From contig OX485804.1 in NCBI GenBank assembly GCA_950295325.1, positions 62,524,533-62,588,532 of the forward strand: a stretch of 64,000 nucleotides of DNA, written 5' to 3'. The position numbers were made by a program, and so were the translations under genes. This document shows positions 1 to 64,000 of this stretch, piece by piece (positions within the stretch are counted from its first letter, which is position 1; every line of letters starts with the position of its first letter). Below the pieces are notes generated by a model. The model worked only from the letters and a program-made list of their open reading frames with translations, was not told where the DNA came from and did not search any database. This DNA comes from Polytrichum commune (Eukaryota; Streptophyta; Polytrichopsida; Polytrichales; Polytrichaceae).

Positions 1-2805
1 ATTAGATCTCACTATGGCTTCTATATAAAATGGAGTGTCACAAGATGGGCAGTATCCGACGCTACAGTTCGTTGTTTTAAGGGCTTCCAGCCAAATTCTT
101 TACACGTCGCCTGCAAATGCACGTGAGACATGCAAAGCCCTACGATAGAGGGCTACTTCACATTGAGACTATGCTAGAGACAAAGGATTGTAAAGTGCTG
201 CATCGGAAGGGTCACACAGGAAGGTAACCTCTGACTGCTTCCATAAATTCCAATACATGCTTGGTTCTATGTTACAATTTGGGAAGTCACCCCTGTGATC
301 TTCCTTGCAACCCAAATCTGCAGTACATATATTTGCTGATAAAATTTAATACTCCCCTCTATGAACAACCTTATAGACATGATATCAACTAGCACCACTG
401 TGATCACATCCACCAATTGAATACCTAATTTCAACTGCTTGTACTCTGTAAAGACCAGCATCTCACATAAAAGAGGCACTCTCTACAAATACAAAAAAAA
501 ATATTCATCACCATCTTCGGATGATTCCCCGACATCTCTGTCAAACACCAAGGCCTGTTCTCCCATAACCTCATTTAGAATGTCGTTCAATCGTATGTTT
601 CTACCTGTTGGGAGAGGCTCTGGATGGGTCTCTGGTATTACATCTGGTGCACGTAGTCCTGCAAAATCAACATCTGAACCCATGTCAAACATGGGATTGA
701 CGTCTTCTTCCTCGATGTTGTTGTCAATTCTACGTCCCCGAACCTCTGTTCGCAACACGACTCTCCATCCTGGCTCGTCTTCTACATCCGAGAAAAATAC
801 TTGGTCGCAATGAATTGGAAAAGCAAATGACTCGTAACCGAATGGCACCATTGTGTTAAAATTTGCCACTGTAAAACCCCATTCGTCCTTTCGTACTATG
901 GCATTCCTCCCCCTGTAATTCGCCTTCACCCAATCGCACACCAACAACACCGTGCAGTGCCGCCCATAATTAAGCTCCACAATCTCCAGAATTTGGCCAA
1001 TGTACTCCAAGGTGGCATCAACGAGGTTCGCATCCCACCGCCCCGATCTACATGGCCTACGAAAAAAGGCTGCAACCCCAGAGTCACATGTTTTTGTAAT
1101 GCTCTCCTCTGCACTTTTCACCCTGTAGTGGTACCCGTATGCGTACATACTTTTGTACCTCTGCGCCTGCAATGATGGTAGGTTTGAGGAGTCTTCAACG
1201 TCCTCAGGGATTGATATTCCAGCTTGTTTTGTGGTTTCAATCTTTGTGCGGAACCATTGTGCAAATGGGGGCAACACTTCCAATTCAGCTCGAAACGGAA
1301 TCATTCTCCTGCCATTTCTCCGAGGATGTCTGGCACGGAATTCAGCCCGAGCATTTGTCCTCTCTAGCCATAATTCTTCATACCTACTGTATGCCACAAC
1401 CACAGTTCAGAATTCAGGAATTCAGATTATTAAATGCGACCAAATTCAAAGCTCAACACAAACATGCCAGTAGTTGACTCGATATTCGAATGTGGTATAA
1501 TTGATAGCTTCTGCTCTAGACCTTGCAGATATATCCGGACATCAGAATTACTGATTGAAATTTTTATACTGAAAATGTAACCAAAAGGGGTCTACACCGG
1601 TTTTCCGCATAGGTCTGCCATTGCAGGTACCTTTGACATCGCATGCTCAAACTTACAAAGAAACCAAATACCTCTGTGCCAAATCTGAACTTCATATCTT
1701 ATATCACACTCCATCTCCATTAGTTGGTTTGGATCCCTGTTTTGGTCAGAAATATTTCACACATGCAGCCCCCTAATACGAGATGTTTTCCAAGGATTAA
1801 TACTACAGGTTGCTGTAATTGAGAAAGCTTGACTGTGTCTGCAATACTTACAGACGATATGGCTCGACGGGCATTGAGTTGTCCAACACAAATTCATGCA
1901 TTGCACTTCTCAAATCCTCCGACAGGAGTTTAGGTTTACCTTTGCCCTCCAAAATCTCGTCCACCATCGATGGCTCCTCCTTGTCGTCCCACACCCTGCG
2001 CGTAGTGACATTGTACTCCGACATGTACTATGTGATAAAACCTAGGGCTTGTTCTACTTGGTACCCCTGGGCAATGCTTCCTTCTGGTTTCGCGAGATTT
2101 CTCACAAATCCTTTCACTGTCTTAAAATATCTCTCATAAGGGTACATCCATCTTGTGTGGACTGGTCCACACAAAAATACCTCTTCTACCAAATGATATG
2201 GCAGGTGTGACATGATGTCAAAAAATGCGGGGGGCATTTCTTTTTCAAGCATGCACATAGTCTCGGCACAGTCTGCAAGCATTTGTTGTTTCTCTGCCAT
2301 GTTAATTGTCTTGGCGCAAAGCTTTCGGAAAATCCGACTCAGGCGGATTACTGCCCCTGCCAAAGCCTTGTTCGCCACTTTCCTAAAACAAAGCGGCAAA
2401 ATCTGTTGCATCAAAATGTGGTAGTCATGTGATTTTAGACCACTCAGTTTACCTTTGCTAATTTTGGTGTGCAGTGACGCAACATAGTTCGTTGGAGTCC
2501 TCAGATTCTTTAGCACACGCAAAACCTTGGCCTGATCTGTGCTAGACAGCACATACGTGGCGTCCGGCATGTAAAACCGATCTCGGTTGGGGCCGGTAGG
2601 TTGTAAGTGGAGATGTGCTTGGATGCCTCGCGCTTGCATGTCCGCTCGGAGGGACGGACTGTCCTTCTCGCCGAAGGCTGTTTTCAAAATGTTCTCTGAG
2701 ATGTTCTTCTCACAATGCATGACATCCAGGACATGTCGCACTGGCAAGTCCTGTAAGGTTAGCAATTCCTTAAAACGGATTTTTTATGTGAAATTGTCGA
2801 TACTG

Positions 2806-4010
2806 GTATGCTAGACACTAGGTTCAAGTAACCCCCTCATTCACCATTAATCACATTAACAGTGACAAGATTAAAGTGTCGGTCCAGGGAGTTCCGGCCT
2901 AGTCCCATTACGTAACCCATTCCCCAATAAGAACATGAAACTCCCATCATAACCCAACTCGTAAAATCTCGCTCAAATATAAATGACAACTAATTGCTGG
3001 CTCAGTAGGTATAAAAGGCTTTTCTTGCTGAGCAAGCCGAGGTGACCACAATGCTTGTATTGTGTCGCGGCTCAAAATAGTATGCTAAACACTAGGGACA
3101 GTAACGACGTCCTGCTGGGTTAATTACATTATCAGTGTAAAGTTACAGTCAGAATCCAAGAAGTTCCATCCTTATCCCATTACGTATCAGACTCTCCAAT
3201 AAGAACATGAAACTACCATCAATACCCTATTCTGAGCATCTCGCTCAAATATTAAAAGTCAACTAATTGCAATCTCTGACTGTATTACTGGCTTTTGTTA
3301 CTGTCACGTCCAGGTTACCAGAATACGTGTATTCTGTCGCAACTCAAATTAGTACAGTCCAACCTCTATATATGTTAACGAAGGAAATGCATCAATAATA
3401 TGGATGATAAAAACTACACATCCCCTTACGTTCCTCTCTCTCTCTCACCCGTGATTTGTAAACTTGATATTGAATAAAGCACTGATCGGGTTTGCAATTT
3501 TATAAACTTTATTCGATCACAGGGTCGTAAGTGGATGCTTATATTGCTGCATGTCCAGATTTGTATATTGCTCAAAAAGGTAATGAGGAAATTGTTAACT
3601 GTTAACGCACCTATAAATGTTAACTTTGAGCCACGACCGAGGGTTAACATTTATAGAGTGTGGACTGTATGCTAAACAATGGGGACAGTAACGACCTCAT
3701 ACTGTTTTAATTACATTACTGTCACACCAAGGTAACCAACATAATTGTCTTAATGTCGCACCTGACAGTAGTAGGCTGGTCAAGATGGGACAGCGAGTAA
3801 CTCATGATGGGTTAATTACATTACAGGTGTAAATTTACCGAGGAGCGCCTGGAAGTTCCGACCTTATACCATTATGTGTCACAGTCTCCAATACGATCAG
3901 GAAACTACCATGAACCCACCTATGAAGAGAATCTCGCTCAAATATAAACGTCCACTAATTGCATTCTCTGTGTGAATAAATGGGTAATTGTTTTCACGAG
4001 CAATAACTTC
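2806..4010. repeat. 275-bp degenerate tandem repeat inside a tnp2 intron
   Basis: Units begin near 2806, 3081 and 3668 (a short truncated unit) and 3770, each opening with TATGCTA(A/G)ACA or a close relative and containing CCATTACGT and CTCCAATA(A/C)GA. Correcting for the MITE inserted at 3355-3667, the spacing is about 275 bp for the full units. The array fills most of the intron between two coding blocks of the tnp2 gene. It may be subterminal-type CACTA repeat sequence moved inside, or a simple local expansion. Confidence 0.7.
3355..3667. mobile_element. 313-bp MITE with TA target duplication (Tc1/mariner-type)
   Basis: The ends are near-perfect inverted repeats of about 25 bp: CAGTCCAACCTCTATA on the left and, as reverse complement, CAGTCCACACTCTATA on the right, both running into GTTAAC. 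TA lies directly outside each end (3353-3354 and 3668-3669). The neighbouring tandem-repeat unit at 3070-3100 shows the empty site (AAAATAGTATGCTAAAC), which proves both the insertion and the TA duplication. No coding capacity is seen. A related copy in inverted orientation lies at about 19745-20172. Confidence 0.85.
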
Positions 4011-6076
4011 AACTGGTAAACAACAGTGGGACCATGTGCCGCCATGTCATTTTGCCTCAATTCATAATTTCCTACACATTTAGCTACCACTGAAATTAGT
4101 GCTCTTTTCTCCAACAGCCCAACACAAAGCCCCCAATCCAGTCATGTGAGAAATTGTACCTTCCAGTAGGGGAGGTCAAAGAAAATGCTCCGTCGCTTAA
4201 CACCGTGCAATTTCACCGGGTCACCATTTGAATTCTCGGCTCCCCCATCTGCAAGAAAGTTTGATCGTGCCGTGCCCCATTGTAGAATTTCTTCCCCCGT
4301 CGGTCTGTCAGGTGCCACCTGCCACTCTTGGTGGTTATTAAATGCGGCTTTCGCCCTTCGGAACCTATGACCTGGTGCAAGAAACCGTCGCCCCCCCTAG
4401 GTAGATCATTTTGTTCAATAGCTGTGCATGCTCTGCACAAGTCTCGGGGCCACACAACGGGCATCCTTTGTATCCATGAACCTGTTGTCCTGCTAGAAGT
4501 CCATACGCAGGAAAGTCGTTCACAGTCCAAATCAACATCGCTCTAAGTGTGAAACGTCTACTCCCCTCAGGTCTTGCCATATTTATTGCTGGGACCCCAT
4601 GCCATAGTCTCAGCAAGTCACACACTATAGGAGCTAAATAAATATCTATGTTCTCGGCTGTGGGTGATTTTGGCCCAGGAATAAGTAAAGCTAGAGATAT
4701 GAAAAATTTCTTCGTGAGTAGCCACGGAGGGAGATTGTAAATTGTGATCAACAACACCCAAGTTGAGTGCTTGATTGCATTGTTCTTGTAGGGGATTATG
4801 CCATCTCCTACTAGTCCAAGCCGTAGATTTGTTGGTACTGCAGCAAACTCGGGCTCGTTTCGATCTATGGCCTTCCATTGCTCGCTGTCAGCCACTGACC
4901 TCATCAATTGGCCACGAGATCTATGAGAATCGGCCCAGGTCATGTGATTTGCTACTTGGGGGCACTTAAATAGCTGTTGCAGATGTTTGATGACATCGAA
5001 ATACCTCGCCACACGACGAGGCACATTATTTGATCATGTGATGTATCGTTGTTCATGGCATGTTGGACATTCCGTCAGGTGTTCATTGACGCCTTCGTAT
5101 AGGACATGGTCGTCGGGGCAACAGTGGACTTGATCATGTTTCAGGCCTAATTTCATGAGCAAAGATTTTACCTCATAGGCTGTTCTGGGGAACTTATTCG
5201 AGGTTGGCAAGAGGTCTCCGGCTATCCAGGTGAGCAGGGCGTCTAGGAAGGTGTGTGGGACTGAGTAAAGGGTGCACAGGGTAAATAACACTATGGCGCA
5301 TTGCAAGCGGTTCTGGGTCCCTCCTTCATAGACAGTTTCAGTGGACTCACGTATCATGTGTTCCAGGTTCGCCTCATCAAACTCTCCGTCAAATTCACCC
5401 ATGCCAGCTTCCATGCCGGTGGCTTCATCTTCGTTGCCGTTGTCGTTGTGTATCTCGTCGATTCGAGCAAACGCATCCCTGGCCATATTTTCGACGTCAA
5501 CTGCAGTCCTCATTGGCCAGGTGAAGCCTTCCTGATCAGGTCAATGTCCACGTCTTCGGTATCGCTCTTCCATACCATCTTGCACCAGGGCTGGACCGCG
5601 TACATTTTGTCCATCGACTGTCTGTAGTACACAAGTATAGATCAGTGGACTTGGAGGTCGAAATTCATTGTAAACGGTATGCAAGAACATCAGTTTGCAG
5701 AGGTATACTATACGGATATTAGGTTGAATTACCTACCATGACGGGATATATTAAATACGGATCCCGACCATGTGCACTGTGGTGCCTTGCCACGGTTTCC
5801 ACCTTCTTGATGATAGCGCCTCTGCAACGGTTACAGGCACAAGGGTACTCAGGCAGCCCCAATCTATGGGCTATTGAGCGCTCGATGTGGTAGGCTGCAG
5901 ACAACCTGCGACGCATATTGACAGCTTGTCGAATTGTCGAAGGAGACACCCACCTCAATTTCTCAGCTGCTTGTTAGATACGCATAGCGAAGCTCCTGCG
6001 ACATTGCAATCCGCATCATCGAAACGTGACTGCCACAGGTGGATGGCGTTCTTCACCAGATATTCGTCCTCCCCTA

Positions 6077-7140
6077 CATAATATCAGTTCCAATTCTCAA
6101 TGTGTTTGATTGAGTAATATGGCGCTGTGGTTGAGTACTCCAAATGCGAGCTATGCGAGTTATACATCCAATACTGAAGGGCAGTATGTCATACTGAAGG
6201 AAACCCAAATTTTATGTTGTGAACGCACTATATTATGGTGATCAAATACCTGCATGCAGCAGAGGAAGCCAATATCCTGTCAGTATTGGTAATCTCACAC
6301 TATAATCACGACTGCACAATCCATATAGCCACATACATTTCTCAATTTCAGGAGCGTATCAACAAATCCACCATCCACTCCGAGGGCATCCCCAAATTCC
6401 AGTCTTATACAAGGAAGGGCAGGAAAGATCATTATAATGAGCAGTAATGTTACGTTTCTGGAATACATAGTATACCTGTTCACTGACACAGGCACTGTTC
6501 ACAACACAGTTAAATCGGTTAGGGCTGGCAGGTGGATGTGCAGGGTCGTTATCTTACCTTGTGTGAACGGTATAGCCAATCCAGGCGGAGCAGGTGGTTG
6601 GAAACAGGATAACACTGTCGGGTTTAGGGTAGGGTTTTGGGGATAACACTGTCGGGTTTAGGGTAGGGTTTGGGGATAACACTGAATTGGGTATGGCGAA
6701 TTGGGTATGGTGAATTAGGTATGATACAAAATGTAGCCGCTTTTTGCGGGGATGAGTAATTTACTTTCAAAACAGGATACACCCATCGCTTTGCTGAAGT
6801 GGGAGTCCATACCTGAGATGTTACATACCTCGCCGACTAAAAGAAGGAAAAGTTACAACTTAGGTAAGACAAATAAGGTTTGACATTGATGTATATTTAC
6901 TCAATTACCAGCATGAGTGCATACACATGATAGCTGGTCATCACGTCAGGCAATAAGAGCTGTCAGTGCTCAAGCATTTATGGGGTAGAGCCTCAGTGAT
7001 TGGTTGCAGGGCATACTCCTACTCTGTCATCAAGCACTTACTATGATTGAATAATTTTGGGAAATGGACTTACTATGATGCTAAAACTCTGGGAAAAGGG
7101 ACTTACCCAGCCACGCTCCAAGTTACATAGCCTTACCACA
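6077..7140. other. Gene-free flank with telomere-like tandem words
   Basis: No coding exon could be supported here. At about 6610-6680 a short unit (GATAACACTGTCGGGTTTAGGG plus a G-rich tail) is repeated about twice, each with two TTTAGGG-like words, followed by GAATTGGGTATGG repeats. It resembles the plant telomere word but is only a few units long and sits inside transposon debris. The stretch is probably the 5' side of the tnp2 gene. Confidence 0.4.
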
Positions 7141-7151
7141 AGTCCGCGTTG
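7141..7151. repeat. Left 11-bp target site duplication of the 13.4-kb element
   Basis: AGTCCGCGTTG occurs here and again in direct orientation at 20567-20577, just outside the inverted termini. Eleven bp is within the 9-11 bp range known for Mutator-like elements. Confidence 0.75.
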
Positions 7152-7350
7152 GACGTGACTTGTATGCGAGCGATGGGCGGAGAGCGGAGAATTGGAGAGC
7201 GGAGAGCGGAAAATGGATAACACAATCCAAATATAGACTATTTATGCTAAATTTAGTTTTCTATTTTTAACATTTCAGAATATTCTGTAAATATTCAAAG
7301 AATATTTCTTTTTTGGGACAATTTTTGGACCTATAACCGTGGACCCATGG
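7152..7350 (+). repeat. Left terminal inverted repeat region of the element
   Basis: It contains GTATGCGAGCG at about 7171-7181, then GCGGAGAGCGG words to about 7210 and CCTATAACCGTGGA at about 7331. The right end (20380-20566) repeats these in inverted order. The outermost 20 bp are only weakly alike between the two ends. From 7350 to 7561 the sequence is AT-rich with nothing else recognisable. Confidence 0.7.
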
Positions 7351-7561
7351 GGTTTACAAATTGATACATTCCTATTTTTTTCCTATTATTTACAGTTGAA
7401 GTTACACTTGAATTTATGTAAGTTTAGGCAGTTTCATAATTTAATTTAATTTAATTGTTTTTGGGAAAATATAAACAAGAATTTCCAAAAAATTTAGGCA
7501 GTCTTGTAAATAATTTATTTCTAGCCTAAGCTGCTAGTAACATGCGGTAGTAGTGCATAGT

Positions 7562-10500
7562 CTACATAGTCTGAATGATAAAACCCATTTTATTGAAAAA
7601 AACAATATGAATATTGTATTGCTGACTCAGTACATGTAGTGACAAGGCCACCGTCCATTGAAAAGAATCTAGGTTGTTTGTAGGTTGCCGGCTAGTTTTA
7701 GCCAAAGGGTGAGTCAAGAGTCCGCTTTCTAGGACTAGCTTGACCTCGTTGAAACTAAAGGTAGACGCGTGAATGAAAAGGTCGGCTTCGGGATCAAGGT
7801 GGCAAACCTTCAAAAGAATGAAGTACACATGCTTGCAATAAGAGAATTGGGTCCTCCCTCTAAACTTAGTCATCGTCTTCATGAATGCAGGGCAAGTGCA
7901 ACCCACGAAAGAACTGATGGTAACCTGGTACTGTGTGATGGTAGGAGAAACACCCGAATCCAACCCGATGATGCAACCATGTCCTGGATGAGGTATCATA
8001 GTGATGGAACGGATGCAAGCTTTCAGAGAGTCGGAGGAGGCCATGGAGAGACGCTGCGCGGGATTTGGGCGAGTGGCAGTGCGCTTGACCATTTTGCCAT
8101 CTCTCTTGCCAGGGTAGCGGTCTGCTTCTGCAGGAATGGGCACCGCGCTAAGATTTTTCGGCGGCGGGGCATAAGAGAACAGTCGTCTTGGAGATACCGG
8201 CTTCTTAAGCGGGAGTTGGAATCCAGCCGCTTCAAGGGCAAGAATTTTGGTAGGCTTGAGGTTTGTGCCTAGCTTCACCGGCCAAACGTCTGGAATCGGA
8301 GGCATTTCCTGGTTTGCTGAGTGCTTAGCAACCCATTTGCGCCTTGTGCCCTTCACGCACCGGTCAATGTCATCGGAACAGAAGAAAAATTCTGTCCTCT
8401 CTGATAAATTCCTGCGTATATTAGTCCAAACTCCGGTGTAGGTAGGCGCGGCGGTCAAATTGGCGCCTCTAACAATTCTCTCAGTACATTTCTTCTTTGT
8501 GACAGCTCTCTGGGCCCAACAACACTTCGCCGAGGTCTTGGGAAGTCTTGATATGTGCCACTCCTTGACGTTAACCTTTGTCTCTTCGACAACACTGACA
8601 TGACGGATCCCCCCCTCGTTCGGCGGGGATGCAGGGATACTCTCAGGCTGAAGAATAATTTCTTGGACGTCCGCATCATCTTCTGTATCTTCGAGAATGA
8701 TGGGCATCTGCACAGGACGAGCCCTCACAGCACGTCCTGAATCTCTTGGATGTGAGAAATTTACCTTGTCAGGCCGATGAGACTCATCTTCAGCTCCAAG
8801 AGGTAGATCTGCCTTCCGCTTCGTGGACCCGAATACCTCTTCTCCAGCCATGCGAGGAACACGGGTACAAAACTCTTCAGCTCCAGGCATGTCCAACATG
8901 GGGTCTTCAAGCACTAAAGGATTACCTGTTTGCTTCGCCCTGCGCTCTGCCATCCTTAGTTTGAGCTCTTTCTTTGTAGGGCCTGTACCGCCGACGTCAC
9001 CTTTCAGGAACTGGTAGTAATTGACAACCTGTAAGAAGCCTCGAACGAAGTCGTCAACTGTAGCAACGTAGAGGTCACCGCCGCTGTTTCCAGACGCTTG
9101 AAGCCACTTGTTGTGTATTGTTTCAGCTAGATTACATGAAGGCATTTCTACTAGTTCTTCTTCTGAAAATTTCTGCGAGTACATAGTGGAAGTAGTTAGA
9201 GATTATTGAAGACTTGTTTCAGATTAGAGTACTGTGAAAAGAAGGAAAATAATATGAAATGTATTGGAAAAATATACCCTGGTCATGAAGCCTCCCCATT
9301 GGCGATAACGGTAGTGCCAGAATGCAAGCCAGAGCTCTAGTTTGTTTAGGGCCTTCTCTGTCACTGCCCCGGCGGATACCCACCATGCACATAGTCCGTG
9401 GTACATACTCTCCGCTTCGTCCATGGTCCTCGCCATCCTATACTGGTGGCACATCTTCTTGTGCTGCTCCCATAGTTCTTCGGGAATGTACTTCTCGGTA
9501 TACTTAACCATAGATTGGGTCCAGTGAAACTGACAGGTTCTCTCGCGGTCGTCCATGCGGTCCTCCTTCTTCCCGTTGCCATATATGACCCGAACTGCAT
9601 TCCAGTTGGCCTGGGCACTGTCGGCCATGAAACCCTTGAAGTTGGGCTTGACAATGCCATTTCTCTCCATGACATTATTGAGATTTTTCCAAAAAACGAT
9701 CTGGGCATCAGAGTCCTCAGATTGCATGTCACAACTTACAATGGTCATGACACGACAATATGTGGAGTCATACACGTGGCATGCCATTGTGGTCCATTGT
9801 CTTACACGTTTGACATGGTCGAACATCATCCAAGCATTCTCCAGATCTTCCCCGGGCTGCATACGCTTCACCAAGTCTACCTCACTACCAGACCCGACTT
9901 CCGACATCTTGAAGACAAAAACCTTGTCAAGATCAGCCCCTTGACTTGGGAATTTATTCTCTTGAACAAAGGCCCATAAACTGATTCCACGGAGTTTGGT
10001 GATAGAGTCCATGACACCATACCTTCTCAAGAAATGGAAGCTCATGACCTTGTTGCAGATGTTTGGGGAAGCCATGTCCTTGCATCGATCAAATACAGGA
10101 ACAAGTTCCTCTAGAGTAAGCTTCTTTGGCGGCGCGTCATCGGGTTGAAGAAGATAGTTGCCAATTAGAACTTTGCTAGCCTCCAACACCACTGCACTCT
10201 TGGTAGCCTGTGGAGTCTTCTCGATCTGTTCTTCAATTAGGCCACTAATCTCAGCCTTAGTGTCTCTGTAGTCGCCCACCTTGACTGGATGATCGTGAGA
10301 TCCTAGGTGGATACACGCTCTTGTATGGTTGATTTTGCCAACAACATAATAAATCTTAGCTCCACATGTAGTAATACATGCCGGGGGTTCTTTACATACC
10401 TTGCAAACAAGCGTGGACTCAGTTGGGGGTGTTTGATCCACTACAAAGGCTTGGAGGGTACAACCTTCAAACTCTATCTCGTTGACTTGGAAAATTCGAG

Positions 10501-11383
10501 GACGGCGGATCAGATATTCGCACGCCTTGTTGTTGCAACGCATGTGTCCAACGCAGGAGGAAGAACGGAAGGACAAACCAAAGTCGTTTGTGATGTTGGT
10601 TGTGATGGTCTTTGTCCACACATGGCCGTCGTAACGCTTGTCCATTCCTTGCATTGACTTGGCCTGGGACCGTGCGGCCGTGTGAACAGCGGGTGGTAAC
10701 TCAAATATGACGGCACCATCGAACACAACAGGAAGGTACTCTACCCTTTCGTGTCTAATCACCGAGTAGTCTATTTTTTTTAGAATATTTTTTTTTCCCG
10801 ACATTCCTGCAAGTTGTTTAAGTAATGGTAATATGCTAATAGTATCTTGCGACAAAGGATTTAAGGTAGGAGCGTTCCCACTAACTATGACCTTAGGCGG
10901 GGCCTTTGTGGGACTGCCCTCTTCATCTGAAGAAAGTGTAATTACAGACTGAAATCTAACGTTTTCTACAATTGGCGTCTCAAGACCGGGCTCGAGTTTG
11001 ACCTTCACATCACGTGGCAGAGGAGTTTGAATGGTGCACGTAGAGAAATTACGAGGAGTGAGGATCTCAGTAGACGTAGCCATCTGAGAATCAGTGAGGC
11101 CATACACACGGTAACGACCTGGATGAAGAATCCAAAACAAGTTATTGTTCTCATCTCACTGCGATACCCGACCAAGGGTGTGTGTAAGCTCTGACGTGAC
11201 AACGTCAAAAACATCCTCGTCAACAATAATAGTGTCCTCTCTAAAGCCGAACCGAAGACTCAGACGTTGTGCCGTAACGATTGCTAGACCGTCCTCTTCC
11301 ATCCGAAAGGTAAGTGGGACTCTCACCCCATCTACATAGAGGACAGCCAACCCCAACTCTCCGATAGCAGGAATATGAGCCAT
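7562..11383 (-). pseudogene. Mutator-like DDE transposase with WRKY/GCM1-type and SWIM zinc fingers
   Basis: This gene would encode the transposase that moves the element. The chosen start is the ATG at 11381-11383 (MAHIPAIGEL). Exon 1 runs to 9278 and exon 2 from 9172 to 7562; the phase-0 intron (GTATAT...CGCAG) is supported because splicing joins the catalytic residues. In order there is a Cys/His cluster (CKVCKEPPACITTCG then HLGSHDHPV, like a WRKY-GCM1 finger), a first Asp in VYDSTY, a second Asp in FMADSAQAN, the Glu in NLAETIHNKW just after the intron, and a SWIM finger (GCTCPAF ... YCKHVYFIL). About 1,240 codons in all. One in-frame TGA at 11156-11158 breaks the N-terminal part, with the same frame open on both sides. 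Everything else is open, so decay is recent, or the stop is an assembly error or is spliced around. Confidence 0.8.
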
Positions 11384-11906
11384 GATGAGGGGAATGAGCC
11401 CTTGCGCCAAGATGAAAATATGAAAGAGGATTTTCAACATTGTGGCCCATCTATTTATTAGAAATGTGCTGCCAACGAGAACAGTGATGGACACGATGCA
11501 CATGACGGATGAATTCTAAACGGAAGCGTAACTAATATTTTTAATTTTGAAAGAATCGCCCGTGAGTATGGAAATGAGGGGTAACGCTATCACGGTATAC
11601 ATAATTATAGCAATCAGGTCATGGTAGACATTCTACTTGACAAGTAATTAAATATGATTAATTTGCGCAGACTTGAAGCATGATTCATAACTACTAGGTT
11701 GAGAAATAGACTTGACGTGTTAGGATTGGAATAGATCGAATGACAAAAACCCAATTGGGCATAAAATATAAGAATGACCCTCATACTCATCTCCTTTATT
11801 TTCGTATCATAAGTTACGGGTTCTCGAGTACCGTAAGATGTGTTCAGTTGAAGGGAGGGTTTTGCTAGTGTTTGAATAGATATGCTCCGGAAAGGTGATA
11901 CATGAC
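11384..11906. promoter_or_regulatory. Divergent promoter region between the two element genes
   Basis: About 520 bp separate the start codons of the transposase (minus) and the ParB/methyltransferase-like gene (plus). A TATA-like AAAATATAAG lies at about 11763, some 145 bp before the plus-strand start. No clear TATA was fixed for the minus-strand gene. A shared bidirectional promoter is inferred from the layout only. Confidence 0.35.
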
Positions 11907-14900
11907 ATGCATGACCCTAACAAGAGGAGAAAGAAGAGAGGGAAGTTGTATTTCAGCAGCACTAAGGCATTGAAGACGAGTAGAATGGGGAGAAAAAAGG
12001 CGGCGCCAGAAAGATATGAGACAACGGGAATTAACAAAGTTTTAGATTTTGAACACAAAGAGGAGAACGCAACATTGTCGACGGTAGATGAATCTGAAGG
12101 TCCATCAATGTCCAGGGGCCCAAGGTCTCAGTCTCAAGGAGCATCAAAAGATGGGGGTACGCAGTCCAACCCCGCATCCAATCCCGCATCGGAGGAGCAC
12201 AGTGCGGATGAAGAGGTTGAAGAGACGAGGTTGATGGAACCGGAAGGTGGGTTTTTAAAACCCTCAACTTGACTATTATGGTCGTAGTGCTTAAGTCGGA
12301 AGGAGGGTTTACTAAACCCTAAAGTTGACTGTTGTGGTCGTAGTGCTTAAGCCGAAATGCTAAAAGGTGATTTTCCAAAACCCTATACCAGAATAGGTGC
12401 CGCAGAGATTCACTTGAGTTGAGAAAACGTGGGGGAGGAAAGAGGTGTAGATTGCGATGGAGGAGGTGGAGGAGGAGCAAGCCACAGGTTAGGATTTTTG
12501 GATTTAGTCGTTATGAGTGGACATTCACAAACCCTATTTGAAGTATGCTAGGTACCGACTGAGGGCATCTGAGGGCAAACTTCTATGAATTTGATGAGCG
12601 ATTTGGTTTTTTCTTCCTCCAAATTCCAGCCATTCGGGCCTTTCTTATGTGAGTTAGGTTCAGACTATACATCTGAGGGCAGGCTTCTATGAATGTGATG
12701 AGCAATTTGGTTTTTTTTTCAATCAAATTCCGCCATTCAGGCCTTTCTTATGTGAGTTAGGTTCAGACTTTAACCATAATATTTCAGGCTCGGTGCACTC
12801 AAGGAGAGGCCCCAAAGAGGTGCCGTTGCCGGCACCTTCTTTGTGGGTCCTTTTTTGTTTTCCAAAATCTGGCCATTATCCATATATGATGTATATTTGG
12901 TTCAGACTATATGCATGCAAGGCACCCTAGGTATACTTCAGGAGTGATTATGTTTTTTTTTTTTTGCAAACTCTAGCCTTTTTCAAGTATGTTAGGTTCA
13001 GACTATATGCTTGTGAGGGCAGGCTTTTATGAATTTGATGAGCAATTTGTTTTTTTTTTCCTTCAAATTCCAGCCATTCGGGCCTTTCTTATGTGAGTTA
13101 GGTTCAGAATTTAAGGATAATATTTTAGGGTAGGTGAACTCAAGGAGAGGCCCCAAAGAGGTGCCGTTGCCGGCACCCTCTTTGAGGTCCTTTTTTGTTT
13201 TCCAAAATCTGGCCATTTATCCATATATGAGGTTTGTTGGGTTCAGACTATATGCATGTGAGGCACCCTAGGTAGACTTCAGGAGTGATTTTTTTTTTTT
13301 TTGCAAACTCTGGCCATTGTCAAGTATGTTAGGTTCAGAGTATATGCATGTGAGGGGAGGCTTATATGAATTTGATGAGCAATTTGTTTTTTTTTTTCCT
13401 TCAAATTCCAGCCATTCGGGCCTTTCTTATGTGAGTTAGGTTCAGAATTTAAGGATAATATTTCAGGGTAGGTGAACTCAAGGAGAGGCCCCAAAGAGGT
13501 GCCGTTGACGGCACCCTCTTTGTGGGTCCTTTTATGTTTTCCAGAATCTGGCCATTATCCATATATGAGGTATGTTGGGTTCAAACTATATGCATGTGAG
13601 GCACCCTAGGTATACTTCAGGAGTGATTTTGTTTTTTTTTTTTGCAAAATATGGCCTTCTTCAAGTATGTTACGTTCAGACTATATGCATCTGAGGGCAG
13701 GCTTCTATGAATTTGATGAGAGATTTGGTTTTTTTTTCCTTCAAATTCCAGCCATTCGGGCCTTTCTTATGTGAGTTAGGTTCAGAATTTAAGGATAATA
13801 TTTTAGGGTAGGTGAACTCAAGGAGAGGCCCCAAAGAGGTGCCGTTGCCGGCACCCTCTTTGAGGTCCTTTTTTGTTTTCCAAAATCTGGCCATTTATCC
13901 ATATATGAGGTATGTTGGGTTCAGACTATATGCATGTGAGGCACCCTAGGTAGACTTCAGGAGTGATTTTTTTTTTTTTTTGCAAACTCTGGCCATTGTC
14001 AAGTATGTTAGGTTCAGAGTATATGCATGTGAGGGGAGGCTTATATGAATTTGATGAGCAATTTGTTTTTTTTTTCCTTCAAATTCCAGCCATTCGGGCC
14101 TTTCTTATGTGAGTTAGGTTCAGACTTTAAGCATAATATTTCAGGTTAGGTGAACTCAAGGAGAGGCCCCAAAGAGGTGCCGTTGCCGGCACCCTCTTTG
14201 AGGGTCCTGTTATTTTTCCAAAATTTGGCCATTATCCATATATGAGGTATGTTGGGTTCAGACTATATGCATGTGAGGCACCCTTGTTGAACATCAAGAG
14301 TAATTATGTTTTTTTTTTTGCAAACTCTAGCCTTTTTCAAGTATGTTAGGTTCAGACTATATGCTTGTGAGGGCAGGCTTTTATGAATTTGATGAGCATT
14401 TTGGTTTTTTTTCCCTTGAAATTCCAGCCATTCGGGCCTTTCTTATGTGAGTTAGGTTCAGACTTTAAGCATAATATATATGGGTAGGTGAACTCCAGGA
14501 GAGGCCCCAAAGAGGTGTCGCTGCCGGCACCCTCTTTGAGGGTCCTTTTATGTTTTCCAAAATCTGGCCATTATCCATATATGAGGTATGTTGGGTTTAG
14601 ACTATATGCATGTGAGGCACCCTAGTTGAACGTCAAGAGTAATTATGTTTTTTTTTTTGCAAACTCTCGCCTTTTTCAAGTTTGTTAGGTTCAGACTAGA
14701 TGCATCTGAGGGCAGGCTTATATGAATTTCATGAGTGATTTGGTTTTTTTTCCTTCAAATTCCAGCCATTCGGGCCTTTCTTATGTGAGTTAGGTTTAGA
14801 CTTTAAGCATAATATTTCAAGGTAGGTGAACTCCAGGAGAGGCCCCAAAGAGATGCCTCTGCCGGCACCCTCTTTGAGGGTCCTTTTATGTTTTCCAAAA

Positions 14901-17900
14901 TCTGGCCATTATCCATATATGAGGTATGTTGGGTTCAGACTATATGCATGTGAGGCACTCTAGGTAAACTTCAGGAGTGATTTTGTTTTTTTCTCTTGCA
15001 AACTCTGGCCTTTACCCATTTCTGAGGTATTATAGGTTTATACTTTATGAATGTGAGGCACAATAGTTGAAATGCATTGGTGCTTTGGTTTTTATTTTTG
15101 AGTTAATTCAGGCCATTCAGGCCTATGTTTGCTGAGTTACCCGCTGTGAGGAGGTTTGTTATATATAAGGACAAGTTTATATTTCATTTCTAATCTACTG
15201 ATGTTGATGACTTCTTCTTCATGCAGTCCGCCTTACGGATGCCGAGTTGAAGCTGAAACTTCACGACTTGGCGATTAAGGAGAGCGTTCCAACCGCGTCT
15301 CGCTTGGAGAAGCTAAAATGGCAACCAAAGCACAAGGATCGGCTCTTCATTCCCCTCTGCCGAATGATGCCTCTTCTTGTGGTAAGACCATTCCTCAAGA
15401 ATGACGTATCCCAACTCGTAACGCATTTTATGACTGATGGCTACATGGAGGGGAATGGTTTTTTTTATGTGGCACTTGAGGACAACCATGGGCACACTAA
15501 TGACGTGACAGCAAGTGTGGTGGCTAAGTGGTCTACGGAGTGGAAGGAGGTGAATGATGAATTCGAGAAGAAACTTCTTGCAGATGACGACTTGAAGATT
15601 TTTTTCTAATAAGATGTTCATGATTTGGGATGAGAACCATCGTCTTCAGGCATGGATGTCAATCATTGATCAGTTTCATACTCATGATATCAATTGGCAT
15701 TTCTGTGTTGAGGGTGTCATCCTTGACCCGAGGGGAGACGTAGCATCCGTGATAGCCGCTCTATACGAAGTGAATTGGTAAGATCCTCATCCTTGGTTTC
15801 TAATGATCATTTTGGTGTTCATGCAATTTTCTAATAAAATTTTTGGGTTTGCAAGAAGAATAAAAAATCTCACGTCACCACGAACCTAGTACACAAGTTA
15901 TTTCGCATCCAAAATCTTGCACCACAGCCACTGTCCTATTTTCAAGGTTTGGTATCGCCAACTATTTTGGAGGCTGCAAGGAAGAAGCAGGCTGGGAAAA
16001 ATCGCACATGGTTCACCCTCACCGTTGAAGGTCTCAATGCGGTCCTTTACTAGGTAATGTCAAGCTCAAATGTTATAGTGTCATTTAATTTATGGATAAA
16101 GAATTCATGTAACTCATTGAATTAATTGTTGGAATTATAGCATGAGCTTGCAGAAGCTGCACATGCTGCTGAAGATAAATACAAGATGAAGAATCCAGAT
16201 TCGAGCAATTGGACGGATCGTAATGCAGAGGAATGGATTAGGAAGGCTGTGAAGAAGGTTGAAGATAATCTTGTTTCGGAGCTTAGGAAACATTTGCCGG
16301 TTACGGATCCCAAACTTACTCCTTTGTTTCTGGAGGAAGTAAAGGCTCATTATGAGAAGTTCGATGAACCTGAGATGCTCTAGGAAAAACTGTATAAGCT
16401 AGCCACTTCCGCTATGCCTCCAAGGATGATGGTCAAGTGGCTCCAAAGGTGGAACTCTTCTGCAGCAATTTGGGATGCGCATCGCTTTCCCAAGGCTGGC
16501 TTCGACGACTCCAAGTTTCCGGAGTGGCTGAATCGGGCAACATGGTGGGCTCAGGTTAGTATTGTTCTTTAATTTCATGTTGTCATTTGACTGACCCCTA
16601 ATGCAACACCTAAGGAGCTATGGAAATTGTTGCAACCTATAAGACAACTACTAATTTCTTACAAATGTTTGGTGTGCATGCCCTCAGATAACAGTGGAGG
16701 CTAACGAGCTCTTCTCGGGTGTTCTCACAGACCTGGGGGAAACTATTGACTACACTCCCCATGGCGAAAGATCCTATCTTGACTATCTTCGATTACGTGG
16801 AGGCCATGAGGTGTCAGCTTTGGGAGGTTGCCTTCTTCGTTGAGTTGGGTGGAGAAAACGGCGCTCATAAGAACAACCCCCCGGAAAAACAACCTTTCTT
16901 TGTTCAAGCTATCCGCAGGGTTCTTTACAGGTACTTTAGATACGTTCTCCTGCCCATGAATGCCATCTCTAAGGTACCAGCTTTCTTCCCAAACTACCTG
17001 GATATCGAAAGTCATGATTCCATGTTCACTCCTGCAATTATAAAAGCATGGGATCCAATTCACTATCACCAGTGCGGATGGTATTTGGACTGTCCTTTGA
17101 AGAAGCCTCCTCCCTTTGACATTGCACTTAGGGATTCCATCCAGCCTCTCCTGCCTTCTCCCGCTGCTTCACTTCCAGTCTTACAATCTCCAACACCCCC
17201 GGGTGGCTCCTCCCGTAGCAAGACTGAAACTAAAGGTAGTAGGAAGGGAACCAAGAGGAAGGCTGCTGAGTTGGTTGAGGATCCAATGGATGAGGATATT
17301 CCTGCAACAGGTTGTGACATCGGTGATCCACCTGCTGAACTTGCAGACCCTCCGCGGGCACCAGCTTTTAAGTGTCTTCACCTTGGAGTTGCTAGTCAGC
17401 CCAAGTCCATCCATTTCATCCCACCTGCTGTTAAGGCGATGTCATCATCCCAAGCATTCGCCTCATCCCCTGCTACTTCTCGAGTTCTCATATTGAATGA
17501 CTCTTTCCACGGGATGTTGGATTTTAAGGCGAAGCACAACAAATTCCCTTCAACTTACGACGAGATGGTTGATTTTCTAACTGAGGTACATTTCAATCTT
17601 CATTCCTATTCAATTCAGCTACCAAGCCAATTCAAGCTTCATTCCTATTCACCAATTCATTCTCTGCTGAACGCTATGTTTTTTTTTGTTTTTGCAGGTT
17701 GGAGCATCTAGGGAATTCTTCTTCTCAGGCAAGGTGGTGCAAAAGGCTGCAGTGGACCTCATTATTGTAGAGTATCCTGATGGTTTACCTGTTCCAGGAG
17801 TTTCTGAATTCCCAGGGCAAGTTCCTCATTGGAACAAGCAGGTTCAGAACTTTGTCAAGTTCACGATTGGCTTTTGTCAAGGCTATCTTCACGACGACGG

Positions 17901-19018
17901 AGCACTGCTCTTATTCTATCCTGATAGCGTGCAAATCAAGAAGGAGGTCTTGAGCTATCTCTACAACAACAATCTGGAGGTCAAGGAGGAATGGACCATC
18001 GTGAATTCTCTCCACCTCAGTCGCCCTGTCCATAACTCTAAGCGGGTTAGTAATTTTGGCATTTTTTCCTCTCTTTAAGTTTACCCTCTTCATTACTTGA
18101 ATCAAAGTTCTAACAATTCGGGGCTTATTGTACATGTCCAAACTCTGAAGTTCAAAGCCATAGTGTTGGTTCGTTCTTTTTCCACTCCTTTGGTTAGGCA
18201 ACCGAAGGAGCTTGTCATTTCTTCGACTGATGAATTTGAAGATGTTGACCTTGCACGTGATGACGTGCTTTTCAACATTGTTACTGCTGATACTGCACTC
18301 AAGCGCAACGACGGTGACACATTTTGGAGGGGCCCAAAAGAGAAGGCAGTATCCCTGCTTCAGCTTCTTATCAGTGGCCTTAGCCCTCCAGGGGGGATTA
18401 TATGTGACCTCAGTGCTGGAACAGGTATGAGTATTTTGTTCAAATCCAACATGTTTTAATGTTTAGCCATTTCAATCACCTGCGTCTAATTCATTTCTTT
18501 GGGTTTTCGTAGGTGCCTCGGTTCTTGCTGCACAATCTACTAACAGGTCAATAGTGGCACTTGAGGGAGACAAGGAATTGTACGAAGAACTCCTTCAGCC
18601 ACTTCAGGTCATTGCGTCACAGTCTCAGGGGGTCGATCCATCCCAGTTTGTAGTGCTTGACGACGAAGATGATACCCTCCCTCAACAGGGTGCAGTTAAT
18701 CTATGTGAGTAAGTCTTTTGTCATCTTCAACTTATTTTTTGCATATGTTGCATTTCTTTTTAAGGATTCTAACAATTGTATGTTGTCATTTGTGGGTGCA
18801 GTCTGATGGTTGAAGGCCGACGTTTCGTAGACTACTGCTCCTCTCCTAATCCTAGCATGCGTCTTCCTTGTTATGCAGAGGATATGGCAGTGGCTTATGC
18901 CAATTACTCCTCCCCTAGTTCTAGTGCTTCTTCTAGTCCACGTGAGGATTACGATCCTAGAGTACTCAGATTCATAGATCAGAGTGCTTCGGAGAGTGAG
19001 GATGAGTTTATTCCCTGA
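11907..19018 (+). pseudogene. ParB-like domain plus beta-class DNA-methyltransferase-like protein, decayed
   Basis: Nine exons are inferred: 11907-12246, 15227-15777, 15856-16053, 16141-16554, 16688-17585, 17698-18045, about 18198/18208-18424, 18513-18718 and 18802-19018. Exon 1 is basic then acidic (KRRKKR, RKK), fitting a nuclear, disordered N-terminus; ATG 11985 is an alternative start. Exon 2 looks like a ParB N-terminal domain (RLFIPLCRMMPLLVVRP ... WDENHRLQAW, compare ParB DGxHRxxA). Exon 6 has VDLIIVEYPDG where N4/N6 methylases have DPPY, then GALLLFYPDS. Exons 7-8 have FWRGPKEKAVSLLQLLI, DLSAGTGASVLAA (motif I) and ALEGDKELY (motif II), the order of PF01555 beta-class enzymes. It is broken by an extra T in the T-run near 15599-15605, TAG at 16051-16053, TAG at 16381-16383, and a shift near CCCC 16757-16760. 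The DPPY site is degenerate, so methylation is unlikely. The domain calls are by eye. Confidence 0.65.
12540..15010. repeat. 338-bp tandem array in intron 1 of the ParB/methyltransferase-like gene
   Basis: A marker word (TATGAATTTGATGAGCAATT or close variants) recurs near 12585, 12690, 13030, 13368, 13708, 14047, 14382 and 14722. That gives a unit of about 335-340 bp, about seven copies, the first one truncated to 105 bp. Each full unit holds a T-run, CAAATTCCAGCCATTC, and a hairpin GGTGCCGTTGCCGGCACC (some copies changed). Open frames in the array are repeats of the same 70-codon shadow and are not genes. The intron it fills is 2,980 bp. Confidence 0.9.
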
Positions 19019-19249
19019 GTTTGATTTTGTATTGGATTTGTATTCCCGGAATCCTTTGTATTTGAATCTTGTAGTGTATAGATGTTGACACATGATCATT
19101 AAATACAACCCAAAACAATTTCTACAAACACAACATTGAATAGAATCATACTATACAACTGAAATTGTAGAGGTGAAATCGGTAAAGTACACTGCCAATG
19201 TTTGCTAATCCAGGTGGTAACTTAGATATCTGCACATTGGTCATATGGC

Positions 19250-19650
19250 TGAATTTGTGTTTGTTTGGGTAGGCTATGTGTTTAATTTGATTTTTGGGCT
19301 TATGATTTAGTGGCCCTTAGGCAGGTTAAGGTGGCAGATTATACATGAAGGGCAACCTGGAATGGGGTGCCATTGCAGGCACCCCCCTGCAATGATTTTT
19401 TTCATTGAGTTTATTGGTCAAAAGGCAAAATCCTTGTTTGTTTGGGTAGGCTAAGTGTTTATTTTGATTTCTGGGGGGTTAGTTTAGTGACCCTTTGGCA
19501 ACTTAGGATGGCAAAATATACATGAATGGCAACCTCTAAGGGGGTGCCGTTGCAGGCACTCCCTTGGAATGATTTTTTTTGAATTCAGTTTATTGGTCAT
19601 AAGGTTGTATTTGTGTTTGTTTGGGTAGGCTAGGTGTTTAGTTTTATTTC
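19250..19650. repeat. 182-bp tandem repeat, about 2.2 copies, with the same hairpin
   Basis: Units start at TTTGTTTGGGTAGGCTA near 19257, 19437 and 19617. Each full unit contains GGGGTGCC(A/G)TTGCAGGCAC, a hairpin like that of the array in intron 1 although the rest of the unit differs. It lies just behind the stop codon of the ParB/methyltransferase-like gene. Confidence 0.75.
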
Positions 19651-19744
19651 CAGACTCGTAGGAGAATATGTGCCACTTGTGGGCATTCGCGAATGGGATT
19701 TATCATCTGTCTAACCCCCTCCAAAAACAAGTCCGATACTTGAC

Positions 19745-20172
19745 AATAGATCTTTCTAAATCTTATAATGTTAACCCTCATGAATGAATCAAAGTTAACA
19801 TTTATAAAATTAGTATTTTGAGCAATATACAAATCTTAACATTGATAAATATGAGCAATTGTGAAGAGTCATTGTGATAGAATATCATTCACAATATTGC
19901 AAACTCAATCATAACTTTGTTCAATATCAAGTTTTCAAATCACGGGCTAGAGAGAGAGGAATGTAATTGGATGTGTAGTAATTATCATCCATATTGTGGT
20001 TGTTTTTCATTCGTTAACATTTATATAGTCAAATTTACAAAGAAGGGAGTACCATTTTGTTATCAGTTAACACGTTTAACAGTTATACTGTGCAATATAT
20101 GGGGTGTAGAAGAAAGTTAACATTTAGAAAGGGTGAACACTTATAGTTGTAACACTTATAGAGGGTGTACTG
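19745..20172. mobile_element. MITE-like copy related to the one at 3355, inverted
   Basis: The reverse complement of 3410-3660 aligns along this stretch: GTTAACCCTC, GAGCAATATACAAATCT, TTCAATATCAAGTTT and AAATCACGGG recur in order. The right end (CACTTATAGAGGGTGTACTG followed by TA) matches the MITE terminus; the left end is diverged, so the boundary is approximate. It is longer than the first copy (about 430 bp) and is nested in the 13.4-kb element. Confidence 0.6.
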
Positions 20173-20379
20173 TATGTGGAGAAATTTTATTAAGAGACCT
20201 CCTTCGTGTTTACTTCAAATAGTACATGTTTTTAATTTACAATAATATGTACTATAGTACACGTGTTTGGATATTGAATTGGTGACGTCATACTGATGTA
20301 AGCCCTAATGTTGTATTTTATTAAAATATTTATATGTTTCATAAATCTATAAATGTTATGAATGGGGAAATGTAAACCC

Positions 20380-20566
20380 TATTTCCACGGTAATAGACTA
20401 CCTAACCCTTAAAAGTTTCTAAAAATAGTTAGATGTTTTTCATTCATTCCCGCGGTTATAGGTGCATTTTTCCTCTCATTTCATGTCTCACATCGAGTTC
20501 TCCGCTCTCCGCTCTTTGCTCTCCGCTCTCTGCTCACCGCTCTCCGCTCGCATACTAACTTTCCCC
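20380..20566 (-). repeat. Right terminal inverted repeat region of the element
   Basis: In plus orientation it shows TTCCACGGTAATAG, CCGCGGTTATAGG (about 20450), CCGCTCTCCGCTC words (20500-20549), CGCTCGCATAC (20544-20554) and the end TTTCCCC. Read in reverse it starts GGGGAAAGTTAG, very like the terminus at 62784 (GGGGAGTGCTATC). Confidence 0.7.
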
Positions 20567-20577
20567 AGTCCGCGTTG
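20567..20577. repeat. Right 11-bp target site duplication
   Basis: AGTCCGCGTTG, identical to 7141-7151. Joining the flanks with one copy removed gives a continuous plus-strand frame across the site that reads HKSALWATEDIAIKKLP and on to a TAG at 20650, which hints that the element landed in an exon. Confidence 0.75.
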
Positions 20578-21400
20578 TGGGCGACTGAAGATATTGCGAT
20601 CAAAAAACTGCCAGACGACGCATGGGCGAACTTGTTAGGATGGGAAGATTAGAGTACGCTCAGGTCGATGCGTGGGACTCAACAAAACATTACGCCAGAA
20701 ACCGCATCGTTGGTCGCATAATATCCCACTGTCTGTGCATTCAGTACTCTGCTCCACACCTGGTTGCAGTAGATCAACATGTCAGTACCCAACATCTATG
20801 AAGTTCTTGGACTGCAAAACATATCGAAGACACTCCAGCGGATTGAGAATGAATTGGAAGGAAACAACCCAGGGTGAGTGCCTAATACCAGGTTATGTCC
20901 ATGTGGTCGACAACTTGCACTGCGACATGGCTCGCAAATCAGGTTGGAACATCGCAATTACACTCTGAGACACATGTGCATGTTCAAGGATTCAATTGCG
21001 TACATGCCGGTTAAGCATGCGGCAATGTTGTCAGTTGAGTTGATATAAGGGAATTCTCACGCAATTTCGTGATTTCTCCATGGCCTTCATGCTGTGGGCG
21101 CTGGCTAGAGACACCGACTGTCGCGGTGGAGGAATTGGCTTTGTGGTGGCTGGGAAAGCATTCGTAATGCATGAGGGTAATTGGCAGTCGAAATCCGTTC
21201 ATTTACCTCATAGGAGAACGTAATTCATTTTATTGGATGAAAATCATCGTCCTCGAAAAGTCGGCCTAAGTGATCTTGTCTAGACAACTCAGTTGTCTCC
21301 TGTTCCTTCTTCGTTCTGGTGGCGCGAGTCCGCATGCTGTCGGTCTGCCTTGTGCATCGCAAAACTGGTGCGCTATTGCGGTCTGTTCTAAATGTTCGTG
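20578..21400. other. Flank of the element with weak coding traces
   Basis: A plus-strand frame open from the insertion site to about 20650 has the composition of protein (KKLPDDAWANLLGWED). Beyond it, frames at 20672-20968 do not resemble a known family and may be chance. Nothing else is supported. Confidence 0.25.
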
Positions 21401-22888
21401 GACTTGGCTGTGTAGATCCGATGCTGAGAACAAGAGGGCCCTGCATGAAGTGGACTTGCAAGTTGTAATACTCTTGAGTGACTCAGAAGACGACACTGCA
21501 GGAGGAGAAAGGAGGAAGACTGCTGCTGTATGTCAGTGCGACGGAGAGAAGAGGACTTCAGGGATCGTCCCCGAGGGCACTGCAAAAAGTGTCGACCAGG
21601 TACTTGGACAGGTGCATGGACTCATGTTTCGTTAAAACAGCCGACTCAGACGTCGTTGGTAACAGAAATCCAAAGATATCCCTATTTGTGGGTACTACAA
21701 CTTGATGCAGGTGATGTTTATAATTGAGTCTCCAGTACTAATGCGTGCAGATATTATGAATAAATAGTTACAGTCCTAAACTAACCATGGGATTCACTGT
21801 CACCGTAGGTTGAAGTGTCCAGAATGGTTAGGACCTTGAAAGAAAGGGACATTCCGGAACCATGGTTTGGGAAGAAGTCCAAACAGGCTACGTTCACACC
21901 AGCACAGACGAGGGCAGCCTCCAAACAGATGGCGCACCAACAGCTTATTGAGGATGACATCGTGGAGGAGCCGAGTGCAAAGGGAGAGGCTAGGGAGAAG
22001 GGGAAATGCAAGGAAGATATGCGGACAAAGGGGAAAAAAAAGGCAAAGGCCGTGCCTCCTGGAACCGCAGATGTGGTGATGGGTAGATCCAAATATGCCG
22101 TGCCAGACCTGAGGAGCTGAGGAGGAAGATGGTAGCAGACGCCGTAGCCTGCGGACGAGTGGTCAAATCACTGTCACAGACAGCAGGCCGAAAACCATGC
22201 CCAACGATGTCTGCTCTTGAAACATCAGAAGGGAGAACGCAATTAGAGACTATGACAGGGGAGCTGCATACTGTCATGGAGCAATTTGGATCGCCGGTTC
22301 CTGCAATACCAAATGCAGAGGAGGGCATGGACAAACATGCTCAGGAATATGGGAATGAGGATGTCAATCCTGACAGAATAACGCCTTCAGGCGCACGATC
22401 AGGGAAGGAGTCTTTTCATGAAGAGAGACACATCGCCTCTGAATGTGCATTGGGCGTGCAGGAATCAGGGAAGCGCAAAGCAATGCGGCATGTAATCGTC
22501 AATTCCACAAGCAGCGAACGCTCCGATCCAGGTGGAAGTGCACAGAAGCACCGTCGGTTGAACACCAGTTCTTCTCCAATTGTACTGAAGGAACGGGTAA
22601 GTTATGAGGTAGTTCTCCTTAGCCCTGTCCAGTTTAAATACGCATGTGTGATTCATGTTGAAAGATATCCCTTTCAGATGCAGCTTGAGTGCAATATGAG
22701 TTTTTTTCCATGTGTAGATAGTGTTGTGGCTTTGGCAATTTTACCATGCACAAGCCTAAATGAGTGTATTAATTGCAATTACAGAGAACTATATGACTAG
22801 TTAGTATTTTCAGGTCCAGGACGACTACTACGGTGATGTTTTCCAAAACCAGCAGACGCAACCTCTGACAAAGCTCGCATGGGAGTAA
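21400..22888 (+). pseudogene. Unknown charged protein, transposon-associated, broken
   Basis: I do not recognise this family. Plausible coding blocks are 21420-21630 (acidic VVILLSDSEDD), 21530-21712 (a CKKC-containing frame), 21810-22606 (Lys/Glu-rich, with WFGKKSKQATFTPAQTRAA, then KRKAMRHVIVNSTSSERSD) and 22815-22888 after an intron (GTAAGT...TTTCAG), ending at TAA 22886-22888. The long block changes frame by one base near 22110, where the two overlapping frames give LRS-stop and EELRRKMVADAV. Composition suggests a disordered nuclear protein. Its position between the tnp2 gene and the RS-rich transposon gene suggests that it belonged to a CACTA element, but this is inference. Confidence 0.35.
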
Positions 22889-22889
22889 A

Positions 22890-23200
22890 CACTGGATTCA
22901 ATTTCTGCTTCTGGAGAGGAAAAAAATGTAGTCTCTGAATGTAAGCTCAGAATGTGCTGGATTGTAGTTTATAAAGAGAATCAGAATGAGACATCTGCAT
23001 CTGAAGAGAACAAAAGTGTAGTCATTGAATGTGAACTCAGAATGTGCTGAATTGTAGTGTATAAAAAGAATCAGAATGAGATTAATTTCTGCATTTGAGG
23101 AGAAGAAAAGTGTAAACAGCTGACTGTAATTAAACTCATAATGTGCAGATAATATCGTTTATAATAAGAGTCAGAATGAGATTTATGCACCTGCTTATAA
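22890..23200. repeat. Short tandem repeat of about 80-110 bp
   Basis: AATGTGCTG(A/G)ATTGTAGT and AGAATCAGAATGAGA recur near 22950-22990, 23040-23080 and, more diverged, 23140-23180. GAGGAGA(A)(G/A)AAAAGTGTA occurs between them. Three degenerate units, no coding sign. Confidence 0.55.
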
Positions 23201-23451
23201 GTAAGCAGATGCCCATGATAATAATGAGGCTGACCACCTTTATTTTATAAACAAAATCAGAAATTCCCCAGAAAACTGAATCCCACGGCATTTATAAGAT
23301 ACAAATTGACAAGATACATAAGAATTGCCGAAGTCCAGACTACCTCCATCAGGTTGATACAGCAGAGGCTGCACCTCGGTGCTTAGGATTGGTGGACGCT
23401 CGGTATCCACCTTCAAACGTCGGCTGGAGTCTTTATGTTGACGCATAATGG

Positions 23452-25396
23452 TTGATGGTTGATGTGATTTGCAGAGGGGAGGAGATCCCGATAGGGAAGT
23501 GGGAGGATCCCCCGCGTATGGACGTCGAACACGTCATAGCCGCGTGCAAGATTGGCGCAGTCGGAGTCCTGGGCAGTACTACTCCAGATCCCCCCGCCAC
23601 CGCATTTCGAGGAGCCCTCGACGCAGTAGATCTTGGAGCCCGGTACCACGAAGAGGGGATCATCACAAGAAACGGAGTCGAAATGCCTCGGACAATTCGA
23701 AATGGGTTGCCTCCCCGGAGGATTCATATCGTGGTGAGTACTATATACTCTTACATACACTAAGGATTGTACAAATGCACATACAATTTCAGTGAATTAC
23801 ACGTCATTATACCGTGGATTAATCGATGCTCTCGAATTTCGAATAATACAGATGGTCACGGATATAGAAGGCCTTCATCGAAGGAGAGACATCGTCGAAG
23901 GAGGCACAACGCAACATCCTCCGGCAGTGAATCGTCACATCGCAGGGATGATGAGAAGAGTAGCCGTCATCACAGGAAGGGTGACGGTCGGAGCCCTCCG
24001 AGGTGGATTTCTCAATCACCGCATGACCGTTATGCAAGACACCCCGGCGATGACGCCAGGCAGAGAGGATCAAGGAGTTTTGTGAAATTGGAGGAAATCC
24101 CAGTGGCATCCCCTGCGTTTGAAAGGAGGCAGCGTCGCTACAAGCAAGCGGCCAGGGAAGCCGATTCTGCGAGGAGGGAGAAGGATGGGAAAAAACCATT
24201 CTATATTACACTGGACAAAGAAGGAATTCCTTACGGCACAGGGAAACCGGCGTGGATGGCAGAAATCAACAAATTAGCAATGGGGCTTGATCCATCCTGC
24301 ACCCATATTAAAAAACAAACTTACGAAGACTTGAGCATATTCAAAGAGCGTTTGAACAAGTCTTTTGAGTATTCTGGGGAGCTCAACGAGGAACACCTGC
24401 GAGGATTGATGGGTAAGGCTGTAACAAAGAAAAGGACCGAACTCATAGCCTTGATAAAAAAAGGAGGAAGCCAACCCATGCACATTGATGCAGAAGTATG
24501 GGAGCGAGTGCAGAAACTAGCGGCGAGCAAGCAATGGGAAGAGAAATCACTGCAGGGAAGGTATGCGAATGCTTGCAGGAAAACCATAAACAGAATAGGC
24601 AATAGAGGCGTGAATGGGGTAAGAGAGAATTTGAGGGAAATTTTGGGTAGGTCGCCGGACCCTGATGAAGTCTATACGGAAGCACATCGTGACAAGGGCA
24701 CCAGAGTGAAGAAGGAGATGGACAAAGTATCCACAAAATGGGACATTTCTGCAGATGAGGGCACGTCTGGGGAGGATGGGGAGGAAGAGTCGATGGAAAA
24801 TTCCATCCAAGGAGGAGTCAGCTATGAAGGAGTTGGCCACAAATCTCAAGTGACAACTCTCCCAATAGGCGATGAGGTATATTCAATTGGCTATGTCTCT
24901 CTGATCTCGGAATGGTGTATGTGTCCCTGGTCGATGGTTGTCTCCGAGTTTGGTACATGGTCAGCAGTGTACAATGTGTGCCCAGTGCACAGTACCAATG
25001 TTCGTAGTATTCCTGGAGGGTTGTGAACATAAGTGGGTATGATGTGCCAGAAGTCCAATTTTATGCATATGATGTTGAAGTCCAATTTTATGCAATTCAG
25101 TTGAAGTCCCTGTGTAATAATCGGATTGTTATCCGTGTGCAATTATATAGCACACTCCAAGATCTTCTCGCGCGACTGGGAAAGAAAAGGAGCAAGAAGG
25201 AGGCACAGGTGGAAGCAGGAGTGGGAAATCACCGGAGGGGGGAGCGGCTAATTTGTCCAAAGATGATTACATAAAGAAACTACAGGCATAACTTCAACAA
25301 CTGAGGGCGGAACAGGGGATAGGGTCTTCTGGGCAGAAGTTTATGCAATCACAGTCACCCGTTTCAAGAAGGAAGAGAGGCACAGGAGGCCACTAG
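23452..25396 (+). pseudogene. RS-rich protein with Ptta/En/Spm (Transposase_24-like) C-terminal region
   Basis: This is probably the second gene of a CACTA element. The first exon (about 23469 to 23731) is rich in Arg-Ser (SPRHRISRSPRRSRSWSP), ends at CGTG before GTGAGT, and splices to the exon at 23852 (GATGGTCACGG), where RS-type sequence continues (RRPSSKERHRRRRHN). From about 24080 the protein becomes helical and charged; the stretch GKAVTKKRTELIALIKKGG, then YANACRKTINRIGNRGVNG and GRSPDPDEVYTEAHRDKG, has the layout of plant transposase Ptta/En/Spm proteins (PF03004). A further stretch after 25140 ends at TAG 25394-25396 with a coiled-coil-like tail, interrupted by TAA at 25289-25291. 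The RS domain could guide nuclear speckle location. The start codon is uncertain. Confidence 0.5.
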
Positions 25397-26748
25397 GCAA
25401 GCAATGTCAAGAATTACTAATTTTCCGTACGCTGTGAATTTTCAAAATCAATTCTTTGTGCTTGTGTGCGGGCTTATGGCCATTGTGATGGGGTTTAAGC
25501 GAGAAACACTGACGGGTTGTAAGTGGATTATGCTGGCTAGGGGTAACGTGGGGGACAGTTGACGAGTAAGATTTCGGGAATGGTAAGGCTCCAGCCACGG
25601 GCGCAAGTATGCAGACCATGAATCCGACGATGGGGAACATGGCAGCCAAGACGAAGAATGAGCTGAAGTGTAGATGATGGAGATATATGGGTTATTTTCT
25701 GTATGTCATACGTAATGTAGTCACTGATATGTATTTTTTTTCAATACCGGTTGACCGTATTTTTTAGATACGTGTTGGTATAAATGCATGAAGTGTAAAG
25801 ACCAGGAGGCTTTTGGACTCAGGGATGGTCCCTATCTGTGCGGCTACCAGGTAGCTCTCATTTTAAGACCACAGAGAGTTGAGAAGGACGAGTTCTTTGG
25901 TGATACGACAGGTCGTCTCGTGGTCACCATTTTCTGTCATGCCAAGCCTCTCGTATGTAATGTCGGGAGGCATTGTTATGGAAGTTTTGTAGTTAGGAAA
26001 TGGTGTTTTCTTGTTTGTAAGATTTCTTGTAGCAACAGTGGATGATGTGATATGACAGGTGGATACTTAAGTCTCACGTATGCTCATAGTCCATGGAGTC
26101 AACGATAAAAGGAAAATACAGCCATGTTCAAGGGATGATGAACTTCAATAACCCCTGAAGTTATGAGGGGTGCACTTAATATAACGCTGCAATAAGAGTT
26201 AGATCACTAAGTGGTTCATCAAGTCGCTAACAGGTTGTCTTGATATGCTGGAGGAAAGTAACTTATTGCAGGACTCTTGAAGATGGTTGCGTGTTGCGCT
26301 GGGAGGTCATAGCGTGCAGGCGATACGCTAATGACCAAGTTGCACTTTCTGCATGACCTGAACTGATGGTAGCTGCTGTAAGGGAACATTGGCAAACTCG
26401 GAACTTGGGAGTCATTGAGCAATCGCTGAGGAATAATTTGGTGAAGGCTGGTAAATGGTGACAGAATGGAAACATGTTAGGGGGTGGTAGGACAGGCAGC
26501 TCCAATACCGGGTTGCAATGTACGTGCGGTATGGTATGAGAACTACAAGCACTGCAAATGTCAGACATGCGTTTCTAATGTTTAATCACTTACCCCGTGC
26601 AGGTGTGACGATTTCCATGTGAGCGTGCAGGAAATGAATGTCAAAGTTGTTGATATGGGTGAGGGGTTTGGAATAATTATAAGAGAATGTTGAAGAATTC
26701 CATAGCTACGCACTGATGCAGTACACCTTCCGTCATTTGGTTTTGCAG
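25397..26748. other. No gene seen
   Basis: Only short frames occur, on both strands. Polypyrimidine-like and GT-rich stretches suggest intron or transposon debris between the RS-rich gene and the U1-70K-like exons. Confidence 0.4.
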
Positions 26749-27481
26749 GTGATTGTGCAAATGATGCCAATATTGAAGGGGATCCTTACGTCACGCTATT
26801 TGATGCGGCAATTGTAAGTGCATGGACATATCCGTTCATAATAATCGTTCAGGTTATTCTTTCCATCATATTTTCTGTTACAAAATGAATTGTTGTAGCA
26901 CCACATATGGGCTAAACAATATGTGGGGAAGATGTTGAGTGATATTCTTTTGTTGCAGAAGTCTGAAACGATTGAGCACAAATTCCGCAGAGTACTTGAA
27001 GGGTATGGTCCAATCAAACGTGTAAGTATCTAATTTTGTTCAAAAGCTTGCCTATCATTACAAGATTTGGAGCCTTCTCCTGGTATGTTCTATTTCTAGT
27101 GGGAAAATGTGCAACATACGAGTATGATGGTCTATAGTCACTCAGAGGTTTTGTAGCCTGTGAGAATTACTCAAATAGCTCGGTTGCTTGGGTGTTGCTA
27201 AATGGGCAATGTCAGGCATATGGCCGTAATGTGTTCATTGATGTGATCCATTAGTCTATAAATTTTTGAGAGGGCAATATTGTTCTGTTTGGTGCACATT
27301 GATCGGATTTAGGAAGCAGGATTGCTGTAATGGGACATGACCGTGTAACACAACCTTAAATTGGCATAATCACTTGAAGATGGCATGATGCATGCAGGTG
27401 TACATCGATCGAGGAGCGACTAAAGGCCAAGAATTGGGATTAGGCAGTTGGGGATTCCATGCTCGCTCTGCTCCCACATAA
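26749..27481 (+). pseudogene. U1-70K-like RNA-recognition fragment in three exons
   Basis: Three well-bordered exons are seen: 26749-26813 (TTTTGCAG before, GTAAGT after), 26959-27021 (GTTGCAG before, GTAAGT after) and 27398-27481 (CATGCAG before, TAA at the end). Together they read NDANIEGDPYVTLFDAAI, KSETIEHKFRRVLEGYGPIKR, VYIDRGATKG. This matches the start of the RNA-binding domain of the U1 snRNP 70-kDa splicing protein (NDPN-x-x-GDPYxTLF ... YGPIKRV), known for that family, but the RNP-1 part is missing and the frame then runs into an unrelated tail. The tail's DRGATKG may echo the VERGRTV after the RRM. It is best read as a captured, diverged gene fragment in transposon sequence. A fast-evolving real gene with unseen upstream exons is possible. 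Confidence 0.5.
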
Positions 27482-27599
27482 AGCATGAGAATGTGCACTT
27501 CGGCGGTAATAGAGGCTAGTTAGATGTAGGCAATGAGTATGTGCATTCTTTGAAAGCAAAGGATGCTTTGAAATGTGACATCTGGAATTTATTAGAGCT

Positions 27600-27705
27600 G
27601 GACATCCTGGAACTGCAATTCCACGGACGGTTTAGGGTTTAGCAATTTCTTAGAGGTGGAGATAGTGGAACTGCAATTCCATGGACAGTTTAGGATTTAG
27701 CACTC
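27600..27705. repeat. Two-copy 65-bp repeat
   Basis: GGAACTGCAATTCCA(C/T)GGAC followed by (A/G)GTTTAGG(G/A)TTTAGCA occurs near 27608 and 27668. No coding sign. Confidence 0.6.
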
Positions 27706-30700
27706 ATAATGGACGAAACATGCATTATAACGGCATATGCAAACACCGTATCATATCAATGTGTAATGTGCTCCACATATTGCAATAAAAATTTTATTTG
27801 TACCATTAGTTCCACGCGCAAAAAGGGAGGTGTCTTGCAGTCCTATCACAGCATGACATGTAGACATTTTTTTCTTAAAAAAACCAGCTGGCTATAGCCA
27901 CCACTTGCACCGGTACCACAATACGCATTTGTCCACCAATTAGATACCTCCTGACAACCTTGAAATAAATTGATGATATAATTGCAAAAGAAAAATATAT
28001 GACTTAAATATCAAGTAACCTAGAACGATTTACATCTGTAAATAATGTCACAGTTGGCCTTAACACTCCATTGGTGGAAGTACCTGATAAATGACAGAAA
28101 AGTTTCCCATGGTACCAAGCAATCTACATGGCACAACACCTTTTCGTGGCTTGCGCTGCCACATGTTCTGGTTGGTGAGCAAACACTGTATGCGTTGGCA
28201 CGCCACGCAGCATGGAAAGGCCTCCACTAAATGACCATTTCAACAAATTACCTACAACAAATCCCTGTTGCAGAATGACCCCCTCAACGCGACCAGAACC
28301 ACAGAAACTCTCAACAGTTTTGTGTTGCATTTCTGTTATTGTGGTCACAGTTTCTCTAGTAGTGTCATGGGAATCTAGTTTTATACAAAATGCTAAATGC
28401 ACCAAACCCAATATGTGATGTGTCCCATGTTTTAATGCCAAACACCCCTACATTCAACATGAGATCCCAACAATGGTGATATTCTTTCCGTTATCAATGA
28501 TGTTATTAAAAGGATTCCATGCCAAACATTTTGGACTCCAAGTTGACCTTGGTTGGTGAAATATTTGTTTGGCACAACGTCCTAAATACTATTTGGGAAT
28601 ACCAAATACACCATCCTATGCATCTTAACACGTCTAAATGAAAAAAATTCATGGGGTGCCTCAAAAGTGTTGAGGGCAACTCAAAACTTTGGAACTGGGG
28701 ACAAAAACATTTTTGTTCATGTTAAATATAGGGGATGGAAAATTGGAAATGTGCCTTTTAATACACAAAACTCAACATTGTAGCATTCTGTCAAATATAA
28801 AGCAATCAATAGCTTTGATTTGGTCACAAAAATATATCAAAAATGTTGTCTAGTGCAGCAAAAGAAATTTTGGGTAAATGTGTTGTATTTTCTCTACATT
28901 CTTTTATTGAAAAAAAACCAAAAAATGCATCATCAAACCAAAGGGGTAGGCCACCGATCCAATATGTGTATTAGGGTCAAACACTATCATATCATAATTG
29001 GTGGCAGAGTGAAGGGGTCAATTTTTCTTGAAGGTGAGAGAAGTTGTGCAAACAAGGCACCTCGTTAGAGTTATTCGTAAACTAAAGCAAATCAAACCAT
29101 GGGTAGAGTCCCAACCCTATGTTTTTGAGAATTAACACAAAAGTCATTCAAGTTTTTCTAATGCTTAAATTGTCATACACAGAGAGTGGTTATAAGCTAA
29201 TAAGAACCAGCTTTCTAGCTTGACCAACTGAATTGGGTGGGTCAAGCAGGCTAACCTTGCGTAGGTCGATCTGGGATTTAAGACCTCCGGTCTCATGCAC
29301 ATACTGTATTTTAGATCTTAAAATTTTCTCAAAGTTTGAGAGTTGGAAAGACAAGGTCTTGGAAGTTTCACCCAACTTTCACAATATAAGCTCCTATACA
29401 TGATGAGCTAACGAGCTCTTAATAAATAATTTCTCAAACAAGGATCAAAACCCACGGTTTCATCCCTAGTTGAAGGAGTTTATAAATAACTCTATTAGCA
29501 CCAAATTTGAGCAAGGTTTGGCTCAATAACTTCTAAGCTCAACATATTCATGGCATTCATTCCTAAGGGCCGTGTCCATGTAGATGTAAAGTGATTAGGT
29601 CCCGATGTTCTTGAGGGGGAAGTGTAGTGAAGAGAATTTAATTTTCCATGGACCGACGGTGGAGATGTTCATTATCCAATGGATGAGCCCACCCGGCCCA
29701 TGTTGAGGAGTTCGGGCCAAGGAAAAAACTTTAGTTGATTTCTTCAAGTCAGCTCGAAGGCTTGGCGCCAAAAGTGTGCCACCTAGGACGCCACATGGGA
29801 TGAGTGAATGTTCGGACCCATTCCTAGTAACTTATAAAGCTCTTGGGCCGGATTTGATGAAATTGAGCAATTCCATTGGGCCAAATTTTTAGAGTTCAGG
29901 CTGGCCATTAATCTAGCCCCAAGTATAAATTGGCCTTAAGTTAGTAGGAAGATGACATGTGATTGAAGCCCCGATCGCACCATCGATTTTGTCCGGTTCA
30001 AGTAGTGAATTTGTCAGGGATTAATGTTGAGAATTAGATGTTGGTCCACAACTTTTCACATTATTACAACTAGAGACGTCGAGAGATGGTGCCAGAAGCG
30101 GCCAATGTGATCAACCTCATGTAGGGCTGGGCACACAACCTAGCTTTGCTACACCTTTTTTTTAGTTGTTGGGGAGGTCTGACAATTGGGCGAGTGGTTG
30201 TACAACACATCAAAAAATGGCTACAACCAAGGCATGCCACCGTGCATGCTACAAATTGCAGTAAAAACACACACTACGTTTTACCCCAACACAATAAATA
30301 CACTGCATGCATTTTACTCGAATGTAATTTGCAACCGCTCTACCAAACTTTTCTACTGTCATATTCATTTTTGATTACTTTTTACTGTTTCACTCCAGGT
30401 CTTTCAAGGGCCGCCCGGGCTGTGGAAGCCCAGGCCATGTGCCCAGTCCTTCGAGGGAGGGTTGCTGTGGGGTTCGATTGAGTTTTGAGCGAGAGGGGAG
30501 GCCCTTAGAAATCTTCATCATGGCGTCCATGTATAAAATTTGGTTACAACATACAGGTGTAGGGCACTAGATTTGTGGTCACATGAATTTGATGATGTGA
30601 GGTGGATGGGGGATATCTTCTGGCATTGCGATCTTCTTGTTGCGGTAATGGGAGCACCGTCACCATCATCAGCAAGGATTCTAATTCCACTCCGCTTGTT
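27706..30700. other. Intergenic, gene-free, with one dispersed repeat
   Basis: No exon or RNA gene could be supported. The part at 29070-29490 is a dispersed repeat (listed separately). The remainder is AT-rich single-copy-looking sequence with short chance frames. Confidence 0.45.
29070..29490 (+). repeat. Dispersed repeat R1, copy 1
   Basis: It aligns along about 420 bp with 47911-48330: AAAGCAAAT(C/G)AAACCATGGG, GAGAATT(A/G)ACACAAA, CATGCACATA and TACATGATGAGC(T/A)AAC recur in the same order. No coding capacity or terminal repeat was seen. The type is unknown; non-coding retrotransposon debris is possible. Confidence 0.75.
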
Positions 30701-31260
30701 TTGGGTTCTCCCTCTCTGAGCTCCATTCGTTGCTGCTTTGGATATTCTACTGTCATGGGTTAGGCTACGGTCTGAATGTGATGACGATGATGACGTTGAT
30801 GACGTACTTCTTGGCTAGAGCGAACCCCGTGGAATTTGAGACCCTAAACCCACTCTAAAATGGTTCTGTGATTCTGCGCCATTACGCAGTCCTGATCTCT
30901 GGAAGCTAATTAGCAGGGACGCCAAGGGTAGTTGCGCTTATGGAAATGGTGAATGGAGAAATTGTTATGGTTTTGGGGTTATCTCTCTCTCTCTCTCTCA
31001 GCTCCAGTCGCTGCTACTTCGGATGTTGTGTCGCGGGTTGGGCTGTGGTCTGAATGTGACGATGGTGAGGATGATGATGATGGATACTTTTTTACTCGAT
31101 TGAACGCCGTGGAATTCAACCCCCGCTACCCACCTTTAAGAGGTTCTGTGATTCCATCCATATCACTGGGTAGTCTTGAATACTGGAACCTTATTAACAG
31201 GGACACCCAGGGGAATTTGCGCTTATGGATGTGGTGAATGGTGAAATTGTTATGGTTGAG
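30700..31260. repeat. About 280-bp tandem duplication at the 5' end of the B3 gene
   Basis: The segment from about 30700 to 30978 is repeated at about 30979-31260. Shared words are GGTCTGAATGTGA (30769, 31047), CCGTGGAATT, GGTTCTGTGATTC, TGCGCTTATGGA and AATTGTTATGG. A TCTCTCTC microsatellite lies at the joint (30980-31000). The second copy carries the start codon of the B3 gene at 31225. Confidence 0.8.
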
Positions 31261-34200
31261 ACCGAGGGAGAGAAAATTTGGTGTGGGGTGAAGCGCCCCT
31301 CGACATGTATGCATGACGTCGAGCAATCGGGCTTGAGTGAGCGACCATCAAGCAATTCGCGGGCGAGATTGACCGAGTCTGGAGGGTGGGCGCATTCTCA
31401 GGGGGCTACTAAGCATGATCACTGCGGCGAATATTACAACAGTGGGTCAATGGCGCCTGCCGAAGGTTACAGCTCGGCAGGATTCCACCATGGAGCTAAT
31501 TCGTCTCGGAACATGGCATTCGGAACAGGCGGCACAGGGAGATTGCATAGGCTGGAATTCGGGGGAAAGGGTTGGGAGGTGCCTTCCTTGGCACAGTTTA
31601 AGCATCCTCCTCCTCTGCCTTGCAATAGTAGGAATAGTGGTGGCCATTCATCATCCACTTTGCAGACAATGAACCCTGTTTCTTCTGGAGCTTCATTGAG
31701 AATGGCCATGAACACATCCTCCATGATGATGATGTGCCGAACCTCTCCTGCCACACACTTAGCTGCACCATTTCATCCCACGGGGCTCGTTACGCCAGGT
31801 GCTGATTTGGTCGCCAGATTAGGCACGGCGCCATTTTCACGTGTGGCCGGTGAAGATCATGGCCATGATCATGACCTCCATCGTCGGCACCGTCATAAGA
31901 GATCTTCTGCCACTTCGTTTGATCGGGAGATAACTAACTTTGAATCCCAAATCGCACAAACAGCTGCGAAGAATATTATGCGGTTGCAACCTGCTCATTC
32001 GCTGTCACGACCTCATGAGGATGCAGCAGCAGTAGTGCATGAGGAGCAGAAAGACAAGGTCGAGGAGATGGGGTCTGGGTCGGGTGAATTGTCACTGGGA
32101 TTACATGCTCATCCTCTATCTTCAGATACCAAAGTTGCAGGCACACATTCCTTTGGGAAGGGACTGTGCTCCGATTCCTCTATGCCATTTGTGGACCTTT
32201 CTCTGGGGACGAAAAGCCTGGCCAATAGTGGAGGAGACGATGTCAAGGTGGGTTAATTTGTTGTTTTTTCATGTCTGAGATATTTCGGTGCATCAGCCTT
32301 TTGTTTCATGTTATGGAATAAAGATTGGTACTTATATGCAAATGCTGACTCAAATTGGCAAAACTTGAGATACCGAATGTAACTGTTAGTAAGGAGCAAC
32401 TAATTTGTTCCTGGTTCTAAGGATAGAGGAGGAGGAGGATCAAGGTATGTTCCTCACTTGGTCGGCAGTACACTAGCAAGTGGATTTTAGGTCATGTTTT
32501 GGATGAGTGACTAACTTGACTAATCTCTTAGACTTCTTGTTTTTTGAAGGTTTATACGTGGATTGAACCTTTGAGATTCCTCCTCCGCAAACAGTTGAGT
32601 GTCTCTGATGCAGGTGAACTGAGTAGAGTCATACTCCCCAAGGCAAGAAATTCCTACGTATCCTCCTCAAGACAAAGTCATTCAAACTGTAAATCAGGTT
32701 TTGCAATGTTTGTGGAAAACTTTTAACAAAATTTCATTCAATAGTGCTCATCTAAGGTTCATGCCTACAATTTTTTTTTAAATCAACAAGCCTATATGCC
32801 CCATTGTAAGAGACGACATGCAATCTTCCCAACTCCTGCACAGAAGCATTCACCATATAGGCACAGGTTGGTTGATCATTGAGGATCGACAAAATAAATG
32901 TGCAGTCCTTAACGGTTGTTAGTCACTTCACACTAGGCAACCCTGGAGCTAGATTTCATTCATTTTTCTAAAATGTAAGTCCATGTGCCAATTTGCAGAA
33001 GGATGCAGAATCCCAGCTCCCACTGGTTGATGTCAGGGAGGGCATACTGATATCAATGGTGGACCATGATTGCAAGAAACAGTGGGTGTTCAGATACAAG
33101 TTAGTAACCACCCCTGGATCATTGTTACTTCTCATATTGACCTTCCTTCCGTTCTTGTGGTTAATGTGCTGTGGGCTTCACATTCTGGTTTCATTTTTTT
33201 CCTTTTGTCTTCCTGTAAGCATAAACCAGCAAAGATGAATTGTAGGGCTGACTATCACCATGCTGGTCCTGGTTGGGCAGGTGGTGGTTAAATAACAAGA
33301 GTCGGATGTATGTGCTGGAGAACACAGGTAAAACCGAGTGCTTCTTATTGAATCCCAAAAATTTCTTGATGGATGTTTTAATAAAGTTTCTTTCTGTCAC
33401 TGCCTGTTGGTCATGCTCATTTGTACATTTGTCCATTTTCCCACCCCAGTTACTTTTGGATTTTAGAAATCCATATTGTTTTTTGGCAGACAGGAACGGG
33501 GACTTTTGGTCTGTATAGTCTTTAGACTAGAATACTTCCTGGTGAAATCACAGTATTGGAATATATTGGAAACCTTAAACATGAAGGGAATAAGATGCCA
33601 AATTGATCCCCTCAAATATGATTCTAAGCTTCAGCTAACTGAAGCACCACATCGGCATCCTTTGAAGTGGTGTTTGCCTTCAGCAGAGAAGAATCTGCGA
33701 AATTAATCTGGCAATCTAAAGTTAGGTTAGTGACATTTTTTCTGTTAAAGTTCCCATTATAAGTTTGCTGTAATGCAATTCTCTACTGCTTCATTCTCCA
33801 GATAACTTCCCTTTCAGCCACAACTTGAAAATTTCAAGAACATTCTGATATGAAAATTGCATACATGAGATATGGGGGCTTGGACACTGGACTACTTTAG
33901 CCGACACCAAGTTAATCGTGCCCCACACATGCTGGTGAGCTCAGAGAGCTACTTGTGAAGAATTTGACATCTGTCCACATACAGAGTGAATAGTCATTGC
34001 CTCCGCTTTCATTTGCACAGATGTAAGTTAGGTCAGATTGATCATAGTGATACTGGATCAAGAAGGCTTGTACAATAATGCACTTTTCTGCTCCATGCAG
34101 GGGATTTCATGAAATATCATAATCTGAAGGAGAAGGATGCATTAACATTGTACAAAGATGATATTGGGACCATTGTAAGTTAATGTCTACAATGACACTC

Positions 34201-36088
34201 AGCTTCTGTTTTGGTTCTGTTTGTCTTTTCCTCTATGCATTTTGCAGCTTCGTTGCACCTATTTTGAGGTGTCAAAATGGGAAGGTTGTAATGAGAATAG
34301 TTGCTGCAGACCCATTTCAAGCTCCGAATAGGGTTCTGTAATAGAAACTATCAAGAATTTGTTGAACAAAATCAATCCGACTTATGTTCTGTGCATCTGT
34401 ACATGCTCTCCAGCAAACTTATGATCCATGTTGAAACTCCAGTTCTATCCTTTATTCATGTGATTCCTTTTCAATGGATATTCTGGCTTTATTCCTTTGA
34501 TGCTCTCAATGGCAGAAATTTTCTCAAACTAGGTAGGAATCAACTAATAAACTGATAGGCAGGTTCTCTATTCAAAACCCTTTGGTCTTTATGTAACCTC
34601 CCCACAACATGCATGGTTTCCATAAAACCACATTTGGATCATAATGTAACCTTTCCACTACATCCCATGACCTCTATATTGTTACTCACCTATTCGTAAC
34701 AATTTATGAAATTATTTATTATCAACATGTCACCTCTATTTACTTGGTACGGTGTGCAGGTGATACATGGGGAGAAAAGTAGGGACGTTTTCACCATTGA
34801 GTACATCTCAAACATTGGGAGCACTTTGGCAAGCCAATCCTCTCTTGAAGATTCAAGCGGTCATGCGACCTGCCACAACCTCCCAGCTGCTGCTATTGCT
34901 CCAGAGTTGCTGGTAAGCTATCCCCTTATTGTTTGGGTCAGTGGATGACACCACACTATCAGAGGCATCATATATTAGAGCTTGAGGGTAACCCAGGCCC
35001 ATTGAAATCTAAAATCTCTTATTGGTGGAAAATTGTCCCACATCACTTTATGCTAGAGCTTGAGGGCCTAATTGACCAAGGAAGTAAGAATGGATGGACA
35101 AACCTACATAGAGTCCTTCATAGCACACAATGGATTATGTTTCATGGTCTACCGGATTTTGCATCAAGACCACCTCGAACAGGTGGGTCTAACATAACCA
35201 ATTAGAGATAATGACACCTCAAAGTCTGAGTCTTTGATTTATTATAACTTATTGTGTATCAGGGTCCACATGAATAGGATGGTAATGATTTAGCATTTGG
35301 TTGATAGCCCGGTTGCATATGACTTTACACTACACTTGAAGGCCAGTGACCACACGAAATATCCAATTTCAAATTATGGCCTGCAGATGAGTTTCAAGGA
35401 CCCTCAGCATTTCATGGTCATGGCCCTTGGCCATGGTGTAAAGTGGCCCATAGTGTAATTCAGGAAGAAAAATCCTTTGTCTGTTTTGGGAGTTGGCAAT
35501 AGTAATTGTTAGTGTAGTAGACTTGAAGTAAGGTAGATGTGCCTAAATGGAACATAGCAATAATCTGGACACCTATATATTGAGTGGTACGTGGTTAGGT
35601 GTGAATCTATGGGAAGGTGTGAATCTAAGAACAGACACCAAAAAGACATCTGTATAGAAGAGATTGGACTACGTGCTCAAAATGTGCTAATCATTCTAGG
35701 CTCAACAATCAACATGATTAGGGGAACCTGTATGACCACTTAATGAGCTGGAGAATCTTCACTTTGAATATGAATAAGATATTTGTATGAGCACTGAAAA
35801 TTATGAGGCAAATGGCTACAGGCACGATTTAGATTTGCTAGTCATCTCACACTAATTGCATGTTTCATATCCTGTGGGTGCGCAGAGAGGAAATTATCTG
35901 AATAAAACTCCTCTACCTTAACTTGTGTCATGTCTTGTGACGAAGTCATCATTGCTTTTGGCTTTCTTGTCCTCACTAATGAAGTGTTCTTTTAGATCAA
36001 TGCCTGTCCAAAACATGAAGACCTGCCAAGTTGTGCCCTAGCCAGTGCAATTGAGGTGATGGCGGAGGATCCCAACTCACCAAACTGA
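31225..36088 (+). CDS. B3-domain transcription factor, ABI3/FUS3/LEC2 (LAFL) type, with EAR motifs
   Basis: A nuclear DNA-binding regulator; LAFL B3 proteins bind RY (CATGCA) elements and act in embryo, seed or desiccation programmes. Exons: 31225-32247, 32550-32642, 32999-33099, 33281-33327, 34101-34174, 34760-34912, 35996-36088, about 527 aa, all phases consistent. The B3 domain spans exons 2-6: RFLLRKQLSVSDAGELSRV, ILPKKDAESQLP, WVFRYKWWLNNKSRMYVLENT, GDFMKYHNL, ALTLYKDDIG. LENTGDF separates it from VAL-type B3 (LEG). Exon 1 is disordered and has two EAR-type motifs (LSLGL at about 32089, DLSLG at 32194) and a His/basic run (HRRHRHKR). Exon 2 ends in a GC donor (CCCAAG then GCAAGA), with AAG|GC matching the consensus for GC-AG introns. 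ABI3 A1/B1/B2 domains were not recognised, so FUS3/LEC2-like is as likely. A small extra exon at about 32424-32441 is possible. Confidence 0.8.
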
Positions 36089-38735
36089 TGAAGGCATCAA
36101 CGACGCACACCCCAATTCTGGGATTGTTACCTCAACATGTAACATATTGTCTAGACCAATATTGTCTTAAAATGCATCTAATACCAAACCTGTAGAGATA
36201 ACTGAGATGGAGAAACAAAAGCCGGTTCAAGATCACCTGGGATGGAGGTTATGGTTTCAAATAACACATCAGGGGAATTTATTAATACAAGATCATTGCT
36301 GTTTGCAATATGAGGATAAAAATCGACAATGAACTTGCAACTGCATGATTTGCGAACTGAGGTTTCATGAAGAATTTGATGGTCGGGAGGCTCAAAACAG
36401 CGGAGTGCCAGATTACTTCCGGAGTATTGAATTCCACGCTACAGTTTGTGGAGCATTCATTATTGCCTTCTTGAGGGGAATATTCATGTATTTCTTGTGA
36501 AGTCCTGAAGACCTAAGTAGAATCCAGTAAACCTTCATGAAGCTTTAAACAGTATGTGCTCTATGGACATAGCTCAAAAGTACTGACACAAAAGAAAGGA
36601 GAATTAGAACTTGACAATATATAGATTGAACTTGTTTATTATTTGTGTGTGTTTTACATGCTCATAGTTGAAGAGCATACTAATAGTGACAATACAATGG
36701 CGAGGACATATGAAAGTTCACAACTGCCTTTGAGGTACTATACTAAATTCACATTTACAATCATAAGAAGGCCAGTACATGTATGAAATTCTTGGCAACA
36801 ATGACCAAATAAACACTTTTGTTACGTGAACATGTTGGTAATGTCAAAGTCAGAAATTTGCAAGTTCTTCTTGACAAAATTTACATTGTGTTAATTGAAG
36901 CTTTAGTTCTTGTTCCAAGATTATGGTCCTATATATTTAGGATAAAATAAATGTGTGCAAGAAGCGAAGTAATAATCAAGGAATATTAAATTCAAGTTAC
37001 CAATGTTGTTAAACAAAAGAAACATCATGATCATAAGTTATCAGCATATCCAATCTTGAGGATAATGCATTTTCAGCAGTCACATTCAAATAAACACTTG
37101 AAGGAGCAAGCAGAGTCAAGTATATGGAAAAAATGCTCTGGTACATTAAAATCTTAAGTTTTTGGGTCAAATGCCTAAAAGTAGTAGCAAAATGTTGTCT
37201 AAATTGATTGATTGATTGATTTATTTATTTTCATGACACCTTCTATTGTTATGTTAGATACTCAAATATAGAGTATCTAGATAAGATCTTCAAAACTAAA
37301 GTACTGCTAAAAAAGTAATGGTTAAATTCGGTTTTAGACGTACATTTTATGAAGTTGGATTATTTTTTCATATATCTTGAATTCATTGTAAAATTGAGGG
37401 CACCATTACAAATTTTAACATAATTTGTAGAAAACATCAATTTAATATAATTTATCATATTTAAAACAAAATTTAGACAATTACGTGTTCAATATACCTA
37501 CTTGCACACTACTTGCATCATCTTCTAAAACATGTAGAATTTTCTTGAAATTTGTTTTGTCAACACAAATTGCTTGGCTTTTTAGATCAATGTGTTTTCC
37601 AAATGTTTATGATTTTTTCTTTCACAAAATTCAAAGTTAGTATATAGTTTTGAATCACTTTCTCTTGAACCTAGGCATGTAATGAATTTGAGCACTTGAT
37701 TGTGCTTGTGCCTTTCACTTCAACTAAACACTTCACTTTGCTTTATAAACATATGGTGTACAAAAGTTGCTTTACTCTTTTAAAGCTCCCTTTGGATGGC
37801 CATTAGAATATAAATTGTACATATTTATGGGCACCCAAGTAATTACTTGACATTGAACACGGGATGCATATTATGTTAACCACATCATATTTTGGTATAT
37901 AAATTAATCATAGATTAATATTTAAAATCATACTCGGCAATGCCATAAGACTAGTGTTATTTTATCAAGTATAAATAAATGCATATAGTAGTAATAATTA
38001 AAACATTATGTACAGGCATGTGAGTGGTGGTTGTCTTAATAAAACAAATGAACAAACAATGTTCAAAATTATTTATTTATTCAAAAAAATTTATCTTCAT
38101 TCTTCTCCTTCCACACTATACATAAAATATGTAATGGGTTCTCCCAATTAATTATAATACATTTATCTAATAATCTAAAAAATAAGATTTGTGGGTCCAT
38201 TTTTATGAGGAATTATGAGCAAACCTATAAAATAGCTTCATTTAACAATTCACCATTGTGTGTTATGACCTCACACAAAGAAAAAATAATTTACATAATC
38301 TTGCACACATTTTAAAGACAAATAGTATACGTAAGAATTGATACTTTTTCATGTTTTTTTTTGAAAAATCACAGCAATACTAAAATCAATAATATGATAA
38401 TTTTACAGTAGTTATTTTTATGTTTATAAGAAAATTAAAATATTTGGCATTTTTTGTTCAACAATTTAATGAGTGTTGACAAACACATGAGCGTTACCAA
38501 TGTATATAAAAGGATAAAAGACGTTTTAATTTTTTTGATGATAAGAATATTTGAGACTTCTATGGAAACCCCATTAAATAAACCCGAAAACTTCCAACCA
38601 TATACTAATAATTGTTTTTCTTCTTTATTTGCATAAATAGATAGATATGTTCAATGAATAAGTGTTCAATGCGGATAGTCAAACAAGACTATTGTGTAAT
38701 GCTATCTTGAGGAGATTTTGATATGCATTAATACA
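36089..38735. other. Intergenic between the B3 and YUCCA genes (convergent 3' ends)
   Basis: The two genes face each other here. No exon is seen. It is strongly AT-rich from about 37200, holds repeat R2 in inverted orientation (37232-37690), and many short A/T runs. Confidence 0.5.
37232..37690 (-). repeat. Dispersed repeat R2, copy 1 (inverted)
   Basis: The reverse complement aligns with 46615-47280 and 56280-56870. Shared words read in that sense are AGTGATT(C/G)AAAACTATA, GTGCAAGTAG(A/T), ACATTAAATTGATG and AATAGA(G/A)G. No coding capacity is seen. Confidence 0.75.
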
Positions 38736-41026
38736 TTAGATTTCTTCAAAAGTGAATGCGTCTTTCCCTTTTCCCTTGCACATTTGAGATCTTGCCAAGA
38801 TGTTTGATTTGATGCGGGCAATTTCTGCACATTTACAATAATACATCGAAGTGTTGTCTTTTGAGATGTCTTCAGCAACACGAATGGCATCTATAGCACA
38901 TCCTTTGAGCCCCTTGCGTCCGAAGCCGACAGCGTACAAACGATTGTAAGTCTTCCAACCATTTGTACGCGGAAGTTCCGGAAAACCGTCGATTCCAAAC
39001 ATCCCATCACCCTGGAATTACGATACATACAATCAATATGTCATAAAATCGTAATTAAATATGAATACATATTTTTTGTTTAAAAATACTTCATTTGTAA
39101 ATAGTGTATTTATACATCATTGTATGAGTATGGTTTATCTTTTCAAATTATATGTTATTTTCATTGAACCCAAATAATCTCAACATAATCTACACACATG
39201 TTTCATGAGATGTGAGAAAATATCACATATGACGAGGATGATTAATTTACCTCCAACCACAATGGAACCGTGCTTACATAGCCTGTGGCCATGATGATGA
39301 CGTCGAAGTTGCCTTCAAGTCCATTCACGAATTGTGCTCCAGTCTTGGTTAAACATTTGATATCAGGCACAACCTAGATTGACCAACAAAACAAATAAAA
39401 CAAATAAAACATATGAGGGTGTTTGCACAAAATCGACATCGATAAAATTTATTACGTAAATAATTTTCTCCTTATTTCAAAACATCATAGACTTCCAAAC
39501 ACAAAATGTTTTGTAAAATCAATGAAAAAATTAGAGGTCAACCCACCAAAAGTGCATGCGTGCTTTGAAATTGTACTATTCTAAACATGACGTACCTTGA
39601 TGTGGCCGTCTTTAACCTTGGCGACAGTACCCACATCTATCACAGGAGTTTTCCCAAGCCTGGCCTTGCCTGCAAGAGGGCCTTCCTTCGGCCGTACAAA
39701 TCCTAATTCTTTCAGGCTTCCGAATGACAACCATGACAACAAGACGACGAGTTTGTCTGCTAGCCACAAGGGCATACATGCCGCCAACCCTCCAATTACT
39801 TGAACAGTGGAAAGCTTTAAGCCAAACAAGTCACGAGGCAACACATGAAACTGTCACACAACGGCAACAGATTAATTAGTGCAGCCGGCAGGAGCATACC
39901 ACTAGGCATTCTGATTTCAATATGTATGTGAGGTAAAAGCCTCCAAAAGTTATGAAGCAGAAATGGCTACAAAATTCAGCTTCCGCTACAATATGAAAGC
40001 TTTCTCTTTCGATCTTTACAATTAATCTTGGGCCTCTTATTGAAACTCATTCATGAGGACTAATATCCCTCTCCCAAATTCCAATCCTACGTAGCTATCA
40101 AAGGAACAAAAAAAAATGAGAGATTCCTGCCAACTTCACTGTTGTCATGAGAGGGATCCATTCATTCTACTATCCCTTTTTACCATGGAAGAAATGTACT
40201 AGATCTAGTGCACATGAATCAAGCTTCAACACATGACCGCGGGATCGAATAACCAACGAACAACTCCAAGACAGAACGTGGTTTGATGGGAAACACTTAC
40301 AGGACTGCGAGCCACGAGCGTGGGTTTGGCTCCAAAGGTCGTGAGGTCAAGTGCAATGTCCATCCCCGTGTTGCCACAACCAACGACGAGGACACTCTTG
40401 TTTTTATACATTTTGCCACTCCGGTATTCACTCCCATGCAAGATGGCGCCGCCATACTCATCCTTCCCTTCCAACTTCGGCATGGAAGGCTCCGCATTCT
40501 CCCCCGTCGCCACCACCAGCCATCTGGCCTCATACTGCAGGGTCTGCACCACTTCTTGGCTTCCGGGGGACCTCACATCCACCGTCACCACCCATGCGTC
40601 CAGTGAGGTGGAAAACTCGGCCCTACTCACGGTGGAGCGGAAGATAGGCTTCAAAGCAAAAATGCGTGCATATTCCTCCAAATAAGCCATAAACTCGGCG
40701 CGGCTTGGGTACATTTGGCAGGATTCTGGGAAGTTGAGGCCAGGAAGTTGGCAGAAGCTTTTTGGGACGTGGAGGTGCAGACGGTCGTAGGTCTTGTGTC
40801 GCCACAGAGATGCGATGCAATCCTCCCGCTCAAGGATTACGAAGGAGATTCCCTTGAGCGTCAAGCATGCTGCTGTTGCTAGGCCCGAGGGACCTGCACC
40901 AACGATCACCACCTTTGGGGGCAGCTGGTCATGGTCCATGACTGAGGATTCGTTGATTTCTGCAATGTCATTGTTGATGTTATTGGAGGCGGCAACAAGA
41001 TTGATGGCTGCGGAGTTGGTGTCCAT
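38736..41026 (-). CDS. YUC: YUCCA-type flavin-containing monooxygenase (auxin biosynthesis)
   Basis: YUCCA enzymes turn indole-3-pyruvate into indole-3-acetic acid with FAD, NADPH and oxygen. Four exons: 40301-41026, 39596-39850, 39251-39373, 38736-39011; all introns are GT-AG and phase 0, giving 459 aa. Seen motifs: FAD site GAGPSG (residues 43-48), ATGEN (173-177), FMO-identifying sequence [11 protein letters not shown] (191-201), NADPH site GCGNTG (216-221, where most YUCCAs have GCGNSG), HVLPRDLFG at the start of exon 2, ATGY (356-359) and [11 protein letters not shown] near the C-terminus. The frame is intact. The first 36 residues are an extra Asn-rich stretch, and the last 40 after the conserved AEDIS are basic and not conserved. 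A splice acceptor (TTAACTGCAG) lies just upstream of the start codon at about 41070, so the leader is probably spliced (see 42294-43640). Upstream neighbours are repeats only. Confidence 0.93.
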
Positions 41027-42293
41027 GTTGATGTGATCGATGGGATGAGTAGTGCTAGTTTTGCTTAGCCCCTGCAGTTAAGACGAAGTGGAGAATGTTA
41101 GGACAACGGTCACTGCAAGTTCAGGAAGCTATGCGTAGTACAAGGGTAACGAAATTAGTTAGCGTTCTTGAAGTTACACAGAAACCTGATGAGACGATTC
41201 AATGATACTTGCAAGAGAAGAATGGGACCAATGTCGGTGTGAGCTCCTTCGCGTTGCATCTGTTATGGGAGCAGAATTTGCATCTTCTTATTCAACACTT
41301 GACATTTACTACGTACCGAAAAGTACACCGTAAAATGACCTAGAGGCTTTCGTTGAACATGTGTTGAATATGAAGAATTTTAGAGAATATACGAGAGCAA
41401 TCAGCTATAGATACTCACAGTTCCAGTTGAATCCAGATGGATACTTTTGGAGGAGTAAGGAACAATTCTCAGGGACAACCTTTAATGCCAATGATCATCC
41501 GGTGTCCCTAAAATCTCTATAGAACGCTTGATCTGATTCCTCAATTGATCAATGCAGTACTCATCATACATATGGTGACAAGAGCAATCTACAATAGAAA
41601 TCAACGGTTCTAGAATTTATCATAAAATAGGCCTTTTGAGGGAGGGGAGAACCAATTAATTACAAAGTATCATGACAATTTCGACGACTGACGGTTCGAG
41701 AAATTGGACGCACGACTCGATCGTCGCATAAACAACTTCAAAGAGCTGCTTTGTGACGTTCCAAATGAGCAGCGATGATGCAAGTTAAACAAAAATAACT
41801 AGGACCAAATGTGAAACGAGAACACTTAAAAAGTTGGTTCTTAAACATCGAACCAGAAAACCCGCTTTGCAGCGTGAACAGGGACCCCTTAAGAGTAGCA
41901 GTAAGCTCATATGGAGTCCCAAGTCCCCTCATGTTAGCAAGTCCCAACATGAAGGCAAAGTCCCAACTGTTGAGCCTCAAGAAATTATTAAAATATGGTT
42001 ACTTATCATTCAAGTTGGATCTTGATTATGCAAAAATATTCGTGGGATTTGTGTTGAGAGATTGCTCAACCCAACTCTCAACACAAGTCGCAAGCCTCAC
42101 CTTCAAAAAGGGTTGTCATGTCAGAATCCATTTCATACTTGGAACTTGGGACGTGTGAAGTCGTAAGTCCCAACTTCCATGCTCTCAACGGCTGAGATTG
42201 CACGGATTGACCTCAAGTGACTTGGGACTTAGGACTTGGGACCCCTGTGAACCGACCCATAGAAAAAACAGTCGTGTTTAGCTAATGCAAGGT

Positions 42294-43640
42294 GGGAAGA
42301 GTATGTAAATTGGGCACTCACGTTGCAGTACAGTGCAGATGCGAAGAGGAGCGATGTTGGTGTCGACCTCTCAAGTTTGGTAGCGATGTCGGTGTCGACC
42401 TTGATCTCGAGCTCCGTGGACCACTTCGAATTCTGTCTGCACAACTTAGCAGACGGTCATTGCATTTTCTTTCAGTTCCGTGAATATGTAGCACGGAAGC
42501 AGGGAGACTTAAAACTCAAGACTTTCAATTGAAACTAAACCCTAAACCCCTACATGCGGGGCGATGAAAGTTTTCACCATTACCGGGAAAGGAATCCAGA
42601 CCGATGGTTGTGGATGGCAGGATGCCGAAAGGGACAACTGAAAGAGCGAAATGATCAAAAACGTCACCAGCGGTTAGCTAAATGATCACGGGAAACAAAG
42701 ACAATGCGACTACTACAACAGCTAATAATTGCGGAAACAAAAACAATGTTATCAACACGAAACCTCACTTCCTCTAGCAACAAGAAAAACAACAAAGCGG
42801 TGCTGCAGGTCGGTCGATCACTCGCCACGACCTCATGGAGTCACTCGACCCAGAATTGCAGTGAAACCAAAACAAAATTCCCTGTTCCGAATGTGCATCG
42901 ATCTTGAGTTCTGTGAGTAGCAGATTGTACCCATGCTGGAGTGCATTTAATTAAGAGTATGCAAATTGGGCACTCACATCGCAGTACAGCGCAGATGAGA
43001 AGAGGAGCGATGTTAGTGTCGACCTCTCAACTTTCGTACCTATGTCGGTGTCGACTTCGATCTCAAGTTCCGTGGATCACTTTAAAATCTGTCTGCAAAA
43101 CGTAGGAGAAGGTCATTGCAATCTTTCAGTTCCGTGAATATGTAGACAGTAGCACAGAACCAGCGAGACTTAACACTGAAAGTGTCGCTTGCATGAGGGG
43201 TTACCAAAGTTTTCTTCAAAAATACCGGACAAGGAATCCGAACCGATGGTTGTGGATGGCAAGATGCCGAAAGGGACAATGGAAAATGCGAAACGCAGGC
43301 AGCATCAACAACAGCTAGCTAATGATGTCGAAAACAAAGACGATGTTACCAATACAATAGCTAGCTAATGATTTCGGAACAAAGACAATGCTACCATCAC
43401 GAAACCTCACTTCCTCTAGCGACAACAAAACCAACAAAGCGGTGCCGTGGGTCGGTCGATCTCTTGCCACAACCTCATGGAGTCATCAACCAACATTCGA
43501 GCCAGAATTGCAGTCACACCAAACGAAATTCTCAGTATCAACGTGCATCCATCATGAGTCTGTGAGTGGCAGATTGTACCCGTGTTGGACTAGAGCATTC
43601 AACTAAGAGTATGTGAATTGGGTACTCACGTTGCAGTTCC
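42294..43640 (-). repeat. About 655-bp tandem duplication upstream of YUCCA with repeated leader-exon donors
   Basis: The block 42294-42950 is repeated at 42951-43605, with the start of a third copy to about 43640. Shared words: AAGAGTATG(T/C)(A/G)AATTGGG, GATGTCGGTGTCGAC or close variants, GGTTGTGGATGGCA(G/A)GATG, ACGAAACCTCACTTCCTCTAG. On the minus strand each copy start gives TGCAACGTGAGTGCC or a near variant, a good splice donor facing the YUCCA start. This suggests two or three duplicated non-coding first exons or promoters. The repeat contains no convincing protein frame. Confidence 0.7.
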
Positions 43641-45784
43641 AGTACAGCTAGCGCAGATGAGAGCACCACAGAGACAGAATTAGGTACTCACCCAGCTTCT
43701 TATGCACGTCGCAAGGAGCTTAGGTTTAACTCACTAGATGCATCTGCGGGAAAGAATTCATGCCTCCACCGTGGCTACGAATGTAAAAAACACTTACTCT
43801 GCTCACAGTTACATAGCCTGCAAGGTGATGTCGATGTCGCTGTTTTTGGCCGCATTTTCTTGGATGAGGTGCCTTTAGGCCACGTCTTTCGAATGTGACA
43901 CCGTAAATAATTCTGATCGTAAAGAAGAAGGAAAAGCATGTACGAAATTAAAGTAACTACTCATGTGACTCCACATGTATATTTGATGGCTACGCCGGTA
44001 ATTCAAGATTCACTTTACACCACAGGAAGGAAGGAAGGAATACATAGGTAACCAACATTGCAGTCACCGTGTTTGTGATCAGCATGTTACGATTCAAAGT
44101 TTCCAGCATCTACTCATGGTGATGTAATTCTGCATCTATGCATCAATCGGGTGCTCGGATCGAGGGAGATAGAGAAGATCGAAAATAAGCTCCTCGATGG
44201 TAATTAGATGCCCGCCAGCGATGGTCGTCGATCTCCTTTTTGGCCAATATTCTGCTGGTCCAGGCTCTTACTGAGAAAGCTTTCGATCTTGAAAGGATTA
44301 CAATAAGTAGGATGGGATATTATAATTGTGCCTCCTTTAAATTTCTGTTTCGGAGATCAGTATGTATGATGAATCGCTTCCACCTGTGTGGGTCAGTGAT
44401 ATTGCAGGACTTGTTGACAAAATGCATGTCACATTGATGTGATTCTCATATTGCGGCATTTGGAGAAATTTTGTGGGTCCACTTGATTGATCTCCAGCGA
44501 GAAATTTTGGGCCGGCTCCTCTCGGATTTCCAATTCTCGATGCAAGGTGGAATGCTGGCCGTGAAGAAGAATCTCTGGTAGCTGTAGCTTTACTCAACAG
44601 CTGAGGGGGACTCGAGTCTAGGCTTGAATAGACAATATTTTCAATTGCTTACTTTCCGTGACCTATTTGGCATGCACCTGGACTTTTTGAGAAGTCCAGA
44701 ACTTTTCCATAGCAGCATTCTCAATTGCAGTAAAACTCTTTAATGTGCATGATTATAACTCTTGTGAGAACTATATGTCCAAGGATCAGCCAACCAATTT
44801 TGCATAGGCAAATGTCTCCGTAAACAAAGCTGTCAAGTTCTACAAATTCCATCAACTGTGTTGATAGCCCCAACTATATCTGATGCGTTTCTGTGCTTAA
44901 TCTTGGATTCTTATTACATGTAAAAGGAATGACTCTTGAACCGTGCAAAAACATTAAGTGCATTTAGTCCACTTTCCCTGGACCAGAACAATCTCAGTTT
45001 TGTGTGAATCTCACTTCAAAGATTTTAATATGTTATGGTGGGCAAAATGCAAATGCAGAACATGAGAGTTGAAGTTAATATTCATCGAATTGAATGTAAG
45101 TGAACATATTTCAAGTAATGGAGGCATCGGTCACAAATTTTCGTAGATGTTATTTTTTCCTCCAGAAATGTGCGTTTCATACTAGATTATGTACCTATTT
45201 GTTAGAGAACATTTATGGTCATTGTTTATGTAAAGGACGGCCATGACTAAAAAGGATCGGCATCTTGGAATTGTGATCAAGACACCACATGTGCAGAATT
45301 GGAGGTCATTTTGACATCAATGTAGGGTTTATAGTTGTGACGCATTGACCATTTACAAGTTTTAGCAGCATTCATCTATCACTACCAACAAAATCGACAT
45401 CACAACCTCCAAGATGGGGTTAATTTCATCTTTATTGACCCGTCACCTTCACCATGGAAAAGGTCGGGCACCCCCAATTGTTGGTTGAAGCAATTCCCCA
45501 ACCTTGCATGCACCAAGGTTGTCCAATGGAAATGATATTGTAACATGTTTATTTCATCATGTCATTGCTATGACATGTTAAATTGTGCTTTTCTTTTTTT
45601 GAACTCTACATTCTATAATGTACCATTGAATGCATGATCGACTACAATCACAATTCAATACCCAGATGGACTATGTTAATTGTTGAAAGCTTTTGATATT
45701 TTGTTTGTTGCGATTGACCAAATCCAACATATTAGCTTATTTAAGAGGGGTTGATCATCAATATTATCATGAGTTGGCATGTTT

Positions 45785-45815
<31 letters not shown>

Positions 45816-46600
45816 TAGACACGTTAGTTGTTTTCCAAGAATGCCATCAATTTGGTGTTATCATGATGATTATCGAGTTGGCCACCCAAGCATTTAATGT
45901 TAGTTCGGATCATCCACACCGCCTTTGAGCTTGGACAACATGCATTGAAGGTTGATTTTTTTTCCAAAAGTGAACAAGTGGGACCATTGTATCATGGCAT
46001 GTTTATAACCCATATTGTACCACGTGGGTAAACTTAAAGGTCTTTGATGTGAGTTTGGTGTACATAGTTTACTAGGAGGGTGATGTATGGAATGTGAGGG
46101 AGATCTAAGTTTACCTTAAGGCCCCTTAAGATTCTTCACAAGAGGATCTTATTTCATCCAAATATCTTATGGTCTCATGTAGTCATGTTACTATCATTGT
46201 AGTTTTAAATATGGAGCACGCATACATAATAGAGGATATTGACTCTAGAAGTTCAAGATCTTCTCGTACATAAATGACACCAATAGTTAATTTCTATGAT
46301 TGGTATGTACAATTTTTTTTGTATATAGGGGGTTTTAATGATGGATCTCACTCGCTCGTTGCTCCAGTTTTCAAAGAACAATCCCGTTATCAAAGTCAGG
46401 ATGGGGTTAAGTCTTTCAAACCCACTTGGCTTTTTTGATATTTTTTTCTTTTATTCTAACAAGTCCTTAATTTACTATTTTCAAATTTTGGTTTTTTTAT
46501 ACACTCTAAGGTATCAAATGGAACTACATCTTCAGCATTTATTTAGACTAAATCAATCATCAAATTTTACATTCTTCCAAGGTAGTTGGACGGAAGGACA
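43640..46600. other. Gene-free stretch with a CT microsatellite
   Basis: No exon or RNA gene is seen. A (CT)n run lies at about 45790-45816. The first 500 bp may still belong to the YUCCA promoter region: on the minus strand GCAGAGTAAGTG near 43790 looks like a further splice donor. Confidence 0.4.
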
Positions 46601-46614
46601 GTCAAGTACACAAC

Positions 46615-47280
46615 TCCATTACCCTGCATAGGTCTAACCAAAAGTGATCCAAAACTATATACGAGCTTTGATTTTTTTGAAGGAAAAAATCAAAAATATA
46701 TGTTAAAATATTTATTTATTTATTATATGTATATAAATTATTAAATTATTATAGAAATTTAAAACACACACACACACACACATTTATCTATAAAGCCAAG
46801 CAATTTATGCTGACAAGAACAGTTTCAAAAAAAGTCTACATATTTGAGAAGTCGGTGCAAGTAGTGTGCAAGTAGATTTATTGAACATGTAATTGTCAAA
46901 AATTAAAACGTGATAAAATTACATTAAATTGATGAATTCTTGCAAACTTTTGTAATGATGCCCTCAAGTTTATAATGAATTCAAGGAATATGGAAAATAT
47001 CCAACTTCAAAAAATTCAATGTCATGAAATCTATATCCAAAACCAAACTTGACCATTATTTTTTGAGTAATACTTATCTTGATGATAAGTATTAAAGATC
47101 TCATCTTGATATTCTATATATGAGTACCTAACACAATAATAGAGGCTACCATGGGGGGGGACTGGATTTAAACAACACTTTGCTACCACTTTTAAACGTT
47201 TGACCCCCAAAAAAAGTGATTTTAGTATACAAGAGCACTTTTTCCGTGTACATGACCATGCTTGCTCCCAACAAAACATT
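46615..47280 (+). repeat. Dispersed repeat R2, copy 2
   Basis: It aligns with 56280-56870 in the same orientation and with 37232-37690 in reverse. An (AC)n run at about 46762-46782 and a G-run at 47153-47160 sit inside. Words such as CAAGCAATTTAT, AAAGTCTACATATTT, GTGTGCAAGTAGAT and AATTCAAGGAATATG are shared with copy 3. Confidence 0.8.
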
Positions 47281-47910
47281 TTTATTCATACTCTCGATAC
47301 TTCTTTGTCTTGGTGCCTAGGACCTAGCTTAAACTCACATTTTACATTTTGAATTTTAGGCACAATGCTATATGTGCCTGATCTACGAACTTTAAAAAAA
47401 ATCCTTCAAAACCTTGGAAACAAAAGGTGAAAGTCATCCAAGGTTCTATTCATGGTCATTAGGACAATAGCATAATGGGATTGAGCCTCACTAATGCTAA
47501 CATAGGTTCACTATGGAAGGTAAGTTGAGGTTTATGGAGGCTATACTGATAGTTTTTGATAGTACATATATCATAAGATATCTTTGCATTTTGATATTCA
47601 TATTTGTGGAACACACAAACAATGGGAGAAATCGTATAGGACTTGAAAATTCGTTTTTCAATATGGGGAAGCGTACTACAGTTTCATGGAATGTGGATTA
47701 AGTTGGTGATTCATATGTTGAATCAATTTGTTTACTTCTCCCCATTTCATTGTATGTAGTTATCTTATTTCTTGATTTTCACTCTGGTTGCGCTGGTTCG
47801 GTCAGGTTGGTTGTATTTTGGGTTCTTTCTGCAATTGGATTTTCAATTTGTGCCAAAAAAAAAAAAAAAACATTGTATGTAGTTATCACTAAAGCTTTGA
47901 TTGTATGTAA

Positions 47911-48330
47911 GTTATTTGTAAAGTAAAGCAAATGAAACCATGGGTTTAGTCCTAAACCCTGAGTTGATGAGAATTGACACAAAGTCACCCAAATTTTCCT
48001 AGTGCTTGATTTACCATACACAAAGAGTGATGGCATGCTTTTAAAAGCCAATTTTCTAGTTTATTCTACTAGAATGGGTGGGCCAAGCTAGCCTTGCGTA
48101 AGCTGATCCAAGATTTAGGACAGTGAATCCCATGCACATATCCTATTTTAGATTCTAAAATTCTATTAAAGTTTGAGAGGCGAAAGGAGGAGGTCCGAAA
48201 ACCTTCACCCAACTCTCACAATAGGCTCTAGTACATGATGAGCAAACAAGCTCTTACTAGAAAGGTTTCTCAAAGAAGGATCAATCACAAGGTTTCATCT
48301 CTCTTTGAGGGACTTTAATGACTTCATTTA
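47911..48330 (+). repeat. Dispersed repeat R1, copy 2
   Basis: It aligns with 29070-29490 over about 420 bp in the same orientation. An A-run (47857-47870) lies shortly before it. No coding sequence is seen. Confidence 0.75.
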
Positions 48331-51300
48331 ACTAGGATTTAAGTATATATGGATTAATGCATGAATTTTGACAACGCTAACCGCCAATATGACATACTCT
48401 AAATAGAAAAACTACACAAATATGGTGGCTGGTGAACATGGAATACATAAATTCAAAGTTGTGGTTATTATGTTAGTGCTCTTGTTGTTGTCATTTGAAG
48501 TTTTTTGTCCCCACAAGTGCACATCCCTTATAATTTTTGAACAATGATTTGTTTAAATACACTTAAATATCAGTTATCATGAGCTTCAGTTATATCAAGT
48601 AGTTAAGCATATTAAGCCTTCATTAGGCTTCAATATAGTCATATAATGAACTCAGGCTCCCATTTTGAAATTTTGAAATTTTCATTTGTATTGGCAAGGT
48701 ATTTGGACTGCTTCATTGTGTATTCATCAAGTTTAGGTAGACTAACAGAATGCAGTTAATCAGTGGAAAATTTGTCAATGGTTTCTCTGCAATTAGTTAT
48801 GCAAGACACATCCAAGTGATTGTACAACTTTGGAGCAATTTTTAAGGAGCAATTTTCTAAAGAAATATGCCACAGTGGAGTATGACAATGATGATTTGAT
48901 TAGTGTGTGTAATTGATATACTTTTAGCTACACATAAACCCTATATTATATTAAAAAAACTGGTTTTGAGAAAACTATATTAAGGGTTGGATAAGAAACT
49001 AAAATTTGAAATAAAAATTTGGGTTCTCCTCACTCTCTTTTTTCAAGCTCCCATGGCCTTATATGTTTTTTGGCAATGCAATAAAAGTTGTCTCAAAATA
49101 AAAGATAAAAACTAAACTCCATGGGAACTCAAAGTAGTCCACCAATGAAATGGTGTCTCAAACTCAGAGGCTTGAACCCATATCCCATGGGAATTTTGAG
49201 ATTCAGTCACCTCATGTTGGAATACTATTCGGATGGGTGACCTTTCTAGCATTTGATTTCTAGTGCACCCTACCACCCTATAATCCACCTAATCACAGTG
49301 GGGGTATTTGGGTGAATCAAATATTTTCAAACATTTCCAAACAAAGCATGTGGGAACCCAAGGGCTTGTGCTTGGGAAGGTTGGTGAAAATTGGCTTGTC
49401 CGCCAAACGTTTTCTTGAAGGCGCTCACTTTTAAAAGGAGGCAATAATCTTCAGGGGCCCCTCTAATTCTTGTGATTTCTACTAGGATATTAAATATTAA
49501 ATATTAAATATTTTTCATGAATATGCTATTTTAAATCCTTGTGATGGGTTAAAAGGTTCAAGGACTCCTTGGCAATTTTAATTAAAGTTTTGATTTTTGA
49601 GGTAACAAGCTAACAGGTCCCATGCAAATGTTTTTCATCTCTTGCTCATCATAGACTTTTGGGAAGCAAATTGTGAAAAGAGTTTATATTGACTACCATT
49701 CTTCTGTGTTTTGATTTGTGAGTTGAAATTTGCATTTGTTACCATAACATTGCTCAGCCTAGGTCTAGCATTCACCCTGGACCGAACGTTTAGCATACTT
49801 TTAATGTAGGAATCTTGGGAGATGGGCTGCTAGACTCATGATCCACCACTAGCCGGCTATGAGGCAGCCGGTCGCTCCATTGGGTTCAGTTTGACTCCTT
49901 TGCCCAGGTGAAAACTTGAAATGCCTATGTTTGCAATGTCACCATTCCGTAGCCCTTCAATCTTCTCTTTGGGAACAAAGTGCCACCGATTGCAGTGTAT
50001 CCAATAGTGTGAGCAAGCCATAATGAAATTGAGTAGCAATTTGTCAATGTGACGTACTGCATCATTCCACTTTCGTCACATTATCTACAATCTCAAATTG
50101 TGTTACTATTGCTAAATTTCAAACTTAGCACAGGGTCATGAGAAGTTGACATTGCAAACACCGATTACAACCAACAATGCAATTCATGATAGTCCTTCCG
50201 CATTGTCTAGATCATATGTAGCCACAGTTCATTTATATTGGAGTCAATGCAAGGTAAAATACGAGCAGGTTGTTGATGATGACAAATGTTCATGATGCAT
50301 AGATGAATAACAATACCAGTGATCTTTAAAATGTGGTACGTAAACGACTCCCTCGGAAGACACTCAAAGTGTTCTAGCAAACAAAAGAGATTATGAAACT
50401 AAAGAACCGGATGAATTATATATTGCATTATTTTTCTATAAAGGCGATCAACGCATCAAGGATGTGCATTTTTACTAGCATTCAACAATTCAAAGACATG
50501 CTTGCAACAAAATGGCCCCATGAGTGTTGAAATTAGAGTTGCTGTAAAATCATCATGACTACTACTCACATGGTTAGATTGTAATTGCGGTAATGCCACC
50601 CCGTAAATGTATGTGATACCTACTCATGATTCTGTTGAATGCATTTATCTATGTTACAATAATTGAGAAGGGGTCTCAATTATCCCGGGCATACTTGCCA
50701 ATACTATCTACACCACCAGTTCTTACATCATGCATCTTCTCTTTATGTCACTTATATGACAAATATAATCTCGGGGTTCTTAATGAGATTTATATGTCAT
50801 TTTTATGGTGCTTGGTGGTTGAAAAAAATGTGAACATAGATAAAGGAAAAGCGCAGTTCAAACAAAATCCCCCTTTGCAAAGGTTGCAAATTCTCAAGAA
50901 GTATCAATTCTAGCAATGTTACCTAAGGCAATCAAATTACAAAATCGAGATCATGGTCACACCTTATTGATGAAGAAGTAAACATCTACATCTTGCCTAA
51001 TTCCTTATAGGTAGAAATCTAGCAGTTGAACAAGTAGTGTAGGTTAAGAGGTGTTTTCCGTTCAGCATCTTGAAGATCTGGCGGAAGGTGGGGCTTTTGC
51101 TGGCAACCTTTGGCATTTACCGGCAATTTGGTGGCTTGGGTCTGTCCCCATTGAAATTGACCCGGCCTAAGACCTGTGTACAAACCCGGATTATTTCCTA
51201 ATCTCAAGTTCAAAGGCCAGGTCCCACAAAACGCAATGAGTATGTTGTGCAATGTTATGATTGAGTTTGATGTAGCATACGAATACCCAAATCACCATCT

Positions 51301-53000
51301 AGGTTGTATTTTAGTCCAAATTATGACAGGATTTTTTTCCCTCACTAAGGGCCCTCTTCACCTCATATCGATATATTTGTGAAACTGCATCTTTTGACAG
51401 GCATGTTTTAATTTTTTTAGATATATCATTAACCTCCATGAGCATATGTCAAAAAACCAAATGAGCAAGAAGTGGAATTTCAAAACGTTCACACCATGTT
51501 TGAATTTCTATAAAACTTCCATATATACTTCGTAGAATTAGATGCAAAGATGGAAGGGTTATGGAAATATGCTTTGTGACTCCTCTATAGTCAATGATCA
51601 AACATAACAAATCCTTAATGTGCTCTTCAATTGGGCTTCAGTTGTTTTGTTCCATTACCACTTCCATTTCTCCACGAGCTAATTTTTTCCAAAACCTCCA
51701 TCACTAATTATATTAAAGAGGTAAAAATATTTCCAAAGAATTTCTAATTACTTTTGCAAGTGACCACTTGATTTATTTTTGTTGTTTTTGTGGAACAGTA
51801 TCCTTTGAAGCTTGAATTAACCTTAAGAAAATAATACTAAGAAAATAGATAATCAATATTTCATTTGTTTGATCAAAAGGAAGTTTAAGTCGATATTCGA
51901 TGTCACTCCACAACATTGTGAGAATTGCTTGATAGTAATATTTTAAAAAATTGATGGTGACAAGAAAGAAAAAAATGGCATTAATTAGCAATCTACCAAA
52001 ATATTAAGTGTCTAGACCTTTCCAACAAAATTGTGCCAAGAGTTTAATTTAATTAAGGTTCCTCATGTAAACAATCACATTCCATTTTTTCATCACATTT
52101 TTCACCAAATACATTATAGATAGGTAGGTAGATAGATAGATCCATTTTCAATGGAACTTTGGTTGGTGTCGAAAGACCTTGCTATGCTTTACAACAATCT
52201 ACCTTCTCAAATCTCACCATAAGAAGCTATTGAGTAAGCTGTTGAAATGTAAAGTATGATACGTAGAGACACGAAACAATGGAGTTGATTCTAACTAATA
52301 TGTTTAAAACTTGGATTGATTGCTTACAATCCCACCTCATCCCAAAGTCATATAAACCTCATTGCACTACAAATTATTTCCAAATGTATGAGCCAAACTA
52401 ATTTTAGAATAGCACATTGTTCCAAGATTCATAAAGCATTTTAATACCAAGAAGTGAGATACAAATCTAAACTTGACTAGTTTACTAGAGATGTGTTATA
52501 CACAAAAGAAAAATATCGAGTTGTTCCTGAATAATACTTTTATTCACGTATGTTAACCGCTCTAGTTCAAATGTCTTTGGGAACTAATCTAAAACTATGT
52601 CCTACTTATTATTTAGTTGATTTGGCATTGAGACAATGGATCCAATCGTGATGGTAGATTGATGGTAGGTATTCAGGAGATCGGTGGGTTCTTAGTGACC
52701 ACTTTGGAAAACCGCAAAGACACCTTAATTTTCATAACTCAAAGTTGAATCACATGATATCAAAATTCCATGAACTCAATTCCATAAACGTCTGTGTGGA
52801 TTAGCAATTTTGGAAGAAAAGAAACCTGAACTTTTCAGTTACATTAAAGATCTCAAGTGCTCACATTGTTCATTATAGGCACTTCTACCTTACCGTGCCG
52901 AGTCACTGGCAATCGTGGGTCAAGAATTTTAAGCCTGGAGGATGTGAGTCGATTATAGTGTCCATCTAAGCACTAAGTAAAAAATTTGCACAGAAACTCC
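48331..53000. other. Gene-free AT-rich stretch
   Basis: Nothing beyond short chance frames was recognised. A TAGATAGA microsatellite lies at about 52118-52140. No transposase, reverse transcriptase or RNA gene motif was seen on either strand. Confidence 0.45.
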
Positions 53001-54064
53001 AAACACAAATTCTCGTGGATTTTACCACAGTGCAGTCCAAGATTGCCAACAGCGAAATACACGTCACCTCAAGAATGATGGGTTTCTAATCTGACGAGGT
53101 TGCATTCCCTGTCAAAGCCGACAATTCTATGTATCTCGGAACAGCGACCACAGAAATCATTTGCCATAACTGACCATAACTGTTTGATGATCGCTCCCAA
53201 ACACACAACTAACTTCCTGTACGGATCATAAGAGAGTCGTCTGCACTGTGGAAATTTCAAGGACAAGAGAGATTCGATCCGACGTCAGGAGTCTGCATAT
53301 CGGCTTACCTATCTCGTACCCAAAGATTTTACAACGAACTTTCCACCAACGAACAGAGAGAACCGACCGCTAGTTACAGATCACCCGGTTGAGTTTGAGA
53401 AAACAACCTGTTCAAGGTCAAAATCTGAGGAAGATCACTGATCGTGTTAGAGAAATCTATGGAAAAATACCTCAAATCAACGAAGAAAATCTGAAATTAA
53501 TATCACAGCATGTAACCGATTGGACTTGGAAACACTAGGATCTCGACCAATCATACCCGAAAGTAATCCTCGGACACTGCTCTCCAAGTCCGGGGAAGGT
53601 TTTGGGCATATGTAGTCAGTCAAGATCCTCATGATTCTAAATTCAAAACCGGTTTCGCTCTATTCATGTGAGGTATATTCTATAGATTCCTCTTAAATAA
53701 TCGGTAAAATTCCTGAAGTCTTGAACCGCAACCAGTTCTTCCCGGACATAGCTGCTCTCAACTTACTTCGTACGGAGAATTTTACACCCAGTATATCCTG
53801 CTAGGTTTTTAATGCACAGATAGCTACGTGGGGGACATTCTCGTCAACAAAGTCCCTGTTGAATGCATGGCTACCACGAATCTCCATGTATGAAGGCATC
53901 CATGCAGTGGCCTGCCGACTGGATATGGAGTTAGATTCGCAAAATTCGATCTCCATCTTTCACATGATGGGTGTCGGCACAGTAGCTCCGCTCCTCCATC
54001 TGTCACCTCGTAAATAAATAAATGAATCAGTGAAGTCGGGTAAGTTAGTTCTGAAAAAGGGTTC

Positions 54065-54825
54065 GATGAGCCACTGTTCTGTTCGTGCATGGAGATCGAT
54101 TATGGTAGCTGCTCCTGCCAGATCCAACGTCCGGGGTTGAGATCCTCGTGTTTCCAAGTCCAACCGGTTACAGGTTTGACGTCTTTCAGTTCTTCTTTAT
54201 TGATTTGAGGTATATTCTCTAAAATCCTCTAAAAATGATCAGTAATTTTCCTGAGGTCTTGAAAAGTGGAAGGTTAACTTCATAAGGAAAATTGGAAATC
54301 ACCCTCATGCTATGAAAATTGGATTTGGGTTCCCAAGATTATTTATGGTTCTCCATTGAGCTCGTGACCAACCTCCCAATCAGTGAACATTTTTCTCAAC
54401 ATAATCACTATATTCATAAAAACTATTGACTATTGGTCATGTAGGATGAGCCACTGTTATGTTAGTGGAGATTGATTATGGTAGTTACTCTTGCCAGATC
54501 CAATGTCCAGGGATAAATTTCGGCATAATCGGTTGAGATCCTAGTGTTTCCAAGTCCAACCAGTTACAGGTTTGACATCTTTCGGTTCTTCTTTATTGAT
54601 TTGAGGTATATTCTCTAAACCCGTCTACAAACGATCGGTAATTTTCCTAAAGTCTTGAAGGGTGCAAGGATTACTTCATAAGGATGCTATGAAAATTGGA
54701 TTTGGGTTCCCAAGATTATTCAGGGTTCTCCATTGAGCTCGTGACCAACCTGCCAATCAGTGAACATTTTTCCCAATAGAATCACTATGTTCATAAAAAA
54801 TATTGATTGTTGGTCATGTAGGTCC
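54065..54825. repeat. 378-bp tandem duplication
   Basis: 54068-54445 is repeated at 54446-54825: GATGAGCCACTGTT, TTTCCAAGTCCAACC(G/A)GTTAC, TGATTTGAGGTATATTCTC, ATTGGATTTGGGTTCCCAAG and TTGGTCATGTAG recur in order. A weaker, older relative lies at about 53520-53730 (TTGGACTTGGAAACACTAGGA on the other strand, GTGAGGTATATTCTATAGA). A C-run (54826-54836) follows the second copy. Confidence 0.8.
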
Positions 54826-54836
54826 CCCCCCCCCCC

Positions 54837-56279
54837 GATTATGTTGATTACTAAGTTCTAGAATGGTTCTTGTATTTCGAACACACAATCTAATTTCTTT
54901 TCAACACATGGCTTTTTTGGTATTCGTTTTGAAGCCACACCAATTCCATATCACTCAAATATGGGTGCCTGATTAGAATTAGTAATCAAATTAGGCACAC
55001 CTACCTTAGTTGAGATTGACTTTGGTTGGGATCCTTATAAGTAATAGTTTTTATTATTCCTTACATCCATACCCCATTACAGGAGTGATGAAGCCACATA
55101 CGGATGATTATACAAATTTCATCCACAAGTGTGCATATTCATCCCAAATTTGGCAACGTCATCCCAATTTGTATCATTTTTGGGGATTTTTTTATGACTT
55201 CATCCTCGTGGAAAATTTGGAAAGAATGCAATATTAAATTTATATTTTGCAGTTACAAATGAGGAATAGATTGCCAAATTAAAATCAATGCATGTGACAG
55301 ATATTGTTTATAATTTCAACTTTGTGATCATTGTATGATGGATCTTCTCATATTGCAATGAATGCACAGATGTATCTTGAAGTTCCCAAATCTTTGTAAT
55401 GAAGTCGCTATGCAATCACATACAAGTCACCACATGAAAGATAATGTCGTAATATTGGTTCTCCTCCATTGAGTAATTCTATGATCTATTACAATAATAG
55501 ATTTGCAATCTATGTTTATAGATTTCAAGACCATCTAATGGAACACCCCGTAATTTTTTCCTAGTGAGTGGTTCATCATAAAGTATGTTGGTGATGATGA
55601 GCTAAATTGCCCTCTATGTCAACAGTAGTATGAAAGTCTTGTTGGAATGCATATGGGGACAATCAAAGGTCAAAGCTTCATGTAGTTGTTTATGTTTGAT
55701 AGATTTGGAAAGAATGAGATTAAGTACATAAAACTTTGAGATTAATTAACTACATATATCAAGGGCATATTTTTGCCTATGGTGAGCTATAATCATTTTT
55801 TTGATACCACTTGGATATGTCAAACAAGGATTTTACATTCTCTTCGTATTGGAAGAGTGTGGAAATCATAGGGATATTTATGTATTTTGTATATCATCAA
55901 TATATCTCCAAAAACCTTCAAACCTAGATAAACTTACCTTGATGTTGATATGAGAGGGACAACACCAACCTCAAATAAAGGATACTTTATCCTTAATCAA
56001 TTTAGTATTGATACGACATTTTGATATTATTGATCCAAATAAGGACTTGGGAATGTAAATATTCTTTCATCTTGTGATTCTCACCAAGTATTGATATAGA
56101 ATGGGGCGACAGAGGCTATGGTGGGGGGGGGGGTTACAAACCAGCATTCTACTAGAGAAATTGTTACAATACCAAGTGCGTTCATATTAAACCTATAAAG
56201 ATTGACATGTGTTCAAGACATCATCCAAATTTAAACTTTATCACTTATGGATGCAAGCATAGTAAAGTGGACAGCTCCT
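54837..56279. other. Gene-free AT-rich stretch
   Basis: No supported gene. A G-run lies at about 56124-56133. Confidence 0.4.
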
Positions 56280-56870
56280 GATCCATGCCTAGTGTTCAAT
56301 GAAAGTGATTGAAAACTATACACTAACTTTGAATTTTGTGAAGAATACAATCACAGACATTTTGAAAACATATTGATCTACAAATCCAAGCAATTTATAT
56401 TGACAAAAAATTCCTAGAAAAGTCTACATATTTTAGAAGACGGTGCAAGTGGTGTGCAAGTAGATGATATTGAACAAGTGATTGTCTAAAATTTGTTTTA
56501 AATATGATTAAATGACATTAAATTGATGTTTTTCTACAAATTTTTGTGATGATGCCCCCAAGTAGATAATGAATTCAAGGAATATGAAAGAAAATTCTAA
56601 CTTCAAAATGGTTAAGGTCATGAAATCTACATCCAAAACCAAACTCAACTATTTGCTTTTGAACATCAATTTTTATGCTAAGTATTAAAAAACTCAACTT
56701 CGTACTCTACATTTGAGTATTTAACACAACAATAGAGGTCATCATAAAATTAAAATATCCAATTTAAATAACGCGTTGCTACTACTTTAAGCCTTTGATA
56801 AAAAAAAATTATGGTTTTAATATACTAGAGGACTCTTTTGGTCCCCTTTATCATGCTTGCACCCTTATCT
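56280..56870 (+). repeat. Dispersed repeat R2, copy 3
   Basis: It aligns with 46615-47280 and, inverted, with 37232-37690. Similarity may start as far left as about 56240. No coding capacity or terminal structure is seen. Confidence 0.8.
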
Positions 56871-59800
56871 CTTTGGTTTGTTCTTAACAACATCCTTGCC
56901 ATATACCACCCAAACATAGGTATTCAACTTTGACACAAAAGACCTACATACTTGCAACACTATTACTCCACGATTGATATGACGTACAATATTATTGTTA
57001 AATGAAGTGCACAAACTAATTATTTGGTCACACATTACATTGATTACATGGATGACCGAAGTTTAGGATTTATGTCAAGCATTCATTTAAGATGCAATAA
57101 ATACACCCGATAAGCGATACGAGGCCAACCAAAATCATCATGACCCCACATTTTGTCCACAAGAGATTTTCCATTTTAAGGAATGTTGAATGATTTGAGC
57201 TATTACATTCATTGACCACATTCTACATCCCATGGATTTACACATTAGGCATTGACAATTGTAAGCAAGTAGACTATCTACTAGATAGCACATGACATGT
57301 GCAGCCCCAATGTAAGTAACTAGGTTTAAAAAAAAAGTTCAAATACATGAGAAGTTGTCATGAGGTGGCCAACTTTCACAAATACTCTAACTTATCCCTT
57401 TGAGACTTCACAGAAGGTCTTGACCGACCAAGGCTCTATCAAGAGACCAAGAGCGGGTCAAGGTGCCCCACACGTTGGGGCACACCACTTCTCCTAGCTC
57501 AAGCTACACCACCCAAATGATTGAGCTTTCTTGCAAGTTACCGTCCTCTATGTATGTTATTTGTTCTTGCAACATCACATCCGCTATTGCAAACCTTTTT
57601 GTCCATTCCGTTCCTTGTGTTTTCTTCTTGCCCATGGTAGTTGTCCATGAACGTAGCCCAAGGTCGGTCCCAGTCCTTAGCCCACGGCTCTCCTAAACCA
57701 AAAGCGGTGGCCTTGCGGGTTCCATATTAGCCCATCAACTTCAAGCCTTTCATGCACTCCATGTGATAAGAGGCTTATCACTTGGGTTGGATTGTCTTGT
57801 GTCCAACCTCGTGAAAGCTAAGCCTTTTTGGCATGTAAATGAAGTACATGGGTTTCATACCCAAAGTTCAAGTCCGTACATTCATTAACCCCTAGATGTG
57901 CAAGGGTTGTCATAAAATGTGCAAAACAACTACTTTTGAAAGCAGCCCACCTTATAAGCCACCTTATAAGCCACCTTATGGAGCCTAACTTAGAGGTAAG
58001 TGAGCTTTATATGGACATTTTTAACTATGCACCCTCTTCTCTTAAGATGCAAAACATGCATTTAGTGCAAGGTAGTTGTCAATTCCAAATCATGTTGGTA
58101 GTCGTTCTCCTCATACTTTTTGGAACTTGTATTGAGTATTATTCTTCATTATCAAAGAAAATATTCTCAAGCTTATTGAAAGGTCATGTTTCCCCCTGCC
58201 CCCTCCCCGTTATGTTGAATCTTGACCTTAAAATAGTTAACACGTTTGGTGCACATAGTCCAATCTCTTAAAAAACACATGTCTTATTGATCTCCATTCT
58301 TACGTGCACACCTAACCACATACCACTCAAAGTGTGAGTGAGAGAGGTACCCGAGTAAGGCCCACATACTTTAATGCGTCGTCACCCCATGTCAACCTCC
58401 CTCCCTCATGGCCCCTCCCGAACTCAACATCAATATTTTTTATATGCTTATAACCAAAATTTGGGTGTTGTAAATCTTGTATTACGTACTTTAAGTTGAA
58501 GGAGACTTGTGACGGTGGTGCTCCAAACTTTGTAATTTACAAAGTTTAATAGTCCAAAGTGCAATTTACACTCATAAATTAGGACCATTTTTACACAAGA
58601 GCTCAAACCTACAAGTTCCAAGGGTTTGGAACTCGAGTTTGTCTATGAGGTTTCATTCAAAAATCAAACCATTGAGAGCTTGACCAATTCTCCGACTCTT
58701 CATAGTTTGATCACGTATAACACTCTAGTGTCAAAGTGAGATGTCACGAGGGGATGGGTACTAAACAAAAGTGTGTTAACACATGACGCCCGTGCTTGTG
58801 AGATAGAACAACTAAGGCACTTTTGATCACCCGCAATGCTTGGAGGTTGCCTTAAGGTATGAACAAGTACAATGGTACTTGGTGGACTATGTGATGATAA
58901 GAATCAAGTCATGGTTATCTAAAACTATGCCTCAAAGTAGGAACAACTAATAACTTCGTTCATGTAACGCAAAACTCATTGTGTTGTGGCCATAGTCGTG
59001 GACTTGCTCAATGCATGAACTCCGTACAACCAAGGGTTAGGTTCAATTAGGACACGGGCTAAGGACCGACCATTAAAGTGGATTTAAAGACATGCCAAGA
59101 GTGCTTGACGCCCATTGGCTTGAGGCCCAACAAAGCATACTTTATGACGAGCCAATGAATGCTCGAAGCCCATTGGGTCGGGGCCTAACAACTTCTTGAC
59201 TAAGGCAAAAAATGCTTGAATACCGTTGGCGTGGGACCCGCAACACTAGAGCTTGGCCTCTTAACTTCCAAGAGGTAACTTAGGATCATGATCAAACACG
59301 TGTCAAAAATTGTTTGAGCTTATTGTAGATATTGCATGGATAGACCATTTGGGATACTATATCAAGACCCCATCTAATTATTGTAAGCGGTTTAAAAAAA
59401 CTCAAGCTGAAAGCTGAAAGCTCAATTGTAAAGTGGTCTAGAATGAGTGTGCATCAAGAAGAGGCTCTCCATCCATGAGACTCGTTTCTTCAAACCCTCA
59501 ATCTCTAGTGTAAAGGAGGTCTTAGCAACATAACCAACTTCCAAGTGTGTTTCTAGATAGGTTGCATAGAGTATACATTGTTCATATATCACTAGTTTGC
59601 ACTTCTACGGGCTTTTGGGAGTCCAAGTATATAGTAATGAACTTGGATTAAAATTCCTCATTCATGACATTAGTTTTGGATCATGTCTTGTAATCGGACA
59701 CATCTAGAAAGACTTCTAGTGAGGAGGCAAACTCTCATGCATGTTGTACATATCCAAAATTTTTAGTGTTTTGGGCAACACCCCAAATCAAGGATGTTTC

Positions 59801-62783
59801 AAACATGACATTCAACTTCAATACGGGAGACATATTTCACCTAGTCAATGAACTTGGAGCCCTCTAGAGTAGGCATATGGACTTCATTTTTTTAATATTC
59901 AAAATTTCACATGCATGTGTTTTGATATACAATTGTTTGGGGAATTTTACCCCATGTAATTTATCCGTCATGTCATCCAAAATAAGATATTAGGTTTTCA
60001 CTGGTTGCCCCACCCTCAAAACTTCCACTTTGCAATTGTTGGATCTTCCTGAAATTGTATAGAAATGAGATGATTTTTGTCCCCACATCTTTGTTGTCGA
60101 GTTGGCATTCACATATAGATGCCATTATAAAATGTTGGCAAAAGTGGGCTCAAATGTGTTTATCATAAGGGTGGTATGAAAGTTCCAAGTTCATTGAGAT
60201 GCACTTGGAACAAATAAGGCTAATATACTCCAGGTGTTGTTGATCATGATTGCATTAATTTGAGCAAGAATTCCAATTGACACAGAAGAAGGTGGGGGGC
60301 TCAAAATAATTCATTATTTATGGTAAATAGTGTGGGGCTAGTGTGCAGCGAGAATAACAATTGTGTGTATGTAATTCATGAATCAGTTGATCGTACTTAT
60401 TATTCTTAAAATAAGGTAGTGTCCTAATGAAATTGTCCTAAAGACTTATAGACATAAAATTTCATATAAAGTTATACTGAAAAGGATGTCACTTTGGCAT
60501 AACCCACAAATTGAGAGCTTGAACTCCCAACAATCCTAATAACCATGTTCACACACGTGACTGAGGTAGAAATACCATAACCCGTTAACCACCCTCTAGC
60601 CGTGCACTAGACTGCCGTCATAATGGTGAAGTGCCATTTCTAAAACAGATCATGGCTCAACAGCAACCTCAATGCGTGTACACTTAGTGTAGCCAATGGG
60701 AGTCAAGTGTTAATGTCCTCACGAGGTAACTGATTTAGGCAATGTTCTATATGAAAATGCAGATTACCATGTTCGGTGTAGGGAGAATCTAGTGAACGAG
60801 TAGGGAGTTGGACAACTTTCCACTTTGAAAAATTGTAGCATTTTTTGTATAGGGCAGAAAAATATGAAACAACTTGCATTCTTCACAAATCCTTCTCGTC
60901 TATCTTGGGAAAATTATCTCATGATTGTCAGACCACATCTTCAATGCGAATCACCTTATTTTCGCGAGCTATGATATTTCTACCTTAAAGACCACGAAAA
61001 AAAGAACAATTTACGATTTCTCGTGATCATAGTTGGCAGTATGAAGATCATGACATAGAGAAATCCACGCCACTTTTAAAAGCCTTGATCACGGGACATG
61101 TTGTACAACAGCCAGCTCAATCTCTCTAGTACGAAAGAGGCGTAAGCCAATCCTCATAACATGGTCAATGATTGCCACTCTTCGTGCCCAAATGTAATCG
61201 CCATGTGGGTTTCTATCAGGCCCCCGACCAATGTGGTACTGACACATGGCCAAACTATGCGACACAATATTTAATATTGGTTTAGTGAAAAAGGATGAGA
61301 TATGTTACATATGATATTTACTGTCACGGATCCTAATTGTCTTGTGCAATACTAAATTGTAAACCTCAGGGTAGTGTCGCCAACACTAAATGCTAACCCA
61401 AGATCATTTGTCACCCCTTGTAAAAATATATTTTAAAAAATTAAAATTAACCAAAAGAAGGGGTATATATTTACTGTGTTGCAAGTACTGTCACTTACCA
61501 AGTGGCGTTTTTTAATCCAAATTTCAATCATCCATGACAGTATTTCATCACAAGTTGCTGACAAGACAAAGGTAGGGTTTTGGCCAACAGATGAACTCAT
61601 CCATCATCCATGACAATATTCGTTCACTTATTCATATGAAATGTCATCGGAAAAGTTATCATAGTGACATTAAATACCATATGGCGTTAAATATCATATT
61701 TAGTGTAGTACTTGTACATGTGGAGCTCGATCTCAACACCAAATGTAAGAGCTTGACTTGGTCCACTTTCTATGCATCTACCATACTATGCATCTACCCT
61801 AAGCATCTAAGAGGTCCAAACTAGACTTTTCCAAGTAAAAAATTGGTGCACTTGAGCTACCTACTATCGTTTTTACCTAATCATGCTAAAAGTGACCATG
61901 TATAGAATCAACTTATTTTCCAAGTCCATTGTTTGAATATGTTAAACACTTTGATATCATTAAAGGTTTAAGTTCAAATACGCAGCATGGGTGCCATTGA
62001 ATGCAAATACATACATTGTATTTTGATCATCAATGTCTAGTATCAGTATATTTTCTATTTTATCCTTGACATAAGACAATGTATGTAATAAGGTTTCAAG
62101 CACATAAATATAAGACATGATTTCTAAACGGGGTGAAATCCTTATAATTTGTGGTTATGGCCATATATTGAGACCCCGTGTCCTTTCAATGTTAACCCCT
62201 AACTTCCCAAGTCTATGAAAGGGCTCTTTTGACTACACGTGAAAATTTCATGGACCGGATTTGAGGTTGAAATAGGAGGTATCCATACATTTTTGATACT
62301 TGGAAGAGGAACTAGTTTAAGGGGGGAACTAAGTATGAAATACCCTTTGGATTTTCATATTATAAAATTTGAAGTAAAGGGATTCACATGGTAACCATCA
62401 TATGTTACCCCCCAAAAAGTATACCTTTGACTTGTCAAATTCACTTGGGAAACAAGTGAAATGTATTTGTTATCCACTAGATGGGACCAACTCAATAATT
62501 GAGTACCTCCACACATTCTCAAGCCAAAATGTGCAACTTAATGGGCTAGCCACCTTGCAATTGGAGTATATAATTTATCCCATGTTTCTAACTACATATA
62601 TACCAAAAAACAAGCCTTTAAAATTAAAAAATGTCCAAAACTTAAACTGAACGATTGATGTGAGTACGAAGACCAAAATTAATAAGAACATCAAAAACAT
62701 TTTATTTTCAGCAAATTAAACCCCATTGATGTTCATATAAAGTTTGCATTGAAGTGCCATCATAGAAGTCAAGACCCTCACAT
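56871..62783. other. Gene-free stretch with minor internal repeats
   Basis: No gene is supported. A 12-bp word (CCACCTTATAAG) is repeated three times at 57945-57976. At 59091-59245 a 55-bp unit (GCCCATTGG(C/G)TTGAGGCCCAACAA or variants) occurs three times. The many short frames show no recognisable domain. Confidence 0.45.
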
Positions 62784-62960
62784 GGGGAGTGCTATCTTAT
62801 GAGCGGTGAGCAATGAGCGGTGAGCAATGAGCGGTGAGCGATGAGCGGTAACTTATGAGCAGTGAGGAAGATGAAAATTTTGGTAATAGGGCCACCAATA
62901 TCCTATAACCGTGGAATTGTGGCCTTAAAAATGATGATTTTAGGGTTTAGTAATAAGAGG
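62784..62960 (+). repeat. Terminal region of the second element
   Basis: It holds GGGGAGTGC at the edge, four GAGCGGTGAGC-like words (62811-62850), CCTATAACCGTGGAATT and a TTTAGGGTTTAG word. Similarity to the right end of the first element is by shared ordered words and not by long identity. Confidence 0.6.
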
Positions 62961-62994
62961 GTTGAGAAGGATAAACAACATGAAGTCCAAAAAT

Positions 62995-63971
62995 TTATTC
63001 ATCAGTAGTAGCACTAGACATGAAACTATCTTTTGCCTCGTCATCTATATATATTCGAGCACCTTTGCATTGCGAATTGATTTTGGAACTATAGCAAGAT
63101 TCTTCATTTGGATCCAAATCTTCGAGATTCAACATTGCAATTGCAACATTCTCGGCATATGATGGGAGACGCGGGCTACGGCTTGGACTTCGTAGGAATT
63201 GTCTATGTGCCCAAAACGGGAGACATGTCCTCTTTCCAATCGTATTCCTGAAATCAAATCGATGAAACATGTAAATAATGTGAAGAAATAAAAATGAACC
63301 AATGAATTGAATGAAACGAATGAATTGAATAAAAATTTATTGTATTAAAACTTACTCACACTCAAATTCAAGCATCTCCTCATCGGAGAGGTTATCATCT
63401 TCTTTTGTGAGATCTTGTATATTCTCCTTAGATGACCCCTCTTTCAAAACGTTTTCCAAAAGCGGTTTCAATATGTGCTCAAACATGTCATTATCACCCT
63501 CAAATGCAAGAAGATGTCTGCCACATGCGCGTGTTGCTAGGATAGAAGCTCCAGTGGAACATGTCAAATCAACAACGCGTCCATTCGATGGTGTAAACAA
63601 TTCAATAAGATCTTGAAAAAAACGCGGCGATTTTTGATATGGCCCCCTCCAAGGTCTTCCCGATTTTTGAAGAAGCATGTTTTTTTCATCCACAAAATTG
63701 AAAAGCAAGTTTTTGCTTTTCAATCCAGTGCCAAAAAAAGTGGAGTTTGGTTGTCTCGTGGATTTTGTGATAGTAAAATCCCTTACCAAGACATGAGCCA
63801 TAAATGCCGGAGTCTACAAAAAAATATAAATTGTGTTAAAACTATATACAATGCAAATAACACCAAAATAATTAAATAGAAACAATTGTGATATGTTATA
63901 CTTACGGTGTAGGTTGGAGACTCCGGATCCTTGAACACCATGTACGAATTGAATTGAGGCAAATAAAAGTC
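62995..63971 (-). CDS. Diverged second copy of the ParB/methyltransferase-like gene, last three exons
   Basis: Three exons on the minus strand are intact: 63906-63971 (YLPQFNSYMVF), 63356-63823 and 62995-63247; the 5' part lies beyond the window. The middle exon has RGPYQKSPRFFQDLIEL, VVDLTCSTGASILAT and AFEGDNDMFEHILKPLL, parallel to the first copy's RGPKEKAVSLLQLLI, DLSAGTGASVLAA and ALEGDKELYEELLQPL. This is the C-terminal, SAM-binding side of a beta-class (PF01555-like) DNA methylase fold: motif X helix, motif I, motif II. The final exon has SPRLPSYAENVAIAMLN, matching SMRLPCYAEDMAVAYAN. The last intron has the same position and phase as in the first copy (donor GA|GTAAG). No stops or shifts are seen here, unlike the first copy, so this copy may still be functional as a protein. 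The catalytic DPPY position is not in the window. Confidence 0.65.
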
Positions 63972-64000
63972 CTAAGAACTTTCATGTTGCCGTTGTGTAA

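Follow-up and report, generated by a model that had tools for sequence, protein, structure and literature searches.

The window, a 64,000-nucleotide stretch of the genome of the moss Polytrichum commune, raises the question of which kind of transposon it contains and what the gene carried beside the transposase does for the element. The initial annotation described a complete Mutator-like element with 11-bp direct repeats, inverted ends, a DDE/SWIM transposase and a divergent multi-exon gene for a ParB/DNA-methylase-like protein, which could act on methylated or silenced DNA of the element by a VANDAL-like logic. Between 7151 and 20566 of the window there is indeed a DNA transposon: its target duplication measures 10 bp, its inverted ends are imperfect, and a multi-exon gene diverges from its transposase gene. 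Its borders are as follows.

7141..7150, unstranded: target site duplication, left copy, 10 bp, AGTCCGCGTT (flank comparison)
7151..7215, plus strand: transposase-side end, GGACGTGACTTGTATGCGAGCG, then GCGGAGA-type subterminal repeats
20495..20566, minus strand: accessory-gene-side end, GGGGAAAGTTAGTATGCGAGCG, then GCGGAGA-type repeats (minus-strand reading)
20567..20576, unstranded: target site duplication, right copy (flank comparison)

The 11-bp repeat AGTCCGCGTTG is present at both borders (7141-7151 and 20567-20577), its two occurrences in the window, and was not found on the opposite strand of the window, but the duplication length of the family is 10 bp. Flanks were identical at 10/10 positions in 14 of the 23 two-ended copies and at 9/10 in 3/23, such that 17/23 match at 9/10 or better, whereas the best of 506 mismatched flank pairs used as a control reached 7/10; the match was 4/10 or less in 6/23, one of which fits once shifted by one base. 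Because the 23 two-ended copies give a 10-bp duplication, the window element spans 7151-20566 and its eleventh matching base is a chance identity. The inverted ends are real though imperfect (GGACGTGACTTGTATGCGAGCG versus GGGGAAAGTTAGTATGCGAGCG), and the end motif occurs genome-wide at 89 places exactly and at 643 places with up to three mismatches, with 0 in the control in both cases. The element is complete in structure but not in coding, since the window's own copy is decayed, with a stop in the transposase frame and a stop and frame breaks in the accessory gene.

The window copy is one member of a large group of DNA transposons with 10-bp duplications in this plant genome, and the genome search with the ends and both genes that had been proposed revealed one mobile family, in which the ends move along with both genes and the copies have their own, independent duplications. 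Both genes were found in the examined DNA of six lineages (window, C7:36943, C2:6456, C3:13620, C1:28014, and C2:51227), and in each sampled lineage whose DNA is readable, a Mutator-like transposase is accompanied by a divergent accessory gene with a methylase-derived domain. Among the scored transposases, which are the best 69 of 2,337 candidates, a methylase-exon match lies within 25 kb of 27/69, each of which has a divergent one. In the C1:28014 family, the youngest sampled, the accessory gene lies within 25 kb of 47/59 transposases and within 15 kb of 42/59 (random mean 0.15), and 31 of the 34 transposases that are at least 96% identical have it within 25 kb, all divergently. The converse linkage is weaker: among the 69 listed transposases, a neighbor within 25 kb was found for at least 25/55 methylase exons that are at least 80% identical to that of the window and, for more distant exons, for at least 2/41 and at least 2/54.

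The transposase occupies the minus strand of the window.

11156..11515, minus strand: transposase frame, 5′ part, severed by an in-frame stop at 11156-11158 in the window copy
9224..11155, minus strand: transposase, main frame, 643 aa in the window copy, with motifs YDSTY, MADS..ANWN, and C-x-FH
7562..9202, minus strand: second transposase frame; a CxC..CxH (SWIM-like) motif lies towards its end (SWIM E=0.042)

In other copies, the main frame is a single open frame of 762-790 aa, and the YDSTY-type, MADS..ANWN, and C-x-FH stretches were aligned by eye in nine transposases (MANN in one). MULE transposases are marked by a DDE domain with a C-x(2)-H-type signature and by a SWIM finger. The transposase frames anticipated in the annotation are present, but the SWIM finger of the window copy is only a weak profile match (E=0.042, under the curated cut-off). 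Mutator-like elements generate target site duplications of 8-11 bp, as stated in the accessible part of the source (PMC6446971), and the 10-bp duplication, with at least 9/10 matching in 17/23 copies against a best control of 7/10, falls within this range. By contrast, the Pfam MULE profile PF10551 matched neither the window transposase (E up to 1) nor its 766-aa open-frame relative (E up to 10), a Pfam search of these two proteins matched no transposase family, and hhalign of nine transposases against five PF10551 proteins of the same genome gave no profile-profile match (best probability 1.5%). The transposase is Mutator-like in duplication length and appears so in signature, yet goes unrecognised by the Pfam MULE profile, and these searches do not support superfamily membership.

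The accessory gene is multi-exon and runs from about 11907 to 19018 on the plus strand, divergently from the transposase frames at 7562-9202 and 9224-11155, as first described.

11907..12246, plus strand: first exon, predicted by eye, donor at 12247; the C7:36943 copy reads similarly
15227..15778, plus strand: exon with ParB-like region, frame broken near 15605 in the window copy
16141..17588, plus strand: central region containing exons; in the window copy it has a stop at 16381-16383 and its frame breaks near 16765
17698..18045, plus strand: methylase-domain exon, motif IV EYPD where CcrM has DPPY
18135..18424, plus strand: methylase exon carrying motif X (WRGPKEK) together with the initial half of motif I (DLSAGTG)
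18513..18706, plus strand: methylase exon, motif I continued (ASVLAAQ...IVALEGDKE)
18803..19018, plus strand: putative last exon

The gene is broken in the window copy by the stop and the two frame breaks listed, and its parts are repeated genome-wide (144 matches for 16767-17588, at least 150 for the methylase exon 17698..18045). The encoded protein contains a beta-class N6/N4 DNA-methylase domain. It matches CcrM (profile positions 15-236 of 247, E=5.4e-7) and DpnA (positions 180-237, E=1.6e-8) in the PDB, and all 6/6 members assembled from their exons by eye are listed for PF01555 (best E=1.2e-6), although the one displayed scores 25.7 bits, slightly below the curated cut-off of 26.7; single exons reached only E=0.06-0.11. 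The methylase-like nature of the cargo was supported, as methylase-derived. The ParB domain was not, beyond a short motif. The ParB/Srx superfamily carries a G-x-(H/R)-R motif, and GNHR is present in 19/21 accessory exons (GNHC in C2:6456, GNHH in L048), within (D/E)GNHR in most other copies and DENHR in the window and m41 copies. Pfam gave a PF02195 (ParB_N) match for 0/4 accessory exons (E up to 10), a comparison of 21 exons with 10 ParB domains by hhalign likewise returned nothing, the nearest pointer was phrog_1033 'ParB-like' (E=0.32, weak), and a search of the accessory protein for a DNA-binding domain recognised none.

Motif IV, DPPY in CcrM, reads [DE][YIL]P[DE] in 22/23 accessory exons and EYLD in one, and the catalytic (D/N/S)PP(Y/F/W) motif of PF01555-class methyltransferases is absent from the 23 exons examined. 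The gene is fast-evolving, and its methylase-derived domain is under strong purifying selection (median dN/dS 0.11, 39/210 pairs usable, and 0.10, 42/253 usable). In active self-marking, the accessory protein would still methylate palindromes (6mA or 4mC), and the mark would protect or activate the element. Such activity would suit the selection on the domain, the retention of motifs I and X and of the acidic position that follows motif I, and the closest PDB matches, which are DNA adenine methylases. The phage and bacterial ParB-methylases (L097, L100-L103) share the arrangement of a ParB or ParB-like region followed by a beta-class methylase with motif IV before motif I, although L097 has real PF02195 and PF01555 matches whereas PF02195 did not match the plant transposon proteins. 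Motif IV is itself variable in these proteins (DPPY in L097, L102, and L103; DFPY in L100; DPIY in L101), and the altered motif does not prove loss of methylation activity. However, its final residue is Y in 5/5 of them and D or E in 23/23 transposon exons, and the final aromatic residue of motif IV matters for catalysis. Self-marking by methylation is consequently considered unlikely, although the Ectocarpus authors, in the available portion of their article, propose binding to its own transposon and epigenetic modification for a ParB-methylase gene (PMC12477816).

New in this analysis are lineage-specific arrays of perfect palindromes between the transposase and methylase exons, found in 11/13 stretches and comprising nine palindrome types; the remaining 2/13 contain about 5 kb of N.

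12820..14192, unstranded: array of about 340-bp units in the putative first intron, with five perfect GTGCCGTTG(C/A)CGGCAC at 12820, 13161, 13499, 13839, and 14177, candidate binding sites
19367..19559, unstranded: two more imperfect palindromes, GTGCCATTGCAGGCAC and GTGCCGTTGCAGGCAC, downstream of the accessory gene

Genome-wide, GTGCCGTTNNCGGCAC is matched 969 times in forward and 302 times in reverse orientation and another type 1,903 times, with 0 in the control for each. The palindromes could be a by-product of tandem-repeat dynamics (e.g., hairpin-prone satellites), with the accessory gene acting elsewhere; tandem arrays homogenise and are able to spread any motif. This explanation is very improbable, as arrays occur in all 11 readable stretches and in none of seven control windows, the same palindrome is common to arrays of unlike unit length (the window has units of about 340 bp, whereas those of C7 are mostly 203-238 bp), and 30/32 sites in C1:28014 are perfect despite drift of the flanking unit sequence to about 60% identity. 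Within arrays, identity is 0.89-1.00 for palindromes against 0.58-0.93 for flanks, the former inflated by picking palindromes with up to two mismatches.

The palindrome type varies by lineage. Where transposases are 85-90% identical, a close accessory gene goes with the same or nearly the same palindrome (window/C7, C1/P82) and an accessory gene that is not close with a different one (C2:6456 versus window and C7; P66a versus C1). In C2:6456, the transposase is of the window type while the accessory gene and the palindrome are both foreign, which suggests that gene and palindrome swap or drift together. Palindrome and accessory gene correlate across all lineages (Mantel r=0.71, p=0.0002, n=11); with near-duplicates removed, the correlation is non-significant (r=0.30, p=0.12, n=7; alternative set r=0.49, p=0.027), a point in favor of the by-product explanation. 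When C2:6456 is omitted, the palindrome also correlates with the transposase (r=0.53, p=0.004, n=8), the partial correlations being 0.54 for the accessory gene and -0.13 for the transposase. These comparisons suggest that palindrome type may track the accessory gene rather than the transposase, non-significantly once near-duplicates are removed.

Palindrome binding might alternatively control the divergent promoter or aid transposition (as a helper, in replication or in the control of copy number) and have no epigenetic function. The arrays sit in introns and between the divergent genes, and a helper would likewise be selected and travel with the transposase; however, the 4-30 palindromes per stretch, extending into a second intron in C7:36943, exceed the needs of an operator. 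Furthermore, a 1.1-kb deleted copy with a perfect 10-bp duplication contains none of the five palindrome types tested, indicating, for this one copy, that mobility is apparently independent of them in cis. Such a regulatory or helper role is therefore rather doubtful, if slightly less so than self-marking.

About an even chance is given to the accessory protein being a self-targeting, sequence-specific factor with a VANC-like anti-silencing role. Linkage, divergence, purifying selection, the altered catalytic motif, and the palindrome arrays were observed directly. The protein would be the element's own factor, binding, probably as a dimer, the lineage-specific palindromes in its introns and spacers, and its remodelled SAM-methylase fold may keep its own copies transcribable, as VANC does for VANDAL, by means other than ordinary base methylation. 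In the accessible text on Arabidopsis VANDAL, motif binding and methylation loss are demonstrated for VANC, and its motifs occupy tandem repeats, VANC introns among them, and change from one related element to another (PMC5735166). The moss element likewise is an autonomous transposon type with a fast-evolving accessory gene and short motifs in noncoding tandem repeats, including accessory-gene introns, that differ among related elements, and the arrays strengthen the analogy first drawn. It differs in its long perfect palindromes, methylase-derived protein and 10-bp duplication; binding and methylation loss are presumed for it, and the likeness is one of organisation rather than of compared VANC sequence, Pfam having pointed to methylase alone. 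Somewhat short of even odds, we tentatively propose that DNA transposons of land plants separately evolved another self-recognition system of the VANC type, in which a prokaryote-derived methylase fold, its catalytic motif rebuilt and held by selection, would have turned reader of element-borne palindromes; gene and palindrome would swap or drift as a pair, and private anti-silencing codes would let many related lineages coexist.

If true, self-targeting anti-silencing factors arose on more than one occasion in plant transposons, from proteins unrelated to one another, and sequence alone would suffice to read the arms race because every lineage presents the protein and its sites together. The nine palindrome types and their proteins from one genome form a test set for the evolution of specificity, with a possible use as sequence-specific DNA-binding modules for epigenome editing. 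It would also hint at why methylase-derived genes recur in eukaryotic transposons, whose job may not be ordinary 6mA/4mC methylation. The literature already describes a ParB-methylase accessory gene in a transposon of a brown alga, Sola1-1_Ec32 of Ectocarpus, with ParB-like and DNA N4/N6-methyltransferase domains on the strand opposite the transposase (PMC12477816). The moss gene shares the methylase type and opposite strand; by description, the alga element differs in its Sola transposase superfamily and brown-alga host, and palindrome arrays and an altered motif IV both go unmentioned in the available part of that description. Fungal DNA transposons bearing TET/JBP, as far as their accessible description goes (PMC12730594), similarly are lineages with a DNA-modification enzyme gene as accessory, whereas the enzyme is a dioxygenase and the transposases and hosts are others.

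The sequence AGTCCGCGTTG occurs twice in the window, at the two borders of the element studied (7151-20566) only. The features of the window considered here are as follows:

4365-5033, minus strand: fragment matching Transposase_21 (tnp2) at E=4.5e-51, to the left of the element
11156-11158: stop in the transposase frame
near 15605 and near 16765: frame breaks in the accessory gene
16381-16383: stop in the accessory gene
63450-64000, minus strand: piece of a second, different methylase-like accessory gene, running off the right edge

The window copy is decayed, and open frames are present in other copies. The piece at 63450-64000 reads WRGPYQKS...VVDLTCSTGASILATRACGRHLLAFEGDNDMFE, with the same motif X/motif I pattern, and is matched by the methylase exons of the C7:36943 copy (E=2e-8).

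Throughout the genome, the end motif was found at 89 exact places and at 643 places with at most three mismatches (controls, 0 for both); a plain chance repeat is ruled out, as the element ends are found again at hundreds of places. From the end-motif places listed, 22 candidate end pairs were matched by eye, and 20 of these (C1:21352 and C1:62614 being left out) were combined with the window copy and two complete copies into a set of 23 copies, for which the termini were placed 11 bases outside GTATG for flank comparison. The 10-bp flanks are identical in 14 of the 23 copies, agree at 9/10 bases in three, and at no more than 4/10 in six, one of which (C3:1589) fits after a one-base shift; the best of 506 mismatched flank pairs used as a control reached 7/10. 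The duplication length of the family is therefore 10 bp, and in the window the match of an eleventh base is coincidental. Of the 11-bp direct repeats described in the initial annotation, the duplication at the element borders therefore stands and the length does not, whereas its expectation of shared ends with their own duplication at several loci is borne out by 17/23 two-ended copies matching at 9 or more of 10 flank bases. In a 1.1-kb deleted copy (L029, G000:C7:11331193-11332375), the two ends are retained and the 10-bp duplication is perfect; the family apparently mobilises miniatures. At G000:C1:20217145-20268334 (L030-L033), two adjoining copies have left flanks that, read by eye, match in inverted orientation, as if flanks had been exchanged by inversion between the two copies.

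A series of YDSTY-type, MADS..ANWN, and C-x-FH motifs was aligned across nine copies of the transposase, one of which departs from it, and the transposase matches SWIM weakly. No Pfam transposase family and no PDB entry matches it, and a profile comparison with five PF10551 (MULE) proteins of this genome gave no alignment. The transposase seems to work like a Mutator-like one in its observable features and is not assigned as a MULE; of the proposed Mutator-like element, the 10-bp duplication is borne out, the motif series and the weak SWIM match may be further Mutator-like traits, and family membership is not supported.

Linkage of the two genes was assessed from genome searches with the transposase (69 scored matches out of 2,337 candidates) and the methylase exon (150 matches listed out of 1,055). 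Among the matches listed, a methylase exon lies within 25 kb of 27/69 transposases, with a divergent one in all 27 and a second, non-divergent one near two of them. Conversely, 25/55 methylase exons of at least 80% identity have a transposase among the matches listed within 25 kb, against only 2/41 and 2/54 of more distant exons. In the youngest family sampled (C1:28014; transposase of 766 aa, copies up to 99% identical), a ParB-like exon lies within 25 kb of 31/34 transposases at 96% identity or more, always divergently; for all 59 transposases (59 of 61 rows, two second-piece rows being left out), it lies within 25 kb in 47 and within 15 kb in 42, the random mean within 15 kb being 0.15. Sampled copies of six lineages hold both transposase and accessory gene, and the refuting outcome named in the initial annotation, two genes that never share termini, did not arise. 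The idea that the accessory gene is missing beside some related transposases, as it seemed to be in copies such as C2:6456, was rejected: C2:6456, the one sampled, carries a diverged version, ~31-36% identical to that of C7:36943. Between the two genes, a CxxC-bearing open frame of ~160 aa was observed (L001:4699-5178, minus strand), with a similar frame in a second lineage (L064:8773-9000 running on into L007:1-261, minus strand) whose transposase is only ~56% identical to that of the first; the frame is perhaps a nested repeat or a third gene.

The methylase domain was aligned from six copies with exons joined by eye, in which the window and C7 copies are near relatives. Against solved structures, positions 15-236 of the 247 in the profile match CcrM (E=5.4e-7), and positions 180-237 match DpnA (E=1.6e-8). 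PF01555 is listed for 6/6 exon-joined copies (best E=1.2e-6, the copy shown being just under the curated cut-off), as is phrog_3008; methylase exons searched singly reach no better than E=0.06-0.11 against PF01555. The transposon proteins retain motif X, motif I, and the acidic residue that comes after motif I, but not the catalytic motif IV, which reads EYPD, DYPD, DIPE, or DLPE in them versus DPPY in CcrM; [DE][YIL]P[DE] fits 22/23 motif-IV exons (L084, which has a stop, being left out of this alignment), the remaining one being EYLD. The Nei-Gojobori dN/dS, for pairs with dS of 0.1-1.5 and copies picked stop-free, which may lower the values somewhat, is 0.11 for the ParB-like exon (39/210 pairs) and 0.10 for the motif-IV exon (42/253 pairs). 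These low values indicate that the altered motif IV is held by selection and not a product of decay.

Resemblance to ParB/Srx proteins is seen at the motif level in a further conserved block, IPLCR...LVRP...(D/E)GNHR..AW, in which 19/21 exons have GNHR. PF02195 (ParB_N) matched none of the four exons searched, a PDB search found no match, and in hhalign comparisons none of 21 exons gave a hit to any of ten ParB domains from phages or bacteria; because of these results, the block is termed ParB-like on motif resemblance and is not assigned to ParB. A PHROGs search did not confirm ParB, the best phage match of the exon (E=3) indicates no relative, and no relatives of the transposase or the ParB-like exon were found in viral contigs. 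The cargo described as ParB/methylase-like is thus supported in its methylase half, its ParB half being reduced to a short motif. A true ParB-methylase with PF02195, PF01555, and DPPY is encoded at L097 (G000:C12:29034-29273); this gene and L098 and L099 (G000:C23:8829-9982) are bacterial or phage-like ParB genes on small contigs of the same assembly, which probably stem from a contaminant or symbiont, C12 being probably bacterial or phage DNA. Motif IV in four phage relatives is DPPY, DPPY, DFPY, and DPIY; it ends in Y in 5/5 phage or bacterial proteins and in D or E in 23/23 transposon exons. Prokaryotic proteins, too, differ among themselves at the second and third letters, so it is the last letter that sets the transposon proteins apart.

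Arrays of perfect palindromes are present in 11/13 stretches, between the transposase and methylase exons and mostly in inferred accessory-gene introns. The two stretches without arrays, "mid" (C3:13620) and "mid2" (C5:17569500), both taken as C3:13620 type, contain ~5 kb of N and for this reason were left out of later palindrome tests; "mid2" shows no gene match.

Palindrome types in the copies and lineages sampled
Window: GGTGCCGTTGCCGGCACC
C7:36943: GGTGCCGTTAACGGCACC
C2:6456: CTGTCGGATCCGACAG
C1:28014, P87, P82: (GAGG)CCTCGGATCCGAGG(CCTC)
C2:51227: GTGTCTCGGTCCCGAGACAC
P66a: CCTCTCGATTCCGAGAGG
P66b: GACCCTCTCGGAACCGAGAGGGTC
m41: GGGTATTGGCGGCACCGCCAATACCC
P60: AATCCCACGGATCCGTGGGATT

As a control, seven overlapping 10-kb pieces were taken from window sequence beyond the element, and none of them has a palindrome core more than once. 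In C1:28014, 30/32 sites are perfect and their 60-bp flanks only 58-66% alike, with sites picked at two or fewer mismatches, which favours the palindrome over the flanks. Among the sites tested in eight stretches, every one except two has arm symmetry that extends past the short core. Genome-wide, the window/C7 type gave 969 forward and 302 reverse matches and the C1 type 1,903 places (control 0 for each); the matches listed for the window/C7 type lie in five loci, each with the accessory gene within ~11 kb.

The palindrome appears to follow the accessory gene. The window and C7 copies (transposases 87%, ParB-like exons 86% identical) have nearly the same palindrome, although their repeat units differ (~340 bp versus mostly 203-238 bp), and C1:28014 and P82 (87% and 82%) share the core. 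By contrast, the palindrome differs between C1:28014 and P66a (87% and 66%) and between C2:6456 and the window or C7 (85-90% and 35%). Mantel correlations over 11 stretches were 0.71 for the accessory gene (p=0.0002) and 0.26 for the transposase (p=0.057), with partial correlations of 0.69 and -0.11. With full transposases only (n=9; P87 and P66b, which are partial, left out), they were 0.65 (p=0.0004) and 0.38 (p=0.021); with C2:6456 also removed (n=8), 0.70 (p=0.001) and 0.53 (p=0.004), with partial correlations of 0.54 and -0.13. When each cluster was represented by a single lineage (n=7), the values were 0.30 (p=0.12) and 0.17 (p=0.25), and in an alternative set retaining P66b (n=7), 0.49 (p=0.027) and -0.14. 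The association is suggestive. The transposase as palindrome reader is rejected, as transposases 85-90% identical pair with different palindromes. Subterminal repeats of the GAGCGGAG type were rejected as the accessory protein's site, being missing in the gene-bearing C2:51227 and C3:13620 stretches, where ends were not located. The C2:6456 copy (G000:C2:6456300-6474500; L003, L004), with its window/C7-like transposase and an accessory gene slightly nearest to the C2:51227 lineage, looks like a case in which accessory gene and palindrome were swapped as a pair.

The accessory protein, selected and fast-evolving, would pair with its own arrayed palindromes as candidate sites, and the palindromic form would suggest a dimer. 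The aromatic residue of motif IV has a role in methylase catalysis, and its loss would favour binding or altered chemistry over ordinary base methylation. Active self-methylation by the accessory protein is an unlikely alternative, slightly more so than a role as helper or autoregulator, to which we give about one chance in five. The reading to which we give an about even chance is a VANC-like one, by analogy with the anti-silencing protein of VANDAL elements. According to PMC5735166, VANC binds a short motif found in noncoding tandem repeats, also within the introns of the VANC gene itself, and brings about loss of methylation; related VANCs and their motifs evolve together. The anatomy is alike, comprising a fast-evolving accessory protein and private arrayed sites, whereas the parts differ. 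Furthermore, PMC12477816 describes Sola1-1_Ec32 of Ectocarpus, in which a ParB-like and methyltransferase accessory gene lies opposite the transposase, as in the moss element, and states that transposons of green and red algae have similar proteins (citing Iyer 2011; Petroll 2025); on ParB-methylase genes, PMC5512222 concerns prokaryotic elements. The open-access literature searched reports no land-plant ParB-methylase transposon, altered motif IV, or palindrome arrays, and that on accessory genes, palindromes, and bryophytes offers no palindrome precedent beyond VANC. The ParB-like/methyltransferase accessory gene in transposons is thus already known, and the land-plant host, the altered motif IV, and the palindrome arrays appear to be new. 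Separately, chlorophyll a/b-binding matches number 58 in the genome, which marks the host as a photosynthetic plant; many of them are short and to profile positions 31-161, such as an expanded ELIP-like family might give.
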